64,000 nt of DNA from Pezicula radicicola (Eukaryota > Ascomycota > Leotiomycetes > Helotiales > Dermateaceae), in the NCBI GenBank assembly GCA_003008705.1, contig PDUO01000001.1:2039694-2103693 (forward strand), written 5' to 3'. The notes below the pieces were generated by a model, which saw nothing but the letters and a program-made list of their open reading frames with translations, was not told the origin of the DNA and did no database searches. Below, piece after piece: positions 1-64,000 of this stretch (position 1 is the stretch's first letter; each line of letters starts with the position of its first letter). The position numbers were made by a program, and so were the translations under genes.

Positions 1-1062
1 GTAACTCTGCGGACTCCGAAGACGGAACTCAGACAAGAAGAAGTCTTGATAGCTCAGTACCCAGGTCCGTGGGTTTCGTAGGCATTGCTTATTTAGAAGT
101 ATTGTGGGGCTTTTCGAGAACTATATCTAAAGTTTACAGGGAATCCTTGAACTGTTTTCATCGCTTGGATAGGGCCGGATTCCATTCTTATATCAGGAAC
201 GCCAAAGTCATACGTTGTCTTTGTTCACTCTTCACTTCGAACATTATCATAAGTACTTTTCAGCTTGCACTGTCGCATTATTCTCCAATTCAACAACAAA
301 TGGGCTGCTGTGCAATTATTCCAGCACAAACCTGCATATCATCAAGTGTTCATGAATGCCACCCCACTACCAAGCTTTTGAGGGGCTGGAACCTCAGTTC
401 TTGGAGTCCAAGTCGATGATCCTCCTATGCTGCGTCTACTACTCGTCTACTACTTCAACGTGGATGTGAGGAGCCGCGTGGCACTTCTTGCTCTTAAGTA
501 TCCCCATCGTTTGTTTCAAGCTTCATTCTTATAATTACAAGCGAAAAAACATGTTGACCTAGCACGGTGCCATCACTGATCTGAGGGCCATCCATAAGAT
601 TACTTAAAATCTCCGGGTTTGGTATTTTGGTGGACATATATGTGGACATATCACTCTCACAGTGGACGTATCATGGAGTCGACGAATGTCCCAAAATTTT
701 ATCGGACGTTGATTGGAAAAGAATGTATCTGCGATTTGTACCTGGAGCTGTCTCCTGTGTTCATCTGAAATATTCAGATGTCGTCGGATCAAAGAGTACA
801 GTGCACGGAGCACCGTAAGCTACTCGTTTGCTCAGATTGGCTCCCCTGAGCACAACTAAAATGTTCAGGTGGCGACACTGAGCAATAGGTGTCTCCATAT
901 GGAGGATAAAAACACTTCGGAGTTAAATGGAAAGCAGGCCTGACCGCGTCATTATTACAATCCAGATCTTGCACAAGAGCCATCGTAATGAACGTTAAAT
1001 TTTTTACTCGCCAGTTCATTTGAACATCACATTCTTTTTCTCTCTTTAATCATCCCTTGGTT
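1..1062. other. Intergenic stretch, no gene recognised
   Basis: No reading frame here has a recognisable domain, convincing splice sites or coding-like composition. The longest open stretch (116 codons from position 69) is cysteine- and histidine-rich, resembles no family I know and looks like chance. The last hundred bases before 1063 would be the promoter and leader of the dead GH3 gene that follows. Confidence 0.5.
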
Positions 1063-2170
1063 ATGCTGTACAAGCAACTTCTTGCTGTTCGAGCTATTCT
1101 CCCTCTAATATCTGGAACAAGTCTCTCTCGGAGAGCTAATTCCACGTCCGCAAACAGCACTCTTGCTGCTGAGGGAATCCTTGCAAATGGATTAGGTTTA
1201 TCACCTTCACAAAACTACTCAAAAATTGTAAACTAACATATCTTTATAGTGGATTTGGGCGACTGGGCTGAGGCCTATTCTGAAGCCGTAGCTTTTGTTG
1301 CCGGGCTTACAAACTCCGAGAAGATCAGTATCATCACCGGAAGCGATGTCACTTCAGCAAACTGGACAGCTTTGCAATTCAAAGATTCCAGTCAGAGTCC
1401 TCAAGGCTATGACTATGTTACCGGGTAGTCAGAGAGTTCGGTTCTTCCTATGACTTGGGACAAGGATGCAATGGTCAAGCAATTTTCTGCTGTAGGTCTA
1501 GAGTTTTACCAGAAAGGCTTCCAGGCTGCAAATGCGCCTACCTCACAACCATTAGGACGGACACCATGGGGAGGTGAGTAGGAATAGGCTCATTCAGTTT
1601 TGTACTAACAATCTCAGGTTGCCTTGTCGAGACTCTTGGTGCCGATTCTTACTTTAATGGTATTGCTTTCGGTATTGGAGCCTAGGCATTTTTTGATATT
1701 GGAATCATTGTAGGGGGAAAGGTGAGGCAGGCAGACAAATTTTGTGTGACAAAACTGACAAGGTATTTAGCACTTCCTACTGAACGAGCAAGAGACAAAC
1801 AGAACCAGTTCAAGCAGTACAGGTGGAGGTGGAATGGGAGGTGGATCACCACCTAACAGCATTTTAGCCAGCAGAGACACAACCGACATTACCGACAGTG
1901 CACCATACTCCAGCAATGCCGACGATAAAACTCTTCATGAGACTTACCTGTGGTTGTTCTACGATGCTGTCAAGAACGGTATGGGCGGTGTCATTTGTGC
2001 AATGACTAGGGTCAACGGTACCCTTTCTTGCAAAAGCGCTACCCTGTTGAATACACTGCTGAAGACTGAACTTGGATTCCTAGGTATGGCTTTCCCTGAT
2101 GTCAACGGCCAAAGTAGTGCCTATGGTTCTGCCGACGGTGATCTTCATTATGGCACTCCCTTACAAAGTG
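1063..2170 (+). pseudogene. GH3 beta-glucosidase, decayed and truncated
   Basis: This is a relic of a secreted glycoside hydrolase family 3 enzyme. The start at 1063 opens a hydrophobic signal-like leader. An intron at 1196-1249 (GTTTAT, CTAAC, TAG) leads into an exon with GH3 features: GDWAEAY, ITGSD, then NAPTSQPLGRTPWGG. Further introns near 1575-1618 and 1724-1770 keep good splice signals, and KHFLLNEQETNR follows. The later stretch LHETYLWLFYDAV with FPDVNGQ matches the region of the GH3 nucleophile loop. Two in-frame TAG codons (1426-1428 and 1683-1685) interrupt otherwise well-preserved exons. The sequence is lost after about 2160, before the C-terminal GH3 domains. The gene cannot make a complete enzyme. 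The family call is from recognised motifs, not from an alignment. Confidence 0.8.
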
Positions 2171-2465
2171 GAGAGGTACGATTAGACGAGGATGCAGTAA
2201 AGCACTTCTCAATTCCGGCGCTGATGTCAACGAGCAGTCTGAAGCTTGTATCATTTTCGGTAATGCTTTACTTGCTGCTGTTGCTAGGGCACCTTTTGGT
2301 GAGATTAAAGCGAAGAAGATTGTTAAACTTTTGATTAGTTATGGGACTGATCCTGGGCTTGGTTGGGGTGATGTTGCGAAGGAGAGGAGAGAATGTTTTA
2401 GTCAGAGATTGGAGAAGGCGATGGGGGCGCGTTGGTTTAACTGTGTTAGTTGTTTTCGAATATAA
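2171..2465 (+). pseudogene. Ankyrin-repeat fragment joined to the GH3 relic
   Basis: Immediately after the GH3 homology stops, another frame reads like ankyrin repeats: ALLNSGADVNEQ, then GNALLAAVA, then KIVKLLISYGTDP. It ends at a TAA at 2463-2465. There is no start codon, no intron signal that would join it to the GH3 exons in frame, and only about two repeats survive. It is most simply the tail of an ankyrin gene brought next to the GH3 relic by deletion or recombination. Confidence is moderate because the segment is short. Confidence 0.55.
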
Positions 2466-2503
2466 ATTACTTCTACTTTACGTGTTAATGTCTGTGACAG
2501 TTA

Positions 2504-3598
2504 TTGCATGTGGTGAAGTTTGATTTGATTCTGGTGGGTGGTCGCTTAAATGATAAAATAACCGAGCCACCTATTACTACTAGCAAACACTTTCCTTTGT
2601 ACCTTTTATTTTCAGCCCTCGTATATCTCAAACCCTTTTCAGACCTCACTTCTACCTACAAGAACCTTCGGTATAAAGGTTTAGTACAACTCTTCGTAGT
2701 CCGAGTCATATCTAGTAAGTTCCACAACGAATCCTCGTTTCATCATAATACGCTCTTTATCCAAAACCCACATAAATACCAGCCCTCACAAATCCCAAAT
2801 ATCCAAATCCCCAGTACACAACCCACAGATATACCACTCCTAAAAAAACTCCTCACACCATATCTTATTCGAAAACCCAAAACCCCCAAAGCCTCACCTA
2901 TGACCCAATCAATGTTTTCCGATCTCACCACCCTACCACCCTTCAAACGCATATCAGGAGCAAACTATACCACCCCGGAACCACGACCATCAAAACTCAT
3001 CCCAAATTCTCAATCCCAACCCCAATCGCAACTTTCATCAGGACCAAAAGCAATCCCGCTATCAACACTATCCCCAAAACCACAACAGAAACCAATCTTC
3101 ACAAATCCCACCCAAAGTTCCACCTCAGCCTCCCAATCACAATCCCAACTACAACTTAATAGAATCCAACTCAAAAGAATAAATACCCTATCGGTATTAC
3201 CAAGCAACTACTCACCCACAACATCTACATATAAACGTGACCACCCTCCTCAAACATTCTCAGAACGAAAAACAGAGAAGAAGAAAATGTTTAACATAAA
3301 TCCGAATCTTAATATTCCACTTGATCAACCTGCAGCTTTCAATATCAGTGCCTTCAGTTTAGGATCTAGAGATCAAGAAGATGAACAAGAACAAGAACGA
3401 AGGACAAGAAATCATCAGAGACAGCATACAGGGAATTTCCATTTCAATTTCAGCTCGAACAACATCAACAACGTCAATAAAACAAGACTAAGTACACGAT
3501 TGATAGATACAGAAGGAAGAACAGAGACTTACAGAGTAGCAATAGCTACAGGCCATATTCAAGCAAAGGATCCTCATCCCCGTATCCTAACTTGTTGA
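2504..3598 (+). CDS. Low-complexity open frame, doubtful gene
   Basis: An open frame of 364 codons rich in Pro, Ser, Gln, Asn and Thr. Its first hundred residues run through AT-rich DNA that does not look coding. If it is a gene, translation more plausibly begins at the internal ATG near 2900. The C-terminal part has charged QEDEQEQER and polar NFSSNNINNVNK stretches. No domain, signal peptide or membrane segment is recognisable. C-rich DNA with few TAA/TAG codons could leave this frame open by chance. Confidence 0.25.
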   Translation: MHVVKFDLILVGGRLNDKITEPPITTSKHFPLYLLFSALVYLKPFSDLTSTYKNLRYKGLVQLFVVRVISSKFHNESSFHHNTLFIQNPHKYQPSQIPNIQIPSTQPTDIPLLKKLLTPYLIRKPKTPKASPMTQSMFSDLTTLPPFKRISGANYTTPEPRPSKLIPNSQSQPQSQLSSGPKAIPLSTLSPKPQQKPIFTNPTQSSTSASQSQSQLQLNRIQLKRINTLSVLPSNYSPTTSTYKRDHPPQTFSERKTEKKKMFNINPNLNIPLDQPAAFNISAFSLGSRDQEDEQEQERRTRNHQRQHTGNFHFNFSSNNINNVNKTRLSTRLIDTEGRTETYRVAIATGHIQAKDPHPRILTC

Positions 3599-3979
3599 TT
3601 TTGCTGACTAAGCACGCCACTTATTTGGCGATTAGCCCCTTACGACGTATCTGCCCCTTTTCCACTAAGCGAGAAATGTCGCAGAGGTCTCCCCTAGGGC
3701 AAAATAGCCATGCCAACAAAAGTCACTACGCTATAGATCAAAGAGATATGTCAATACCCAATAGAGCAAATTACCCAGCTCTCAGGTAACGAGTGGCTCT
3801 AATGCTCCTCCTACAAAACGCTCCAGCCCGTCGCAATTTATTTACCGTGCCCATCCCGTATACTATGCACCACCTCCCTTTCATTTCATCCTTCCCATAA
3901 CTTCGTACCTCTTATCAAAATCTCATTCGCCTAAAACTTTTTCTACCAAAATGGATACTCTAAATTCTTCTGCGCCGAT
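3599..3979. other. Intergenic stretch downstream of the debranching-enzyme gene
   Basis: Between the low-complexity frame and the 3' end of the minus-strand debranching-enzyme gene. I see only short chance frames. It should contain that gene's 3' untranslated region and polyadenylation signals, but I cannot place them. Confidence 0.4.
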
Positions 3980-6900
3980 TTAAAACTCATATTGCGAAGC
4001 ATCATGATAGAGGTCAATTAAACAACCAGCTGACCAAGCTTGTGTGGGAGACTATATTGCATGTCAGTAATTTGCGAAGACAACTTCATTAGAGGAAGCA
4101 GAAAGGCGAAGAACTCACCGAATCATAACAAAACTCCCCATTCTTCTGCGTCAACTCCGTCAAGCCGGCCCAAGGACTACTCTGAATGGCTTCCTTGCAG
4201 CCTTGCAATCTTCTTGTAATTTGCTGGAATGCCTCTGTCTGCTCTTCCTTCCCTTTTCTTCGCAGCAGATCAAATTTCAGAAGAGCGCGTAAGAAGAAAC
4301 CGGTTGGCCAGAGCCATTCGGGACCTTGGTGATAGTTGCGACCTTTTGAAGTGGCAAAGTCAGTTGAGTCTTCAGAGTTGTTGTAGTAAGGACGGTAGTT
4401 CATGTCTGATGGGTCGAGGGTGGCCATTCCTGTGGGGCCACGGAGAACCTTGTCGGCTAAGAAGAGTGCACCCAGCGCATATTCTGGCGTAAAGAGGTCA
4501 GGGGCAACAGTCATGGCGATAGGGAAGTTAGCGCGGAGTTGGTAGTCTTCATACTCTTTGCCTGACTTGTAAAGATCTTTGTAAATTCCGCGTCGATTGA
4601 CAACCGCTGGGTTGACATCGAACTTAGAATCGTCAGACTTGTGCAGAGGAACATAATAGCAATGCTCGAAAGACTGCTTGATCTTCACCGCCCAGTCTAC
4701 AAAGGCAATTACTTTTAGGTTGGGGTCATCAGACGACGTTGAGACACCAGCATATTTGTAGAGACCTTTAGATCTCAAGTCTGCAAGCCAGGTCAACGTG
4801 CTATATGTCATGCCCGTGATCTCAATGGCAGCGCCATCGCGAGGTGTGCCAGGAACACCTTTGCTGGCTGCACGTTCCGATTCGCCCATCTTGTCCATCC
4901 ACGTACCACAATTGTTTTGGCTGCCACCGAAAATTATTCCAGTTGTCCAGTCGACGCGGACCTCAATATCGAAGCCTTCTGACTTCATCTGCATATCGAG
5001 GTTGGGACCAGCATTTGCCTCGCGGAAAGACAGACCACTTGCATGGCGCTGCATGGCTTCTTGAATAATATCTTCGAGGGTAGATACCTTCGAATAAGCT
5101 CGGGAGTCGTCGCTTTCGAAGTACGTATCGTCATATGGCAAGAATCGTCTTGGAATTTTCTCCTTGAGGATATCGAGCCCATTCGGCACAATCTTAGTAT
5201 AATCCTGGATCGTCTGCAACATGAACCATATGGAATCTCTGGAGTTATATCGTGGCAAGTTCCCACTACTCAGAAGATTGGGGATCATTCCATGCTTCAA
5301 AACGCTAGCAAATGCGAGAATGTGCTCACGACATTCAGCATAGCGACCTGTGCCAAGGAAAAGACCTCTTGCCGAGATGAAAACATCGCGCCCCCAACAT
5401 CTCGCCCATGAAACTGAAAAATGAGGTAGACCTGCTGCCAAGGATGGAACAGATTTATTGGGGTATAAAGACGCCGATTTAACGATTCCGGTTTGCTGCA
5501 CACTGACCATGGCAAGATCTTGTAAGAACCATTGACCCTTTCGAACATTCTCATTCATAAGTTCAAGACCACGTTCCCAAGCTGCACGATATGCAGTTCG
5601 AACAACAAGGCCAAAGTATCGGGGTAAAAGAAAACTGGGTATCTTGCGTATTGCATCAAATCGATCTCGGAGCCATACAGCAGGCTTCAATAGCCTTTCA
5701 AATCCATCCTTCTCCGCCGATCGTTCAATCCGACCAACTATGTAGTCTAGAGGCCACTGCCCTTCCCTAAGATGTTGACAAAGTGGGTGCGCCAAGTCGT
5801 TGTCTTTGATTATGTTCTTCAAAATACTCCAAAATCCTTGTAGACCAGCATACACCAACTTGCCATGTCCTGGTATTTCGTAAACACCGTCTTTACCGTC
5901 GCTGGCATCAAGTTCCTCTGCCTCACATCTATATAAGATAAAGTTAAGATCTACGAGATCCACATCCGCAAAGGCAGCTTTCGCTCCAGATGTAACGAAA
6001 GTATCAAGACCCGTTTGATGCTCTGCGGCTGGTATCCAAGTTTCGAACAAAGCAATACTCCCTGGAGGAAATTTTTCGCGTACTGAGATGACGGTCTCAT
6101 CTCCCTTGGACTCGATTTTGACGCCAGGAAGATCCACAACCTTGCTGGGCAAGCCCCTGAGGAACTTTGAGTCTTCTAATACATCCTTCTTTGCTTGATC
6201 GCTGGTATCGACCTCCAGCATCCAGCTTCCAAGATGTGCAACTTTAGTACCACCGAGATGAACAGGGCTGAAACCGCCATTTCCATTTCCATAACCGGGG
6301 AATGCAGTGTGCGCGATTAGGAAGTATCCTTTTCGTGATTCGGGATGTACACGGTGGACTGTGATGTACTGGTCCTCGTGGTGAATGTGAGTTTCCTCAT
6401 ATCCATCCTTACCCATAAGAGTGTGAATCTGATTCAATAATTTCTTGATTCCACCAATGCCACCTTCACCTCCTCCAATTTCCACCTCCTTTGTAGAAGA
6501 AATGGACGTATACAATCTGGTTTCGCCAACAATGTCAATTAGTTTTGGATATACTTCATCATATCCCATGACGCTCCCAGTCGAGCTTCCACACATCGAG
6601 ACCAAAGCTGCGTTTGGTAACGTATCACGAGCATCTCGCTTCTGAGCAGGTAGCTCATTGTCATGAGTACAATCTGCGAATAGAGCATGGACTGGTGTCT
6701 GTTTGATTCTGCGAACAATTTCTCGGCCTGTCGTAGACATGGTGAGCCCATTAGAAAAGTTCTTCGAGTCGGCACCGGAAACTTCATCTATCTCAAAGCT
6801 GCCAATTGGCCGGCCTGAATGTCGATGCACCAGTCGACTGAGTTCGCCTGTACTCCAAGCTTGCATAGCTTCACGGATGAGTGCACTCAAACCAAGACGC

Positions 6901-8772
6901 TTGACAAAAATGTAGTCCGTGTCTTCGTTCCCTGTAAATAGTTCGGCCACCACAAAAAGGTTCGGACGAACTCTTCTGGCCTCATCCAGCAGATATTCAG
7001 CCACATGGAGTGGTGTAGAGTGGCAATTATCGATTCTAACGCCATGAAAGTACTTGGCATTCAGGCGAGTATACTTAGCCATGAAATCCCAAAGGAAGGG
7101 ACTGTCCTCTGGACCATCGCCATATCTGAGTTTTACACAATCACCCCAGACAATGATCTCTCGCCGAAGATATGCACGGGACTTGGGACCAGCATTATCA
7201 ATCAAGGCATTAGCAGCCCAGACCCACCCATTGTTGACCAATGCAAGATCTTCTTTCTTGTGCTTTGCTGTGATCTCATTCTGAGGTAATCTTGTGAAGT
7301 AAGACTCAATCAGAGGATCTTTCTGTGTAATAGGACCCAACTTTGGTCCATGTTCGTCCAGTCTGACGTACTTGGTGCGATTGAAAATCTGCTCCAAAAT
7401 TTCTGCAACATCTGCGTCATACTCCTTATAGTATGGGAGGTTTAGTTCATCGAGAATACCTACCAGGCGACTTCGTGCTGCTCCTGTATCGGCCGAGCTC
7501 GAAGAATCCCCCTCGAAGCGACCGAAAATGGCTGTAAGAAGGGCGGCACCGATCTGAGGACCAACGCGTCTTCTATAACGCTCTCCCATCCGATCCGTAT
7601 TGATCATGCCCTTGGATAATAAAAATTGCGCATGGTCCTTTGGCGATGCAGTCTTGATCGACTCCAATCCACCGACACCAGATCCTCCAAATCCTCCTTT
7701 TGGGAACGAAATACTTCCACTAGTCCATGAATCTACAATATCATCGGCATTACGGTCAACATTAATCACATAATATTCCCAAAGTCGGAGTTTTGAGATC
7801 ACTTGGATCTTAACGCCTTCCATAACCTTCAAGAGGTCGCCTTCATCGGCGAGCGTTGTAGGCATGCCATAATCGGCGAGTTTATCACTGTAAGCGAGCA
7901 GTTCTGTGTCTAACTCCAAGGCAGCTTGTAACCATGGTGCTGTAGAAACATTATATCCTGCCTCCGGGTGCTCTTGGAGCCATTTGCTGTTGTTTGAGGT
8001 ATGGTTCCATACCACGTCGGTAAGACTTAGAAGACCGTGGTCTTTTTCCATGCTGGATACCAGCTTCTTAATATCTTCCTCACCTTTTGGGAAGCATTTC
8101 GGGTCGTAATTCAGCTGGTCATACAAACTATAAGGTGAGTTTGAGGATCCTCTTTCTTGTAGGGGAGTGAAGTGAATCATGTTGTATCCTCTATCGCTGA
8201 CCCCCCGGAGATGTTTCTCCCAGTCCTTTGGGTACTGTCCCATGAACTTGGATATGATTGAGAATATTGACAATGCAGCAAGAGGCATCTGCTCGCCATC
8301 GAGTACGAGACGTGGCGCCACATCAATATAGTGGACCGGAGTCCTCGTGGTGTCCTCTTGAGGCTTGGTATTGGTGATATCGGCTAGGTCGGGGAGGGTT
8401 TTGTAGGTCGTATAGAAGGCAAATGCGCCTGCGCCATGTACAGGTACCGAAATCTCGATAGTTCGATTGAAATCTGGTTCGAGCCTAGAAAGCATCAGCT
8501 TGTGGAACATGACCTGATCAGAAGAAAGCAGCCCACTTGAACTCCCGAAACTTGTCTCTCCGGAATTCCTCGCCTTCGGCGGGTATGTTAACCCAGAGGC
8601 TGCCATGTCTGCAAATAGAGGATGTGCCTTCAATTGCAAAGCGGATTGTTATGGACGCAGCGCTTCGCGGGGTCAAATAGATGTAGCCGCCAGGAACGTC
8701 AGGACTGCCATCATCTTTCAATGGCAACAGGTAGACCTCGTTCGATACTCCAGTTTTAGGTACCATTGTCAT
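3980..8772 (-). CDS. GDB1: Glycogen debranching enzyme
   Basis: Bifunctional cytosolic enzyme of glycogen breakdown: 4-alpha-glucanotransferase, then amylo-alpha-1,6-glucosidase. Three exons: 8772-8537, 8484-4119 and 4051-3980. The introns are 52 and 67 nt, and the joined frame is 1557 residues, the usual fungal length. The first splice gives RDKFREFKLEPDFNRT and the last restores the C-terminus SPTQAWSAGCLIDLY. Glucanotransferase motifs are NMIHFTPLQERG, TDVVWNHTS, the nucleophile loop GVRIDNCHST and the acid/base motif FVVAELFTG. The glucosidase half has HFSVSWARCWGRDVFIS and GGSQNNCGTWMDKMGES. No break or missing catalytic residue was seen. It is transcribed away from the GPD gene, with about 1.3 kb between the starts. 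Identification is very secure. Confidence 0.97.
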
Positions 8773-10085
8773 GGCAGTGATTGTGGGGTAGCGGGGGCCT
8801 CCACTTCAATCACCAGAATGCTGTCAGCGACTAAGGAATCGGTTGCGCAATGGAAAATGAGGGGAAGAAGGGAATGCGACGAGAGGATATGGATGAGAAA
8901 GTCAATTAAGAAGAGAAAATGCGGTGAAGGAGTTTACAAGGCAGAAAGATAGTAGCAGGAGTAGTTTATGAAGCTAAGTGCTTATGGGAAAGTTGCCCAA
9001 ATCGAAGGTGCGAAGGTGCTGGTGTTGTCGCTGCATCTCGGCCGCGGTAGTCTACTTGCGGGCAACAATCATGACATGGCCATTCCTCGACCGACGACGT
9101 CATTCAGGTACAGGGCCCATGGGGAACACGACTCGCTTGTTACAGTACAGGAGTACTTTTTGGAGATGTCTGGGGTCTGGATCTCCATTTGATTTTCTGA
9201 GTCTTGTTGTGTGGGTTGAGATTTAGTATTCTGCATCAAAGTATCAGCAGCTACTACTGTATCTAAATACCTAGGTACTGTAGCTACGGTCTCAGGCCAC
9301 TAGTTTCTGTGTACGTACCGCGTACAGTACGTCGTACTTTTCGTACTACCATCTCCGTGAGTTGCCGCCAACTAAACAGAGCACTCTAATTACGCAGTTC
9401 CTCTTACTCTCTCTAATCACTCCTGCTTTTGCTCTTCTTCTTAAGTCCCATAATAATAATAATAATAATGTTGTGTTTGGTAGCCATAGCTAGACCACAG
9501 CCTCTCAGCAGTCTGCCCCACCAAATTGGCATCCTTGTTCGGTGCTTCTCTTCTGCACTTCCAAGTTCCAACAAAAACCCTTGAACCTGGGTCACGAACT
9601 TCCGACGAGAAACATCATATATCACATGCAAGCCAAAGCTATCCCTAAAGGGATAGCGGTGAACACAATCTCGAGAATCTCCCCGCCAAATCGTGTATCT
9701 ATCCAAATTTCCATAGAGCTCGGTGTTCATTTAGCGAGACTGGTGACCAAATCTTCACCACGATTCGTAGGCCCAACCAAGCCATGATACTTGCACCCTT
9801 GCGCCCAAGGCAAGAGCTCCCAACGAACAGGAAGTCTCAACCTTTGTCCAGGTCACACACGAGATCAAAATCCTTGAAAACAACCAAAGCGAACTCCGAG
9901 GTTGCACTTCTATATTATTGCCACTTCCTCAGCTTTTATGAATCTCTGAATCTCTAAATTCCCCCGAAGAGTAACCATACCTCGGCCCCACTACTACCGT
10001 CACTTTCACAAGCATCATTTCGTTTCTTTTTCTACGCAGCCCTCTTCTTGCTCGGAATGCACCAAGCCAAAGCCAACTATCTTGT
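8773..10085. promoter_or_regulatory. Shared divergent promoter region of GDB1 and GPD1
   Basis: About 1.3 kb separates the two divergent starts. It holds no convincing gene. A TAA/ATT trinucleotide run lies at 9451-9469. A TAC/GTA-rich stretch with several short inverted repeats lies around 9260-9350. Pyrimidine-rich DNA precedes the GPD1 start, as is common in fungal promoters. I cannot assign transcription-factor sites. Confidence 0.4.
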
Positions 10086-11539
10086 ATGCTCATTCGACTT
10101 GCCGCCGTACCTTTTCAAGCCACGAGACAACTTGCGCACGTTTCCACGCGTCTGAAAACCCCTACTCGATTCACTATGGCAACCCTCAGCTCCTACAGCA
10201 AGAAGCACAAGGTGACGGTCGTTGGCTCCGGTAATTGGTATGTCTCCTGGAACCTACCTCGAGCGCAGATGCTAATCCTGTCAGGGGATCAACCATTGCA
10301 AAGATCGTCGCCGAGAACACAAAAGAACACCCTGAGTTATTTGAGGAGGCGGTGCAGATGTGGGTTTATGAAGAAGACGTCACGCTCCCGAAAGACTCCA
10401 AGCATTTTGATGCCTCCAACGATGTTCCTCAAAAGCTCACGACTCTAATCAACAAATACCACGAGAACGTCAAATACCTCCCCAACATAAAACTGCCTAA
10501 CAACTTGGTTGCAAATCCCTCTCTTGAAGATGCAGTCGCAGGCTCCTCAATCCTCATTTTCAACCTACCCCACCAATTTATCGGCCGAATCTCAGCCCAG
10601 CTGAAAGGACACATTCTCCCTTTCGCGCGTGGGATTTCATGTATCAAGGGCGTGGAGGTAACATCATCTGAAATTTCCCTCTTTAGTGAGTGGATTGGAG
10701 AAGGATTGGGAATCTACTGCGGTGCCCTGTCCGGAGCAAACATTGCGAATGAGATCGCTAATGAGAAATGGTCCGAAACCACAATTGCTTATGACCCCCC
10801 TTCTGTTGATAGTCGAGCTCCTACACCTACGGTCTCCCCTAAAGCCTCCCAAATCAATCTTACAATTACATCGCCAGATGAAGAACACAAGGATGCACTC
10901 GGCCGAGTTTCCAAGGTCAAGTTACAGCGTCTACCCGAAGAGTACCCACCACTTGACCACGCAGTATTCAGGACGCTCTTCTTCCGCCCCTACTTTCACG
11001 TCCGCCTCGTTTCAGACGTAGCAGGTGTATCTTTGGGTGGAGCTCTGAAGAACATTGTTGCTTTGGCAGCAGGTTTTGTCGAAGGACGAGGTTGGGGTGA
11101 TAACGCCAAGGCGGCAGTCATGCGTGTCGGTCTTCTTGAGATGGTCAAATTCGGCAAAGAATTCTTTGGCCAAACAGTCAATACTGGAACCTTCACCGAA
11201 GAAAGTTGTGGTGTGGCAGATCTTATTACCAGTTGCAGTGGAGGCAGAAACTTCCGATGTGCCAAGATGGCTGTTGAGAAAGGCCTTACTGTTGAGGAAG
11301 TGGAGGCTTCGGAGTTGAATGGACAGAAGTTGCAGGGTACTAGTACTGCTAAAGAAGTCAACTCGTTCTTGGAGGCAAGAGGTCGAGTCGATGAATATCC
11401 TTTGTTCAAGGCTGTCATTGGTGAGTTCCTGCCCATACCATTCTCAAAGATACGTGCTAACAGTCAAACAGACATTTTGGAAGGAAAGAAGGAGGTTGAC
11501 GATATTCCAGCTCTTCTTTCGAAGGCTACCGACGAGTAA
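10086..11539 (+). CDS. GPD1: NAD-dependent glycerol-3-phosphate dehydrogenase
   Basis: Reduces dihydroxyacetone phosphate to glycerol 3-phosphate with NADH, feeding glycerol (osmolyte) and glycerolipid synthesis. Exons are 10086-10237, 10285-11420 and 11472-11539. Introns of 47 and 51 nt have GTATGT and GTGAGT donors. The first splice completes the dinucleotide-binding loop VGSGNWGSTIAK. Other family motifs are [21 protein letters not shown], the catalytic-lysine region [14 protein letters not shown] and [15 protein letters not shown] Pro/Thr/Ser-rich insert of about 50 residues between the domains is common in filamentous-fungal copies, as far as I recall. From 10086 the product is 451 residues with an Arg-rich, acid-free leader resembling a mitochondrial presequence. 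From the in-frame ATG at 10176 ([13 protein letters not shown]) it is 421 residues and cytosolic. Both starts may be used. Confidence 0.96.
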
Positions 11540-12744
11540 CGATGATAAGAATGCTATGAAAGATTCCCATTTCACATACATATGGTGGATACAGGCATAG
11601 ATAAGATTTGGTGAGGGGGTACGTCAAAGACTTGGTTGGGGGCGCGGAGTTCATTTCAACGTGATGCTCGAGGTAAAGCGGCGCAGACAGAGATAGCCAG
11701 TTAATATATTGTTAGAGACTAGAAATTCTAAAGAATATAAAGTCTTAATTAGACAAACTCAGTTGTCGAGTCGTTTCTAAAAGTTTTTGTGTGCCAAGAA
11801 ACAAGGTCAATAACATGTAGCAGCTCAGCAGAGCAATAGCATAACTTATCCTCGTTTGTAACACTGCTGCAAATTTACTACTAATTTCTAACTTTACTCT
11901 CCTATTCCTTCCTGTAATCCTAGGTAGGACATCTATTTTAGATTACTTGCCAATGAAGCCGTCCCTCCAAAGTATCTCGCTTAAAAAGAGGGCTTCCTTT
12001 CCTCCGTTCCCTTACTAAGTACGTAGGTAAGATAGGTAAGTAATCCTTCCCTGCAAAGTATACAGTACATAGATTCATTTGCTTTGAACGAAATGATGAA
12101 AGGATGAAAGGGTAAATTAGTCTATTTCTTTTAGGGTCTGTGTATTGGTTTATTGTAGGTTCAGGTATTATTGTGTTGGTTTGTTGAGGTAGGCTGTAGA
12201 GTATGTGTTGTAAGTATTTAAGTTATATATGGTGTATAGACGAGATAGGGTTTTGTAGGTTATATGGATGGGTAGGTGAGATATGTGGGTAAGGTACTGT
12301 ATGTGAGGTTTTGGCTTTGGAGAGGTGGGATTTATGAAGTATTGGTATTTTGGTTAGATGGATGGATGGATGGGTATTAAATGTTGTGTACTTTGCTAGG
12401 TACGCGTTTTTTTGGTGATAGAGGGGCGTATTAATATACTGGTAGAACTTAGGTGCCTTCATTGAAATACTGATTTTCATATGGGACTCTAGTATATATA
12501 TCAGGATCTCTGGCGAGTAAGATAGGTAATGAAGACAGAATACTTGTAAGAGCGCATGGGATGTTGATGATCATGTCCAAAATATTCTCTATGCATTGAG
12601 ACGTGCTAGAATAACACTGATGTAACAAGGCTACCTTTCCTATATCCAGTAATTTGGATACAGTATGATGGGATGGTATGCGAGAACTTTTTGTAAATGT
12701 ACCCAAACTCCGACCTATGGAAACAAATGAATGGATTATTTTAT
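11540..12744. other. AT-rich intergenic region between convergent genes
   Basis: The 3' flanks of GPD1 and DAHP synthase lie here. The sequence is AT-rich with strand-biased GT-rich DNA around 12120-12450 and a short GGAT/TGGA repeat near 12355-12376. Open frames on the minus strand are low in complexity and follow the base bias. No gene, RNA or mobile element is recognised. Confidence 0.5.
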
Positions 12745-14077
<1,333 letters not shown>

Positions 14078-14518
14078 ATTTACAGATCAATTGATGGTGT
14101 GCTTGAGGGAGGGATTGGTTGCTATAGAGAAATGGCGTAGTAGGATGTTGCTTGGTGTTGTTGGTAACTTGGCGGGGAGAATGAGTCGATTTCGAAAAAA
14201 TATCGAAGTACTGCCGAGCGGCGTGGAAGGACAGACAGTGGGACCCCCGTCATAGTGGAACTAAAGGGAGTGTGGCTGGTAGACGTTTGCTGATTGGTGG
14301 ATGCGTCGGTCGAATAACGTATTAGTCAGCATGTTTAAAATACAACCACAATGGTTCATCGACGACTCTCTCTCTTTTCCACCATGTCTCTCCTCTCAAC
14401 ACCACCACCTTATTTCAACCCCTAAACGTACAGCTCAAGATAACGCTCCACTCAAACAATCTTGTTAACTCCAATTGCCAACAAGTATTTTGCTTTACCT
14501 ATTTCTACGCTGGAACGA
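14078..14518. other. Promoter of DAHP synthase and 3' flank of the DUF7708 gene
   Basis: No gene is recognised in these 440 bases. They must hold the DAHP synthase promoter on the minus strand and the 3' untranslated region of the next minus-strand gene. A near match to the CPC1 site (TTAGTCA) occurs around 14324. Confidence 0.4.
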
Positions 14519-16671
14519 CTAAATCACAAAGCTCCGATGACCTCCTCTTCTGGCTGGGCTATCCACCGCGCCATCGCTGTCTGCAAGAACGAGCTCCAAT
14601 GGATGTAACTCACGCGTTAAGCTTGTTGATCTTCCCGTCGTCGTAAATAAGACTTTCAGGGTCTTTGTAGCTGAGCCCACAGGGCCTCTAAGGGCCTGTA
14701 TCAAGTCTCCAGCAGCTTGCTCCGTACTCCAGTCGTCCAGTACTTGGAATCCGTCAATTATGCAGAAAAGGATCTTTGGCTGAAGTTGAATGAGGTCCTT
14801 GAGGATTCCAATTGCTTCATTCCAGGACTGCAATGTTCCGTCTAGTGAAGAGAGTCTCTCTTGGCTAAAGTCAAGCTCACTTTCAAAACTCACTGGTAGC
14901 TGCTCGATGAGTTGTCGTATGATGGAATATGCCAATGATATTAGTTCTTGGGTTTCGCGGGTGTTCTGTGACCGCAACTCTTCGTGTTTAGGGAGCTCAC
15001 AGAAGTACGAGATCACTGGAAGCTTCGCATTATCTGCGAAGTTTACGCACATAGCTGCCAGCACTGTCATTGGAGCTGTCTCAAGTCCTCTTGCTCTCCG
15101 TCCAGCCACAGAGAGGATCCTTGAATCTGTTCCTGTAGTCCATTCTTCCAGCTGAGATGCGGTCATTGTTTCCAATGAAAGTGGAGTCGTTGGTTCATAC
15201 AAGCGCTCGGTGTGGGTCATGTCAAACAGGTCCAACAGATAGTTGGTATCAAGAATGAGATATTCTCTTTCATAGGAATGAACTCAAGTGGGTTAGCAAT
15301 CTCATTGGCTTGTCATTTGATTTTGCACGCTTACCTTGGACCAGACGTTGAGCTTTTGAACGGCTTCCAGTAGGTCGAAGTTCTCCATCTACAGTTACTA
15401 TTAGGTTTTCTCGTCTAAATCATTTACAAGCATTGCGATCACGTACTATAGCTCATTGTCTTCTCATCAACGGACTTTTGGGCGATTCCTAGGAGCTCTT
15501 GATGCACGCCGTTTGCAATACGACTTACTAGATTGTTACAAAAAGAGTCCATCATCTTCTGACTGTTTATATCGAGCTGGTGTCTTTGTTCTTTGTCTTG
15601 ACTTATCATAGACTGTTGGAAGTGGATTCTGGACTCAGCCTGAATATTGTCCAGAACTTGCAAAATCTCGACTTGACTATTGCCAATTGCTTCGATCATG
15701 ATTTTAGTGCGATCGGTTGTATATCTTATTTGCCGAGTCTCCCCCATCGTACTCAAGCCTGCTTGACGCAGTATGTCATTCGAGAGATCTTGTATATTCA
15801 CTATCATCTTTTCAAAGCGTGCGTAGTAGTCTTTCTTAAACGAGTCTCCAAATCGCAGTCGAGGTTTCTTCAGGTACCAATCCATGGTTTCTTCAAGGAA
15901 AAGAAACACATGCGCATATAGGTTTGCAACAAGATATTGCATATCTTTAGTTGGGTGCAACTCAAGCTCTTTCTGGCATGCCACGACATGTACGCTTATT
16001 CTTGATAATGACTCCCCAAGACCCTTTGCGATCGTCTCATGATTTGAACTAGCCTTTGAAAACTCAGGGACAGCCTAGCTCTTGATTGAAGATCTGCACT
16101 TACATTGATGATCGTTTTCAAAGCTCCCGTAAAAAGCGAGACGTATTGGCTTCCTTCGGGTAGACACTTAAGCATATCGGAGTGGGCGTCCAGGAAACTA
16201 CAGAAACCCGTAAAGTATCTCATAAACTCTCCTGATTTTGAAACCGCCCTTTTCTTATGCCAATTACTAGCAACGATATCTACCATTCCTACGAGGCCTT
16301 CAACGCTTGGAACTTGGCCCTCAATTTCATCCTGTTCGATCTTTGGGAGTGTTGTTCGGAATACCTTCCACGCATGGCTTAGAAGTACGGCTCTTTCCTT
16401 CAGCATTTTCGTGATGGGATCACTAATGATCATCAGTCACAAGAGAAAATACATCTGATATAGCGGCGACTAACGCATCTCCTTGAACAGGCTCCCAAGG
16501 CTCATAGAACTTCTGCCACGATGCAAGGTCCTTGTCTGCGGCATTTCGTTTTCTTTCATTCTCGACAAACACGCGACGTGGATCGTGAGCCGGAGTATTT
16601 ACAGCAAGACTTTTTTCAAGTTCCAGGCTGTACGAGCGCACAAGCTCCCCGGCTTCGAATGTCGCATCCAT
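14519..16671 (-). CDS. DUF7708-type protein with a degenerate NTPase-like C-terminus
   Basis: Fungal protein of unknown biochemical role, 649 residues after joining five exons: 16671-16475, 16422-16104, 16053-15447, 15397-15335 and 15282-14519. The introns are 49-52 nt with normal signals. The N-terminal half (about residues 60-220) carries LLSHAWKVFRTTLPK and the Trp/His-rich stretch typical of DUF7708 regions that precede STAND/NACHT-like modules. The middle is helical and rich in Gln, Lys and Ile. The C-terminal part has KILFCIIDGFQVLDDW, which resembles a Walker-B-like strand (hydrophobics then D). No clear P-loop (GxxxxGKT) is visible, so nucleotide binding is doubtful. It is head-to-head with an AAA+ gene about 630 bp away. 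The domain call is from memory of family features; function is unknown. Confidence 0.75.
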
Positions 16672-17300
16672 GGCTGCGAAATTGGTCGAGAAGAGCGAGG
16701 CTACAGCAATGGTTTGGTCTCGACAAAACGGTTATCGCAGTAAACATATGAAATCGCAAGATTTAAAGCTCTGGAGCCTGCTCGTCTTGGCTTGAGTTAG
16801 TCAGTTGCTCAGCTAGGTAGGTGGGTGACAGTAGAAGGGGAGTGGAGAAGGATACACAATAAGCTACCTGCATGCGACCACTTGACGAGTGGTGCACTGC
16901 GGAAGTTTGCGGAAGTTTACAGCAACATTGTTGCGCCAATCCCTTCCCCCCACTTCTACAAACCCTCGAGTTAACGAGCCTTCTCTTCTTTGTGTTACCT
17001 TCATTAGATCAGCATCAGCGCTAACTCTGACTTGCTTATCAGCATACCTTCTCAACAGCCTCAATCTTACTGGGTACATACTTCTGTACACTGCCCGCCT
17101 TGTCAGCAGCAGTATGCAGCACCCTTGTCTGAGGCTGAGAAAACTTAATTAGGTAGAGGGCACAATTTCCAGTCTTCTTGGCCATCTCGGCTTCTTTTCA
17201 GCACCAGTATCTGCACCAGAAGGCTTGATTCTTCAGGCAAAATTATCGCAGTTACTAACATCTTCGGCAGTTTACAACCACCGTTGGCCTCCTAGGGGCC
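16672..17300. promoter_or_regulatory. Divergent promoter between the DUF7708 and AAA+ genes
   Basis: This 629-bp gap separates two start codons facing away from each other, so it must hold both promoters. It contains no convincing gene. I see no named motif. Confidence 0.4.
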
Positions 17301-20080
17301 ATGGAATCACTGGGGCATGAGGCTATCACTGTGGTGGAGGAGAATGTCCAAACTTTGCGAATGGAATCGAAAAGCAGCAATACGCTACCGCCATCCGTAA
17401 TCTCAACAGTAGAAGATTCTCTTGTCAAGACTGGTCTACTTGAATCTATCAGACCACTACATCAGGGCATCAACTACCGAGTTGAGTACCGGAATACAGA
17501 TACGGACAGACTGGTCCATTCGACCGTTACTGAGCGTCTCGATTTTGATGTTGAGTCCCAGCGCAATCCTGAAAATAAGATATTCGATATTGTCACGACA
17601 TTCCAAACTATCGATAATGAATTCAAAGAGAGTACTGGGACGGAAACCTCAGAGACGAGGAAGATTCCACGTGTTGCAGATACTAGAAAGAAAGTAGAAA
17701 TACACATTCACTCTCAGGCCCTTATTCACGCCTTGCGGTCTGTAGTAGAGTATTATCCTGGTACGTGCTTACCTTCTCGGAGAAGGTTTGGGCCTTCTAG
17801 GTTCAATTACTCATTGCTCCTGAATCATGTCTGAGTTACTCCCGGCCTATACTGACTCCGAGTTTCTGACTGTAGGCCAAGATCTCCTCGGAGAATCTAT
17901 TATAATCCCCGCTCCATACGCCATTCTAGTGCACCACGAGAAAGAGCTCAACGAATACAGGGAAAAGTGTAATCCCGAAACACAGATTCATCCAGTATGT
18001 CCAAAGGAGAAGGATGCCTACGATCATCTCAAGAAGTTGCAAGATTTCCTAGAGGATACCATTATGCCAGAAGTAAGAATTGAGCGAGAACGTAATGAGA
18101 GGGGCGTCGAGACTTTCGATATGGTGTGGCTCCGGCTGAGGCCTGGTGCGACAATTATGCGTATAACATCTGGTTCTGATATATGGAAGACAAATATAAT
18201 TGAATCCGTATCAGGTGGTACTCAAGGATTTCGTGATGAACCTTGGGACATCTTTCTATGGAGCTTGGATTATAACGGCACCTATCTCGGGAAGTCTACA
18301 ATGTCAATTATGCAGGAGAGATACGAAGGAGAACAGGAAATCCAATGGACAATTGTTGTCGATGACGTTGCGTTCAAAGAACCCTTAGCCGATTCCGTAA
18401 AAGATCTCGTCGAACAAGGCAAGAAGTTCTACAGTTTACTTTCGAAGAAATGCCAATATTACAAGGGCACCACATTCAATTTCCCTCATCATCAGGTTAG
18501 TTTAGGAGGAAAATCCACTTCTTGTCACAGTTCCTTCAGAAATACTCACTGTTTTAAACACAGGTGGATAGCCTTGTCATGGTTGACATGAAGAAATTCT
18601 ATTCCGACATCGACGTGAATCAGTCAAATGTACCCAAAGTCACTCACAATAGGTCACTGAAAACGTGGGTAACTGAATGTTCATGTGCCGTATGTAAGGA
18701 ACGTAAGGAACATGCCGAATCAGAAGTTTTGGCTTCCTTTTGGGATTATAATGGCATATACCCGGAAGACGAGGAAGAGTTGACCGCCCATCAATACTTT
18801 TTGCTTCCGCCATTTCTATGGGGATTCGTATTCAAAACGAGGACTTGGGGTAAGCGTCCAGGGTATTCACAAGCCTTTTATATTAGCTGACATTGAAACC
18901 AGAACAACTTCGAGTTCAGACTTTTACAGAGCCAACTTTTAAGCAGAACATGATAGACAAGCTAGTTATGGACCCTGTTCGCATCCAAACTCTCAAAGCG
19001 TTAGCCGGAAGTTACATTCGTCAAAATCGGCACGGAGAGAAATCGGAGAGGCCACCTTGGAGAGCAGACTTTATCCAAGGCAAGGGTCAAGGCCAGATCT
19101 TCCTTCTTCATGGAAAACCCGGAGTTGGTAAGACTTGCACTGCTGGTAAGTCTATTTGCAGTATCAATGCCCTTAATCCTCTACTAACTTTAGCATGAAG
19201 AATGTATAGCAGAATATACGAAAAGACCTTTGATGGTATTGACAAGCAGTGATCTTGGAACAAGTCCAGAAAGGATCGAGAAGGTTCTAATGAAGGAATT
19301 CAAAACCGCCGCAAGCTGGGGAGCCATCCTCCTAATTGACGAAGCCGATGTCTTCATGGAAAGGCGCTCGACAAATGATCTCAACAGGAATTGTTTAGTT
19401 GCAGGTGAGTCCTTCCACGCTCTATGCACCCTTCCAATCCATACTGACAAAATTCATCTCAAGGGTTCCTCCGAGCCTTAGAATTCTATGATGGAATCCT
19501 TTTCCTAACAACAAACCGAGTCGGCTCTTTTGATGATGCTTTCATTTCCCGCATCCACATCCAACTCTACTATCCTGATTTCAACGATGATGAACGTCAA
19601 CGAGTCTGGCAGACCTTCATCGATAAACTCATTGAAGACCGTGGGAAATTCATTCGTGTCTCCATCGATGCCAAGGATTTTATAAAAGGAAAAGCAATGA
19701 GAGAAGTAAAGTGGAATGCTCGAGAAATTCGAAATGGTAAATAATCCCCACACTTTCTCATTGCATCTTATCTCTTTCTCTCACCCCATCCCCCCATTTC
19801 CTCAAATCTCAAGTATCTTAAAATTTCACTTCTTGAAAATAATTCTTGATTTACTAATATGCTATAATATAATGTAGCATTCCAAACGGCTGTCGCATTA
19901 GCAGAATACGAAGCAGATAAAGATGAAGAAGGAAAGATCTTACTCAAGGATACACATCTCTCTTCTATTGTGGCTATGTCGAGGGATTTTAAATTGTATC
20001 TCGACAAGATGCATGGTGCTGATGAGGAGAAAAGAGCTGCTATTGAGAGGAATAGATATGATGACCGTAGTGGGCGTTGA
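17301..20080 (+). CDS. AAA+ ATPase with DUF7025-like N-terminal region
   Basis: Predicted single-ring AAA+ ATPase of the large fungal family with a long N-terminal region (DUF7025-like). Seven exons: 17301-17760, 17876-18495, 18564-18849, 18903-19145, 19201-19404, 19464-19736 and 19878-20080. They join to 762 residues. The ATPase core is at about residues 480-680. Walker A is HGKPGVGKT, interrupted just after by an intron. Walker B is AILLIDEADVF, sensor 1 is LFLTTNRVGSFDDAF, and FISRIHIQLYY follows at the arginine-finger position. The N-terminal region includes DMVWLRLRPGA and a small Cys cluster, CSCAVCKERKEH. Some family members lie in incompatibility or stress loci. Substrate and partners are unknown. 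The opposed DUF7708 gene may be co-regulated. Confidence 0.88.
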
Positions 20081-21536
20081 ACGATTCAAGGGTGCAATGA
20101 TAGAATTAAAGCGTTTAAGTAATGAGGACAGATGAAGGTTATCGGTTTTTATACAGAGTAAAAAGTACGGAAATGGACTTGCTTATAAATAGGTAAAGTG
20201 GTGAGGAGGTTGAAATACTGGCCATATTGCTTCTCACTCTATATCCATAGCTTAGTAATCTGTCTAGCCCTCCCCTATCTACACTAAATCATCTCATCAC
20301 TATAAAAGCCGAGAAAGTTCAAACTCATTAAGTATTCCTATAATTCTTAAAACCTCCTTACAATCCCTAATAACATAAATACCTAATCTATCCATTACTA
20401 TAAAACTAATCTCTACCCTTTCATCCAGAAAAGCCGATTAATAACTTTCTATTTCCTCTTATAAATCTTCTAATCTTTAACTTGTATTCTTCTTCTTCTT
20501 CTTCTTCTTCTTCTCCTTCTTCTTCTTATTCTAATAAGAACATAAAATTTCCCTATAAGCATACTGTTGCAACGTCAATATCTGGTATTTCGTTCATTGA
20601 TTATTTCATATGTTGAACCTCATTGCGCTGGCCAATCAGAAGCCAGCGGATCGTGCCGCAGTACAAAAACTAAGCCTAATTGGGATTAGCTCGATTGATA
20701 GTTTCGACTACAAGCCCACTCTCTTAGTTATTAGCAATCAACAATCCAACATCAACACACTCAAATAAGCATACTAAGTGAGATCCACTAGTCTGCCCAT
20801 TGAGTAGTTGACAGGATAAACTATTGACCGGTTCCTGACGAACCGACACATACCATACTCCGTAGATCCCTTATAGTAAAGCCCATAACGGGCTCTTCTT
20901 CCCTACTTGCCTCTTCTTCCTTCCTATCCTCCTTAATCAATTTTATCTTTACATCTCCATCCCCATCTCTATCTACCGCAAGCCGAGGTTAGGTAGCCAT
21001 CAATCGAGGAATCGTAGAATAGCCCACTACTTAAGGAGGTGAACTCATTTAGGTACTAGCGCCTCTTCCACCCTTGTTGGGATTGTTTCATGGCGACTCC
21101 AACGAGCTTAAAAGTCCAATATACTATATAAAGTATACTTATTCTTGGATCCCTTGACCAAGTATATATTTTCTTTCCTACTAGTTCCATAACACGATTG
21201 AAATTTACGGAGACTACAGGTTCCGTCCGGCACGCACCCATCCGCTAGGCTCCTAGACTGGAAACGAATGAAGCGTATTAAAAAAAAGATTATCGTAAGA
21301 GTAACTGATGCCGGAATTGCTATCCAAATGTGAATCCCCAGCTAAGATCAATTTATCTATCAATCGATCTTACTCGCTAGTGTCACCTCAAAAAACAAGT
21401 TAAAAGCTAAAATAAACGCGATATACTCTATTCCTAATGCTTCATCTCACAGCTTCTAAGCCGCAAACTCTTAAGCTGTGCAGCTTCGCTTATTGGACTT
21501 GATAATCCCGATCGAACTGCCATATTTCTAACATGA
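20081..21536. other. AT-rich gene-free DNA with a microsatellite and a flanked 200-bp unit
   Basis: No gene is recognised. A CTT/TTC microsatellite lies at about 20488-20527. Direct repeats ATAAGCATACT at 20555-20565 and 20765-20775 flank a less AT-rich block of about 200 bp. That block could be a small mobile element or a solo LTR, but I see no coding or tRNA-like sequence in it. Further along, 20880-21500 is pyrimidine-rich and degenerate. The short frames there look accidental. Confidence 0.4.
20555..20775. repeat. About 200-bp unit flanked by 11-bp direct repeats
   Basis: The 11-mer ATAAGCATACT occurs at both ends of this block. If these are target-site duplications, the interior (TGTTGCAACG and onward) is a small insertion. 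It starts with TG but does not end with CA, so a solo LTR is not proven. Element class is unknown. Confidence 0.3.
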
Positions 21537-21669
21537 ATGAAGGAAGCTCGCGTCTATAAGGATGACGCTCAGGGTCTCAAGATCTAACTCTGTGATGTCC
21601 CTATCTCTACGCTAGCACCCGACTAAGTGCTGATAAAGGTTGCGGTCTCTGGCTCCAATTGTAAGGATA
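21537..21669 (+). pseudogene. N-terminal relic of a zinc-type/quinone oxidoreductase (MDR family)
   Basis: A short frame beginning with ATG reads MKEARVYKDD, then DVPIS, then VLIKVAVSGSNCKD. This is the characteristic start of medium-chain quinone-oxidoreductase-like enzymes of fungi. Two TAA codons (21585-21587 and 21624-21626) interrupt it. The second sits where the family usually has Gln, which fits a CAA-to-TAA change. Homology stops soon after, where GT-rich repetitive DNA begins. The rest of the gene (NAD(P)-binding domain) is absent. It is clearly non-functional. Confidence 0.65.
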
Positions 21670-22428
21670 GGTGGGTTATATATAAAAGAGGCTTTAAAGT
21701 TGGGGTTTAAGATAGTAACTGGTTGATGAATGGGAAAGGGTGGAGGGGTTTGTGGTAAGTGAGGGTAGAATTATGGGATTTGATTTATTTAGGTTCTGGA
21801 GGTCGTCGGTGAGGTTATTTCTGGTTTTATTTGGTAGGGGGCGTTGTTTGTTTAGGTTATAGTTTTGATGGTAGGGGAATTTGTTGGGTGTCTTTTGGTG
21901 GGGGTTTTGTGTGTGGTAGGATGGATGGGTGGGGATGTAATTTAAGGATGGAGGAGGGAGGGCTGGATAGGGAAGTTGTAAGGTTGTTTTGGGTTGTGGG
22001 GAAAGTTGAATATCATGTGGGAATAGAGGCATTCATTCGTATGTGACTTGAGTAACTGGCTTGGCTTGCAAACCTTACTTGCCCGAGCAACTTACCAAAA
22101 CCTTTCAGAGGAAGGCAGGGGTTGGAGAGAATAGGTATGGATGCATAGTGCTACTTTATCTCGTATATGAGGCGTTTATGGGTTAGAGAAGAATTGATGG
22201 TTAGGTTAAGTGAGCTATGAGTCTATGGATTGCATCGTACGGAGGCAGTGACGCAGTAGATGCCAATAATCTCGACTAAGCTCAGGCCCTCCGTTCTTTG
22301 TTTCTATTCTGTGAGAGTAGCCTCTACGTTGAAAATCAATCCTGTTCCACCCTTCCAATGTGTCACTGCGGTATGATATGCTGCATTCATATGTTGAGAA
22401 GATTCCGCAACTCGCCCACGCGCCCTGC
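21670..22428. other. GT-rich, strand-biased intergenic DNA
   Basis: Around 21700-22010 the plus strand is very rich in G and T. This opens long Pro/Asn/Thr-rich frames on the minus strand that do not look like protein. From 22050 to 22428 I see only the probable 3' flank of the 2EXR gene. Confidence 0.45.
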
Positions 22429-23257
22429 TTACCTAACCACCCCAAGCCCGCTGTATACTGGAAGGTCGTAGTTGATGAAAGTGAGGAATCTCTGAAGACC
22501 GGCATCCCAGCTGACAACCTTAGGTAAAATCCCCAAAAGCCGATCGGCATCAGTTACGGGATTATCCGCTCTTGGGGGCAGAATTATTATGCCACAGTCC
22601 GAGAAAGACATTCTTGAGCCGCCAAATACCCAGGGATCTGGACCCGGATCACCTTCGATTAAAGTATTATGGCTGAAGCCAAGACACATGTATAGCATTC
22701 GCGATTCGTATCCAACAGAATCGAGGATGTATAGCGTTCGCACGTCGCTTCTATCATCATGGGTGCTTATCCGTAACCAATTGGGCATTTGCAGCACCAG
22801 AGTGTCCGTGACTGGATTCACGTAGTAACAGCGCGTTCCGCTACGTGGCTGCTTGAGGCATAGAAAGTACCTCTTCAGACTTTCTGTGCGAGACACCTGA
22901 CATGCGTGCAAGGTAGGAGGAGTAGGAGTCTTCAGCTTGAAGATCGCGTGGCGTAGGAGACTGTCGTCCCCAGAGAGGTACTGGATTTGGACCCGGACTT
23001 CGCGGTTGTTGTTCCATTCGGCATATTTCCAGATCTTAAGTTGCCTATGACACTCTCAGCTTCTTGTATGTCTCAACGTATGATGTACCAAATACTTACA
23101 GCTCCTTGGGGAGATCGGGGAAACACCGGAAACTAGCCTGTTGTTGACTAGCTGCTTCTGCTGTTACCTGGCGCGCCGCTGTTTCAAGTGACTCTGGTAA
23201 TCTGGTTGTTGGCAAGTTAGGCATTGTAGTAGGCTCTTGCAGTATCTGAGATGGCAT
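22429..23257 (-). CDS. 2EXR domain-containing protein
   Basis: Small fungal protein with one 2EXR module, a domain common in large fungal families and resembling F-box-type N-termini. Role unknown. Two exons (23257-23100 and 23044-22429) joined across a 55-nt intron (GTAAGT to CATAG) give 257 residues. The splice creates CFPDLPKELQLKIWKYAE, the hallmark opening of the domain. LHACQVSRTESLKRY further on is the usual second block. The N-terminal 40 residues are Ser/Pro/Thr-rich. The start is uncertain: the frame stays open upstream of the chosen ATG, but no other ATG occurs before a stop, so an upstream exon is possible. A possible donor at the stop (GTAAGC) could extend the C-terminus. Confidence 0.75.
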
Positions 23258-24693
23258 GGCGAGTGACTCGAAAGGTAGTGTTGAAGTACGCGGAGTTTCA
23301 ATGGAGTCGAGCGCGATTGAATTCGATAGATCTGCGGCTGCTGAGGATTTTGCGCGACCTCGCACTATTGAATGGTAGGGATTATTGAAATTGTTTGCAC
23401 CGTTGTGATGATGAGCGGTCTTATAGTTGGTTGTGGTGAGCTTGGCGAATGGCTGTTATGATGAATGACTTGATAGGTAGTGATTCGAAGACCTGGAAGG
23501 CTGATTTAGAAGTTGACCTGGTCAGGTTTGCGAGTTGCGGTGGGAAGATAGGTAAGGTAGGGTATGAAGAATTCTCGGATGGCGTTGCTCGCTCACGTGA
23601 GAGACTGACAACTGTACCTAGGCAGTGAATATCTAGGTACCAAAGGGCTAGGGATTCTCTTTCCATTCACTCTCATTTCCCCATGTCGAAGATCTTAGAA
23701 GCATTATGATAAACTCCGGCTGAGAATGGAATGTGAAGGAATGATGTCCCAGCAAGGATACATAGTTGTCTGTTAGTTGGAGACTCGGAGAGTACATATC
23801 ACACAACCGCACTGCTATGCGTGGGAATCCATGCCGGCTCTAATGAAGTTATCAAGGAAAAATCCCCGCAGAATAATCAGAGAATCAACGTATTCAAATA
23901 CTTTTCTTGTACTTCACTTGTAACTGCCAAGTGAGCTCGCCAAAATAAATACGGTCTCAGAGCTTTTGAAACAGAAGTCCAGATAGCAATGATTGCTAGA
24001 CCAAGAAAAGAAATCTCCACCAGCAATTGATGTTGTGTTTGAGCAGTGAAGTATGTTCTGGATTGGGCCTGCAGCTCCCCTGACTTTGTTTCTTTGTGAT
24101 TAGCAATCTCTTTGTAAAAAAAATACAGAGACAGAGTTGCTTCCTCAAAAATATGGCCTTCCACATTGTGACAACAACAGGCAGATACCCAGATACTTCT
24201 CTGCTGAATCTCTTGACAGAATGGTGCACCCGCGCATCGGGCAAAGCCGGATCTTAGAAAATGATGTGCACAGGGAGAATCTAAATTTGCCCTTTGAGAT
24301 ATTAATATTGAGCATACTAGTAGTAGATAGTAAATACCCATATTAATATCAGTAATATCGAAAGCACTTGACATTTTTGATCGTGTATAAAAGGTGCTTG
24401 GGAACAAAAGACGTCCGAGGCACTGACGGGATGTCGTCAAAGATCCTCTTGACCGGCTTATGTAATGAACTATTCCGACCAGCCAATAAAAACAGAGTAG
24501 TTTCTGTGACCAACCTGGAAATCATGGCAATGGCGCTAATCCCCTTTAGTCAAGGCGTTGAAATCCGCCAGAATTGTCCTTCGTGCAACGACATCTCGCT
24601 GTTTCTACCCTCACAATCCCGAATCCTCCCCACTCAATTGAGTCGCCGTCTCTACCTCGAAGTTATCTTCAGCTGAGGCCTATTTTGCCCATC
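23258..24693. other. Intergenic region upstream of 2EXR and cytochrome c1 genes
   Basis: Both neighbouring genes start into this 1.4-kb gap, so it holds two promoters. A minus-strand frame at 23877-24440 (187 codons) is open but has no recognisable domain and poor coding character. I do not call it. No repeats stand out. Confidence 0.4.
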
Positions 24694-26004
24694 ATGTTGG
24701 CCAGATCATGTCTGCGCTCGACGCGCGCGGTCGGAGCTGCCCGGAACGGCGCAGTTAATATTTCAAAGGTATGCCGATATCAACATCACCTCCCAAATCG
24801 ACCGCAGACTCTCAGCATCCTTATCTTCGACATGGAATTGGGTCTATGAGGTACATTGAGGGCTGACAATGTCTATCGCAGCGTGCCGCCTCGACGAGTT
24901 CTGAAGCTGCTGCCTCTCCCTTCCGGTTGAACGTGGCTGGAGGAGCTGCCACAGCTGTAGCTATCGGTGCAACTGCTTGGTATTACCATCTTTACGGCCC
25001 AAACGCACATGCTATGACACCTGCAGAAGAAGGGTGAGTCTATACATCAATTGCCTTGGGGGTGGATGATGCCCGGGGCCAGGGATTTGCGACCTGGGAT
25101 CTCACTAACTTCGACACAGTCTCCACGCAACCAAATACCCATGGGAACATGCTCAATACCTCAAGACCTACGACCACCAGGCGTAAGGACACCTCCATTC
25201 CCCAATTGCTTCCGCCAATTGACAATATATAGTCTCCGTCGAGGTTTCCAGGTTTACAGCGAAGTTTGCGCATCCTGCCACTCCCTCAGTCGTGTCCCAT
25301 ACAGAGCTTTGGTTGGTGTCACCCACACTGTTGACGAGGCAAAGGCAATGGCCGAAGAGAACGAATACGACGATGAGCCCAACGACGAGGGTGAAATCGA
25401 AAAGCGAATTGGAAAGCTTTCCGACTATCTCCCAAGTCCTTACAAGAACGACGAAGCTGCACGCGCTGCGAACAACGGTGCTCTCCCTCCAGATTTGAGT
25501 TTGATGGTCAAGGCTAGACACGGTGGATGCGATTACATTTTCAGCTTGTTGACTGGTTACCCCGAGGAAGCTCCCCCAGGAGTAAAACTTCCAGAAGGTC
25601 TCAACTTCAACCCATACTTCCCAGGTACAGGTATTGCCATGGCCCGTGTTCTATACAATGAGCTGGTCGAGTATGAAGATGGTACCCCAGCGACAACATC
25701 ACAGATGGCCAAGGACGTGGTTGAGTTTTTGAACTGGGCTGCCGAACCGGAAATGGACCAGAGAAAGAAGATGGGTAAGAATTCCCTTTCCAGTATCCGC
25801 CTGAAAAGAAGTTATTTTTTAAGTTATTCATGATATGTATGGAACAAGATACTAATTCTGAGTTTTCGGCGTGTAGGCATGAAGGTTCTGGTCATCTCGT
25901 CAATTTTGTTCGCACTGAGTGTCTGGGTGAAACGATACAAGTGGGCTCCAATCAAGACGAGAAAGGTCATTTACAACCCTCCACAGATGGGTGGAAGGCA
26001 TTAG
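24694..26004 (+). CDS. CYT1: Cytochrome c1, heme subunit of respiratory complex III
   Basis: Membrane-anchored heme c protein of the mitochondrial bc1 complex, passing electrons from the Rieske protein to cytochrome c. Five exons: 24694-24768, 24882-25033, 25120-25182, 25233-25774 and 25877-26004. They join to 319 residues, a normal length. The N-terminus ([19 protein letters not shown]) is an Arg-rich mitochondrial presequence, followed by a hydrophobic sorting segment ([14 protein letters not shown]). The heme-binding motif CASCH follows EVCA, the axial-methionine region is [10 protein letters not shown], and YPWEH and [15 protein letters not shown] are typical. The C-terminal anchor is [20 protein letters not shown]. 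Four introns for such a short gene is high but each has good signals. Identification is very secure. Confidence 0.97.
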
Positions 26005-26555
26005 GGGGTTTCATTTGTTTGTTGAAAAGGAGTGGGGAAACCTTGTGCTACTAGTCTTATTATACTGCTCGATTGTACAAAGGGGTCGGGGTGTTAAATG
26101 CTTCAGTCTGGGAGCATCTCTCAGCGCCGGTAGCAAGATTTTAGACGTGTGCCAATACATTAAAAAAGCCCTCCTTGGTTCCTACAACGTGAAATAAGAT
26201 AATAGGAATTGATACGTTCCAGCTTATATATATGGTTAGGTGTTATAATAGAAAGTAAAGAGTGTTCCTCGTTCCTTTTGCAAAGGCACTTAAAGGCCAG
26301 AGGTACGGAAGAGAAAGAGGTTGTTAGATACTCGGAAAACTCCCTGTTGATGAGGTTGGTTCAGCCGGTTTTGCCGACATAATATTGTAAATAGCTACAC
26401 AGATGCAAATTAACTATTCCGCAAGGAGTACTCATAAGGGCTGAAGAACCTTTATTGATGTTATCTGCAATGCACATTCTGCAGTGTCGTAGAGCTTTTG
26501 GTTCTCTAAAAAAAAGACTTCTTTTCACAGCTTTGTTGCCGCGGAGCCATACTCT
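26005..26555. other. Convergent 3' flanks, no gene seen
   Basis: Gap between cytochrome c1 and the convergent large minus-strand gene. Only short chance frames are present. It probably holds both 3' untranslated regions. Confidence 0.45.
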
Positions 26556-29500
26556 TCAGCAAATATATGTAGTAACTTTATCATCGTGTAACTTGACGCA
26601 TTCCCAGCACACATGTTCAGAGAGTACGTTGGTCTTGTGTCCTTGAGCAGTACTGATTACAGCTGCTGCAAGACGTGCAAGCCAATTCCGGTTGGCTCGT
26701 ACAATGCTAGATACCTTGTCCCGGTCAAGTAATTCCTCCCAGTTGTCTAGTGAGATCATATCAAGCGAGGAGGCGCTTTTCTGTAGAGAAATATTATTTG
26801 TGGTGTGAGTACTAGCATGAATGCAGCCCTCTGTCTGAGCACGACTGAATAGTTTGCTTCGAAACATTTGAAGCACATCCAAATCAGCTATCCATCTGTC
26901 TCGATCATGAACCGAGACAAGTGATTCGATCAGGAAGGCCTCTTTGTCTTGGGCTCCGTGGTCTCCAACATTTAGAGGCAATATGTAGGGTGTAAAGGAC
27001 AAATGGAGTGAGGTGTTTTTGAACGAATCCTCCAGTTTGCCATCGAAGGGTAGGTGATTGATCATGTTCCAGTTGTCAGCCTTCAGCTTCAGAATCTTAG
27101 GATTCTGCGGTGGAATGAGCATTGCAATACCGGCCCGGCCGATGTTGCCGACTAGTCTCCTAACTTCATGCGGCAAGGGAAGTTCTGAAGGGTCGCATAA
27201 TAAACAGGCTGAGACAAAGATCGAGTTTCCTGCTGACATTGCCATGACATCTCTTAAAGCATTTGGAGGTGCATCCAGAGATCCACTCTCAAACATGGCA
27301 ATAGAAGCAAAGGTTTCGGCGAGACTGAGATCGTAAATTAAACTCTTTTGGGCCATCTTATACTGTAACTGTGCTCCTTCTTCAGAACGGCCTGTTGTAG
27401 TTCTCTCGGCAACAGAATTCACCCACAGCGAATCGGACAAAGACCGCGATATTACTCCAAGATCGATCGTTGTATTTGGAAGAAGTTTGTAGACGTTCAT
27501 CATAGCGGATACGCCTTTCAGAGAATGCATATAGTCTGTGGATGAATCCTTAAGGAAGTAGGTGAACAGTCTTTTGGTATCGATTCCATGACAGGAAATA
27601 ACGTCTCTTATATCTGGGATGGACAGGTGATGTTCCGACGGCAAATTGATATTATCAGGGAGTTGGATAGGCCCAACCCGGAAGATTGCGGCTGTCTTGG
27701 GATCGCCGAGGAGGAATTCGGCGTGGTGGATTGTGATATTGCCTCCGCGCTTATCGTCCCATGGCGCATCCTCTAAAGCAAGAGCAACGCTAAGATCACT
27801 TGGGAGGGGGTCCTTCGCGACCCATGTATCGCAGAAAGCTGCAAGTGTAGAAAAACGTAGACCAGTTGGCTTTTGTGGAGGAAAACGTAGACCGGTTGGC
27901 TTTCGTGCAGAAACAATGTCGGTAAAGCGAAGGAGCTCCTGGGTCGAGCATGCCTCACCCAAATCCGAGATCTCTCTACTTCTGTCCTTTGCTGCTTGCC
28001 ATCGGAACAATATATCCTCATCTACCTCACATGGATCATCATCAACATTCGGGTGACATTTCTCGGAGCAGCCCTCAACAAGCTTGGAACAAGGACATAT
28101 TGGGCGATATCCATCATCTTCTACTGCATTGCTCGTCGCGTTGGCCGTCATTTTGGAGTCGAGGGAATTAGGCCGGCATCCGTCTCTGCAGTGACAAGGT
28201 CGGGTAGCAGATGTTACAAGTTCCATTGACTCTGCCTCTTTTCTCATAGACACCCAGCGCTTGTGGAGGTTCTTGTTTAGTTGTTGACCTGTATGTCTCC
28301 TCTTGAGGGAGAGGTGTGGCATTGGCAAGGCAGATGCGTATTCGTAACTCTCTTCGTCACTGTTAGCATCGTGATGTACGTATCTGATAATGACGCTTGC
28401 TCCGTCAAGCTCAAGACTTTGAGCTAATTTTCGGAGAAGAGCAATCCGAGCTTCCTCATCCCCAAGGACAGATAACATATGTATCGGATGTTAGAGACCA
28501 AAGACAGGCGAAGGATGGTCCTCTTTCTTGGCTAGAAACTCACCACCCCTTCTCTTGCCGAATGCCACTAACTTTAAGGCCTCCTCCCTCTCGGACTGCG
28601 TAAGCTCGAGTATCGTGCACGCTCCATTCATGAGTAGCCGCAACCAATTGGGCGTCTGTAAAAAGAGCCTAGCAGTTGACTTTGCTGATTCCGGAGAATC
28701 GCCTGCCGATGCTATTGTTTCGTGCCATTGAGCCCTGGTACTATTCCGTTCTGATTCTCGAATACCATCTCCTGTCGATGCTGTTGTGTCGAGGAATTTG
28801 TGCATATCTGACAGCAGTTGAATTGCATCTATCGTCTCTGAAGGAAGTACATTCCAATCACTCAGCACAGCTCCTAGCACAAAAAAAGAGAACTGTTCGG
28901 TCGACAGCCGAGATGAATCTTGACTGATAGACCGTGTCGATTGGACTGGATCCCCGTAGTAACGTAGGTGTGCAAGAGGCAATGACCAACATACACCAAG
29001 ATCATGGTTTGGTACATTCTCCAGTCCCAATGTGACAATCCCACCAGGATCTATTAACGGATCTTTCATGACGATTTCTTTGGTGGAGCTCCCGTGAACG
29101 ATCATATCCGGGTAAAGATGCCAAGCAGAGAGTCCCAGTAGGAGCGCTCCACCTTGAACCCGCTGAGGCACTCCCTTGACAAGGCTGTCCATAGAGATTA
29201 ATGCTACCTTCCAAGAGTCGACAACACTTCTGAACACTGTCATATTGTTGCTTACGGGCAAATTAACATTGTTGATAATGAGAGTCAATTGGGTTTGCTC
29301 TCGTCGTTTAGCTTCATCGGCTGTTCGAAGCCACGCGCGAATGCTGGCATCCCAATCTGCGAGTTGAGACCGCGAAAATTCTTGGTGCATTGCCTGCAGC
29401 GCGGCATAATCGCTGCCCTTACTCCCATCACAGGTCTCACGAATTTCTTCTTGTCTTTTTTTGATGATCTCGACCCATATTGAGACAGCTTCTGAAGGCT

Positions 29501-29933
29501 TCCAAATTCGTGCTAGCATACATGCCAGCATAAGGACAGGAATTGAACTTGGCCCGGAGGTTGCAGCAGCCCATATAGCGGTCCCATCAGCACCAACGTG
29601 ATCTGCAAATGGCCCGGCATTGCTACTGCCTCTTGGGTTTACAGACGACATCTGAGATATGTCCGAGACCCTTCGACCATAGGCTTTGATTAGGTCTGGT
29701 GTGTTAGGTAGGATTTGCTCGAACAAGGCTCCAAGTTTTCGGGCAAGCCTGTGAGGTGGGCCAATCTCTGCAGCGGAGCGGCGTTGCTCAGATAGTGAAG
29801 CCCCAAGTCCTTTGTACTCTTCTGGCGCCTCCATCTTGAACAATGAGAAGTCGAAATTTATACTAGCTAGGGCTAGAGTGTTTTCATTGTGTACTGATCC
29901 AAGCGCCATGCATAGCTTGCTGATGCCTGACAT
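26556..29933 (-). CDS. Large conserved fungal protein of unknown function
   Basis: Two long exons (29933-28544 and 28450-26556) join across a 93-nt intron with donor GTGAGT and branch CTAAC, giving 1094 residues. The start MSGISKLCMALGS is the first ATG of the frame. A conserved-looking N-terminus contains ALASINFDFSLFKMEAPEEY and ARKLGALFEQILP. I associate these with a widespread but unnamed ascomycete family of about 1000 residues. The middle has a Cys/Asp-rich patch (CHCRDGC, then CPCSKLVEGCSEKCHP) that could bind metal. Next to it is a perfect short duplication, KPTGLRFPPQKPTGLRF. The C-terminus has HVCWECVKLH. No catalytic motif, membrane segment or targeting signal is evident. The AAG acceptor skips a nearer GAG, so the splice needs RNA support. 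Confidence 0.7.
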
Positions 29934-31287
29934 TTTGTTTTCTTGAGGCAAATACTCCGTATGGGATATGATGTTAGGTGAGGTAGGTTAGGGTGCAGTT
30001 GCCTCGCCTCACTTGTTGATGCAGCTGAGCGAGCACAATCCTGGAGGGCCTGGTCAAAACAAGTTGAAAGTCGGATTGAGAATGCGCGGCGTCGTAATCG
30101 TTTTATAGCACTGGTATTGAAGACAACCTTGATTCTTGACTTAGAAGTTGTGTGCAAGCTCGAAAGATTGCGAGATAGAATACGGTAGGTTTTTGGCGAG
30201 GTACTTCGCCCGGTTTATAGAGGATTATAGTCACACAGCCGCACCTCACACTCATAGCGCTTACTCTCGGTCGGTGAGAGGTGTTTTGCTCAACTAATCA
30301 GAGCGGTGTACGAAGAAGTCCTGTGGTCAGTATATAACAACGCCTTGTAAGCATTTCTCTGCATTTCTGTAAAATATTAGGGACTGTACGAGGCCCTTTG
30401 AGAAGATACTCTGAGGATTAGTATGACGGAGGAGAGGTTGCCGCGTTCTCGGAAGGCGTTGATTCAAGTGATTCATTGATTCTGAAACTCACTGCCAGTC
30501 CGAAAGTTCTGGAGATTCTGGCACATAATTGTTGAGATTTAGGGTCTACAGGTGCTAGATTATGCCTGGTAGGTTGCTATTAGGTTGGGATGAGGTGACG
30601 GTCACGTGAGCTTGTACCAACAATCATTTGGGGATTTGGGTCTCTCACAGGACTGGGTAACTTGATTTGAGTGACTCGTTGGACCTAAGAATCTCATAGC
30701 GGGGAGACATGATTAATTGTTGAGAAGGCCGCTGCGATGAAATTATTGGAATACGCCTAAGAGCACGAACCCCTAGCCGCAGGGCATACGAAGTACGAAG
30801 GGAAGGATATCGATAAGAGCTCCAGAAAATTCATCAGCCTCGCTTCGGCCGCGCTCCGCAGAAAAAGTTCAGTCCTCGACTACCTCTCTTCCCCTCTACA
30901 CCGCACATTCTTTTGCAGAGGTACGCCTCATTGCCTTCTCTTTTCTCGATCGCAACGTTCCTTTTTATCCTTCTTGAGAAGTTTCATTGTCAAATCTAAA
31001 GTAATTTGCTGTTTTAGAGGTTCTGCAAAGTGTGAAGATTCACTAGCCTTTGCTTGATATGCAAGACCCTGATGGTACCCACGACAGAGCTGATATCTTA
31101 GAAGTCCTGAGACGTATGAGTACGGAAGTTTTAGAAGAAGTTATTGTTGAACTGCCTCCCTCTATTCTAGAGACCGAAAAGACTGTATGCAGATATGTTT
31201 AGTCCAAAATAACCTCAGCTAAGATTTGGCTAGATCACAGAATCCGTTGCGCCGAGTCCCACTGAGTTGCCACCAACAAGTGCGAAC
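29934..31287. other. Divergent promoter region with a possible upstream exon
   Basis: Gap between two divergent genes. A 42-codon frame from the ATG at 31059 ends in a clear GTATGC donor and looks coding (EVLRRMSTEVLEEV). An acceptor (CACAG) sits 21 bases upstream of the next long frame's first open codon region, but the phases do not match. I therefore leave it as leader sequence. Otherwise no feature is recognised. Confidence 0.35.
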
Positions 31288-34200
31288 ATGGCTGACGTCG
31301 ATACACCTATGGCAGATCCTCTGGATCAATTCGAAGTCGATCCTGCGCAGAAAGCATTCCTACTCGAAGTTCTCGAATCCGGTGTTGCCCCTCCAGAAGA
31401 AGTGAAGCTACTGAAGCAAGTCTCGACACCCATTGTACGGCCTACCCAAATTAAAGAAATGGATAGCGACGCAAAGGAGTTGGTGGAGAAATTTGCGACA
31501 GCGCAACTGCTCAAATTGAGGGCGCAGGGTGGTGTCGGGCTGATGAAGCCGTATGCTATGGACGTCTACCATTATGCCAGAGCTGTGGGACCACAGTTTG
31601 GACAGATATGGGCTAGGCAGAAGGTTCTAAATAACGAAGCTGTTTTCCGAAAATACCTGTGGTCGCGGGGCCATAATATATCGAAGGCTGGAGTTTATAC
31701 CGAGTTCTACAAAGGCGACCCCAAGGAGGGAGCGGCGCTCATTGGCACCTTGATATTAGATGACGGACCTTTTTGGGCTGAAATAGGAAGGTTGCAAACG
31801 CGATATGGAGGTCTCACCCCTGGGCATAAGAGGAAGCGTGGTGGCTCTTCTGCTCCAACTGCATCCGTTGAGGACCAGAGTGCTCAAAACTCGGAAAAGA
31901 AAAGGAAGGGCAATGACCAAACTTTGATAACTTCTGTTAGCGTCCAAACGAATGTGAAACGGGATATTCCCAAGACTGCGGAGTTAAAAAAAACCAGAAG
32001 TGAGCAAAAGAAGGCGAGGCGTGCAGAGGAAACAGCACGGAGAGCAGCTGAATCTGTTGCAGCAGCTACGCAGCAGACATTCAGTAATACTCCAGCTCAA
32101 AAGAAGAAGCAGAAGGCGAAAGCGAAGTCTGGACCAGAATCATCTACTTACTTTGTCCCGACTAACGAGGTAGCCGCTCTGAAAGCAGCTACCAAAATGG
32201 ACTCACCTTCTACCACTGTTCCAGAAAAGTCTGCTGTCAAACAAAATATTCCCACACCAGAATTGTCTACAGCGAAAGTCGCAGTATCAGATGTTGGTGC
32301 CAATGGTGGCGAGTCCAAAAGAGCTCGGAAACGGAAGAAGGCTGCGGAGCTTAGGCTTTCAGAGCACGCTGCCAAACAGACACCTCAAGCCGACACTTCT
32401 GCTCAGAACAACGCCGAAAAGACTCAAGAGGATGCGATACCAACGAAAGTGGTCGTGCAAGTTCCCGAATCAGTTACATCGGCAAATGGTGAGAGTAAGC
32501 GCAACCGCAAGAGAAAGAAGAACAATAACCGTCTTCCGGACGAGCCTCCTAAACTCCAGGCTGCTTCAGTCTATTATTCAGACGTCAAGCCTGCCTCAAC
32601 AGTAGCGCCCGAACAGAAAAGTACTTCTGCAGAGAAGCCTACAACCAGCCACGAACTAGTTGAAACTGAGGCTGTCATTAAACCCGTTGATTCGACCAAG
32701 CCAAAGAGACAGAGGCAGAGAACTCGGAAGGGCGAATCAAACGGAGCCCCAAAGGTCTCCGACGATACTCAGGTGGCAAAGGAAGAAGCAGGGCATCCAA
32801 TTAAGGCTGCTGAAGAGGCAGCTGCCCCTGCTGTTGAGCAAATACAACAGAAGAAATCGCCTATGGAGCTAGTTGCAGAGACATTAGAGCGTGAGAAGGC
32901 AAGCAACAGTGCTGAGTTTACTCCTGGGCAAAAGAAATCGGTTGTGGTAAAAGAAAAGCAACAAAAGAAATCTCCCATGGAGCTAATTGCTGCAGAGCTT
33001 GCGTTGGAGAAGGCCAAAAAAGCTCCCCAGCCCAATCCTAAATTAGAAGCCGACGAGGAGCCTTTCCCAGTGACCGAGGAAACTCAACAAGCGTTTGATG
33101 TTCTTATGGCAGATGCGGATATCGATTCCAAAGAGCCTCCGGCATCTGATGCATTCAACTCTGAGCCAGTTACTGAAGTTTCTCAGACTGCAATTGAAGC
33201 GATTGTGCCAGAACCGGAGTCGATTGTTCCCCAGGCACTATCTGAGTTGCCAGATATAAACGCCAAAAAGGGAAAAGGGCGAAAGTCGCGTAAGAGGAAG
33301 TCAGAGGAGATCAAAGACAAAGTGGAGGATGGGAGTGAGGTACAAGAGCAGCCAAAAGTCAACCACTCGTAGGAGACCAGGACTCCACGAGTGGTGGTCA
33401 TCTCCTGGATAAGTCATGCACGCAAGAGAACAACGAGGATATAGAAAGGCTACCTGAACCCACCAGTGTTTGCCAGAATTACGATTCTTTGGAAGCCACT
33501 ACCGCTCGCGATTCGCCAATCAAATATCCAGGCCGATTTGCAGTCTGTATCCCTCCGAAGCCAAAGGTGTCTGTCGACTTCCATGATGACCTACCCTTGT
33601 CACAGACTCGGGATGAGACTAATTCTCAGTTGTCCATTGAAGACAAAGCTTCTACCTTAAGCGTGGCGCGGCATGTATCTATAGAGCAGACTGAACACGA
33701 TGATAAACTAGGAAATATTAATATCAAGGTAGAAGAGACGGATATGGTTTCTTCATCACCGGTTGCACCTCAGGCTACCGAGACATCACTGTTGATTACT
33801 CCCAAGAAAGAAGACTTGCCAGCTACTCTTACAGAGCCATCTTTTGAAGACTTGAAATCGTTTGATCTGTCCAGCCAGGCAAAAGATTTACGACCAACAA
33901 CCAAACCCAGGAAACCAAAAGCACCAGCCAAGTCACCTTACTTCGCACCATCTACACCCGCTAAGAAAAGCATAGCAAGATCTCTCAAGCAACCGTCAGA
34001 TCAGGGAGAAGACAACGAAGGGACACCGTCACCATCCAAAGCAAGTCCTAAAAAGAGCCCTCGTCCACCAGGAGGCACAGTCTCTTGCATCCCCTTCCCA
34101 CCGCTTTCAGCCCCCTACTTTGGCTTAATTCAAGAGAAACTCGCATCCGACCCTTTCCGCCTCCTCATAGCCGTCACCTTTCTCATCCGTACCCATGGTA

Positions 34201-34904
34201 AACACGCCATTCCTGTCTTTTTCGAGCTTATGGAAAATTATCCCACGCCTGAATCCCTTATCGCTGCTGATAAGGAAGACATCGTGCCAATCATCCGTCA
34301 TTTAGGTCTCCAGAATCAACGAGCAGCGACATATCAGACCTACGCCAAGATATGGCTAGAGGACCCACCAGTAAAGGACAAAAGATATGCTGTCCGCGAC
34401 TATCCTACAAAAGGAGCCGGCCGAGATATCAAGAAAGGGGAAATAATCACTGATTCAGATCCACGTCAAGCCTGGGAAATAGGACATATGACTCAGGGTC
34501 CTTACGCTCTCGACAGCTGGCGCATCTTCTGTCGAGACGTCTGTCGTGGCGTAGCTGCGTCGTGGAATTGTGAAGGAAACAACGAACAAGGCTTCCAACC
34601 CGAGTGGATGAGAGTATTGCCAGAAGATAAGGAATTAAGAGCGTATTTGAGATGGATGTGGTTGAAAGAGGGCTTTGAATGGGATCCATTTACCGGCGAG
34701 AAAGAGGTTGCAAGTGAGAAATTGATGAAGGCTGGGATTGAGGGGAGGATTGCTTGGGACGATATGGGTGGAATGAGGATTATTGAGCCTGGGGAGGTGG
34801 AGGCTGCAGCTGGTGCTGCTTTGTATGGTGGGCTTAATGTGAAAGTTGAGACGGGACATGAGAAGGTGGTGAAGAGAGAGCTTGGAGAAAATATCAGTGT
34901 TTAA
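31288..34904 (+). CDS. Lysine-rich protein continuous with an MBD4-like DNA glycosylase
   Basis: Two long frames lie end to end: 31288-33372 and roughly 33373-34904. The second has no ATG until 33744, although it is open and coding-like well upstream. The two are therefore probably one gene joined by a short intron. Candidates are 33290-33372 (GTAAGA to TAG, 83 nt) or 33340-33380 (GTACAA to CAG, 41 nt); both restore frame, neither is ideal. The C-terminal 240 residues are an HhH-GPD DNA glycosylase of the MBD4 group: FGLIQEKLASDPFRLLIAV, then IRHLGLQNQRAATY, then PYALDSWRIFCRDV. The Asp of that last motif matches the catalytic Asp of MBD4. Such enzymes remove T or U from G mismatches at CpG. 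The N-terminal part has an unknown ~170-residue domain, then basic tracts and two copies of QQKKSPMEL. Confidence 0.72.
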
Positions 34905-36459
34905 ATGTATATAGGTCGTGTGTTTCTGTACCTATACCTATTGGAAGCTTATCTTAGGTACGTAAGTACTATATAGGTGCATATTAGGTAATGCTAAGCA
35001 CCTAGGTACCTTTAAGGAGAAAGTTGGCTTGTCTGAACCCGATGAATTTGTTACTAGAGACCGATGATTAGCGCACACAATAGAACGACAATCTTTTAAC
35101 GCCAAGTTGCCATATATTGGCTCGGCTTCTCTGGCGTATGTCAATTCATCTTGGAGCTATTGTATCTAGCTGTCTGAATAGATATTGATTGAAGCAAGCA
35201 TCAGACTAACATGTATCAAGACTAGAAACCCTACTTCCCGTCCTACTTCTCGCCCTGAAGTTAGAAACTAAAACGACGGCTGAAGTTTTAGAGCTGTCTG
35301 TCCTAATTAGTCTACTCTATACAATTCTAGAATTAATATTGGAATAATGTTATAAGAGTTTTACTAGAATTTATTAGATTAGTAAGGTATCTTAATATAA
35401 AGATGTGAGTAACTAACTTGTTTTAGATACCTAATAGGGTGATGAGCTTGATGAGCTTGATGCGCTATGATATGTGTTTGGAATCAATTGTAATAATGTG
35501 TAGGTATTCAAACCTGTATTAGGAAGCAGACAGGAGAAGGATTTGTCTGCTTCCTATTAGGGCCTAGGCCTTATCCTATTATTAGAAGTATAGTGGTAAG
35601 TTCTCTTTCTCTTTATTTCTTTTATTTAGCCTCTTAACCCTCTTAAAATGAGGATTAGAATATTACTATATATAAGAGACCTACCTAGAGAAGGTAGGTA
35701 GGAAGTTAAAACTTCAAAATGAAAAATAAGACAATAAAGAAAAAGAGGCTAGTATGCTCCTAGTAAGTAGTACTTTCATATAAGTGTCATCGGTGGAACC
35801 ACCCCCACGAAACTCCAAGAACGACACGCGTGACATACTTTGGACGCATGCTTCGGCTTGAGCAGAATGATGATGACAAAGCTGGTAATGGTTGCCTTAT
35901 GTTTTGCTACTGGTACTCTCACCGTCTGTCGCGAATGATGAAATGCCATATTATTGCTATTTTGATAACAACCATCCTTTCCTGTTCTGGAGGAGGCTTG
36001 CAAATATTCATGAGAATTTGCAAATATTTGTGAGAGCTTGCAGAATGTCAGGCAGATTTCTGGCGACTTCCCTCCCTGATTGGCCCAAGTCTTCAGCGCT
36101 TTGTTGCCAACGGTGCTGAGGCCGCTAGTGAAAAGACCTGCGAGAACCCGTTATCAATTATTCTTCCGATTGGCCCGGGTTTATCGTTGCTATGACAACA
36201 ATCCTGTCATCTTTTATTTGCACTCGGCCTGGTCGTTTTCTCCAGGCCTCTCGAGACCTACCACATGGTCGCCCTTACACGCCTCTTCTTATTACTAGAA
36301 TAGGTAATGAATCGGTGTAGAACATCCTCATATCCGTAATACATAAGTAGTTTACACCATTCCTCTCTTTATCTCGCATTTCATGATCAATTACTGCAAC
36401 TTCTAGCCTGTATACTTCTTTTCCGCTCAAGATCTGTCAGCCTTCAAATCAAGCAAATT
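34905..36459. other. AT-rich intergenic region with small inverted repeats
   Basis: No gene is recognised. The section 35280-35760 is highly AT-rich and contains a 12-bp perfect inverted repeat (35521-35555), a short GATGAGCTT tandem near 35441-35460 and a CTACCT/AGGTAG palindromic patch around 35680. It may be degraded transposon DNA. The last few hundred bases form the promoter and leader of the next gene. Confidence 0.4.
35521..35555. repeat. 12-bp perfect inverted repeat with an 11-nt loop
   Basis: AGGAAGCAGACA (35521-35532) pairs perfectly with TGTCTGCTTCCT (35544-35555). It could form a hairpin in DNA or RNA. There is no T-run or gene end next to it, so a terminator role is unlikely. 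It may be the core of a small dead element. Confidence 0.5.
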
Positions 36460-38875
36460 ATGGGGAACTCCAGTGATTTCCAAAACAAGCAGACAGCCTT
36501 GGGACCTACGAGTTCCTTATACAGCTACGAGAATCAAGGATCTGCATCAGGTCTGCAAAGCAATACAAGCTTCTCGCAACAACGAAAAAGACAAGCTTAT
36601 AGCAAGCGGCGAAGACTTGAGGTTGCAAAGGTACGAAGTGTCGGTGCTTGCACGAGTTGCAGAGAGAGGAAGGTTAGAGTAAGCTCCTTCCTGTCTCAAA
36701 AAGCAGCCTGGGGTATTCTAACACGACCAGTGTATCCATGCCTTAGAACCATCACTTCACAAATTGACTTCAGATGAACGACAGCCTCCACTTCACAATT
36801 GGACCACGGACAGGCTTGGTAGCACTGCTCGTGCCGATATAAACGGAGCGACTACCGATCATTATCCAGGGAGGAATTTGGATCAATTCCCACACGAGGA
36901 AGAGTTGCTACAATATGTGGACGGGTCTGGTGCTGACAGTGACGAGTCAGGGTGCCGGTCGTTTTTATGGCCTGAAGAAGCACATGCATCACCCATTTTT
37001 GGAAATTCAGAGCTAGGTTTTGAGAGAAGTCAAAACCGTGCGGCTTCCGCTTCTCCCAACTTCTACCATGCCAACACCTCATCCTTCTCCAGACGTATAG
37101 CTAGTACCACTGCAGTCAGAACGGATGTGGATACGACGGATAAGTTGGTCAATCCCAGGATGATATCTCAAGGACAACCTGAGATCACCCTTTTTACAGG
37201 AGAAGAACATGCACATGACGGTACTGCAACAGGTTTAACAACAAGCACAAGAGATGTCGCTGCTACTGCTGTTGCACCTGCTTCTCCTTCCTCATTTGGC
37301 TCCGATCCTCAGTCAGCAATCCTCCTTCAGCCAACATACCTTCCGAGTCAAACATCAAATAGGCATTCGAGCGCGAACCAGTTTCTCCCGCCTGACTCAG
37401 AGACGCCTTGTAAGAAAAGATATAGAAATGCTCCTCTCAGAAAGCGAACCAGCCATGTACAGCCGACCTTCTCATCTCAGGATCCGAACAAGATTATGTC
37501 CCAACAATTGAGCAAAACTTCCTCAGATGCATCCATGTTGAGTCATGAGAATAGGCGAGATCGAAGCTCCAAACCCAGGAAGACAACACTTCCCGGCCTG
37601 AATAAACCTTGGGATATATCTACTTTGAAAGCGACTACCCAGCCTTCCCGTGTTCGTCAAGATTCAGTTTCTGAAACACCCAAGTCTGGTAGAAAGCTAC
37701 ATTTCCAGGAGTCATCCCTTTTGCGGAAGTCGAAACCGAAGAGTAAACAGTTATCATCTCCTACTCAGGAGCAGGAGGGCCTTCCCAGATCCCCTTTGCT
37801 TGCTTCAAATACAAGTACGAAAGTATTCTCTTCTGCACCACCACAAAAATCATTCAAAGTATACCGAGATAGAAATCCCGTTACACCAACGAAAAGTAAT
37901 AAGCTCCAGCGCCCCAATTTCGCTCCTGTCATGGATAAGAATATTGAGGAAAGACTTTTGTCCAACATCCCACGGAACAATTCTGAATTGTGTGCATCTC
38001 CCGCGACATTTGAGCGGAATTTTGGGCAGGGAAATGACTTGTCATTTATCCAATCTCAGTCAGCACCGGGAATGTACCAACAGCAAATACTGAACAATAC
38101 TGAATTACTAGATTTCACCTCTTCGAACGGCATTGAGGATCATTTTACTGTCTCTGGAAAGGACTTTGTGTCTGCTTTTGATGATAACAACCAATGGTAT
38201 GATATCGGAGACCCCTTCATAACCTCAGATCCAGCCAGTTCGTCACAAGGTTTTGCTCCAGAAATCCGTGCAGATGATTCATTTTCATCCGTGGGTCTAC
38301 CCATCTCATTGCCGAGTGACGACCAAGAGATCCTTTTCAACGACCCCCATCAACCTTCCCATTACAATAATGTCGGCTATGACACAAACTCAGGTTCCGT
38401 TCCAGACTTTCTACACGTTCTCCCTACGAACATGTCTTTCGATGCCTCTCTGAGCCATTATTCCCAGACGTCAGATCTAAGCTTTTCACATTCTAACGGT
38501 TTCTCGGACACAACTCCTTGCACACCTCAAAATAGGAATGAACCACCTGTATTCCAACAACACAGCGTCTTCACCAGTAATTCTGAACTTGGCAATTCTA
38601 ATACCGAATTCCAATCTACAAACTTCCTCACCCCGAGCTCTGGGGCGTCAAGAGTTCCCAGTCTATACAACTCAAGCGTTCATAATCCATTGTCACCTCC
38701 TTCTTCACCGCTAGGGCCAGTGGTGGAAATGGGTGGTGTTAATATGATGATACACAAAGGCGTTGTTGAGTCGTGGGAGTGCTCTCAAGGTAGTGATTGG
38801 AGAGATGGATTTGAGGAGATGGGCTCGTTACAGTGGTTAGATGAGGTGGGGGAGTATGGTAGTTTAACGCCTTAG
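36460..38875 (+). CDS. Ser/Asn-rich nuclear-type protein with half of a Zn2Cys6 motif
   Basis: Two exons (36460-36678 and 36731-38875) spliced over a 52-nt intron (GTAAGC, CTAAC, CAG) give 787 residues. The splice completes GACTSCRERKVRC, the first three-cysteine arm (C-x2-C-x6-C) of a Gal4-type zinc cluster. It is preceded by a basic stretch (KRQAYSKRRRLEVAKVR) like a nuclear signal. The second C-x2-C-x6-C arm is missing: the text continues IHALEPSLHKLTSDERQ with no further cysteine pair. The rest is disordered, rich in Ser, Asn, Gln and Pro, with an acidic C-terminus (WRDGFEEMGSLQWLDEVGE). It could be a regulator that lost its second zinc arm, or a family that never had it. DNA binding is therefore uncertain. 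Confidence 0.68.
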
Positions 38876-40100
38876 CTACTAAGCTAGGATAATAATAGAA
38901 GAAGACCAATACCACCTTGGTACAAATCATGAAGTATGTTATTGGTCTTGGGCCTAGAAAATGCTTTTCTTCTACTACTGCAATCTTTAGGTATGTACGC
39001 CCCCTTTTTTTCTCAAGAATCGGCTTGAATGGAAACGCTACTCCCGATCAAGGGCAAGCCAACACTAGTTGGACCAGAGTTTATTCATAACAAAGAATCA
39101 TAACTTTGAGCTTGACCTGAAGCTCCTCGTTTAATCAAATCCTATACTGTATATCCCACCTTGGGCACAACCTCCTTTCCGAGTTCATTCGTTAAGTAGA
39201 GTGCGATGCAACAGTCCCAATCACAGCCACACCACTTCTCAATCATTTCCGAGATTTCAGAGGCATAATGACCCAGCTGTTTCCATCCAGCGTGGTCGCT
39301 TCCCATTCAGAGAGTGCAACTTCCAGCTCTACGCCGCAGACTTTGCTGTGCCACTCTCAGGAGCTTCTTTTATCATCCAACTGCTTTTTGCCATTAAATT
39401 TTGCTCTTGCAGTTGATAGCAATGCAGTAGGCAATAGCCAGAGATATGAGCTATCATCAATGGCTGTAGGTTTGTAGATAGATAGATTTTGAGTAGATGT
39501 ATATAAATACACTACCAGAAGGCATAAAGTAAATGACTTCCCTCTAAGACCTATAATTCTAAAGCACATTTTACATCAACTGTTGTTACATCTCGTCTCA
39601 CTGTTATTTGGCGACAACGGCGATTCTTTTACTTACGTTTAAATTCCTTTCGGAGATTCTGCTTTAACTTCTACAGAGAATGAAATTTTATTTTTGGCAG
39701 ACGAATTTTGTGTTGTGTGGCTAGTTGTATGTAGAAAAGGTACTCCTTGTCACTACTCTCTGTGCATGACTTATGTTAGCGTGTTATTTGACGTCTACAC
39801 TTAACAGGAGAACAGAGCATGCTGTAGAGAAGTTTTAGTAGAGGTCAATCTGTTATCTTCAGAACTTATTAAATTGAGATGTTTCTTCGGCTACTATACG
39901 CGTACAAAGTATTGTAATTCAGTAATATAACGAAGTATATCTGTAGCTTTGTTCTCCTGCTAATTTTATTATCAGTCACACAAATGAAAGATTTGCCCAG
40001 GGAAAGATTATTCATCATCTTGAATGAGATAAAGCAGGATCCTCTTCTATTATTTTCTATTAGAAAACATCCGTACAGTGTTCGTCAACGAAAACTCCAA
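38876..40100. other. AT-rich intergenic region, convergent gene ends
   Basis: Lies between the convergent 3' ends of the half-zinc-cluster gene and the MFS gene. It is AT-rich with short chance frames. No RNA gene, repeat or relic is recognised. Confidence 0.45.
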
Positions 40101-41771
40101 TTATTCACTTTTAGGCAAGCGAGGAATCCAAAACCAAATTCCCAAACAAACCACAAGCAGAGAGAGAATAATCGGCTGTAAGACTGAAACACCCTTTGCG
40201 GAAGCCACAGCTCCGATGATAAATGGTACAATACAAGCACCAGAGCTTCCAAAAGCAGAACAGAAACGTATTGCTGCAACATGTAGGTTTTTTGGGAGCA
40301 AACGTGAAAGGCAGACTACGATGGCTGGGAACATGGGACCTAGGAAAAAACCTATACATGTAATATCAGTAAGCGTTTTCTTAGGTATGTTGGTCCTGAT
40401 GGAGACGACGTCATAACTAAAGAATAAGGAAAGGCTGCGAGAACGCATACAAGACCAAGTACTGACCTAGAAAAGCAACCATGATAGCCGAAGCATAAAA
40501 GTTCGGCACGAGCCAAAATAGAAGTTCGAACACCATTACTGTAATAATGTATGTAGCAATAGCATACTTCGTACTCTTGAACAGATTTGCAGTAACGAAA
40601 CCCAGGACCATACGGCCAACAGTAAGACCAGCCCAAAAACCAGTGGCGATCAACCCGGATGCAATGCTAGAACCCTTTCGAATATCTAGCATGAAGGTAA
40701 CGATCCAGCCACCCAGTGCAACCTCGATACCCACATATGTCAACAGGAATAGACTACACTGCCAAGTTGCCTTATTTTTCAAGGTCCTCACAGTAGCGCT
40801 GCCACGCGAGACGTGGATACCAACACCACTCTCAAGTGATTGCTCACCCACTGTGGGAACTCGATTCTCCCCACCATTCCTCAAATGTGAATTATCAGTT
40901 TCGCGATAAGCAGCACCGTTCTCAGACCAAAAGGCAATCAGGGACGCACATCCATCAATGGTGACAGCACCAAGCATAAGATAATAGAACTGATACCACA
41001 TCCAACGATTCTTAGTAATCAAAGTCGTAGCCATAATAGGGCTTATAGTAGCACCAAGGCCATAAAAACCATGAAGGAGACCAAGAAGTTCATTATGGTT
41101 TTTCAAACCGCCGACGAAAGAATTCCAAGCTGCTTGCTTTAACCCGCTCGTGAAACCGGCGAAGATAAATACGACGACTAGGGCTAGAAAGGGTGGGTGG
41201 CGTGAAATTAGTAGGTAGCCTGTTATATGGCTTATGCTGCCTAGAATTACTATTCCTCGTTGTCCGAAGCGTCTGTGGATTATGTTGTTGGAGAGTCCAC
41301 TGGCTACGAAGCCTATGACTGGAGAGAGGAAGATTAGGGAGACGGTAAGGTGAGTTATTCTGTAGTAGCTTTCCAGCTATTATATAACTTAGATATTTGA
41401 AAATTGGATGGTTCTCAAGAGAGTTTGTTAACTTACATAAGGAATTAAAGCCTATACATACATTGTTAGAATGCAATTCAACTCAAAATAAAAGTGTTTG
41501 TGATATCACTTACGCCATAAGCTGAGTCGTTGGCTCCAAGAATAATAAAGCAGTAGAATGTTGCCAGTACTCTTCCCCTATTTTTGGCCGGAGAATTCCA
41601 GCTCTCTTTGGACTCGGTGGGTATTTGGACTTGGGGTTCCGGAGGATGCTGTTGCTGTCGTGGATATGGACTCTGAAGTACTTCCAAAGCGATGCCAGTT
41701 CTGGTCTCAGTTTCTACAGGCAAATTGCCTTGTAAATTGCGTCTTACTTGTGTTTGTGTCGTGGTAGCCAT
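40101..41771 (-). CDS. MFS transporter, 12-helix fungal sugar-transporter-like type
   Basis: Membrane permease of the major facilitator superfamily. Substrate unknown; the nearest relatives I recall are fungal proteins labelled glucose/galactose or BSC6-like transporters. Four exons: 41771-41514, 41451-41437, 41376-40467 and 40351-40101. They join to 477 residues with about 12 hydrophobic segments. The 15-base second exon codes exactly ALIPY, completing GANDSAYGALIPYLESYY in helix 1. Other typical pieces are LTVSLIFLSPVIGFVASG, ASGLIATGFWAGLTVGRMV and GFFLGPMFPAIVVCLSRLLP. The N-terminal 55 residues are polar and probably cytosolic. All introns (60-115 nt) have normal signals. No break was seen. 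Confidence 0.88.
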
Positions 41772-43151
41772 TGTGAATATATAATAAATAATGTAAAGAG
41801 TATATTCGTAAAGGAGATATAAATGTGGATGAGTTTGAAAGATTTGTTGTTCATATACCCTATATTAGCCGACAGTGGGCATAAGTAGAGTGTGGGGATT
41901 TTCTGCAGAGGATTGATGATACATAAGAGTAGTAGCACCTCTTATTCTTCACGAAAGCCGCCCAAATATGCATGCGACTTGCTTCACTCTCGTGTTATTC
42001 CCCAACTGCGGGGTAATGTGAACCTGTCTATTCAACTCTATTATTCGACCTCTACTACTACTAAATATGACTCTTCCATTCAATCGCATTTTAGTTATAT
42101 CCAACTCATATTTTGGCTCCACTATCCAAGAACCAGGATCCTACAACTTCGCCAGAAATGCCTCCGGGTGTCTGGCAATCGATATCGATCGTTGTAAATA
42201 AGCTTACAAAACCCACTAAATGCATGAGATATACCACGGATAACACTGCACCCTCTAGCAGTCCTGGCATGTGAGCTTGATACAGGGCTTCGGAAGCGGG
42301 AAATTTATGCTGTGCTACATACAGCGATATCATGTGTACAATCCTATAGCCTCAATTTTAGAAATTGACAGCCTTAGCTCTCTTCCTTTGAGATATTGAC
42401 ATTTATTCATATAACTATATCCTCTCAAAAAGGCATTGAAAAGTCACGATCAGACTTGGGGCGTGAGAAGTAGATTTAAGCTTCCCTGCTGAAAAAGCTT
42501 CCGATTATGAACTTGTAAAGGATCAACTGCTATCAGTCGAGTATAGCGTTGTGGAAGGGAGAGCATCCTCATCATTTTGCGGTAAATTCTACAGTAAATA
42601 ACAACTGCTGGGGCCTTGGAATTTGAGTATCTGGCCCATGGTATTGTTTCTGCTGGAGGCAAAATTTGAAATTTGGTTGAAGATGAAGTGCATAGGTACG
42701 GAAAGGAAGACTGTTAAAATGGGAAATTCCATAGTTGATTTTTGTGTCTGGAATGCCACCAGATACTAATCATACCAAACCAGAGAAGTAGTACCGACAT
42801 AGGTCGGTAGCTAGCGGAAAGAAAATGATCACATATACGTACGAAGAGCCATTTGAAAGATCGAACTATAGCTCTCACTAGCAGCTTCAACATATGGACG
42901 ACACTTCACTTATCAAGACTATATATAACATTTAGACCTTATATTTCGTCCCTCTCTATCATTATTTTATTGACTTTTAGTGAATTAGTAGACGATCATT
43001 ATTATATTTTGTAACAAAACAAGGGCTAGTCTGAAGGAGGCTAGTGCGAAGGTGAAACCCCGTTGTCCGTGAATATGCGAATATCCGGACATTAAACTTT
43101 GCGTAATATAGTTGAGTATAAGCGAAATTTCGACAACAAAATTCATTATCG
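41772..43151. other. Intergenic region holding a copied 3' end of the ligase gene
   Basis: Contains the MFS promoter and a 34-bp segment at 42120-42153 that matches the 3' end of the 4-coumarate-CoA-ligase-like gene at 45218-45251. Otherwise AT-rich with no recognised gene. The end of the region leads directly into the tRNA. Confidence 0.45.
42120..42153. repeat. Copy of the end of the CoA-ligase-like gene
   Basis: These 34 bases match 45218-45251 at 31 positions, in the same orientation. In the intact gene the matching stretch covers the last two codons, the stop and the 3' flank. Here it stands alone, with no ligase coding sequence beside it. It looks like a small duplicated fragment or the last trace of a second ligase copy. 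Confidence 0.6.
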
Positions 43152-43281
43152 GCCCGGCTGGTAAGTAAATATTGCATTCATTTCTTCAGTTGTATCGTAA
43201 CTAACAATACTTTCAGGCACAATTGGTTAGCGCGTGGGCCTTTTAAGCCCAAGGTTGAGAGTTCGAGCCTCTCGTCGGGCG
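43152..43281 (+). tRNA. tRNA-Lys(UUU) split by a spliceosomal-type intron after base 9
   Basis: Two segments, 43152-43160 and 43217-43281, together give a 74-nt cloverleaf. The acceptor 5' strand GCCCGGC pairs with GTCGGGC at the 3' end (one G-U). Positions 8-9 are TG. The D-stem is GCAC/GCGC with one A-C mismatch and loop AATTGGTTA. The anticodon stem TGGGC/GCCCA has loop CTTTTAA, so the anticodon is UUU. The variable loop is AGGTT, the T-stem GAGAG/CTCTC has loop TTCGAGC, and the discriminator is G, as expected for Lys. A T7 run follows at 43291-43297. There is no intron at the usual 37/38 site. Instead a 56-nt insert separates bases 9 and 10. Without splicing the acceptor stem cannot form normally. 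Confidence 0.85.
43161..43216 (+). other. Spliceosomal-type intron inside the tRNA-Lys gene
   Basis: The 56-nt insert begins GTAAGT, carries ACTAAC 15 bases before its end and finishes TTTCAG. These are the donor, branch and acceptor signals of the protein-gene introns in this window. It falls exactly between tRNA positions 9 and 10. It leaves the A box (GGCACAATTGG) almost whole next to its 3' edge. It is AT-rich like other introns here and shows no obvious bulge-helix-bulge at the boundaries. Confidence 0.75.
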
Positions 43282-43290
43282 ATGCATATC

Positions 43291-43297
43291 TTTTTTT
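43291..43297 (+). terminator. RNA polymerase III T-run after the tRNA
   Basis: Seven T residues begin nine bases after the tRNA discriminator base. This is the standard Pol III stop and supports transcription by Pol III rather than as part of a Pol II message. Confidence 0.8.
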
Positions 43298-45238
43298 CTT
43301 TTCTCTTTTGTCATTTTTGCGCTTAACATGAAATTATCTTCGTGTTCTCTGTGTCTTTTTTCCTCGTTTATTATTTTGATGGCTACTCTCTCGCTACTTT
43401 AGCGAACGGGTTAGACACACAGTTTCCAAGATCGCTCCCCTGCGAAAAGTTATATTATTGCAACGGAATGTAAATGACTAGGATCTTGAGGTTAGCACCC
43501 AAATTGGAGATTGATGTGTCCAGAGACAGCTCGCGTACATGCTATGATAGTAGTAGTGTGATGGATGTCATGGAGATGCCATCAGTTAAATACCTACTCT
43601 GGCGCCGCGTCTGATTTATGAGTGAGCTACGCAAGTCGTACGCATAGGGAACATATACGCATTCGCACGTAGAGTTGTGGTATAGTTTGGACCTATGTCA
43701 AAGAACAGCGAACTTGCAATCTCGACTCCTACTTTCCTTGGCAAGCAAGTTGAAGTCAACAAGATTTATGGGCAATCACCAGCTCCAGATTGCACAGAAT
43801 CCATACCTCCATGGTACAGCGTAGCGTACTCTTTGCCATATATTGAAGAAGTATAGGAGGATATATATGACTTATTAGAACTCCCTTAGTTTACGCGATT
43901 ATATATATTGCAGGAGATTCATTCAACTTGCACACCAGGGATTCCGTTATGATGTACGGGAACGACGAAATTTCATTATGCTGTACTTGTTTCGACGCAG
44001 CATTAAATGCCTCTATACAGAGTAAAAAAGTTGTCTATGCTCTTACTAAATGTTGATCGACTTTCTATGCACTTGAGAGGCCGACCGTTTACAACGGTCC
44101 CTTTGTATAAGTCGAGAATGCCTGCGTGCAGAGTTATCATACAAAGTCTATGCAATATTAGGTCTTATGCTATCTGTAATTGCAAGCAAGATCCGTCCAA
44201 ATTATTCCATTTCTCCTGCCGCAGTTTACAAGAGTACTTTTCTAGAACATGTCGATCTTGTCCATCGTCTAGAGCTTCTCGTCACCTGCGATATTCAAAA
44301 TTAATAAATAGTTGGGTTATCGTTATAGGTTTCAGATTGGTCAGGAGTCGTTTCTGAAGAGGTTGGATTTTTCACTAATAGCTGTTGTACTGGGTATTTA
44401 TCCTATTAAATAAGATTCTTGCAGCGAGACATTCTTGAAGTTACTGGAGTTAGATGTTTGATGGTATCAACTATAGGAGAATCTCTTCTAAATAGTGATG
44501 ATGATATCTCCAATGTCATCGGAGGTTTGAGGGAGGAGAAGCTTTTAAAAGGTTCATATGTTACTAGGGAGAGCTTGTTGGATGCGTATATCTAGACGCT
44601 GTCTCGTGTCTAGTTGAGGGATCGGTTTAACAAAGTAATAATTGATCCAAGTGTCGAAGAGATGAAAAAAAAAAATATTCTCAATAAAGCATGCGGAGTC
44701 TCGCGAGGAGTTAAGGTGGAGAACTTTAAGCTTGTTTAAATCAAATGTGGAAACGCTTAATATTTGAGATGGGGTTTTCAAGTGGGTTTTCGACGCTCAA
44801 CAGTTGTACTAGGAGATTGCGTGCCTGTATCCAACAGTTCAAGATGAAGGAAGTGTTCCATTTTGGAAGAGCAAAGGTTCTAGAGGTTATAGTCAGGATA
44901 TACTGCCTGTACTTAAGGGGAAAGGTAGCTCGCTTGAGAAAGTATGGTTTCAATCATAGATTTTGCGATGGATTATTGTACGAGCACTTGCTAATATTAT
45001 TTATGAAAAGGCAACGCAAGCTGAGTCGAAATTTGAAACTTTGCCCGAGGGTTGTCAACATGCCATGCTGGTTTCAAGTCGAAGCCAACTATTTCCTGGT
45101 TTATTTGCAGTCCATATCTTGCGTCCCAAGGGAGTGGAAATACCTAATGAAATGATACTCTCTAGGTTGGTGCATGTTTCAGAAATGTTAATCTCTTATG
45201 TATACCCTATATGTATGCACTATCCAAGAACTAGGATG
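43298..45238. other. AT-rich gene-free DNA, possibly with an unidentified relic
   Basis: No gene is recognised. Between about 44420 and 45200 all plus-strand frames carry short coding-like runs that switch frame (for example EGCQHAMLVSSRSQLFPGL near 45050), suggesting a decayed gene of unknown family. The 3' end of the convergent-side ligase gene lies at the right edge. Confidence 0.35.
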
Positions 45239-46961
45239 CTATAACTTCGCCTTGACACCCTTCTTCTCGTCCTCTTTAGCCCGTTCCTTCAACACTCTCC
45301 TCAAAATTTTGCCAGAAGCACTCTTTGGGATCTCATCTACGAAAACAACGCCGCCTCTTAACCGCTTATGACTCGCAACTTTGATTGCTAACCAATCTAC
45401 GATTCTCTTCTCCATCTCCTTGCTACCTTTAAGACCTTTCTTCGGCACGATGTACGCCCTTGGAACCTCGGTAGCTTGGTCGGCATTATACACTCCAATA
45501 ACGGCTACATCGTTAACATCATCGTTGCCGAGTAAAATGCCCTCCAGCTCGGCGGGTGGCACCTGAAAACCTTTGTATTTGATAAGCTCCTTGACACGAT
45601 CTGTAATGAAGAAATTTCCTTCTGTATCTTGGTAGCCTACATCCCCAGTTTTGAAATACCCATCGGTAGTCAAGGCGTTGGCTGTACCTTCGGGGTTATT
45701 AAGATAGCCGACAAAGATATTAGGGCCTTTAATCCAGAACTCGCCGGTCTCCCCGGCTGGAACCTCCTTCTCTTCGGCATTCATGTATTTCCCCACTTGG
45801 TTAGGCAATAAACGACCCACGGATCCAATCGTCTTGTCCCATTCTGACCAGGGTTGTGTGTGGGTAGTTGGTGATGTCTCGGAGAGCCCGTAGCCTTGCT
45901 TTATGGGGATCTTGAGACGAGAGTATGTTGTCTTTACGATTTCGGGCGTCAAAGGAGCTGCGCCGGAATTTATCATTCGGATGGAGGAGAGGTTGTATTT
46001 GGAAACGATGGGCGACTTTCCAAGCATGAGGATGACGGGTGGGACAACGTATGCGAACGTTATGTGGTACTTTTCGACATTTGAGCAGAACTTCTCCAGG
46101 TCAAATTTTGGCATTACGACAAGCTCTAATCCGGAGTACATCGACTGGTGGACGAGACAGGTAAGGCCGTATATGTGGAAGAATGGCAGAAATGCTAGAA
46201 GACGGTCTCCTTTATTATCTTTCCCTCCTTTCCAACTGAGATTTCCCCCCTCGGCCACTTTGCCTTGCATTACATTGGAGACGATGTTCGAATGTGTCAG
46301 CATCACACCTTTGGGATGACCAGTTGTTCCAGAGCTGTATACAAGGAATGCCAGATCTTTCTTGGGGTCTATTTTAGCCCTGCGATATCTCGAGGCTCCT
46401 GATATGTTCCTGATATTGGTGAAGTGTTTGAACTTTGCCTGATCATCTCGAGCGTCGCCGATCAAGATGATGCGGTCTTCTGAGATTCCAGCTTCTTTGC
46501 AAGCTGCCGTAGCTTCTTTCAGATGTACTTTTTGTGTAGCTAGTGCTTTCGCGCCGGAGTCCTTTAATTGAAATGCTAACTCTTCAACAGTATAGCCGGG
46601 ATTTGCGGGCGACACAATGCCACCTGCCCAGTGTACACCCCATAGTAAAGCTGGAGTATCGATGCTGTTGGGCGTATACAGTGCGAAGACATCTCCCTTC
46701 TTCCAATCCCAGACTGCCTTCAATCCCTTCCCAAAATCGATAGCAGTGTTCTTGACTTGTGCGTATGTATAAGAGCGATCGGTGTCTGGATCCGTATAGA
46801 TTACTGAACATCTTTGTTAGCCTTAACCCTTAAGATAAGCTAATGCTAGAGCACATCGTACCTTTCTCATCCGGAAACTCTCTATCCTTCCGCTCGAACA
46901 AGAAGGCCCAGAGGTCAATATTGGGGATATCTAGTTTTGGGTAGGAAGATTCGGTAGGCAT
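45239..46961 (-). CDS. 4-coumarate-CoA-ligase-like adenylating enzyme, peroxisomal
   Basis: ANL-superfamily acyl-CoA synthetase: activates a carboxylic acid with ATP and joins it to CoA. Two exons (46961-46862 and 46803-45239) with a 58-nt intron give 554 residues, a normal length. The splice yields FPDEKVIYTDPDTDRSYTY. Core motifs are LVYSSGTTGHPKGVMLTHSN (phosphate-binding loop), GYGLSETSPTT, GYFKTGDVGY and KELIKYKGFQVPPAELEG. The C-terminal catalytic lysine lies in PKSASGKILRR. The protein ends in AKL, a type 1 peroxisomal targeting signal. In fungi such enzymes activate phenylpropanoid or fatty acids for side-chain oxidation. The actual substrate cannot be read from sequence. A 34-bp copy of its extreme 3' end lies 3.1 kb away. 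Confidence 0.93.
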
Positions 46962-47840
46962 TGTGTGAGATTGATACCAACGAGCAGTATGAACATGTAG
47001 ATGTCGAAATCCGGAATCCAGTCAAAGTAAAGAGAGAGGCCGTAGGCGCCGGCGCTAGAGAGTATTATCCCCGAGACGACACTCACCGTTTTCGACATGC
47101 CGAATATTACTGGATTGCTAGATTGCTAGATTGGATTGATCCTGGTTTACGCCCGCCTTTCCTTTGCGTTACTATGGTCTTTACCCCACGTCCGGCTGGG
47201 CAATAGCCGTCGGCACCGAGGCCTGGAGATAGGTGCGGTTGGGGAATAAAAGTAAAGGGAGACGATTAGGATCAGAGAAAAGAGGTTGGAAAGATAATGA
47301 AAGAAGAACGCGGGTCGCAGTTCGTCGTGGAGATGGCGAAGAGAAGAGTGAATCAATTGGGAATGGGAAGACATGAGACGAAGAGAACAGAGAAGAGAAC
47401 AGAGAGGAGGTCAAGGACAAAATGACAATCCCTGCTTAAAGTCCAAGCGGCCTGGCTGCAGGCTGTCAACAAGATACCTATGACAAGGCTGACCTGAACT
47501 GAAGATATAAATCGATGGGGGACGAGACTTAGAATTGGACGGGTCAATGTGAAAGCTAGCTAGTCGTATAGTAGTACGGTACATCATAGAAAGTAAAACC
47601 GATTTTCTGGGTCGATGTTGTGTTAAGGTTCTGGTGATGCGTACGAGTACCGTCAGTGCCCCAGAGAACAGAGATCTGGGGAGATTCACCTACTGTAACC
47701 TCAGCCTTACGCAGCCCAAACACGTGAGTGATTATCGGCAATTTCAAGATTCAAGAGCCTTGCGACATCAACAACCTCAAAAGCTCAAGCTCAAGCTCTC
47801 CATCTGTCTCTGTTTATCGCTTGTCAATTGTATCGTAACG
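46962..47840. promoter_or_regulatory. Divergent promoter of the CoA ligase and ATP11 genes
   Basis: Nearly 880 bp between two start codons facing away from each other. Purine-rich around 47220-47430 on the plus strand. No recognised gene; several minus-strand frames there are Ser/Phe/Leu-rich and follow the base bias. Confidence 0.4.
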
Positions 47841-48831
47841 ATGGCAAGCTTTCGATCACCTGCCTTACGGCGTATTGTGTCTGGCGCTGCACCGTACCTA
47901 CGTGCAACCCAGCGGAGATGGGCACAAGTTCACGATGTACGCTTTTTGGCAACCCAGCAACCCGACCGGATAATAGAGAAGTACAAGGAGAAGCTTGCGC
48001 AGAAAGCTAAGCAGTAAGGACGACTTTACCTGGCCATACTGAATGGAACATACTGACGTTTGGAAAAGAGAAGGTCTTCGGGATATAAATGAACTAAAGG
48101 AGGTCTACAAAGACAAAATCGTGGACCTGAAGAAGAAAGCTGCCGTTCCAATACCTACAGTTAACACTCCGCCTACGCCCTCTCCCTCCCCAGAAGCCTC
48201 ATACACGTCGCCCTTCCCACCTCCACCCCCACCGCCTGTAGTGCCTACGCCAAAAGCTCCTGGCTCAAGCGGTATCAAAACCCTCTCCTCATACCTCGAC
48301 CTCGAGAAAACCCGGGCACTCCCCCAAAAAGAAATCGAAGCACTCTGGCGTCTCCGCCATGTAAAATCCGATAACTCGCTCTGTGCCGCAATCCCGCTTC
48401 AAGTATACAAAACAATCGAACAGACGGCAAAGAAATTTCCATCCTTCATCCTTCCCCTCCCTAAAGAAGCACCTGCACCAACAGAGATTCATTTTTTGCA
48501 ATGGACATTTCCGGCACCGGATACTGTCGTAGTTTTGTTCACGCATCTAGCGGAATATAAGTTGAGGGGTGAATATTCGGAGCCACATACGACCATCACG
48601 CATCATCTGGAGTTAGCGGCCGATAAAGGCGTTGTTTTGATGAAGGGTGAGGTTATGGAAGGGAGAGGAGTTAGTGTGGAGGAGGCGAGGTGGTTGGTAC
48701 TCTGCTTGCAGAGGTTTTATGGGGAACAGGGTCAAGAAGGAACAAGGAGGAAATTGTTGGAAGGCTTCGGACGGGGAGATGGAGGGTTTAAGGTTGAGGA
48801 GTTGGTTGAAGAGGCAGAGAAGGTTGTTTGA
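47841..48831 (+). CDS. ATP11: F1-ATPase assembly factor ATP11
   Basis: Mitochondrial chaperone that binds the F1 beta subunit during ATP synthase assembly. Two exons (47841-48013 and 48069-48831) join across a 55-nt intron with branch CTGAC to give 311 residues. The splice forms EKLAQKAKQEGLRDINELK, the family's conserved N-terminal helix. The first 40 residues are Arg-rich with no acids until Asp, fitting a mitochondrial presequence. A Pro-rich linker follows. The C-terminal domain starts at SGIKTLSSYLDLEK, with LPKEIEALW-like spacing (LPQKEIEALWRLRH) and HFLQWTFP. The acceptor AAAAG is weak, so the exact junction may vary by a few bases, but the frame and homology support it. Confidence 0.9.
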
Positions 48832-49585
48832 ATAACTGATGGTGTGTACGGAATATACTAGAAACTTGTATGAAAATCGACGGAAGAAATGGCAAAGGCA
48901 GAGAGATATTTAGAGACTCACTGTAGGAGTTACGCAGATAATATAGAAATGCATAGGAAGCTTTACCACAAGGGCCTAGGGCCTAATCCCTTCCAAGGCT
49001 TTGAGCAGTATCCTCAGGTAAAATAACAATATTAATTTTTGTTCCGGAAAACTTGTTTTCTGGACAGGTGTGGTAAATGAGCAATAGGACACAACGAGTG
49101 TTGATCACAAGTTCATTGTCAATGGACAAGGAGTTTTCAAAGAAATGCACACGAAAACCTCAATAACTTCGGGGTAATAGCATTTGTTAAAATTATGTGA
49201 GAAGATCATGAATTTGTCTACCTTTGCCTAGGCCATCTTAGACTCATGTCTACTTTTTTGTGCTGTTCATCAAGTACAGAACTCCTACCGAATCCTCTTA
49301 AGTGTTCGGAAGTACTTGTGCATTGTGTTCTCTTTCAATACAACGCATGGAAATACCATGAAAACACACTACAACACTGAGAATAATGTATATCCTTTAG
49401 TGGCCTTTTAAGGTATTCTGAACGTCTTGATCTCGATATGAAAAAGTATAGGGTATGTCATTTGCATCCATTGATTTTGGAGTGCGCGAAGTAAAGCAAC
49501 ATGCCAATAACTAGAATCCCGGCGACATTCGTAGCAAGCAAGAAAGTACACTCTTTGAACCAGATGCCGTGCCTTTCTTCTATCT
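48832..49585. other. Intergenic stretch, no gene seen
   Basis: Between ATP11 and the PHD-finger gene. AT-rich, only short frames. The right part is presumably the PHD gene promoter. Confidence 0.45.
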
Positions 49586-51430
49586 ATGAGCCCCAGTTCT
49601 ATAAATACTCCCACTGCCTCTGGCTCAGTCGACCAGGTCATTCACTGCGACCGCACACCACGAACTCAGGCAACCTTCAACAATAACAACCGATGCATCA
49701 TGACCTCACACCAACCACCAACTTCCAAGCGCCCCAAGAAAGCTATGAATACTCAATCAGATACCAAGCCTTGTCAATCGAACAAACGCACAGCTAGTCC
49801 AACTCTCGATGCTCCTGTGAGCAAACGACAACATACCGAATTACCTGCGTCCGATACCACACCTAAAGCAAGCGGGCCGCACACTCGCAGGATCGACACA
49901 AGCGTTAAACAACCTATGTCGAAGTCTTCTGAATCTCAACCGACAGCTGATAGACTGATCTTGAGAGACCACATTGCAGGACTCGATAAAGACCCGTCCT
50001 TGGCAACATTTAATGACCTCTCTCTTTGCCGTTTTCTCGATCCCGACAAACCTGCGCCATTCAGCATTTCTCAAGCCAAAACCATATTACTGTGGATGAA
50101 GAAGCACAGAACAAGAACGGTAATAGGGCGTGAACGTCAGTTCAATAAGCTGATAGCCGAACTGGGATTCAACAAACCACAATACAGCAAACATCTCAAG
50201 TCCCGGCTGCGGGAGAGGACTAGGAATTACTTATACAACAAAGGGATCTCTTTAATCCGTACGGGCGCTATATTGGCGTGCGACGACGGTGGCTTCGAAG
50301 GCTACAACGGGACTCTCAACTTCGCGAAATGGACAAATTTATGGCTGAAGGACAACTGGAACGGCTCAATCAAAAAGCCGTCCAAACTTGTTGAGAAGGA
50401 GAGATACAGCCGATCTAACCCAAACGATTCTCTCGGGGTGAGCAAGACATTATATCTTTGGCTCAAAAAGAACCAAATCATGAACACCAAGTTCAAAAGT
50501 CTTAATCCTACAGCATTCAAAAGTCTTCTCGTGACTCTGGAACTCAAGCACCCTACATACTATGAGTATCTGATGGAAAGTAAACGCAGACTTCAAGACA
50601 GGCCCCTCAATTGTTGGAACAGGATGTTGGTTACAGGAGCCATATCGAAGAAAGAAGACAAAGTCGGAAGCTTCCCTAGTGTCAAGTACGCGAAATGGAC
50701 TGATAGTTGGTTGAGCGAAGACTGGGATGGTTCCGTCAAGAAGCCAGTGGAATGGGATCGAAAATATCATGAGAAAGCATTAACAAAAGACTCGCAAGGC
50801 ACTCTGGAGGAGGTTAAAGCATCTGACATGGAAATCGAAAATTTGGATGATGGCTCGACAGGGGATTATGAGGACTATCAATCGGAATCGGAAGTGGAGT
50901 CCGATTCAGACTCAGGAATCGTTCAGACTGGTGATTCTGAGGAAGATGGTACAGACGAACATCAGCCTACCAACTCATCCGACCTGGAGGACTTAGAGTC
51001 GGAACTCGACCCCGAAGCTGACTTCGACCACATCGACGTTGAAGACTCGAACACGGAATCAGATTTGGATAGCGCCAATATTGAACAATCTGCGGACGAC
51101 AATGCTGAGAGTCATCACCAAGATCAAAACGACATCGAAATCATACGCTGTGCCTGTGGAGCAACAGAGGCAGATCCAGATGAGGATGCTAACGGCGAGC
51201 AATGGATTGCTTGTAGTGAGTGCAAAGTCTGGCAGCATAATGTCTGTATGGGGGTTAGCACCGACTATGACGAAGAGCCTGCAAATTACCTCTGCGAGCG
51301 TTGTGGTCCTCAGTTTCATGAGGAGCTTGTTGATGCTTTGGGGAAGGTTGCTGGGATCTGTAAGGGTAGACGGGAAGCTCATGATGAAAGGTTGAAGGGT
51401 CTGGAGAGGAAGACTGCAGACTCAGTTTAG
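49586..51430 (+). CDS. PHD-finger protein with two copies of an unfamiliar ~110-residue repeat
   Basis: Single-exon frame of 614 residues. An in-frame ATG at 49700 (MTSHQPPTSK) is a shorter alternative start. After a basic, disordered N-terminus come two tandem homologous units at about residues 150-270 and 275-390. Each opens with a Leu/Trp-Lys-Lys stretch (ILLWMKKHR and LYLWLKKNQ). Each closes with an AKWT-x3-WL-x2-(D/N)W-(N/D)-GS-(I/V)-KKP block. I do not recognise this unit. A long Asp/Glu/Ser-rich segment (about 410-520) follows. Then comes a PHD finger with the Cys4-His-Cys3 pattern: CACG, CSEC, HNVC and CERC. PHD fingers commonly read histone H3 tails, so chromatin binding is likely but not shown. 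Confidence 0.85.
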   Translation: MSPSSINTPTASGSVDQVIHCDRTPRTQATFNNNNRCIMTSHQPPTSKRPKKAMNTQSDTKPCQSNKRTASPTLDAPVSKRQHTELPASDTTPKASGPHTRRIDTSVKQPMSKSSESQPTADRLILRDHIAGLDKDPSLATFNDLSLCRFLDPDKPAPFSISQAKTILLWMKKHRTRTVIGRERQFNKLIAELGFNKPQYSKHLKSRLRERTRNYLYNKGISLIRTGAILACDDGGFEGYNGTLNFAKWTNLWLKDNWNGSIKKPSKLVEKERYSRSNPNDSLGVSKTLYLWLKKNQIMNTKFKSLNPTAFKSLLVTLELKHPTYYEYLMESKRRLQDRPLNCWNRMLVTGAISKKEDKVGSFPSVKYAKWTDSWLSEDWDGSVKKPVEWDRKYHEKALTKDSQGTLEEVKASDMEIENLDDGSTGDYEDYQSESEVESDSDSGIVQTGDSEEDGTDEHQPTNSSDLEDLESELDPEADFDHIDVEDSNTESDLDSANIEQSADDNAESHHQDQNDIEIIRCACGATEADPDEDANGEQWIACSECKVWQHNVCMGVSTDYDEEPANYLCERCGPQFHEELVDALGKVAGICKGRREAHDERLKGLERKTADSV

Positions 51431-52528
51431 AATTGCTATTGCAGCAAAACTGATGCTCGAACTGGGAAGAACACTCCCTCGAAAGAGCGTAGAAAACAGG
51501 GGCATTCGAAGACGAAGGGTTGTTGTAATTAGAGTCTGTTATGAGAATGAGGGAAGTTGGAGACATTTTAAGGGTACTGCAAACCGAGATTGAAGCCGTT
51601 GAGCACATTGGCTCTTTTGGCTGGTTCAAGGAGGATCATTGTCGCTTAAAGTTTACCGAATCCAGCCCCTTCTCATCTCAGCTACAGAAACAAACAAGAA
51701 TACAAAAACAAGCAAACCTCGAGCAAAAAAATAAAAATAAAAAAAGGAAATAAAACCAAAAAAAACTCTCCAAAAAATGACACAAAATAGATCTCAGAAA
51801 CAAAACTCCGACTTCTTACAACAGGATGGAACTAATAACTGCGATACTCTCATAGAAACACTTTCTCATTCGAAAGGTTTTTGTTGGGATCACTAGGGTG
51901 AGTATACTCGTAAGAATATAGGTAGGACTAGTTCGTATTGTAGTAATTGATTTATTGATTGATTGATAGATGATACGGAATAGAAACGAATGCTACGATA
52001 TAAGTAGTCCTCGGCTACTTGGCTCGCTTACAGAACCTTGATAGTTCTGTACTATATTCCCAGCAGTTTTGAAGAAGGCGAGTGGGCACCGAATATTTTG
52101 TTGGAATCTTTCCAAAGTGCACGCTAAACCATCCAATAGGAAGGGTAGGACCAACGAGCGCTACCGGATGGAATGTCTCTGTTTAGGAAGTTGGTTTTCA
52201 CGTGATTGGAAGAGAAGTTAATGAGTGAATGGTTAATTTTTGTATACCTTTTGGGCCAAATAGGCCGAAATTGGTACGCTTTAAATAGGAAATTGCAGTT
52301 TTCATTTTGAAAATCATTCGCTATTATTTACAGCACCCTTATAGGTGGAACTCAAAAGTTTTGAGTTACCCAGTTTCTAGGTTATCATGGTTCAATATAG
52401 CCAACAGCCCAAGTTCTCTTAGCACCACTTTTCATTCCCATCCTGTGCTCTATATAATTTCCTTGGTTCCCATCTTACGCCAACAAACACACATTCCTTC
52501 CCCCAATCCATCATCCATACCAAACCCC
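51431..52528. other. Intergenic stretch between convergent genes
   Basis: Contains an A-rich tract around 51700-51780. A plus-strand frame at 52307-52960 overlaps the BTB gene antisense and reads as Pro/Asn/Leu low complexity; I do not call it. No other feature is seen. Confidence 0.45.
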
Positions 52529-53363
52529 TCAATTCGGCATCATCCTCCTAACCATCTTCTCCCACTTCCTATTCGTATGACAAACCTCCCCATCCCCATG
52601 TACATGAAACGTACAAACATGAAAATCCTTCGCCTTCTTCCCCTTAACCATCATCCCAACACCCCTAGGATCCGCTCCAAACCGCACAATAATCCGCGCA
52701 AACTCCTCCTGGGCCCTCCCCAAATCCTCCTTAAAAGCATCAATCTCCCTAATAAGATCCGAATACTTAGAAGTAACAGGACACAACTTAGAAGCCTCAG
52801 TTTGAGCAAGACAATCCCTAGCAGCACTAACAGCCGCAAATCTCCTCAACATACTACCCTCCCTCGTAATCTCATAAATTCTTCGAATTTGACCAGGACT
52901 AACACCAGCATTTGTACGAAAGAGATGGGCTCGCCATTCATCGAGGACTCGATTCATTAATTCGTTCATCGTCCAGTTTTCCGCGTACGAATAGATTGTT
53001 ATGATTCGAACTCCGTAGACGGGTTTTAGATTTGGCATTCTCCATTCTGTACTATTTCCTTGTGGTACTACGCCGTAATGAAGGTATTCGATTATGTCTT
53101 TGAAGGCTGAGGGGTCGATGTTTGGGAGAATAGCCCGAGTGTTTTTGGTGAAGGCTGGGAGGTGGTGGGACTTGAAGGAGGAGGCGCGGTTGGGGAGGAG
53201 CTTTTTGTAGATCTGGAATTTTACTGGTGGGGTACCGACGATGAAGGTGGCTGTTTCGGAGCCGTAGGCGCTGTGGAGGTTGTTAGATATTGGTGAATAT
53301 GGTAGCGTCAGCGGGGCAGTTGACTTACTGTGCGGGGGCGATGGCAGACTTTGTGTTGCCCAT
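52529..53363 (-). CDS. BTB/POZ-like domain protein
   Basis: Two exons (53363-53329 and 53270-52529) join over a 58-nt intron (GTAAGT, CTAAC, CACAG) to 258 residues. The N-terminus MGNTKSAIAPAHAYGSE has Gly at position 2 in a context suited to N-myristoylation. A compact BTB-like fold follows: ETATFIVGTPPVKFQIYKKL, then FKDIIEYLHYGVV, then IYSYAENWTMNELMNRVLDE. After it comes a helical region and a Lys/His-rich tail (CTFHVHGDGEVCHTN). BTB proteins in fungi often act as dimers or ubiquitin-ligase adaptors; no partner is indicated here. A decayed tandem repeat begins about 95 bp upstream of the start, so it may overlap the promoter. Confidence 0.75.
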
Positions 53364-53458
53364 GTTGGTGGTTTTGGGTTACTCAGATCGTTTTGGTAAC
53401 TGGGAATTTGGCGAAAATGGTTGTTGTTGCTGTTGGAGGAGGAAAATGGATTGATGAT

Positions 53459-54055
53459 TTGAGTCGCCCAAATCAAGTCAGCCGTTCAGAAAATCACAGA
53501 TCGAATTAAGCGAGATTCACAGACTGGTGAATAGGGGGAAAGTCGTTAACGCGAGAACGTTCAGGTTCTAGGTAACTCAAAACAAGTCAATCACCCAAGG
53601 CAAGTCAATCTCTCAGAAATTCACAAATTCAATTAAGTGAAGTTCACAGATTGGTGAATATAGTGATGTGGGATTTCAGTTATTCAAGCCAAGTTAGTTA
53701 CTCAAATCAAGTCAGTCGCTCAAAAGTTCACCAAGTGGATTCATAGGGGTTTTGCAGTCGATGGTGAATAGCAGTCTTCAATAGCGAGACCGTTTGCATT
53801 TTGAGTCACCCAAATTAAGTCAGTCGCCCAAATCAAGTCAGTCCCTTAGAAATCCACAGATCGAATTAGCCGAGTTGGTGAATAGGGGGGTCCTTAATAG
53901 CGAAATAGTTCTAATTCTGAGTTGCTCAAATCATGCTAATAATAGAAGCAAAGAAAATCGAGGCTTCTGTATTTTTTAACATTTTAATATTTAGAGTAAG
54001 TCAAATCAAGTCAGTCGCTTAAACTGACAGATTGGATTAAGCGAAGCTGTCAAAA
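53459..54055. repeat. Decayed tandem repeat, unit about 115 bp
   Basis: Diverged units start near 53459, 53573, 53682, 53800, 53919 and 53993. Each begins with a CTCAAATCAAGTCAGTC-like core, often doubled. Most continue with TTCACAGATTGAATTAAGCGA-like text, then GGTGAATAG. The final units are truncated. It is non-coding and lies just upstream of the BTB gene. Confidence 0.75.
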
Positions 54056-54928
54056 CAATTCATTTATTCAAAACTCTCAAGCAAAGGATTCCAAGTTGTG
54101 TTATGCTGTTTAATTCGAGTATCCATAAATATTTCACCCAATTAAACTAAGAGATTTAGCTGTGATACTTTTCAAGATCGCATATTGGCTTTAGTTAACT
54201 GGAAACAATTCATTGATTCAAGATGGGATAGCTGTATAGGTCTATTATATATTAAACTTGAATAAGCTGTTTTAAAGCTACAGCGCTACTAATGTAATGC
54301 TATTCTAATAGTTAAACAAAGAACTTCGCCAGAGGAAAAATACTCAAAAATGCAAATATCAATTACGAATAACTTATGGACATATGCTGTTTTCGATAAA
54401 GTCCATCTCAATGCACAAGTCAGAATGCGAAGTAAAACTTATTATGACATTAAAGTGTGAAACAAACTTAAGGATTCTACTTTTAATATAGAGGCAACTC
54501 TTTCCAAGTCGAGGGAAAAGTTATCTTTTAAGTGCGTTGATAATTTTATATTGTTTTCTGTTATTCTGTAACTAGACTGCTTGACACTTGCTAAGGTAGT
54601 ATCGCTCCTTTGAGCATGACGTAGATAAGAAGTTGCTATAGTACAAAGCCTGAGTGTAAAAATGTTGGTATGATAGAGGCTAAGTTGGACGTTTTGACTA
54701 ACATGCTTCAAAACTATATTTGGTATTTTTTTGTAACCGGTAATGGTGTCAATCAAGTCATTCACGACATAAATCAAGAGTAAAGTCTCTAGGCCTCTAA
54801 TCTATTCCTATTTCTAAACGATGTCGGATTTTATACAAAGATTTTCTGTAGTCACACGTTTCTCATACCCATATTGCCTCGATACCAAACTCCTCTTATT
54901 GAAAAGCCTATTCCTTGATCTTGTAAAA
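54056..54928. other. AT-rich stretch, no gene seen
   Basis: Follows the tandem repeat and precedes the HMG-CoA synthase relic. The frames present are short and low in coding character. Nothing is recognised. Confidence 0.45.
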
Positions 54929-55595
54929 TCATCGAAACTTCTCATCAACATTCTCGAGGTAATAGGTCCCCTTAACCAACTCACTTACATCACCATGAGG
55001 AGTTAAACCAGCTCTCGAGTAAGCAACTTCTCGGAGGTAAAGAGCCTTGGTATGTAAGTTAGTTATGTTCACACGAATACAAAAATAACAAAAAGTGAAA
55101 CTTACCTTCTCATATTCTGTTGGTGACTTGTGAATTCTTGCCTTTAACCTCGCTTTGAGATTCAACACCCCACGCATCTCACTAACATCACCATCTACAC
55201 GGAACGAAAACATTGTACTTGCAAGTCCCGAACCATAGCTAAACATAGCAATTCGCTTTCCAGCAAGATCATCTTGCGAAACATTGCAAATAAGACTTGC
55301 AAGAGCACCATATACATTAGCAGTGTACATATTTCCACACATAGATACTGCAAGAGCACTTGGAAGCGATCTTTTCTTGTATAAGTCTGCTGTATGAGCC
55401 ATAAATGCTTTCTCGATTGACTTATCACTAAGAGATTTCTCGGCAGTAATCTCGTGGATCGAGGCTGGGATATTCTTATATTTGGTACTAAGTGGGTTGC
55501 GAACGTAGTCGTTATATTATAATCTTGCATAAGACTTTTGAGCGAGTTTGGTGTTGGGGGTATGGAAGCCCATATAATCAAAAAAATTCGAATTC
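54929..55595 (-). pseudogene. C-terminal part of an HMG-CoA synthase
   Basis: Relic of the enzyme that makes HMG-CoA from acetoacetyl-CoA and acetyl-CoA. Only the last third remains: FDYMGFHTPNTKLAQKSYAR, PASIHEITAEKSLSDK, SMCGNMYTANVYGALASL and KRIAMFSYGSGLASTMFSF. After a 60-nt intron (55046-55105) comes LVKGTYYLENVDEKFR and a normal stop. The catalytic Cys region and the whole N-terminal fold are missing. A TAA at 55517-55519 interrupts the frame where the family has an aromatic residue. Upstream the sequence passes straight into P450 coding sequence in the same orientation. It cannot make an active enzyme. Confidence 0.85.
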
Positions 55596-56326
55596 GGTGG
55601 AGTTGCTCCTTGTCTGAGAGCCTTAGTAACAAGGTCAATCCAGAAATGAAATTTTCCTGAAGATCTCGGCTGTTAGAAATCTGGTTTGTCACATATTCTA
55701 GAGTCTCATACCTGATCTGACGCCATAAAAAGACTCTCCAAATGCTAAACTTCCAATGATATCGAATGTTGCGAGATTGAACCACTTCACCATGTCTGTG
55801 CCATTTGGGCCCGAACTGTTCTTCCCAAGTTGCTCAATAAAGAGATCCACGACCTCGGAAACGAGTATTTCCTGCCCCTTCAATGATCGATCTGAAAAAG
55901 CATGTGAAAGATATTTTCTCATCTTGCCATGGTAAAATGGGCTCTTCACGAAGGTCTTGTGCCCTTGTCGGAAACCGTAGATTGCACGGTGGTGAAAGAA
56001 AGTTCATTGGGTGCAACTCTGACAACAGGGCCGTATTTTTGATGGAGCTCGAGGATCTTGTAGGGTTGACGGCCAGCCATGAAAAGATATGAATGTAGTA
56101 CATTATTCCAAGCTGCAAGAGCAGGTCCTGGAAATCGATAAAAAGGATGCGTAACATGCTTGTAGTATTTGTAAACAAATGCAATCAATACAACCTGCGA
56201 ACATCGGCATTTACAATATTAAATTGACGAGGTATCAGGTCTCACTGATGTAATAATATACACGGTGGGTACATTTTTGAGATTTGATGGAGCTAACATC
56301 ATTGTCATGTCCATATGTGTTGCCAT
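55596..56326 (-). pseudogene. N-terminal half of a cytochrome P450
   Basis: Exon 1 (56326-56246) and a 51-nt intron lead to a membrane anchor (VVLIAFVYKYYKHV). The proline-rich hinge RFPGPALAAW and HQKYGPVVRVAPNELSF follow, typical of the fungal CYP65-like (trichothecene-type) clade. A small deletion with frame change sits near 55960, just before YGFRQGHKTFVKSPFY. Then come YLSHAFSDRSLKGQE and KWFNLATFDIIGSLAFGESF. A further intron leads into FHFWIDLVTKALRQ, after which P450 homology ends and HMG-CoA synthase begins. The I-helix, ExxR and heme-Cys loop are absent. The clade label is by impression. Confidence 0.82.
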
Positions 56327-57343
56327 ATTGACAATATGCAAATTACTTTCACCTGGAGTAGTGTCAAATTTCGAAGGCTAGAGCTTTATGACGAAGGTAT
56401 CTGAAGAAACAGGTTAAAAAGTAGAACACAGAATTGTTACCAACCCTTGTACTATCTAGGCTCTTATGGTGCAGCATAAGCTCCGAATAAGCACATACTT
56501 GCATAATTATGGGGTGTCGAAGTGTCTTCGAAAGGAAAATCCCGCGGTCGCTTACTCGAGTACAGGCCCCCTTTAGCTAGACCGAAAGTAAACAAGCGAG
56601 CAGGACAAATGATCCGTGGCTCAAAGTAGTTGGACTGGTACTCGCCCGGGTGCTCTCGAATGTCTGTTTTGAGCACTTGTACAAAATGAGCTCACAGTGG
56701 CACTTTATAACCTTATATAAATACGTTAATCTGGTGATTCTGAACAGCCCATTTGTCGTGCGTTCGGAATCCTTCTTTGTTTCTGCCAAAATATGTTTGA
56801 ATCACATTCAGGCATGGATATTCTCAGTCCTAGGTAGTTACAGCGTGTGAAATTTATCTAATATCGCACCACTAAAGCCATTTTATGGGACTTGGGCGTG
56901 TTGGGAAAATCTTGCATACATCTTGTGCTTGATTCAAAACTGCTGATATAGCCCTCTCATACCATATCCTTCCCCCCCACTGTACCCACGAGTTCATAAT
57001 TTTTTTGTTGATGGTTTCGTTCGCATCTTTTTAAATTTGGTCGTAATCATTTCTTGCTCTAAATAATTCAATCCGTTTCATGCAACTAATCAGACTTATC
57101 TAACCGTCTGGATTGACCAACTCACTTCATTTGAGCAACTTCAATATATGAGTAGTTCAGTACTGGTTTAGTTGAAGCGTTCATACTATGAGAGGATTTA
57201 CAACTCCATTGACACTGTAACCTAACATGTTTTTATAGATTTTTAAATAAATACAACCCGTAAGACCCCGAAAGTATGGCTAAGAAATATCAAGAAGGTA
57301 AAAATCTATAACATATAAAAGAGTGTGATACTTTATGAGTCGA
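56327..57343. other. Gene-free gap inside the dead cluster
   Basis: Between the P450 start and the HMG-CoA reductase end. Only short frames; no recognised domain, repeat or RNA gene. The P450 promoter would have been here. Confidence 0.45.
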
Positions 57344-58898
57344 CTACTCTACAGTGTCAGCCAATGGCTCTCTATTTAGCGACATATGACTCTTGATCAA
57401 TTCCCCTGTAACCAAGGCAGCGCAAAGGCTCAACTCGCCTGCCAAAACACCACCTGCGATGATGGATGCCAAGCTTGAAGCCCTGCTGCCGTCTTGCGGA
57501 AGATCATCATTTTGCTTGACACCCATCAAGTCCAGCATTGCAGATTGTGGTGCGAGAGCTGTTCCGCCACCAACGGTACCAACCTCGATGGAAGGCATTG
57601 TGACACTTGCAAGCAAAGAGCCATCATCAAGCCTAAAAAAAATCGGTTCTGAAATATGCAAAGGATATTGTAGAGGATTTCCTACTCTTCCATCAGCGTT
57701 AAACAATTGCTGCTCACAGTATTCTGTGCGGGATCCTGCCCCGTGGCTAGAAAAATTGCAGTAACCACATTGGCAGCATGCGCATTGAAGCCCCCAGTTG
57801 CCATCCCAGCAAAAGCGCTGCCGACTAGATTCTAGTCGGTGTTAAGTTTGACCAGCGAAGGAACAGAGCACTTCGGGATCTTCTTCACGACGTCGGCAGG
57901 AATGACTGCTTCGGCTACGACTGACTTTCCACGACCGAGAATCCAGTTGACTGCTGCGGGCTTTTTGTCTGTGCAAAGATTTCCCGAAAGGGATACAATT
58001 TTCATGTTCTGAAATCCATCGATGTTGCGAAGTGTGTGTAAAGCTGCTTCGGTCGCTTTGCCCATCATGTTCATTCTCATGGCTTCGCCTGTGGATGCTT
58101 TAAATCTGAGATAGAGGGAACGTCCAGCCATCTTCGCCATAACATCTATAAGCTTTCCGAAGCCTGTTGTGGAACTAAAAGCCACTCGGAGTACATCTTA
58201 GCCTGCGGGACTCTCGATGAATTTATTAGCGAACGCAGCTTGCTTTATGTTGTCAAAAGCAACTACTGGCGCTCGAGTCATGCTGTCACCAACAACAACA
58301 GTTTGCGCACCACTTCCGAGGTTGATGGCTTTGCAACCACGGGAAGTGCTGGCAATAAGTGCACCCTCGGTTGTGGCCATGGGAAGATAAACCGGCTTTC
58401 CGTTGACGGTGAGAGGGCCTGCAACACCAACCGGTAGAGGCATATAACCAATGAGATTTTCGGCACAACGACCAACTACATCCTCAAAATTATAATTGGT
58501 GTGAGGAAGCTGGGAAGACTCTACAGAAGACCTGTGGGAGTGCCTGGTGTTCGAGAAACTACACCTCTTCTAATTCGGATCGCTCTTGCGCAATCACCGG
58601 TGACATTCTCCAACGCATGCATTGTTATAACTCCGTGTAGAGTGAGTTCCATGAAGTCGATATCGCTCAATTCCTCGGTTCGGTTGGTTTTGTATAATTC
58701 AATGCAGTCGTCTATGCTCCGAGATTGCTCTGGACATAGCGATATTTCTTCCGTTGGGCTGTTGTACCCTGAATTCGGGGTCATGTATACCATAATATCC
58801 TCTTTGCTGTTTATGCTGGTAACTCCACATGTGCATTGACCTTTACTGTTGGTAATGATACGGTCCGTAGGGACTGGGTTGACCATCATGAAAGACAT
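57344..58898 (-). pseudogene. HMG-CoA reductase catalytic domain, broken
   Basis: Relic of the NADPH enzyme that makes mevalonate. From the N-terminal side: SIDDCIELYK, ALENVTGDCARAIRIRRGVV, a one-base frame change near 58521-58530, then NYNFEDVVGRCAENLIGYMP and MPLPVGVAGPL. Next are TEGALIASTSRGCKAIN and a TAA at 58198-58200, followed by RFKASTGEAMRMNMMGKATE and GNLCTDKKPAAVNWILGRGK. A TAG at 57832-57834 is followed by [20 protein letters not shown], a gap or very short intron, then [18 protein letters not shown] and a C-terminal helix. Most catalytic blocks can be found, so the damage is recent or light. A frame with two hydrophobic segments at 59046-59309 could be its N-terminal membrane part, but I am not sure. 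Confidence 0.87.
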
Positions 58899-59515
58899 TT
58901 CGTTCGTTGATAAAGTTCATGCTTTGGGACTTGAGATCAACTGTCAGTACATATCTCTCCTTATCAAAGTATCAATAAGTGAATTGTAAAACACTTACGC
59001 TTTAAATTCGTTTTGTTGAAAATCGAAAGTTTAGCGAAGGATGGGCTACCAAGTATCATAAGAAATAGTCCCGAGGAAAAGAATAGAAGACCCGAATACT
59101 AAAGGCTGCGAAACTTCAGTTTTTTCGTGTTGGAAGCAAAATTTGACGAAGAAATACAGTGCCAAAATAAGTTGAAGAGAAGTAAGTATTGCTGATATGG
59201 CAAGGCTGAAGGTCAACAGACTTGCAGCAATGAGTGTTGATGTATTTGGGGATGGGTAAATGTTGGGTTTGGTAAAGCCCGCCGTCCAAGGTCTGAAAAT
59301 TCGGCCCATGATAAGGTAGGTATAAAAGAAGCAGAGATCTTTTGTTAGTTTATTTTTATTTTTTACACTCGGCCCAAGTGCGAATGTATAGCAACAAATA
59401 GAATCGACGGCTTTGTGACGCGGGAGTGATCCGCAAAGGTGGGGGATGTCCAGATTGGGGAAGCGAAAGGAGAATTTACCGGGGAATTTGAAAGCATCTA
59501 GAACATTTCCGGATG

Positions 59516-59526
59516 CGGTATATCCG
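59516..59526. promoter_or_regulatory. CGG-N5-CCG inverted repeat
   Basis: CGGTATATCCG is an everted-type CGG/CCG pair of the kind bound by dimeric Zn2Cys6 proteins. Nearby are TTCGGAA/TTCCGAA (59630-59636 and 59646-59652) and CCGGTAC/GTACCGG (59754-59760 and 59779-59785). An intact Zn2Cys6 regulator gene lies 1.2 kb away. Binding is inference. Confidence 0.35.
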
Positions 59527-60879
59527 TTCGGATAGGGCAGTTTTGGGGTTTAGGACGTAAGTTTGTTCCATTTTCATCTGAACCAAATTCTGCTTACGAC
59601 GCTTATACCAGATGGACCTCAAAGTGTCATTCGGAAGTTCCGCGTTTCCGAAAGGAGATCTCTCCGATTCAAAATCTCCGAAGAATATTATAATCTTCAA
59701 ACGGTATTACAAATCTCGGTGCAAAAGTAAGTTTGTTAACATACGGGAGTCTGCCGGTACATAAGGTTTGACAGATAAGTACCGGTAAAGCCCAAGATCC
59801 GATATCTACAATATCGCACAATCTGAGAAATCTCGTTTTTGACATGCTGGGATCCCCCATCTAATACTATGTACAGTAGGCTCTGAGAAAACCCGGTTCC
59901 TGCCATACTCGGATACGTATCCCTGTGAGGCAATCAACGAGCTCTCCGGACTTTACGATACTTGAACATCGTATTCGTGAGTTCGCAGTCGCATTCTTTC
60001 TTCGCACAACTAAACAGGAGTATCAGAGTATGCATATTTAGTCCTTGCTATGGCTGACTGTTGTTAAAACTCTTTGCATAATTGCAAGTTTTCTACCGTG
60101 ACCCGATCATTTCGTAACTTTTTGCTATCTAGGCTGCAGAAATGGTCTAAACCCTATAGCTAATATCGCTGTTGCCTAAGTAAATGTGAATTCCCCTTCA
60201 TAATGTGTAGATCATAAATTTAGAGTTGGTCCCATTTCGTGTCAGCCAGGTTGTTGGCACACCTTATCATCGATCATATTCCCATAGACTTTTGAGTTAG
60301 GCCCAAGCACCCAGGCATGTCAGGATTGCACGAGTTTAGTTTTACTTGACTCAGCTTTACGCCAGTGCGCAGTTTGATGGAACCTTACCCCCACCATCAA
60401 GCCTTAGAATGGAGACATAAGGTACGTGTAGGAAATCTTCTGTCTCCAATGCCAAGAAGGATGACATATTTTTCTTAATTATATTGATTCTAACAAGGGC
60501 GCAACTCTCATCGTCATCACAAAAGTTACTGTTTTAGCAGCCCAGGTAGGCGTTGGCGTTTTGGTTTTCAGTACGAGGTTTCAAACTTAAGCGAGACGCA
60601 GCTCCGGTGCGAGTAATAAGCTTAGACTCCCGACGCCACTCGTCTGAACCAGCAACAAAGAAACTAATTTCACAGCTAAAATGTACCCTAGACTGATTTC
60701 CAGTAGTAAAACCTATTGTAACTATCTGTCTATAATAAATAATCTGTCTGTCTTTTTCTATTCTACCAGACTGCGCTCCAAGTGCCCAATCACCATTCTG
60801 TGGCTAAGTGCCAAACGCTACACAGTGAGCACCAAGATATGAGCCTCTATGAAAGAAAATCCAAATTCAGTCGAAACAT

Positions 60880-60975
60880 CGCTGCATCCTTCGCCTTCGC
60901 GTTGTCCACACCCCACATTTCCGTACTTTCCATCGCTGCATCCTTCGCGTTGTCCACACCCCACATTTCCGTACT
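60880..60975. repeat. Tandem duplication downstream of the regulator gene
   Basis: A unit of about 50 bp containing CATCGCTGCATCCTTCG and CGTTGTCCACACCCCACA is present twice, side by side. A smaller 12-bp duplication (CCAATCTTCTGC) follows at about 61009-61032 and creates QKIGQKIG in the regulator's C-terminus. Confidence 0.75.
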
Positions 60976-60986
60976 TTCCATCCCTC

Positions 60987-62686
60987 CTAATACCTCGATA
61001 AGTTCTGTCCAATCTTCTGCCCAATCTTCTGCACTCTGAGCTCACAGGAATTGAGCATCGGAAGGTGGGTGTCTTGTCTGGCAATGAACGAGACCATTTT
61101 CATGCGTTTCAAAAACCCATTCAGTGCCTGCAGCTGTAAACTTATGAGGACCTTCATAAGATGCACCCAGTCTTTAGGCAGTTTGATCTTGTATTCCCCG
61201 CAAGTTGTTGCCCGGAAAGGAGGCGATACAGCTTCGTAAGAGGGCATTCGCGTAAGTTGAATTCCTGCACCTGCTGGCTCGCGCTGCCCAACCAATGAAG
61301 TGTTCGAAGCCGAGTTTAAGTTTGTCTCGAGACGCTCAAGTTCCGAGACGCAATACTGGCAGAGATTGGTAAGTTTCTCGCAGACCATAGCTAGCAGCAT
61401 CATTCTCTCAGATCGATCGTTGCAATGTCCGCACAGAAGCACCGAGGTAGATTCAAGAAGCGCTTCTTGGTGAATATTCATTATGGTATCGATAGACATC
61501 GGACCATCATCCGAATGGATTTTAGTTTCTATTTCCTCGAGCATGGAGACCGCCGCTTGCAAGCGTTGAAAAGTGGTACTGTTTGCACTCTGAGAAGTCG
61601 ATAAAATCTCGTGTGAAGAGGAAACTGATGAGCTAAGTGACGGGATTGAAGTAGACGAAACAGTCTGGACCGAGTTTCGTCTCACGTATTCAGATTCCAT
61701 GTCGAACATAGGCTCTACTTCGAGACTGGGTGATGATAGGCTTCTGATTCGCATACCATTTTGTTGATCAAGTTGTTGATTGACTGAAAAGTCATGTAAT
61801 GAATCTGTTAAGGGGTCCAAATTGACTACCATGTTATTAGAATCGAATTGAAAAAAGGTGAAGAGTCAGGACTTACATGTGGGATCGTCGGTAATCCTAC
61901 AACTATCAAATGACGTATCAAAATCGAGATTCTGTGGCACCAAGAATTGTGACATGGAGAAATCCGCATCGAAAATCTGGATGTCTTCGTCTGGGATGAA
62001 CCCTGTGCCGACAAAGTGACTCATATCAAAATTATCAGTGGCATCAAAAGTCGTAGGCCAGTCAGGCATATCAATGAGATCAAACTGGTTGGCCAAAGTT
62101 GGATTGGCACTTGATATGAAATGTTCTTCAGTTCCGTAAGAGATTTTATTACTGCTATTGCCGTTATTGCTGTTATTGTATGTATTATCGTTGTTTTCGA
62201 TATTTTCGTTGTTATGAGAGCTGGTTATGGTAACGTTTTTGGGAGATTTTGTAGGTGATGTAGGTGTCTTTTCATTTGTTGGAGATTTTGTTGCCGAAGT
62301 TGAAGAGGACTCATCGGTGGGAGACCAAGTTCTACTCCTACTGATGCTCCCATTACTATTCGTCCGCGATCTCGCTGCACGTCGTTTTGAGCCATCGCTA
62401 AGGTATGTGCAAGTTGCGGATGCTGCTTTGCAACGTGTGCATCCAGTCTTCTGACCACTGCACTTGAGCTATACAGCAAAAATTGTCCATGTCAGCTTAT
62501 ACGCTTCTGGGATGGTGAACATTCGCTTTGAATTTTCAGTGTTGATCGTACCTTTTTTGCACGACATCTTTCACAAGCCAAGTGCTGATTGTCGCCAGTG
62601 CCTCGTCGGGGCGCGCGTTGGCTCGAGACCTGGGTTACATAGCTTCCATTGTTGCCCTGCGGGACATAACGTAGAATACCAAACAT
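60987..62686 (-). CDS. Zn2Cys6 transcription factor with AflR-type regulatory domain
   Basis: Probable pathway-specific activator of the neighbouring cluster. Three exons (62686-62552, 62468-61877 and 61825-60987) join across introns of 83 and 51 nt into 521 residues. The first splice completes the zinc cluster CERCRAKKLKCSGQKTGCTRC plus a sixth Cys, spacing C-x2-C-x6-C-x6-C-x2-C-x6-C, near the N-terminus. A basic linker (KRRAARSRT) and an Asn-rich tract follow. The C-terminal half has the AflR-family signature: LLCGHCNDRSERMMLLAMVC and EKLTNLCQYCVSELERL, then LPKDWVHLMKVLISLQLQAL. The frame is intact, unlike the biosynthetic genes beside it. Start chosen at MFGILRYVPQGN, the first ATG after the long non-coding upstream part. 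Confidence 0.88.
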
Positions 62687-63389
62687 GATTGGGGTTGATG
62701 CAAGCAGAAGATGTTGGAGGTTTTGAAGTTTGAAGATGTAATTTATTTTGACAGAGGAAAGAAAAAAGCAGATGTCAAGTGGCTGGACTCGACGACTTAT
62801 TAGTGGTGACTGGAGCAGGCGCACAACCAGAGTTATATGGAACGGCAAGGTTGCTTCGTGATTTTTGAGTTTTGTCGATGAGGCTGCTGAAGCTTCAGTA
62901 AACATCCTTATCTCTTCAGCTTATCGCAATGGGAAAGGCAAACAGCTCAAAGTCTAATGCACTGCACTCAAACAGAGCCAGGAAGTCAAAGGGAGTTCCA
63001 GAATCCAAGGCAGGACTTATTCCTGCCGCCGCTTTTGGTGATTCATGTGATTGCTTGATACCCACGCGATGTTTCCTAGTGACAAATTTGATCAGCCTCT
63101 GACAGAATTTCACCAGATCCTAAGGGCTTGGTAAACAGAGGGTGCTAAAGGCAGCGCCTGATGGTACTGAGCTCAGTGGCCCGGAGTTTAGCGTACGAAG
63201 CTTCGACCCCAAAAGTCCTGACACTCCGGTTGCAGGAGTACCCTGGTCCAAAAATGACTTGGCACTCACACAAATCAAGGCCGGAATTACTATATTCCTA
63301 TAAAATTTAAGCTATGCAGACTTCTTGTAATCTTGCTCTATTAACACCTCCATCAAGGCTCTGTTTCCATTTCTTGGGCCATTAAACTC
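62687..63389. other. Promoter of the regulator gene and edge of a mobile element
   Basis: No gene recognised. The left part is the regulator's promoter and leader. The right end of the transposon is not visible as a clear terminal repeat. Confidence 0.4.
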
Positions 63390-64000
63390 CTTCTAATCCT
63401 TCCATATATTCATTCCCACCCTCGCAATCAATAATAGCCTTAATATACCGCTTAATTCCGTCTGCCTAACTCCTTGTTCTCTCCATTGGCATGTCTACCC
63501 AGCAGTTTAACCAGTCCTCTCTTAGCTTTGTTTTCGAAGTTAGAGCACCTTTCTTCGTCGTCTGCTTCGTCATCTACCACTAAGTTGGCTTAATCGTATT
63601 CAAATCAGGAGAGTTGCTAGGCCATAATACCTTCTTCAGCTTCCAAAGAGACTATACTTGTTTCTGGTTTTTATGCATATATAGGCCAACTCTATCTTCT
63701 TACACAATGTTCCAGAGTATTTCTCTATATACTACTTTACAACGGGAAGGAATTTATCCTTAAGAATAACTTTTTAATAGTAGTACTAGTTAATCCGTCC
63801 ATTTCCTTTCTTCCGAACCTATGCCCTATTGTCCTTATTATCCTTCCAAATAGGCTTCTTGCCGGGCTTATGTCGAAGTCTAAGACGGCGCATTCTAGTC
63901 TTCAGTTCCTAGCATCAAGGTCTACTTTTGCTGCCTTCTTTTCTTTCATAGTTTTATCCTTCTAGATATAACAAGGCCCCTTCTTATAATACGAAAAACA
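63390..64000 (-). mobile_element. Mutated Tc1/mariner-class (DDE_3) transposase, cut by the window end
   Basis: Read on the minus strand from the window edge: YYKKGPCYI and KEKKAAKVDLDARN, then VLWPSNSPDLNTIKPTW (the third acidic-residue block of Tc1/mariner transposases), then TKKGALTSKTK and GGNEYMEGLEG at the C-terminus. These are the hallmarks of the fungal DDE_3 transposase family. Several in-frame TAG/TGA codons and frame changes are present. Two TAG codons lie right after the DDE motif where the family has Trp, which fits G-to-A mutation. The element is inactive in this copy. The 5' part and one terminal repeat lie beyond the window. Confidence 0.82.

Follow-up and report, generated by a model that had tools for sequence, protein, structure and literature searches.

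In this helotialean fungus at least 23 nuclear tRNA genes, belonging to 11 isoacceptors, are interrupted by short insertions that look just like introns of messenger RNA. Our explanation, to which we give a probability of about 0.83, is that these genes have gained U2-type spliceosomal introns, that they are transcribed by RNA polymerase III (Pol III) and that the spliceosome removes the introns from the transcripts. What we observe is the anatomy of the insertions, the exact restoration of the tRNAs when they are deleted, the conservation of the exons and the pattern of promoters and terminators. From the sequence of these genes we infer the rest, namely that Pol III transcribes them, that the spliceosome removes the insertions and that the product functions: the spliceosomal reading of the introns is very likely, and Pol III transcription of the interrupted genes is likely. 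Nuclear tRNA introns are otherwise regarded as the province of the SEN endonuclease and of RNA ligase.

The tRNA-Lys(UUU) locus of the window

The window, by which we mean the whole 64-kb stretch of DNA that was analysed, holds a tRNA-Lys(UUU) gene split between positions 9 and 10 (Table 1). A preliminary description of this DNA had recognized a tRNA body extending from the D-arm to the discriminator and followed by a T-run, and both are indeed there. It had also judged the contiguous upstream flank unfit to serve as an acceptor strand: read in this way the gene forms only three of the seven acceptor pairs, while the strand that it placed upstream of the insert, within GCCCGGCTG, forms seven of seven. 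The splice-site and branch-point motifs that it read in the insert are those of the sequence.

Table 1. Features of the tRNA-Lys(UUU) locus (positions within the window)
Feature	Position	Strand	Remark
CAACAAA start-site-like motif	43134..43140	+	18 nt before exon 1; found upstream of this genome's tRNA genes
tRNA-Lys(UUU) exon 1, GCCCGGCTG	43152..43160	+	5′ acceptor strand and positions 8–9; identical in the C63 copy
GT..AG intron, 56 nt	43161..43216	+	between tRNA positions 9 and 10
5′ splice site GTAAGT	43161..43166	+	
Branch-point motif ACTAAC	43200..43205	+	ends 11 nt before intron end
3′ splice site TTTCAG	43211..43216	+	
tRNA-Lys(UUU) exon 2, D-arm to discriminator	43217..43281	+	Rfam match; ARAGORN on spliced sequence
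Anticodon TTT	43242..43244	+	Rfam, ARAGORN
T7 run, Pol III terminator	43291..43297	+	

With the insert in place, ARAGORN sees no tRNA at this locus, even when allowed to look for introns, and the Rfam family RF00005 matches it at 43216–43273, over model positions 9–63 only, with 39 bits. Once the insert is deleted, ARAGORN returns a 74-nt tRNA-Lys(ttt) with ends exactly as predicted. The 9/10 junction of the mature molecule is predicted to be GCCCGGCTG joined to GCACAATTGG. As anticipated in the preliminary description the cloverleaf is complete and has a single D-stem mismatch, A12 against C23 in our numbering, which is common to a second copy of the gene. We tried 21 GT..AG deletions of 40–80 nt at the locus, and only the proposed one produced a tRNA with both ends. 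The sequence GCCCGGCTGGTAAG has one exact match in the 64 kb of the window; with up to two mismatches there are two matches for 0.26 expected, a number also found in three of 100 shuffles. At the gathering score, Rfam detected nothing but the tRNA in the window. The DNA glycosylase of the window has its best named relatives in Phlyctema, Rutstroemia, Lachnellula and Oculimacula (69–73% identity), of which Phlyctema, Lachnellula and Oculimacula belong to the Helotiales.

Interrupted genes, their introns and their paralogs

Similar genes were sought in the genome assembly (G000, 61 Mb in 152 contigs). Scoring 63 of 2516 first-look candidates gave at least 57 matches to RF00005, five of which are interrupted: the Lys gene of the window, Arg(UCU) on C62, Thr(UGU) on C98 and Val(UAC) on both C3 and C113. 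Searches with a T-arm pattern, with a splice-site pattern and with BLAST enlarged the set to 23. Fifteen of its members came from searches for tRNA sequence that need no splice site (Rfam, BLAST, T-arm pattern), and eight from searches for a GTAAG..AG pattern. As the T-arm list comprised the first 100 of 275 matches, many of them overlapping, 23 is a lower bound. Eight insertion positions, numbered by hand from the cloverleaf, are represented: 4/5 in Thr(UGU) (one gene), 6/7 in Leu(CAG) (one), 9/10 in Lys(UUU) (two) and Leu(AAG) (five), 10/11 in Arg(UCU) (one), 47/48 in Val(UAC) (two), 51/52 in Asp(GUC) (six) and Glu(CUC) (one), 52/53 in Arg(ACG) and Arg(UCG) (one each) and 59/60 in Pro(UGG) (two). 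None of the eight is position 37/38, that of the canonical SEN intron. Ten of 20 candidate stretches turned out not to be interrupted tRNA genes: L112–L116, L121, L122, L125 and L126 contain no tRNA, and L124 is a Ser(UGA) gene with an ordinary 37/38 intron. Seven further sites of the T-arm list held five uninterrupted tRNA genes (Glu, Ala, Trp, Gly, Asn), one decayed Trp-like copy and, in one case, no tRNA. As for other organisms, a contig from a viral collection (L141) holds an intronless tRNA-Asp, and the corresponding search in a collection of genome contigs gave 0 matches.

The 23 introns are strikingly uniform. All run from GT to AG over 50–60 nt, and their 5′ site, always of the GTRNG type found in U2-type introns, is GTAAG in 20, GTACG in two and GTATG in one; among the 15 genes found without a splice-site pattern the corresponding numbers are 12, two and one. 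A branch-point motif, [CT]TRA[CT], ends 9–15 nt before the end of every intron and takes the form CTAAY in 20. This common architecture supports the spliceosomal reading that the preliminary description had given of the Lys locus. For comparison, constellations resembling mRNA introns were collected in the genome by motif only (29 found against 11–15 in controls); they have a mean length of 57 nt, about half of the set being chance. Extraction of mRNA introns from the window by coding potential yielded one candidate in each of two tries. Two other origins were considered and rejected. A recent mobile introner family does not fit, as the introns, compared across isoacceptors, score little better than after shuffling (mean local score 8.24 against 7.66, with a maximum of 15 in both), and 50–60 nt is too short for a group I or group II intron.

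Deletion of the introns restores seven of seven acceptor pairs and five of five T-stem pairs in all 23 genes, a structure which was partly how they had been recognized. ARAGORN calls a tRNA in each spliced form; its ends coincide with ours in 16 and lie within 2 nt of them in seven. The isoacceptor that it names is the assigned one in 20 cases; it differs for LeuAAG-2, LeuCAG and GluCUC, probably because the program places their 37/38 intron elsewhere. It also finds an anticodon-loop intron in 19 of the 23 spliced genes, so that those precursors would need two splicing machines. The unspliced genes, submitted with the intron option, gave no correct call and three wrong ones, which tells us that tRNA finders overlook genes of this kind. 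ARAGORN is permissive, however: 45 of 289 alternative GT..AG deletions (40–80 nt) were also called as tRNAs with approximately correct ends, and 28 of these 45 concern the Val pair. The program alone does not, therefore, fix the junction. The paralogs do, and for the Val genes the precise boundary depends on the motifs and on the fact that both copies agree.

Among these paralogs, those of the Lys gene come first. The preliminary description had proposed to look for other tRNA-Lys(UUU) genes, and the search uncovered both an interrupted copy and an uninterrupted one. The interrupted copy, found by BLAST on C63 (L057), has the same nine-base exon 1, followed at the same site by a GTAAG..CTAAT..CACAG insert, and carries in addition an 11-nt intron at 37/38. 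The exons of the two interrupted genes are identical at 74 of 74 positions, whereas their introns are separated by 19 substitutions and seven gap columns in 58 columns, an identity of 0.58 against 0.50 for shuffled sequences. The uninterrupted Lys(UUU) copy (L001, C64:47467) differs from them in sequence. It follows that lysine decoding need not depend on the window locus. A loss of the 5′ half in relatives, which the preliminary description had named as refuting, is not what the one other well-preserved copy shows: that on C63 keeps GCCCGGCTG exactly. L056 and L058 are without the 5′ half, but these two are decayed elsewhere too, L056 in the 3′ strand of the acceptor and L058 in the D-arm.

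Uninterrupted copies were met for eight of the 11 isoacceptors, namely Lys(UUU), Leu(AAG), Leu(CAG), Asp, Arg(UCU), Arg(ACG), Thr(UGU) and Glu(CUC), and for seven isoacceptors such a paralog equals the mature sequence of the spliced copy, save for one compensated pair. Spliced Leu(AAG)-1 is the uninterrupted L135 at 100 of 100 positions. Spliced Asp-6 is L132 at 95 of 95, private 37/38 intron included, which implies that one of the two recently gained or lost the other intron. Arg(ACG) is L046 apart from a 37/38 intron, and Arg(UCU) and Leu(CAG) differ from their uninterrupted paralogs only inside that intron, as does Glu(CUC), compared by eye, from L142, which ARAGORN calls Glu(ctc). In Thr, positions 6 and 67 change together with respect to the paralog, keeping pair 6:67. 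Leu(AAG)-4 shows the same behaviour against L135 at 7 and 66, pair again kept, its remaining differences being located in the 37/38 intron. These paired changes connect exon 1 with exon 2 across the intron, which is what selection on the joined RNA would lead one to expect. The Asp introns, by contrast, are 0.67–0.92 alike, several pairs being about as alike as the exons, and little independent evidence can therefore be drawn from Asp.

It might be argued that we are looking at dead copies: intron-like DNA would have settled in redundant tRNA genes that are now unexpressed, or that yield no mature tRNA. The uninterrupted copies just listed mean that the interrupted ones could be dispensable, the Lys copy being nevertheless of different sequence. 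True pseudogenes exist in this genome (L056, L058, L133, L134), and short insertions in the D- or T-arm of eukaryotic tRNA genes are, according to a review, mostly found in pseudogenes (PMC4090602). We nevertheless consider this explanation unlikely. The introns have drifted, while the exons are either unchanged or altered in compensated pairs; the pseudogenes that we see have decayed exons, whereas the 23 genes keep all their acceptor and T-stem pairs. The depletion of T-runs in the introns, the kept start motif and the terminators, discussed in the next section, point to expression. Finally, the structurally sound copies that are interrupted amount to five of six for Leu(AAG) and six of seven for Asp, two more Asp matches being decayed. 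Decayed copies seen in the genome, Lys-, Asp- or Trp-like, are L056 (C2:1589633), L058 (C82:142433), L133, L134 and L145. Of these, L056 retains much of the intron of the window gene, without its 5′ exon.

If the introns are spliceosomal, as we favour, a bolder proposal can be made, which we hold tentatively and at somewhat less than an even chance: the spliceosome might be an essential tRNA-processing enzyme in this fungus. Some isoacceptors would then depend entirely on the spliceosome for their excision from Pol III transcripts, the majority of such precursors would require SEN as well, and the tRNA pool would be coupled to splicing capacity. Candidates for such isoacceptors are Val(UAC), Pro(UGG) and Arg(UCG), for which no uninterrupted copy was met among the genes examined. 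Glu(CUC) was withdrawn from this list because of the uninterrupted L142.

Promoters, terminators and the choice of polymerase

Of 30 intact tRNA genes, 27 have a CAACAAA or CAAACA motif at −60 to −1; for random stretches the count is 99 of 4000. Counted from exon 1, it precedes 19 of the 23 interrupted genes and is missing from four; with a looser list of start motifs the number becomes 21. None of the ten genes of the 5′ class, those with an intron at 4/5 to 10/11, has this motif in the 60 nt preceding exon 2. Transcription thus seems to start before exon 1. Within the Asp(GUC) family, L118, L119 and L129–L133, as well as L117 in part, have a conserved leader of about 50 nt between start motif and tRNA, which holds a small hairpin (AAGTG..CACTT or alike).

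At the other end, a run of at least four T starts within 22 nt behind every one of the 23 genes. Such runs are depleted in the introns: we count one, for 10.07 expected by shuffling, and none of 2000 shuffles was as low. Runs of at least five T are absent, for 3.27 expected. In the set of mRNA-intron-like constellations, about half of which is chance, runs of at least four T occur in eight of 26 (Fisher p 0.026 against the tRNA introns).

The internal promoter elements have been spared in most cases. On the DNA of the ten 5′-class genes, box A matches at seven or eight of the eight scored positions, and where needed it is still readable because the AG of the intron replaces positions 8–9 or 9–10. 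Box B is intact in the Asp, Glu, Arg and Val genes. Both boxes are readable on the DNA in 21 of 23 genes; the exceptions are the Pro(UGG) pair, the only genes in which the intron splits box B. The sequence features expected of a functional nuclear tRNA gene, a full cloverleaf after splicing, the boxes and a terminator, are there, the divided box B of the Pro pair excepted. Downstream of each of the latter, on C55 (L128/L103) and C67 (L127/L138), there is an intronless 3′ fragment of a tRNA with a full box B, located beyond the terminator, 223 nt (C55) and 146 nt (C67) behind the gene. The U6 gene of yeast has a downstream box B, and by analogy these fragments may act as rescue promoters.

One could accept that the spliceosome removes the introns and yet suppose that the precursors come from Pol II, or from read-through started outside the gene. 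After all, the spliceosome normally works on Pol II transcripts, and box A is displaced in the ten 5′-class genes, where it stands 50–60 nt farther than usual from the start site, a distance unfavourable for Pol III. Yet the start motif precedes exon 1 as it does in intact genes, a T-run closes every gene while T-runs are depleted in the introns, and boxes A and B are readable in 21 genes, an intact downstream box-B fragment accompanying the other two. This makes an origin outside Pol III very unlikely.

With Pol III as the polymerase, the pathway that we propose would be the following. Pol III would transcribe the whole gene, starting upstream of exon 1 and stopping at the T-run behind the gene. 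The spliceosome would recognize GTAAG, the CTAAC-type branch point and AG, the 50–60 nt leaving as a lariat and the tRNA halves being joined. Where there is a separate 37/38 intron, the SEN endonuclease and a ligase would take care of it, and RNase P, RNase Z and CCA addition would complete the tRNA. The insertion sites are such that box A or box B remains readable on the DNA, in several cases via an AG that replaces displaced bases.

Known introns of related kind and other unusual RNA genes

Canonical eukaryotic tRNA introns have a fixed site, 37/38, are processed by SEN and show no splice-site or branch-point consensus. They coexist, as identified by ARAGORN, with the introns described here in 19 of the 23 genes, and SEN presumably acts on these. 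One might then think of ectopic SEN introns, recognized through a bulge–helix–bulge (BHB) and ending in GT and AG by accident; D- and T-arm positions are known for that class (PMC4090602). Moreover, introns in the acceptor, D- or T-arm, sometimes together with a canonical one, occur in archaea, in nucleomorphs and in Cyanidioschyzon, and BHB-type motifs serve those found in archaea and in red algae (PMC4090602). Where their signal is known, such introns rely on a BHB-type motif and a SEN-type endonuclease, whereas here a complete BHB is seen at the junctions in one gene of 23 (Thr) and U2-type signals in all 23. Since a SEN origin leaves the uniform 5′ site, the near branch-point motif and the 50–60 nt length of the 23 introns unexplained, we find it hardly credible. 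As for a chance match or an assembly artefact, which the short exon 1 of ten genes (4–10 nt) and the permissiveness of ARAGORN might evoke, its probability is negligible in front of 23 loci spread over 19 contigs, ten of which exceed 1 Mb, of boundaries confirmed by paralogs, of a start motif and a terminator in place, and of a second Lys copy combining identical exons with an unrelated insert.

The spliceosomal reading has a parallel in U6, the known precedent for introns of mRNA type in an RNA made by Pol III; such introns have reportedly been described in the U6 snRNA genes of fungi, and a U6 gene of the present genome, described below, carries two, which speaks for our reading. Like the introns of our tRNA genes, those of fungal U6 are GT..AG introns of ordinary size in a short structured Pol III RNA. 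Unlike in U6, the hosts are here tRNAs of many isoacceptors, most with a 37/38 intron, and with promoters inside the gene. The rDNA of ascomycetes and lichens is also said to contain spliceosomal introns. They too interrupt an RNA that is not made by Pol II, but this is a Pol I rRNA and not a tRNA. The spliceosomal introns known from lichen rDNA were excised by yeast from Pol I transcripts (PMC8527467). Spliceosomal introns are further found in fungal U3 snoRNA genes, and according to a 2017 paper U3 and U6 are the sole small structured RNAs in which introns are known to be frequent (PMC5832005). The U3 introns are of the same mRNA type and sit in a small structured RNA, which differs in not being a tRNA and in having no internal tRNA promoter. 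A literature search that covered few subscription papers yielded no paper describing nuclear tRNA genes with spliceosomal introns, in line with the statement of the preliminary description that no nuclear tRNA was known to need the spliceosome.

If our reading is true, spliceosomal introns in many tRNA genes make up a second nuclear route of tRNA splicing, the spliceosome works on very short Pol III transcripts, with a first exon of as little as 4–10 nt, and the supply of tRNA depends on splicing. With its near-identical paralogs that have or lack the intron, the set amounts to a natural experiment on intron gain. It also offers a way to ask how such transcripts get around capping and exon definition, and what displacement of box A is tolerated.

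Other RNA genes of this genome have unusual features. The exact pattern of an 18S-end primer site has 0 matches in G000, so that the rDNA seems to be missing from the assembly, unless the site is changed or interrupted. A U6 gene (L090, C3:394290–394610, minus strand) is interrupted by two GT..AG introns, one of 63 nt and one of 53 nt, and scores 49.2 bits in Rfam with the insert; deprived of both introns it reads like what we take to be an ordinary ascomycete U6. Its first intron holds a box-A-like TGGTCTAGTGG. There is also a second, diverged, intronless U6-like gene (L089, C146:17702). On the minus strand, L100 (C36:436500), L102 (C47:841445) and L108 (C67:331575) are tRNA genes with an anticodon-loop insert of about 80 nt which itself looks tRNA-like, with a D-arm-like part, a box B and a 3′ acceptor strand; ARAGORN made no call on this inner part. 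Finally, the tRNA genes L091 (C77:252750) and L094 (C109:672890) have anticodon-loop introns of unusual length, about 80 nt, that are apparently base-paired.
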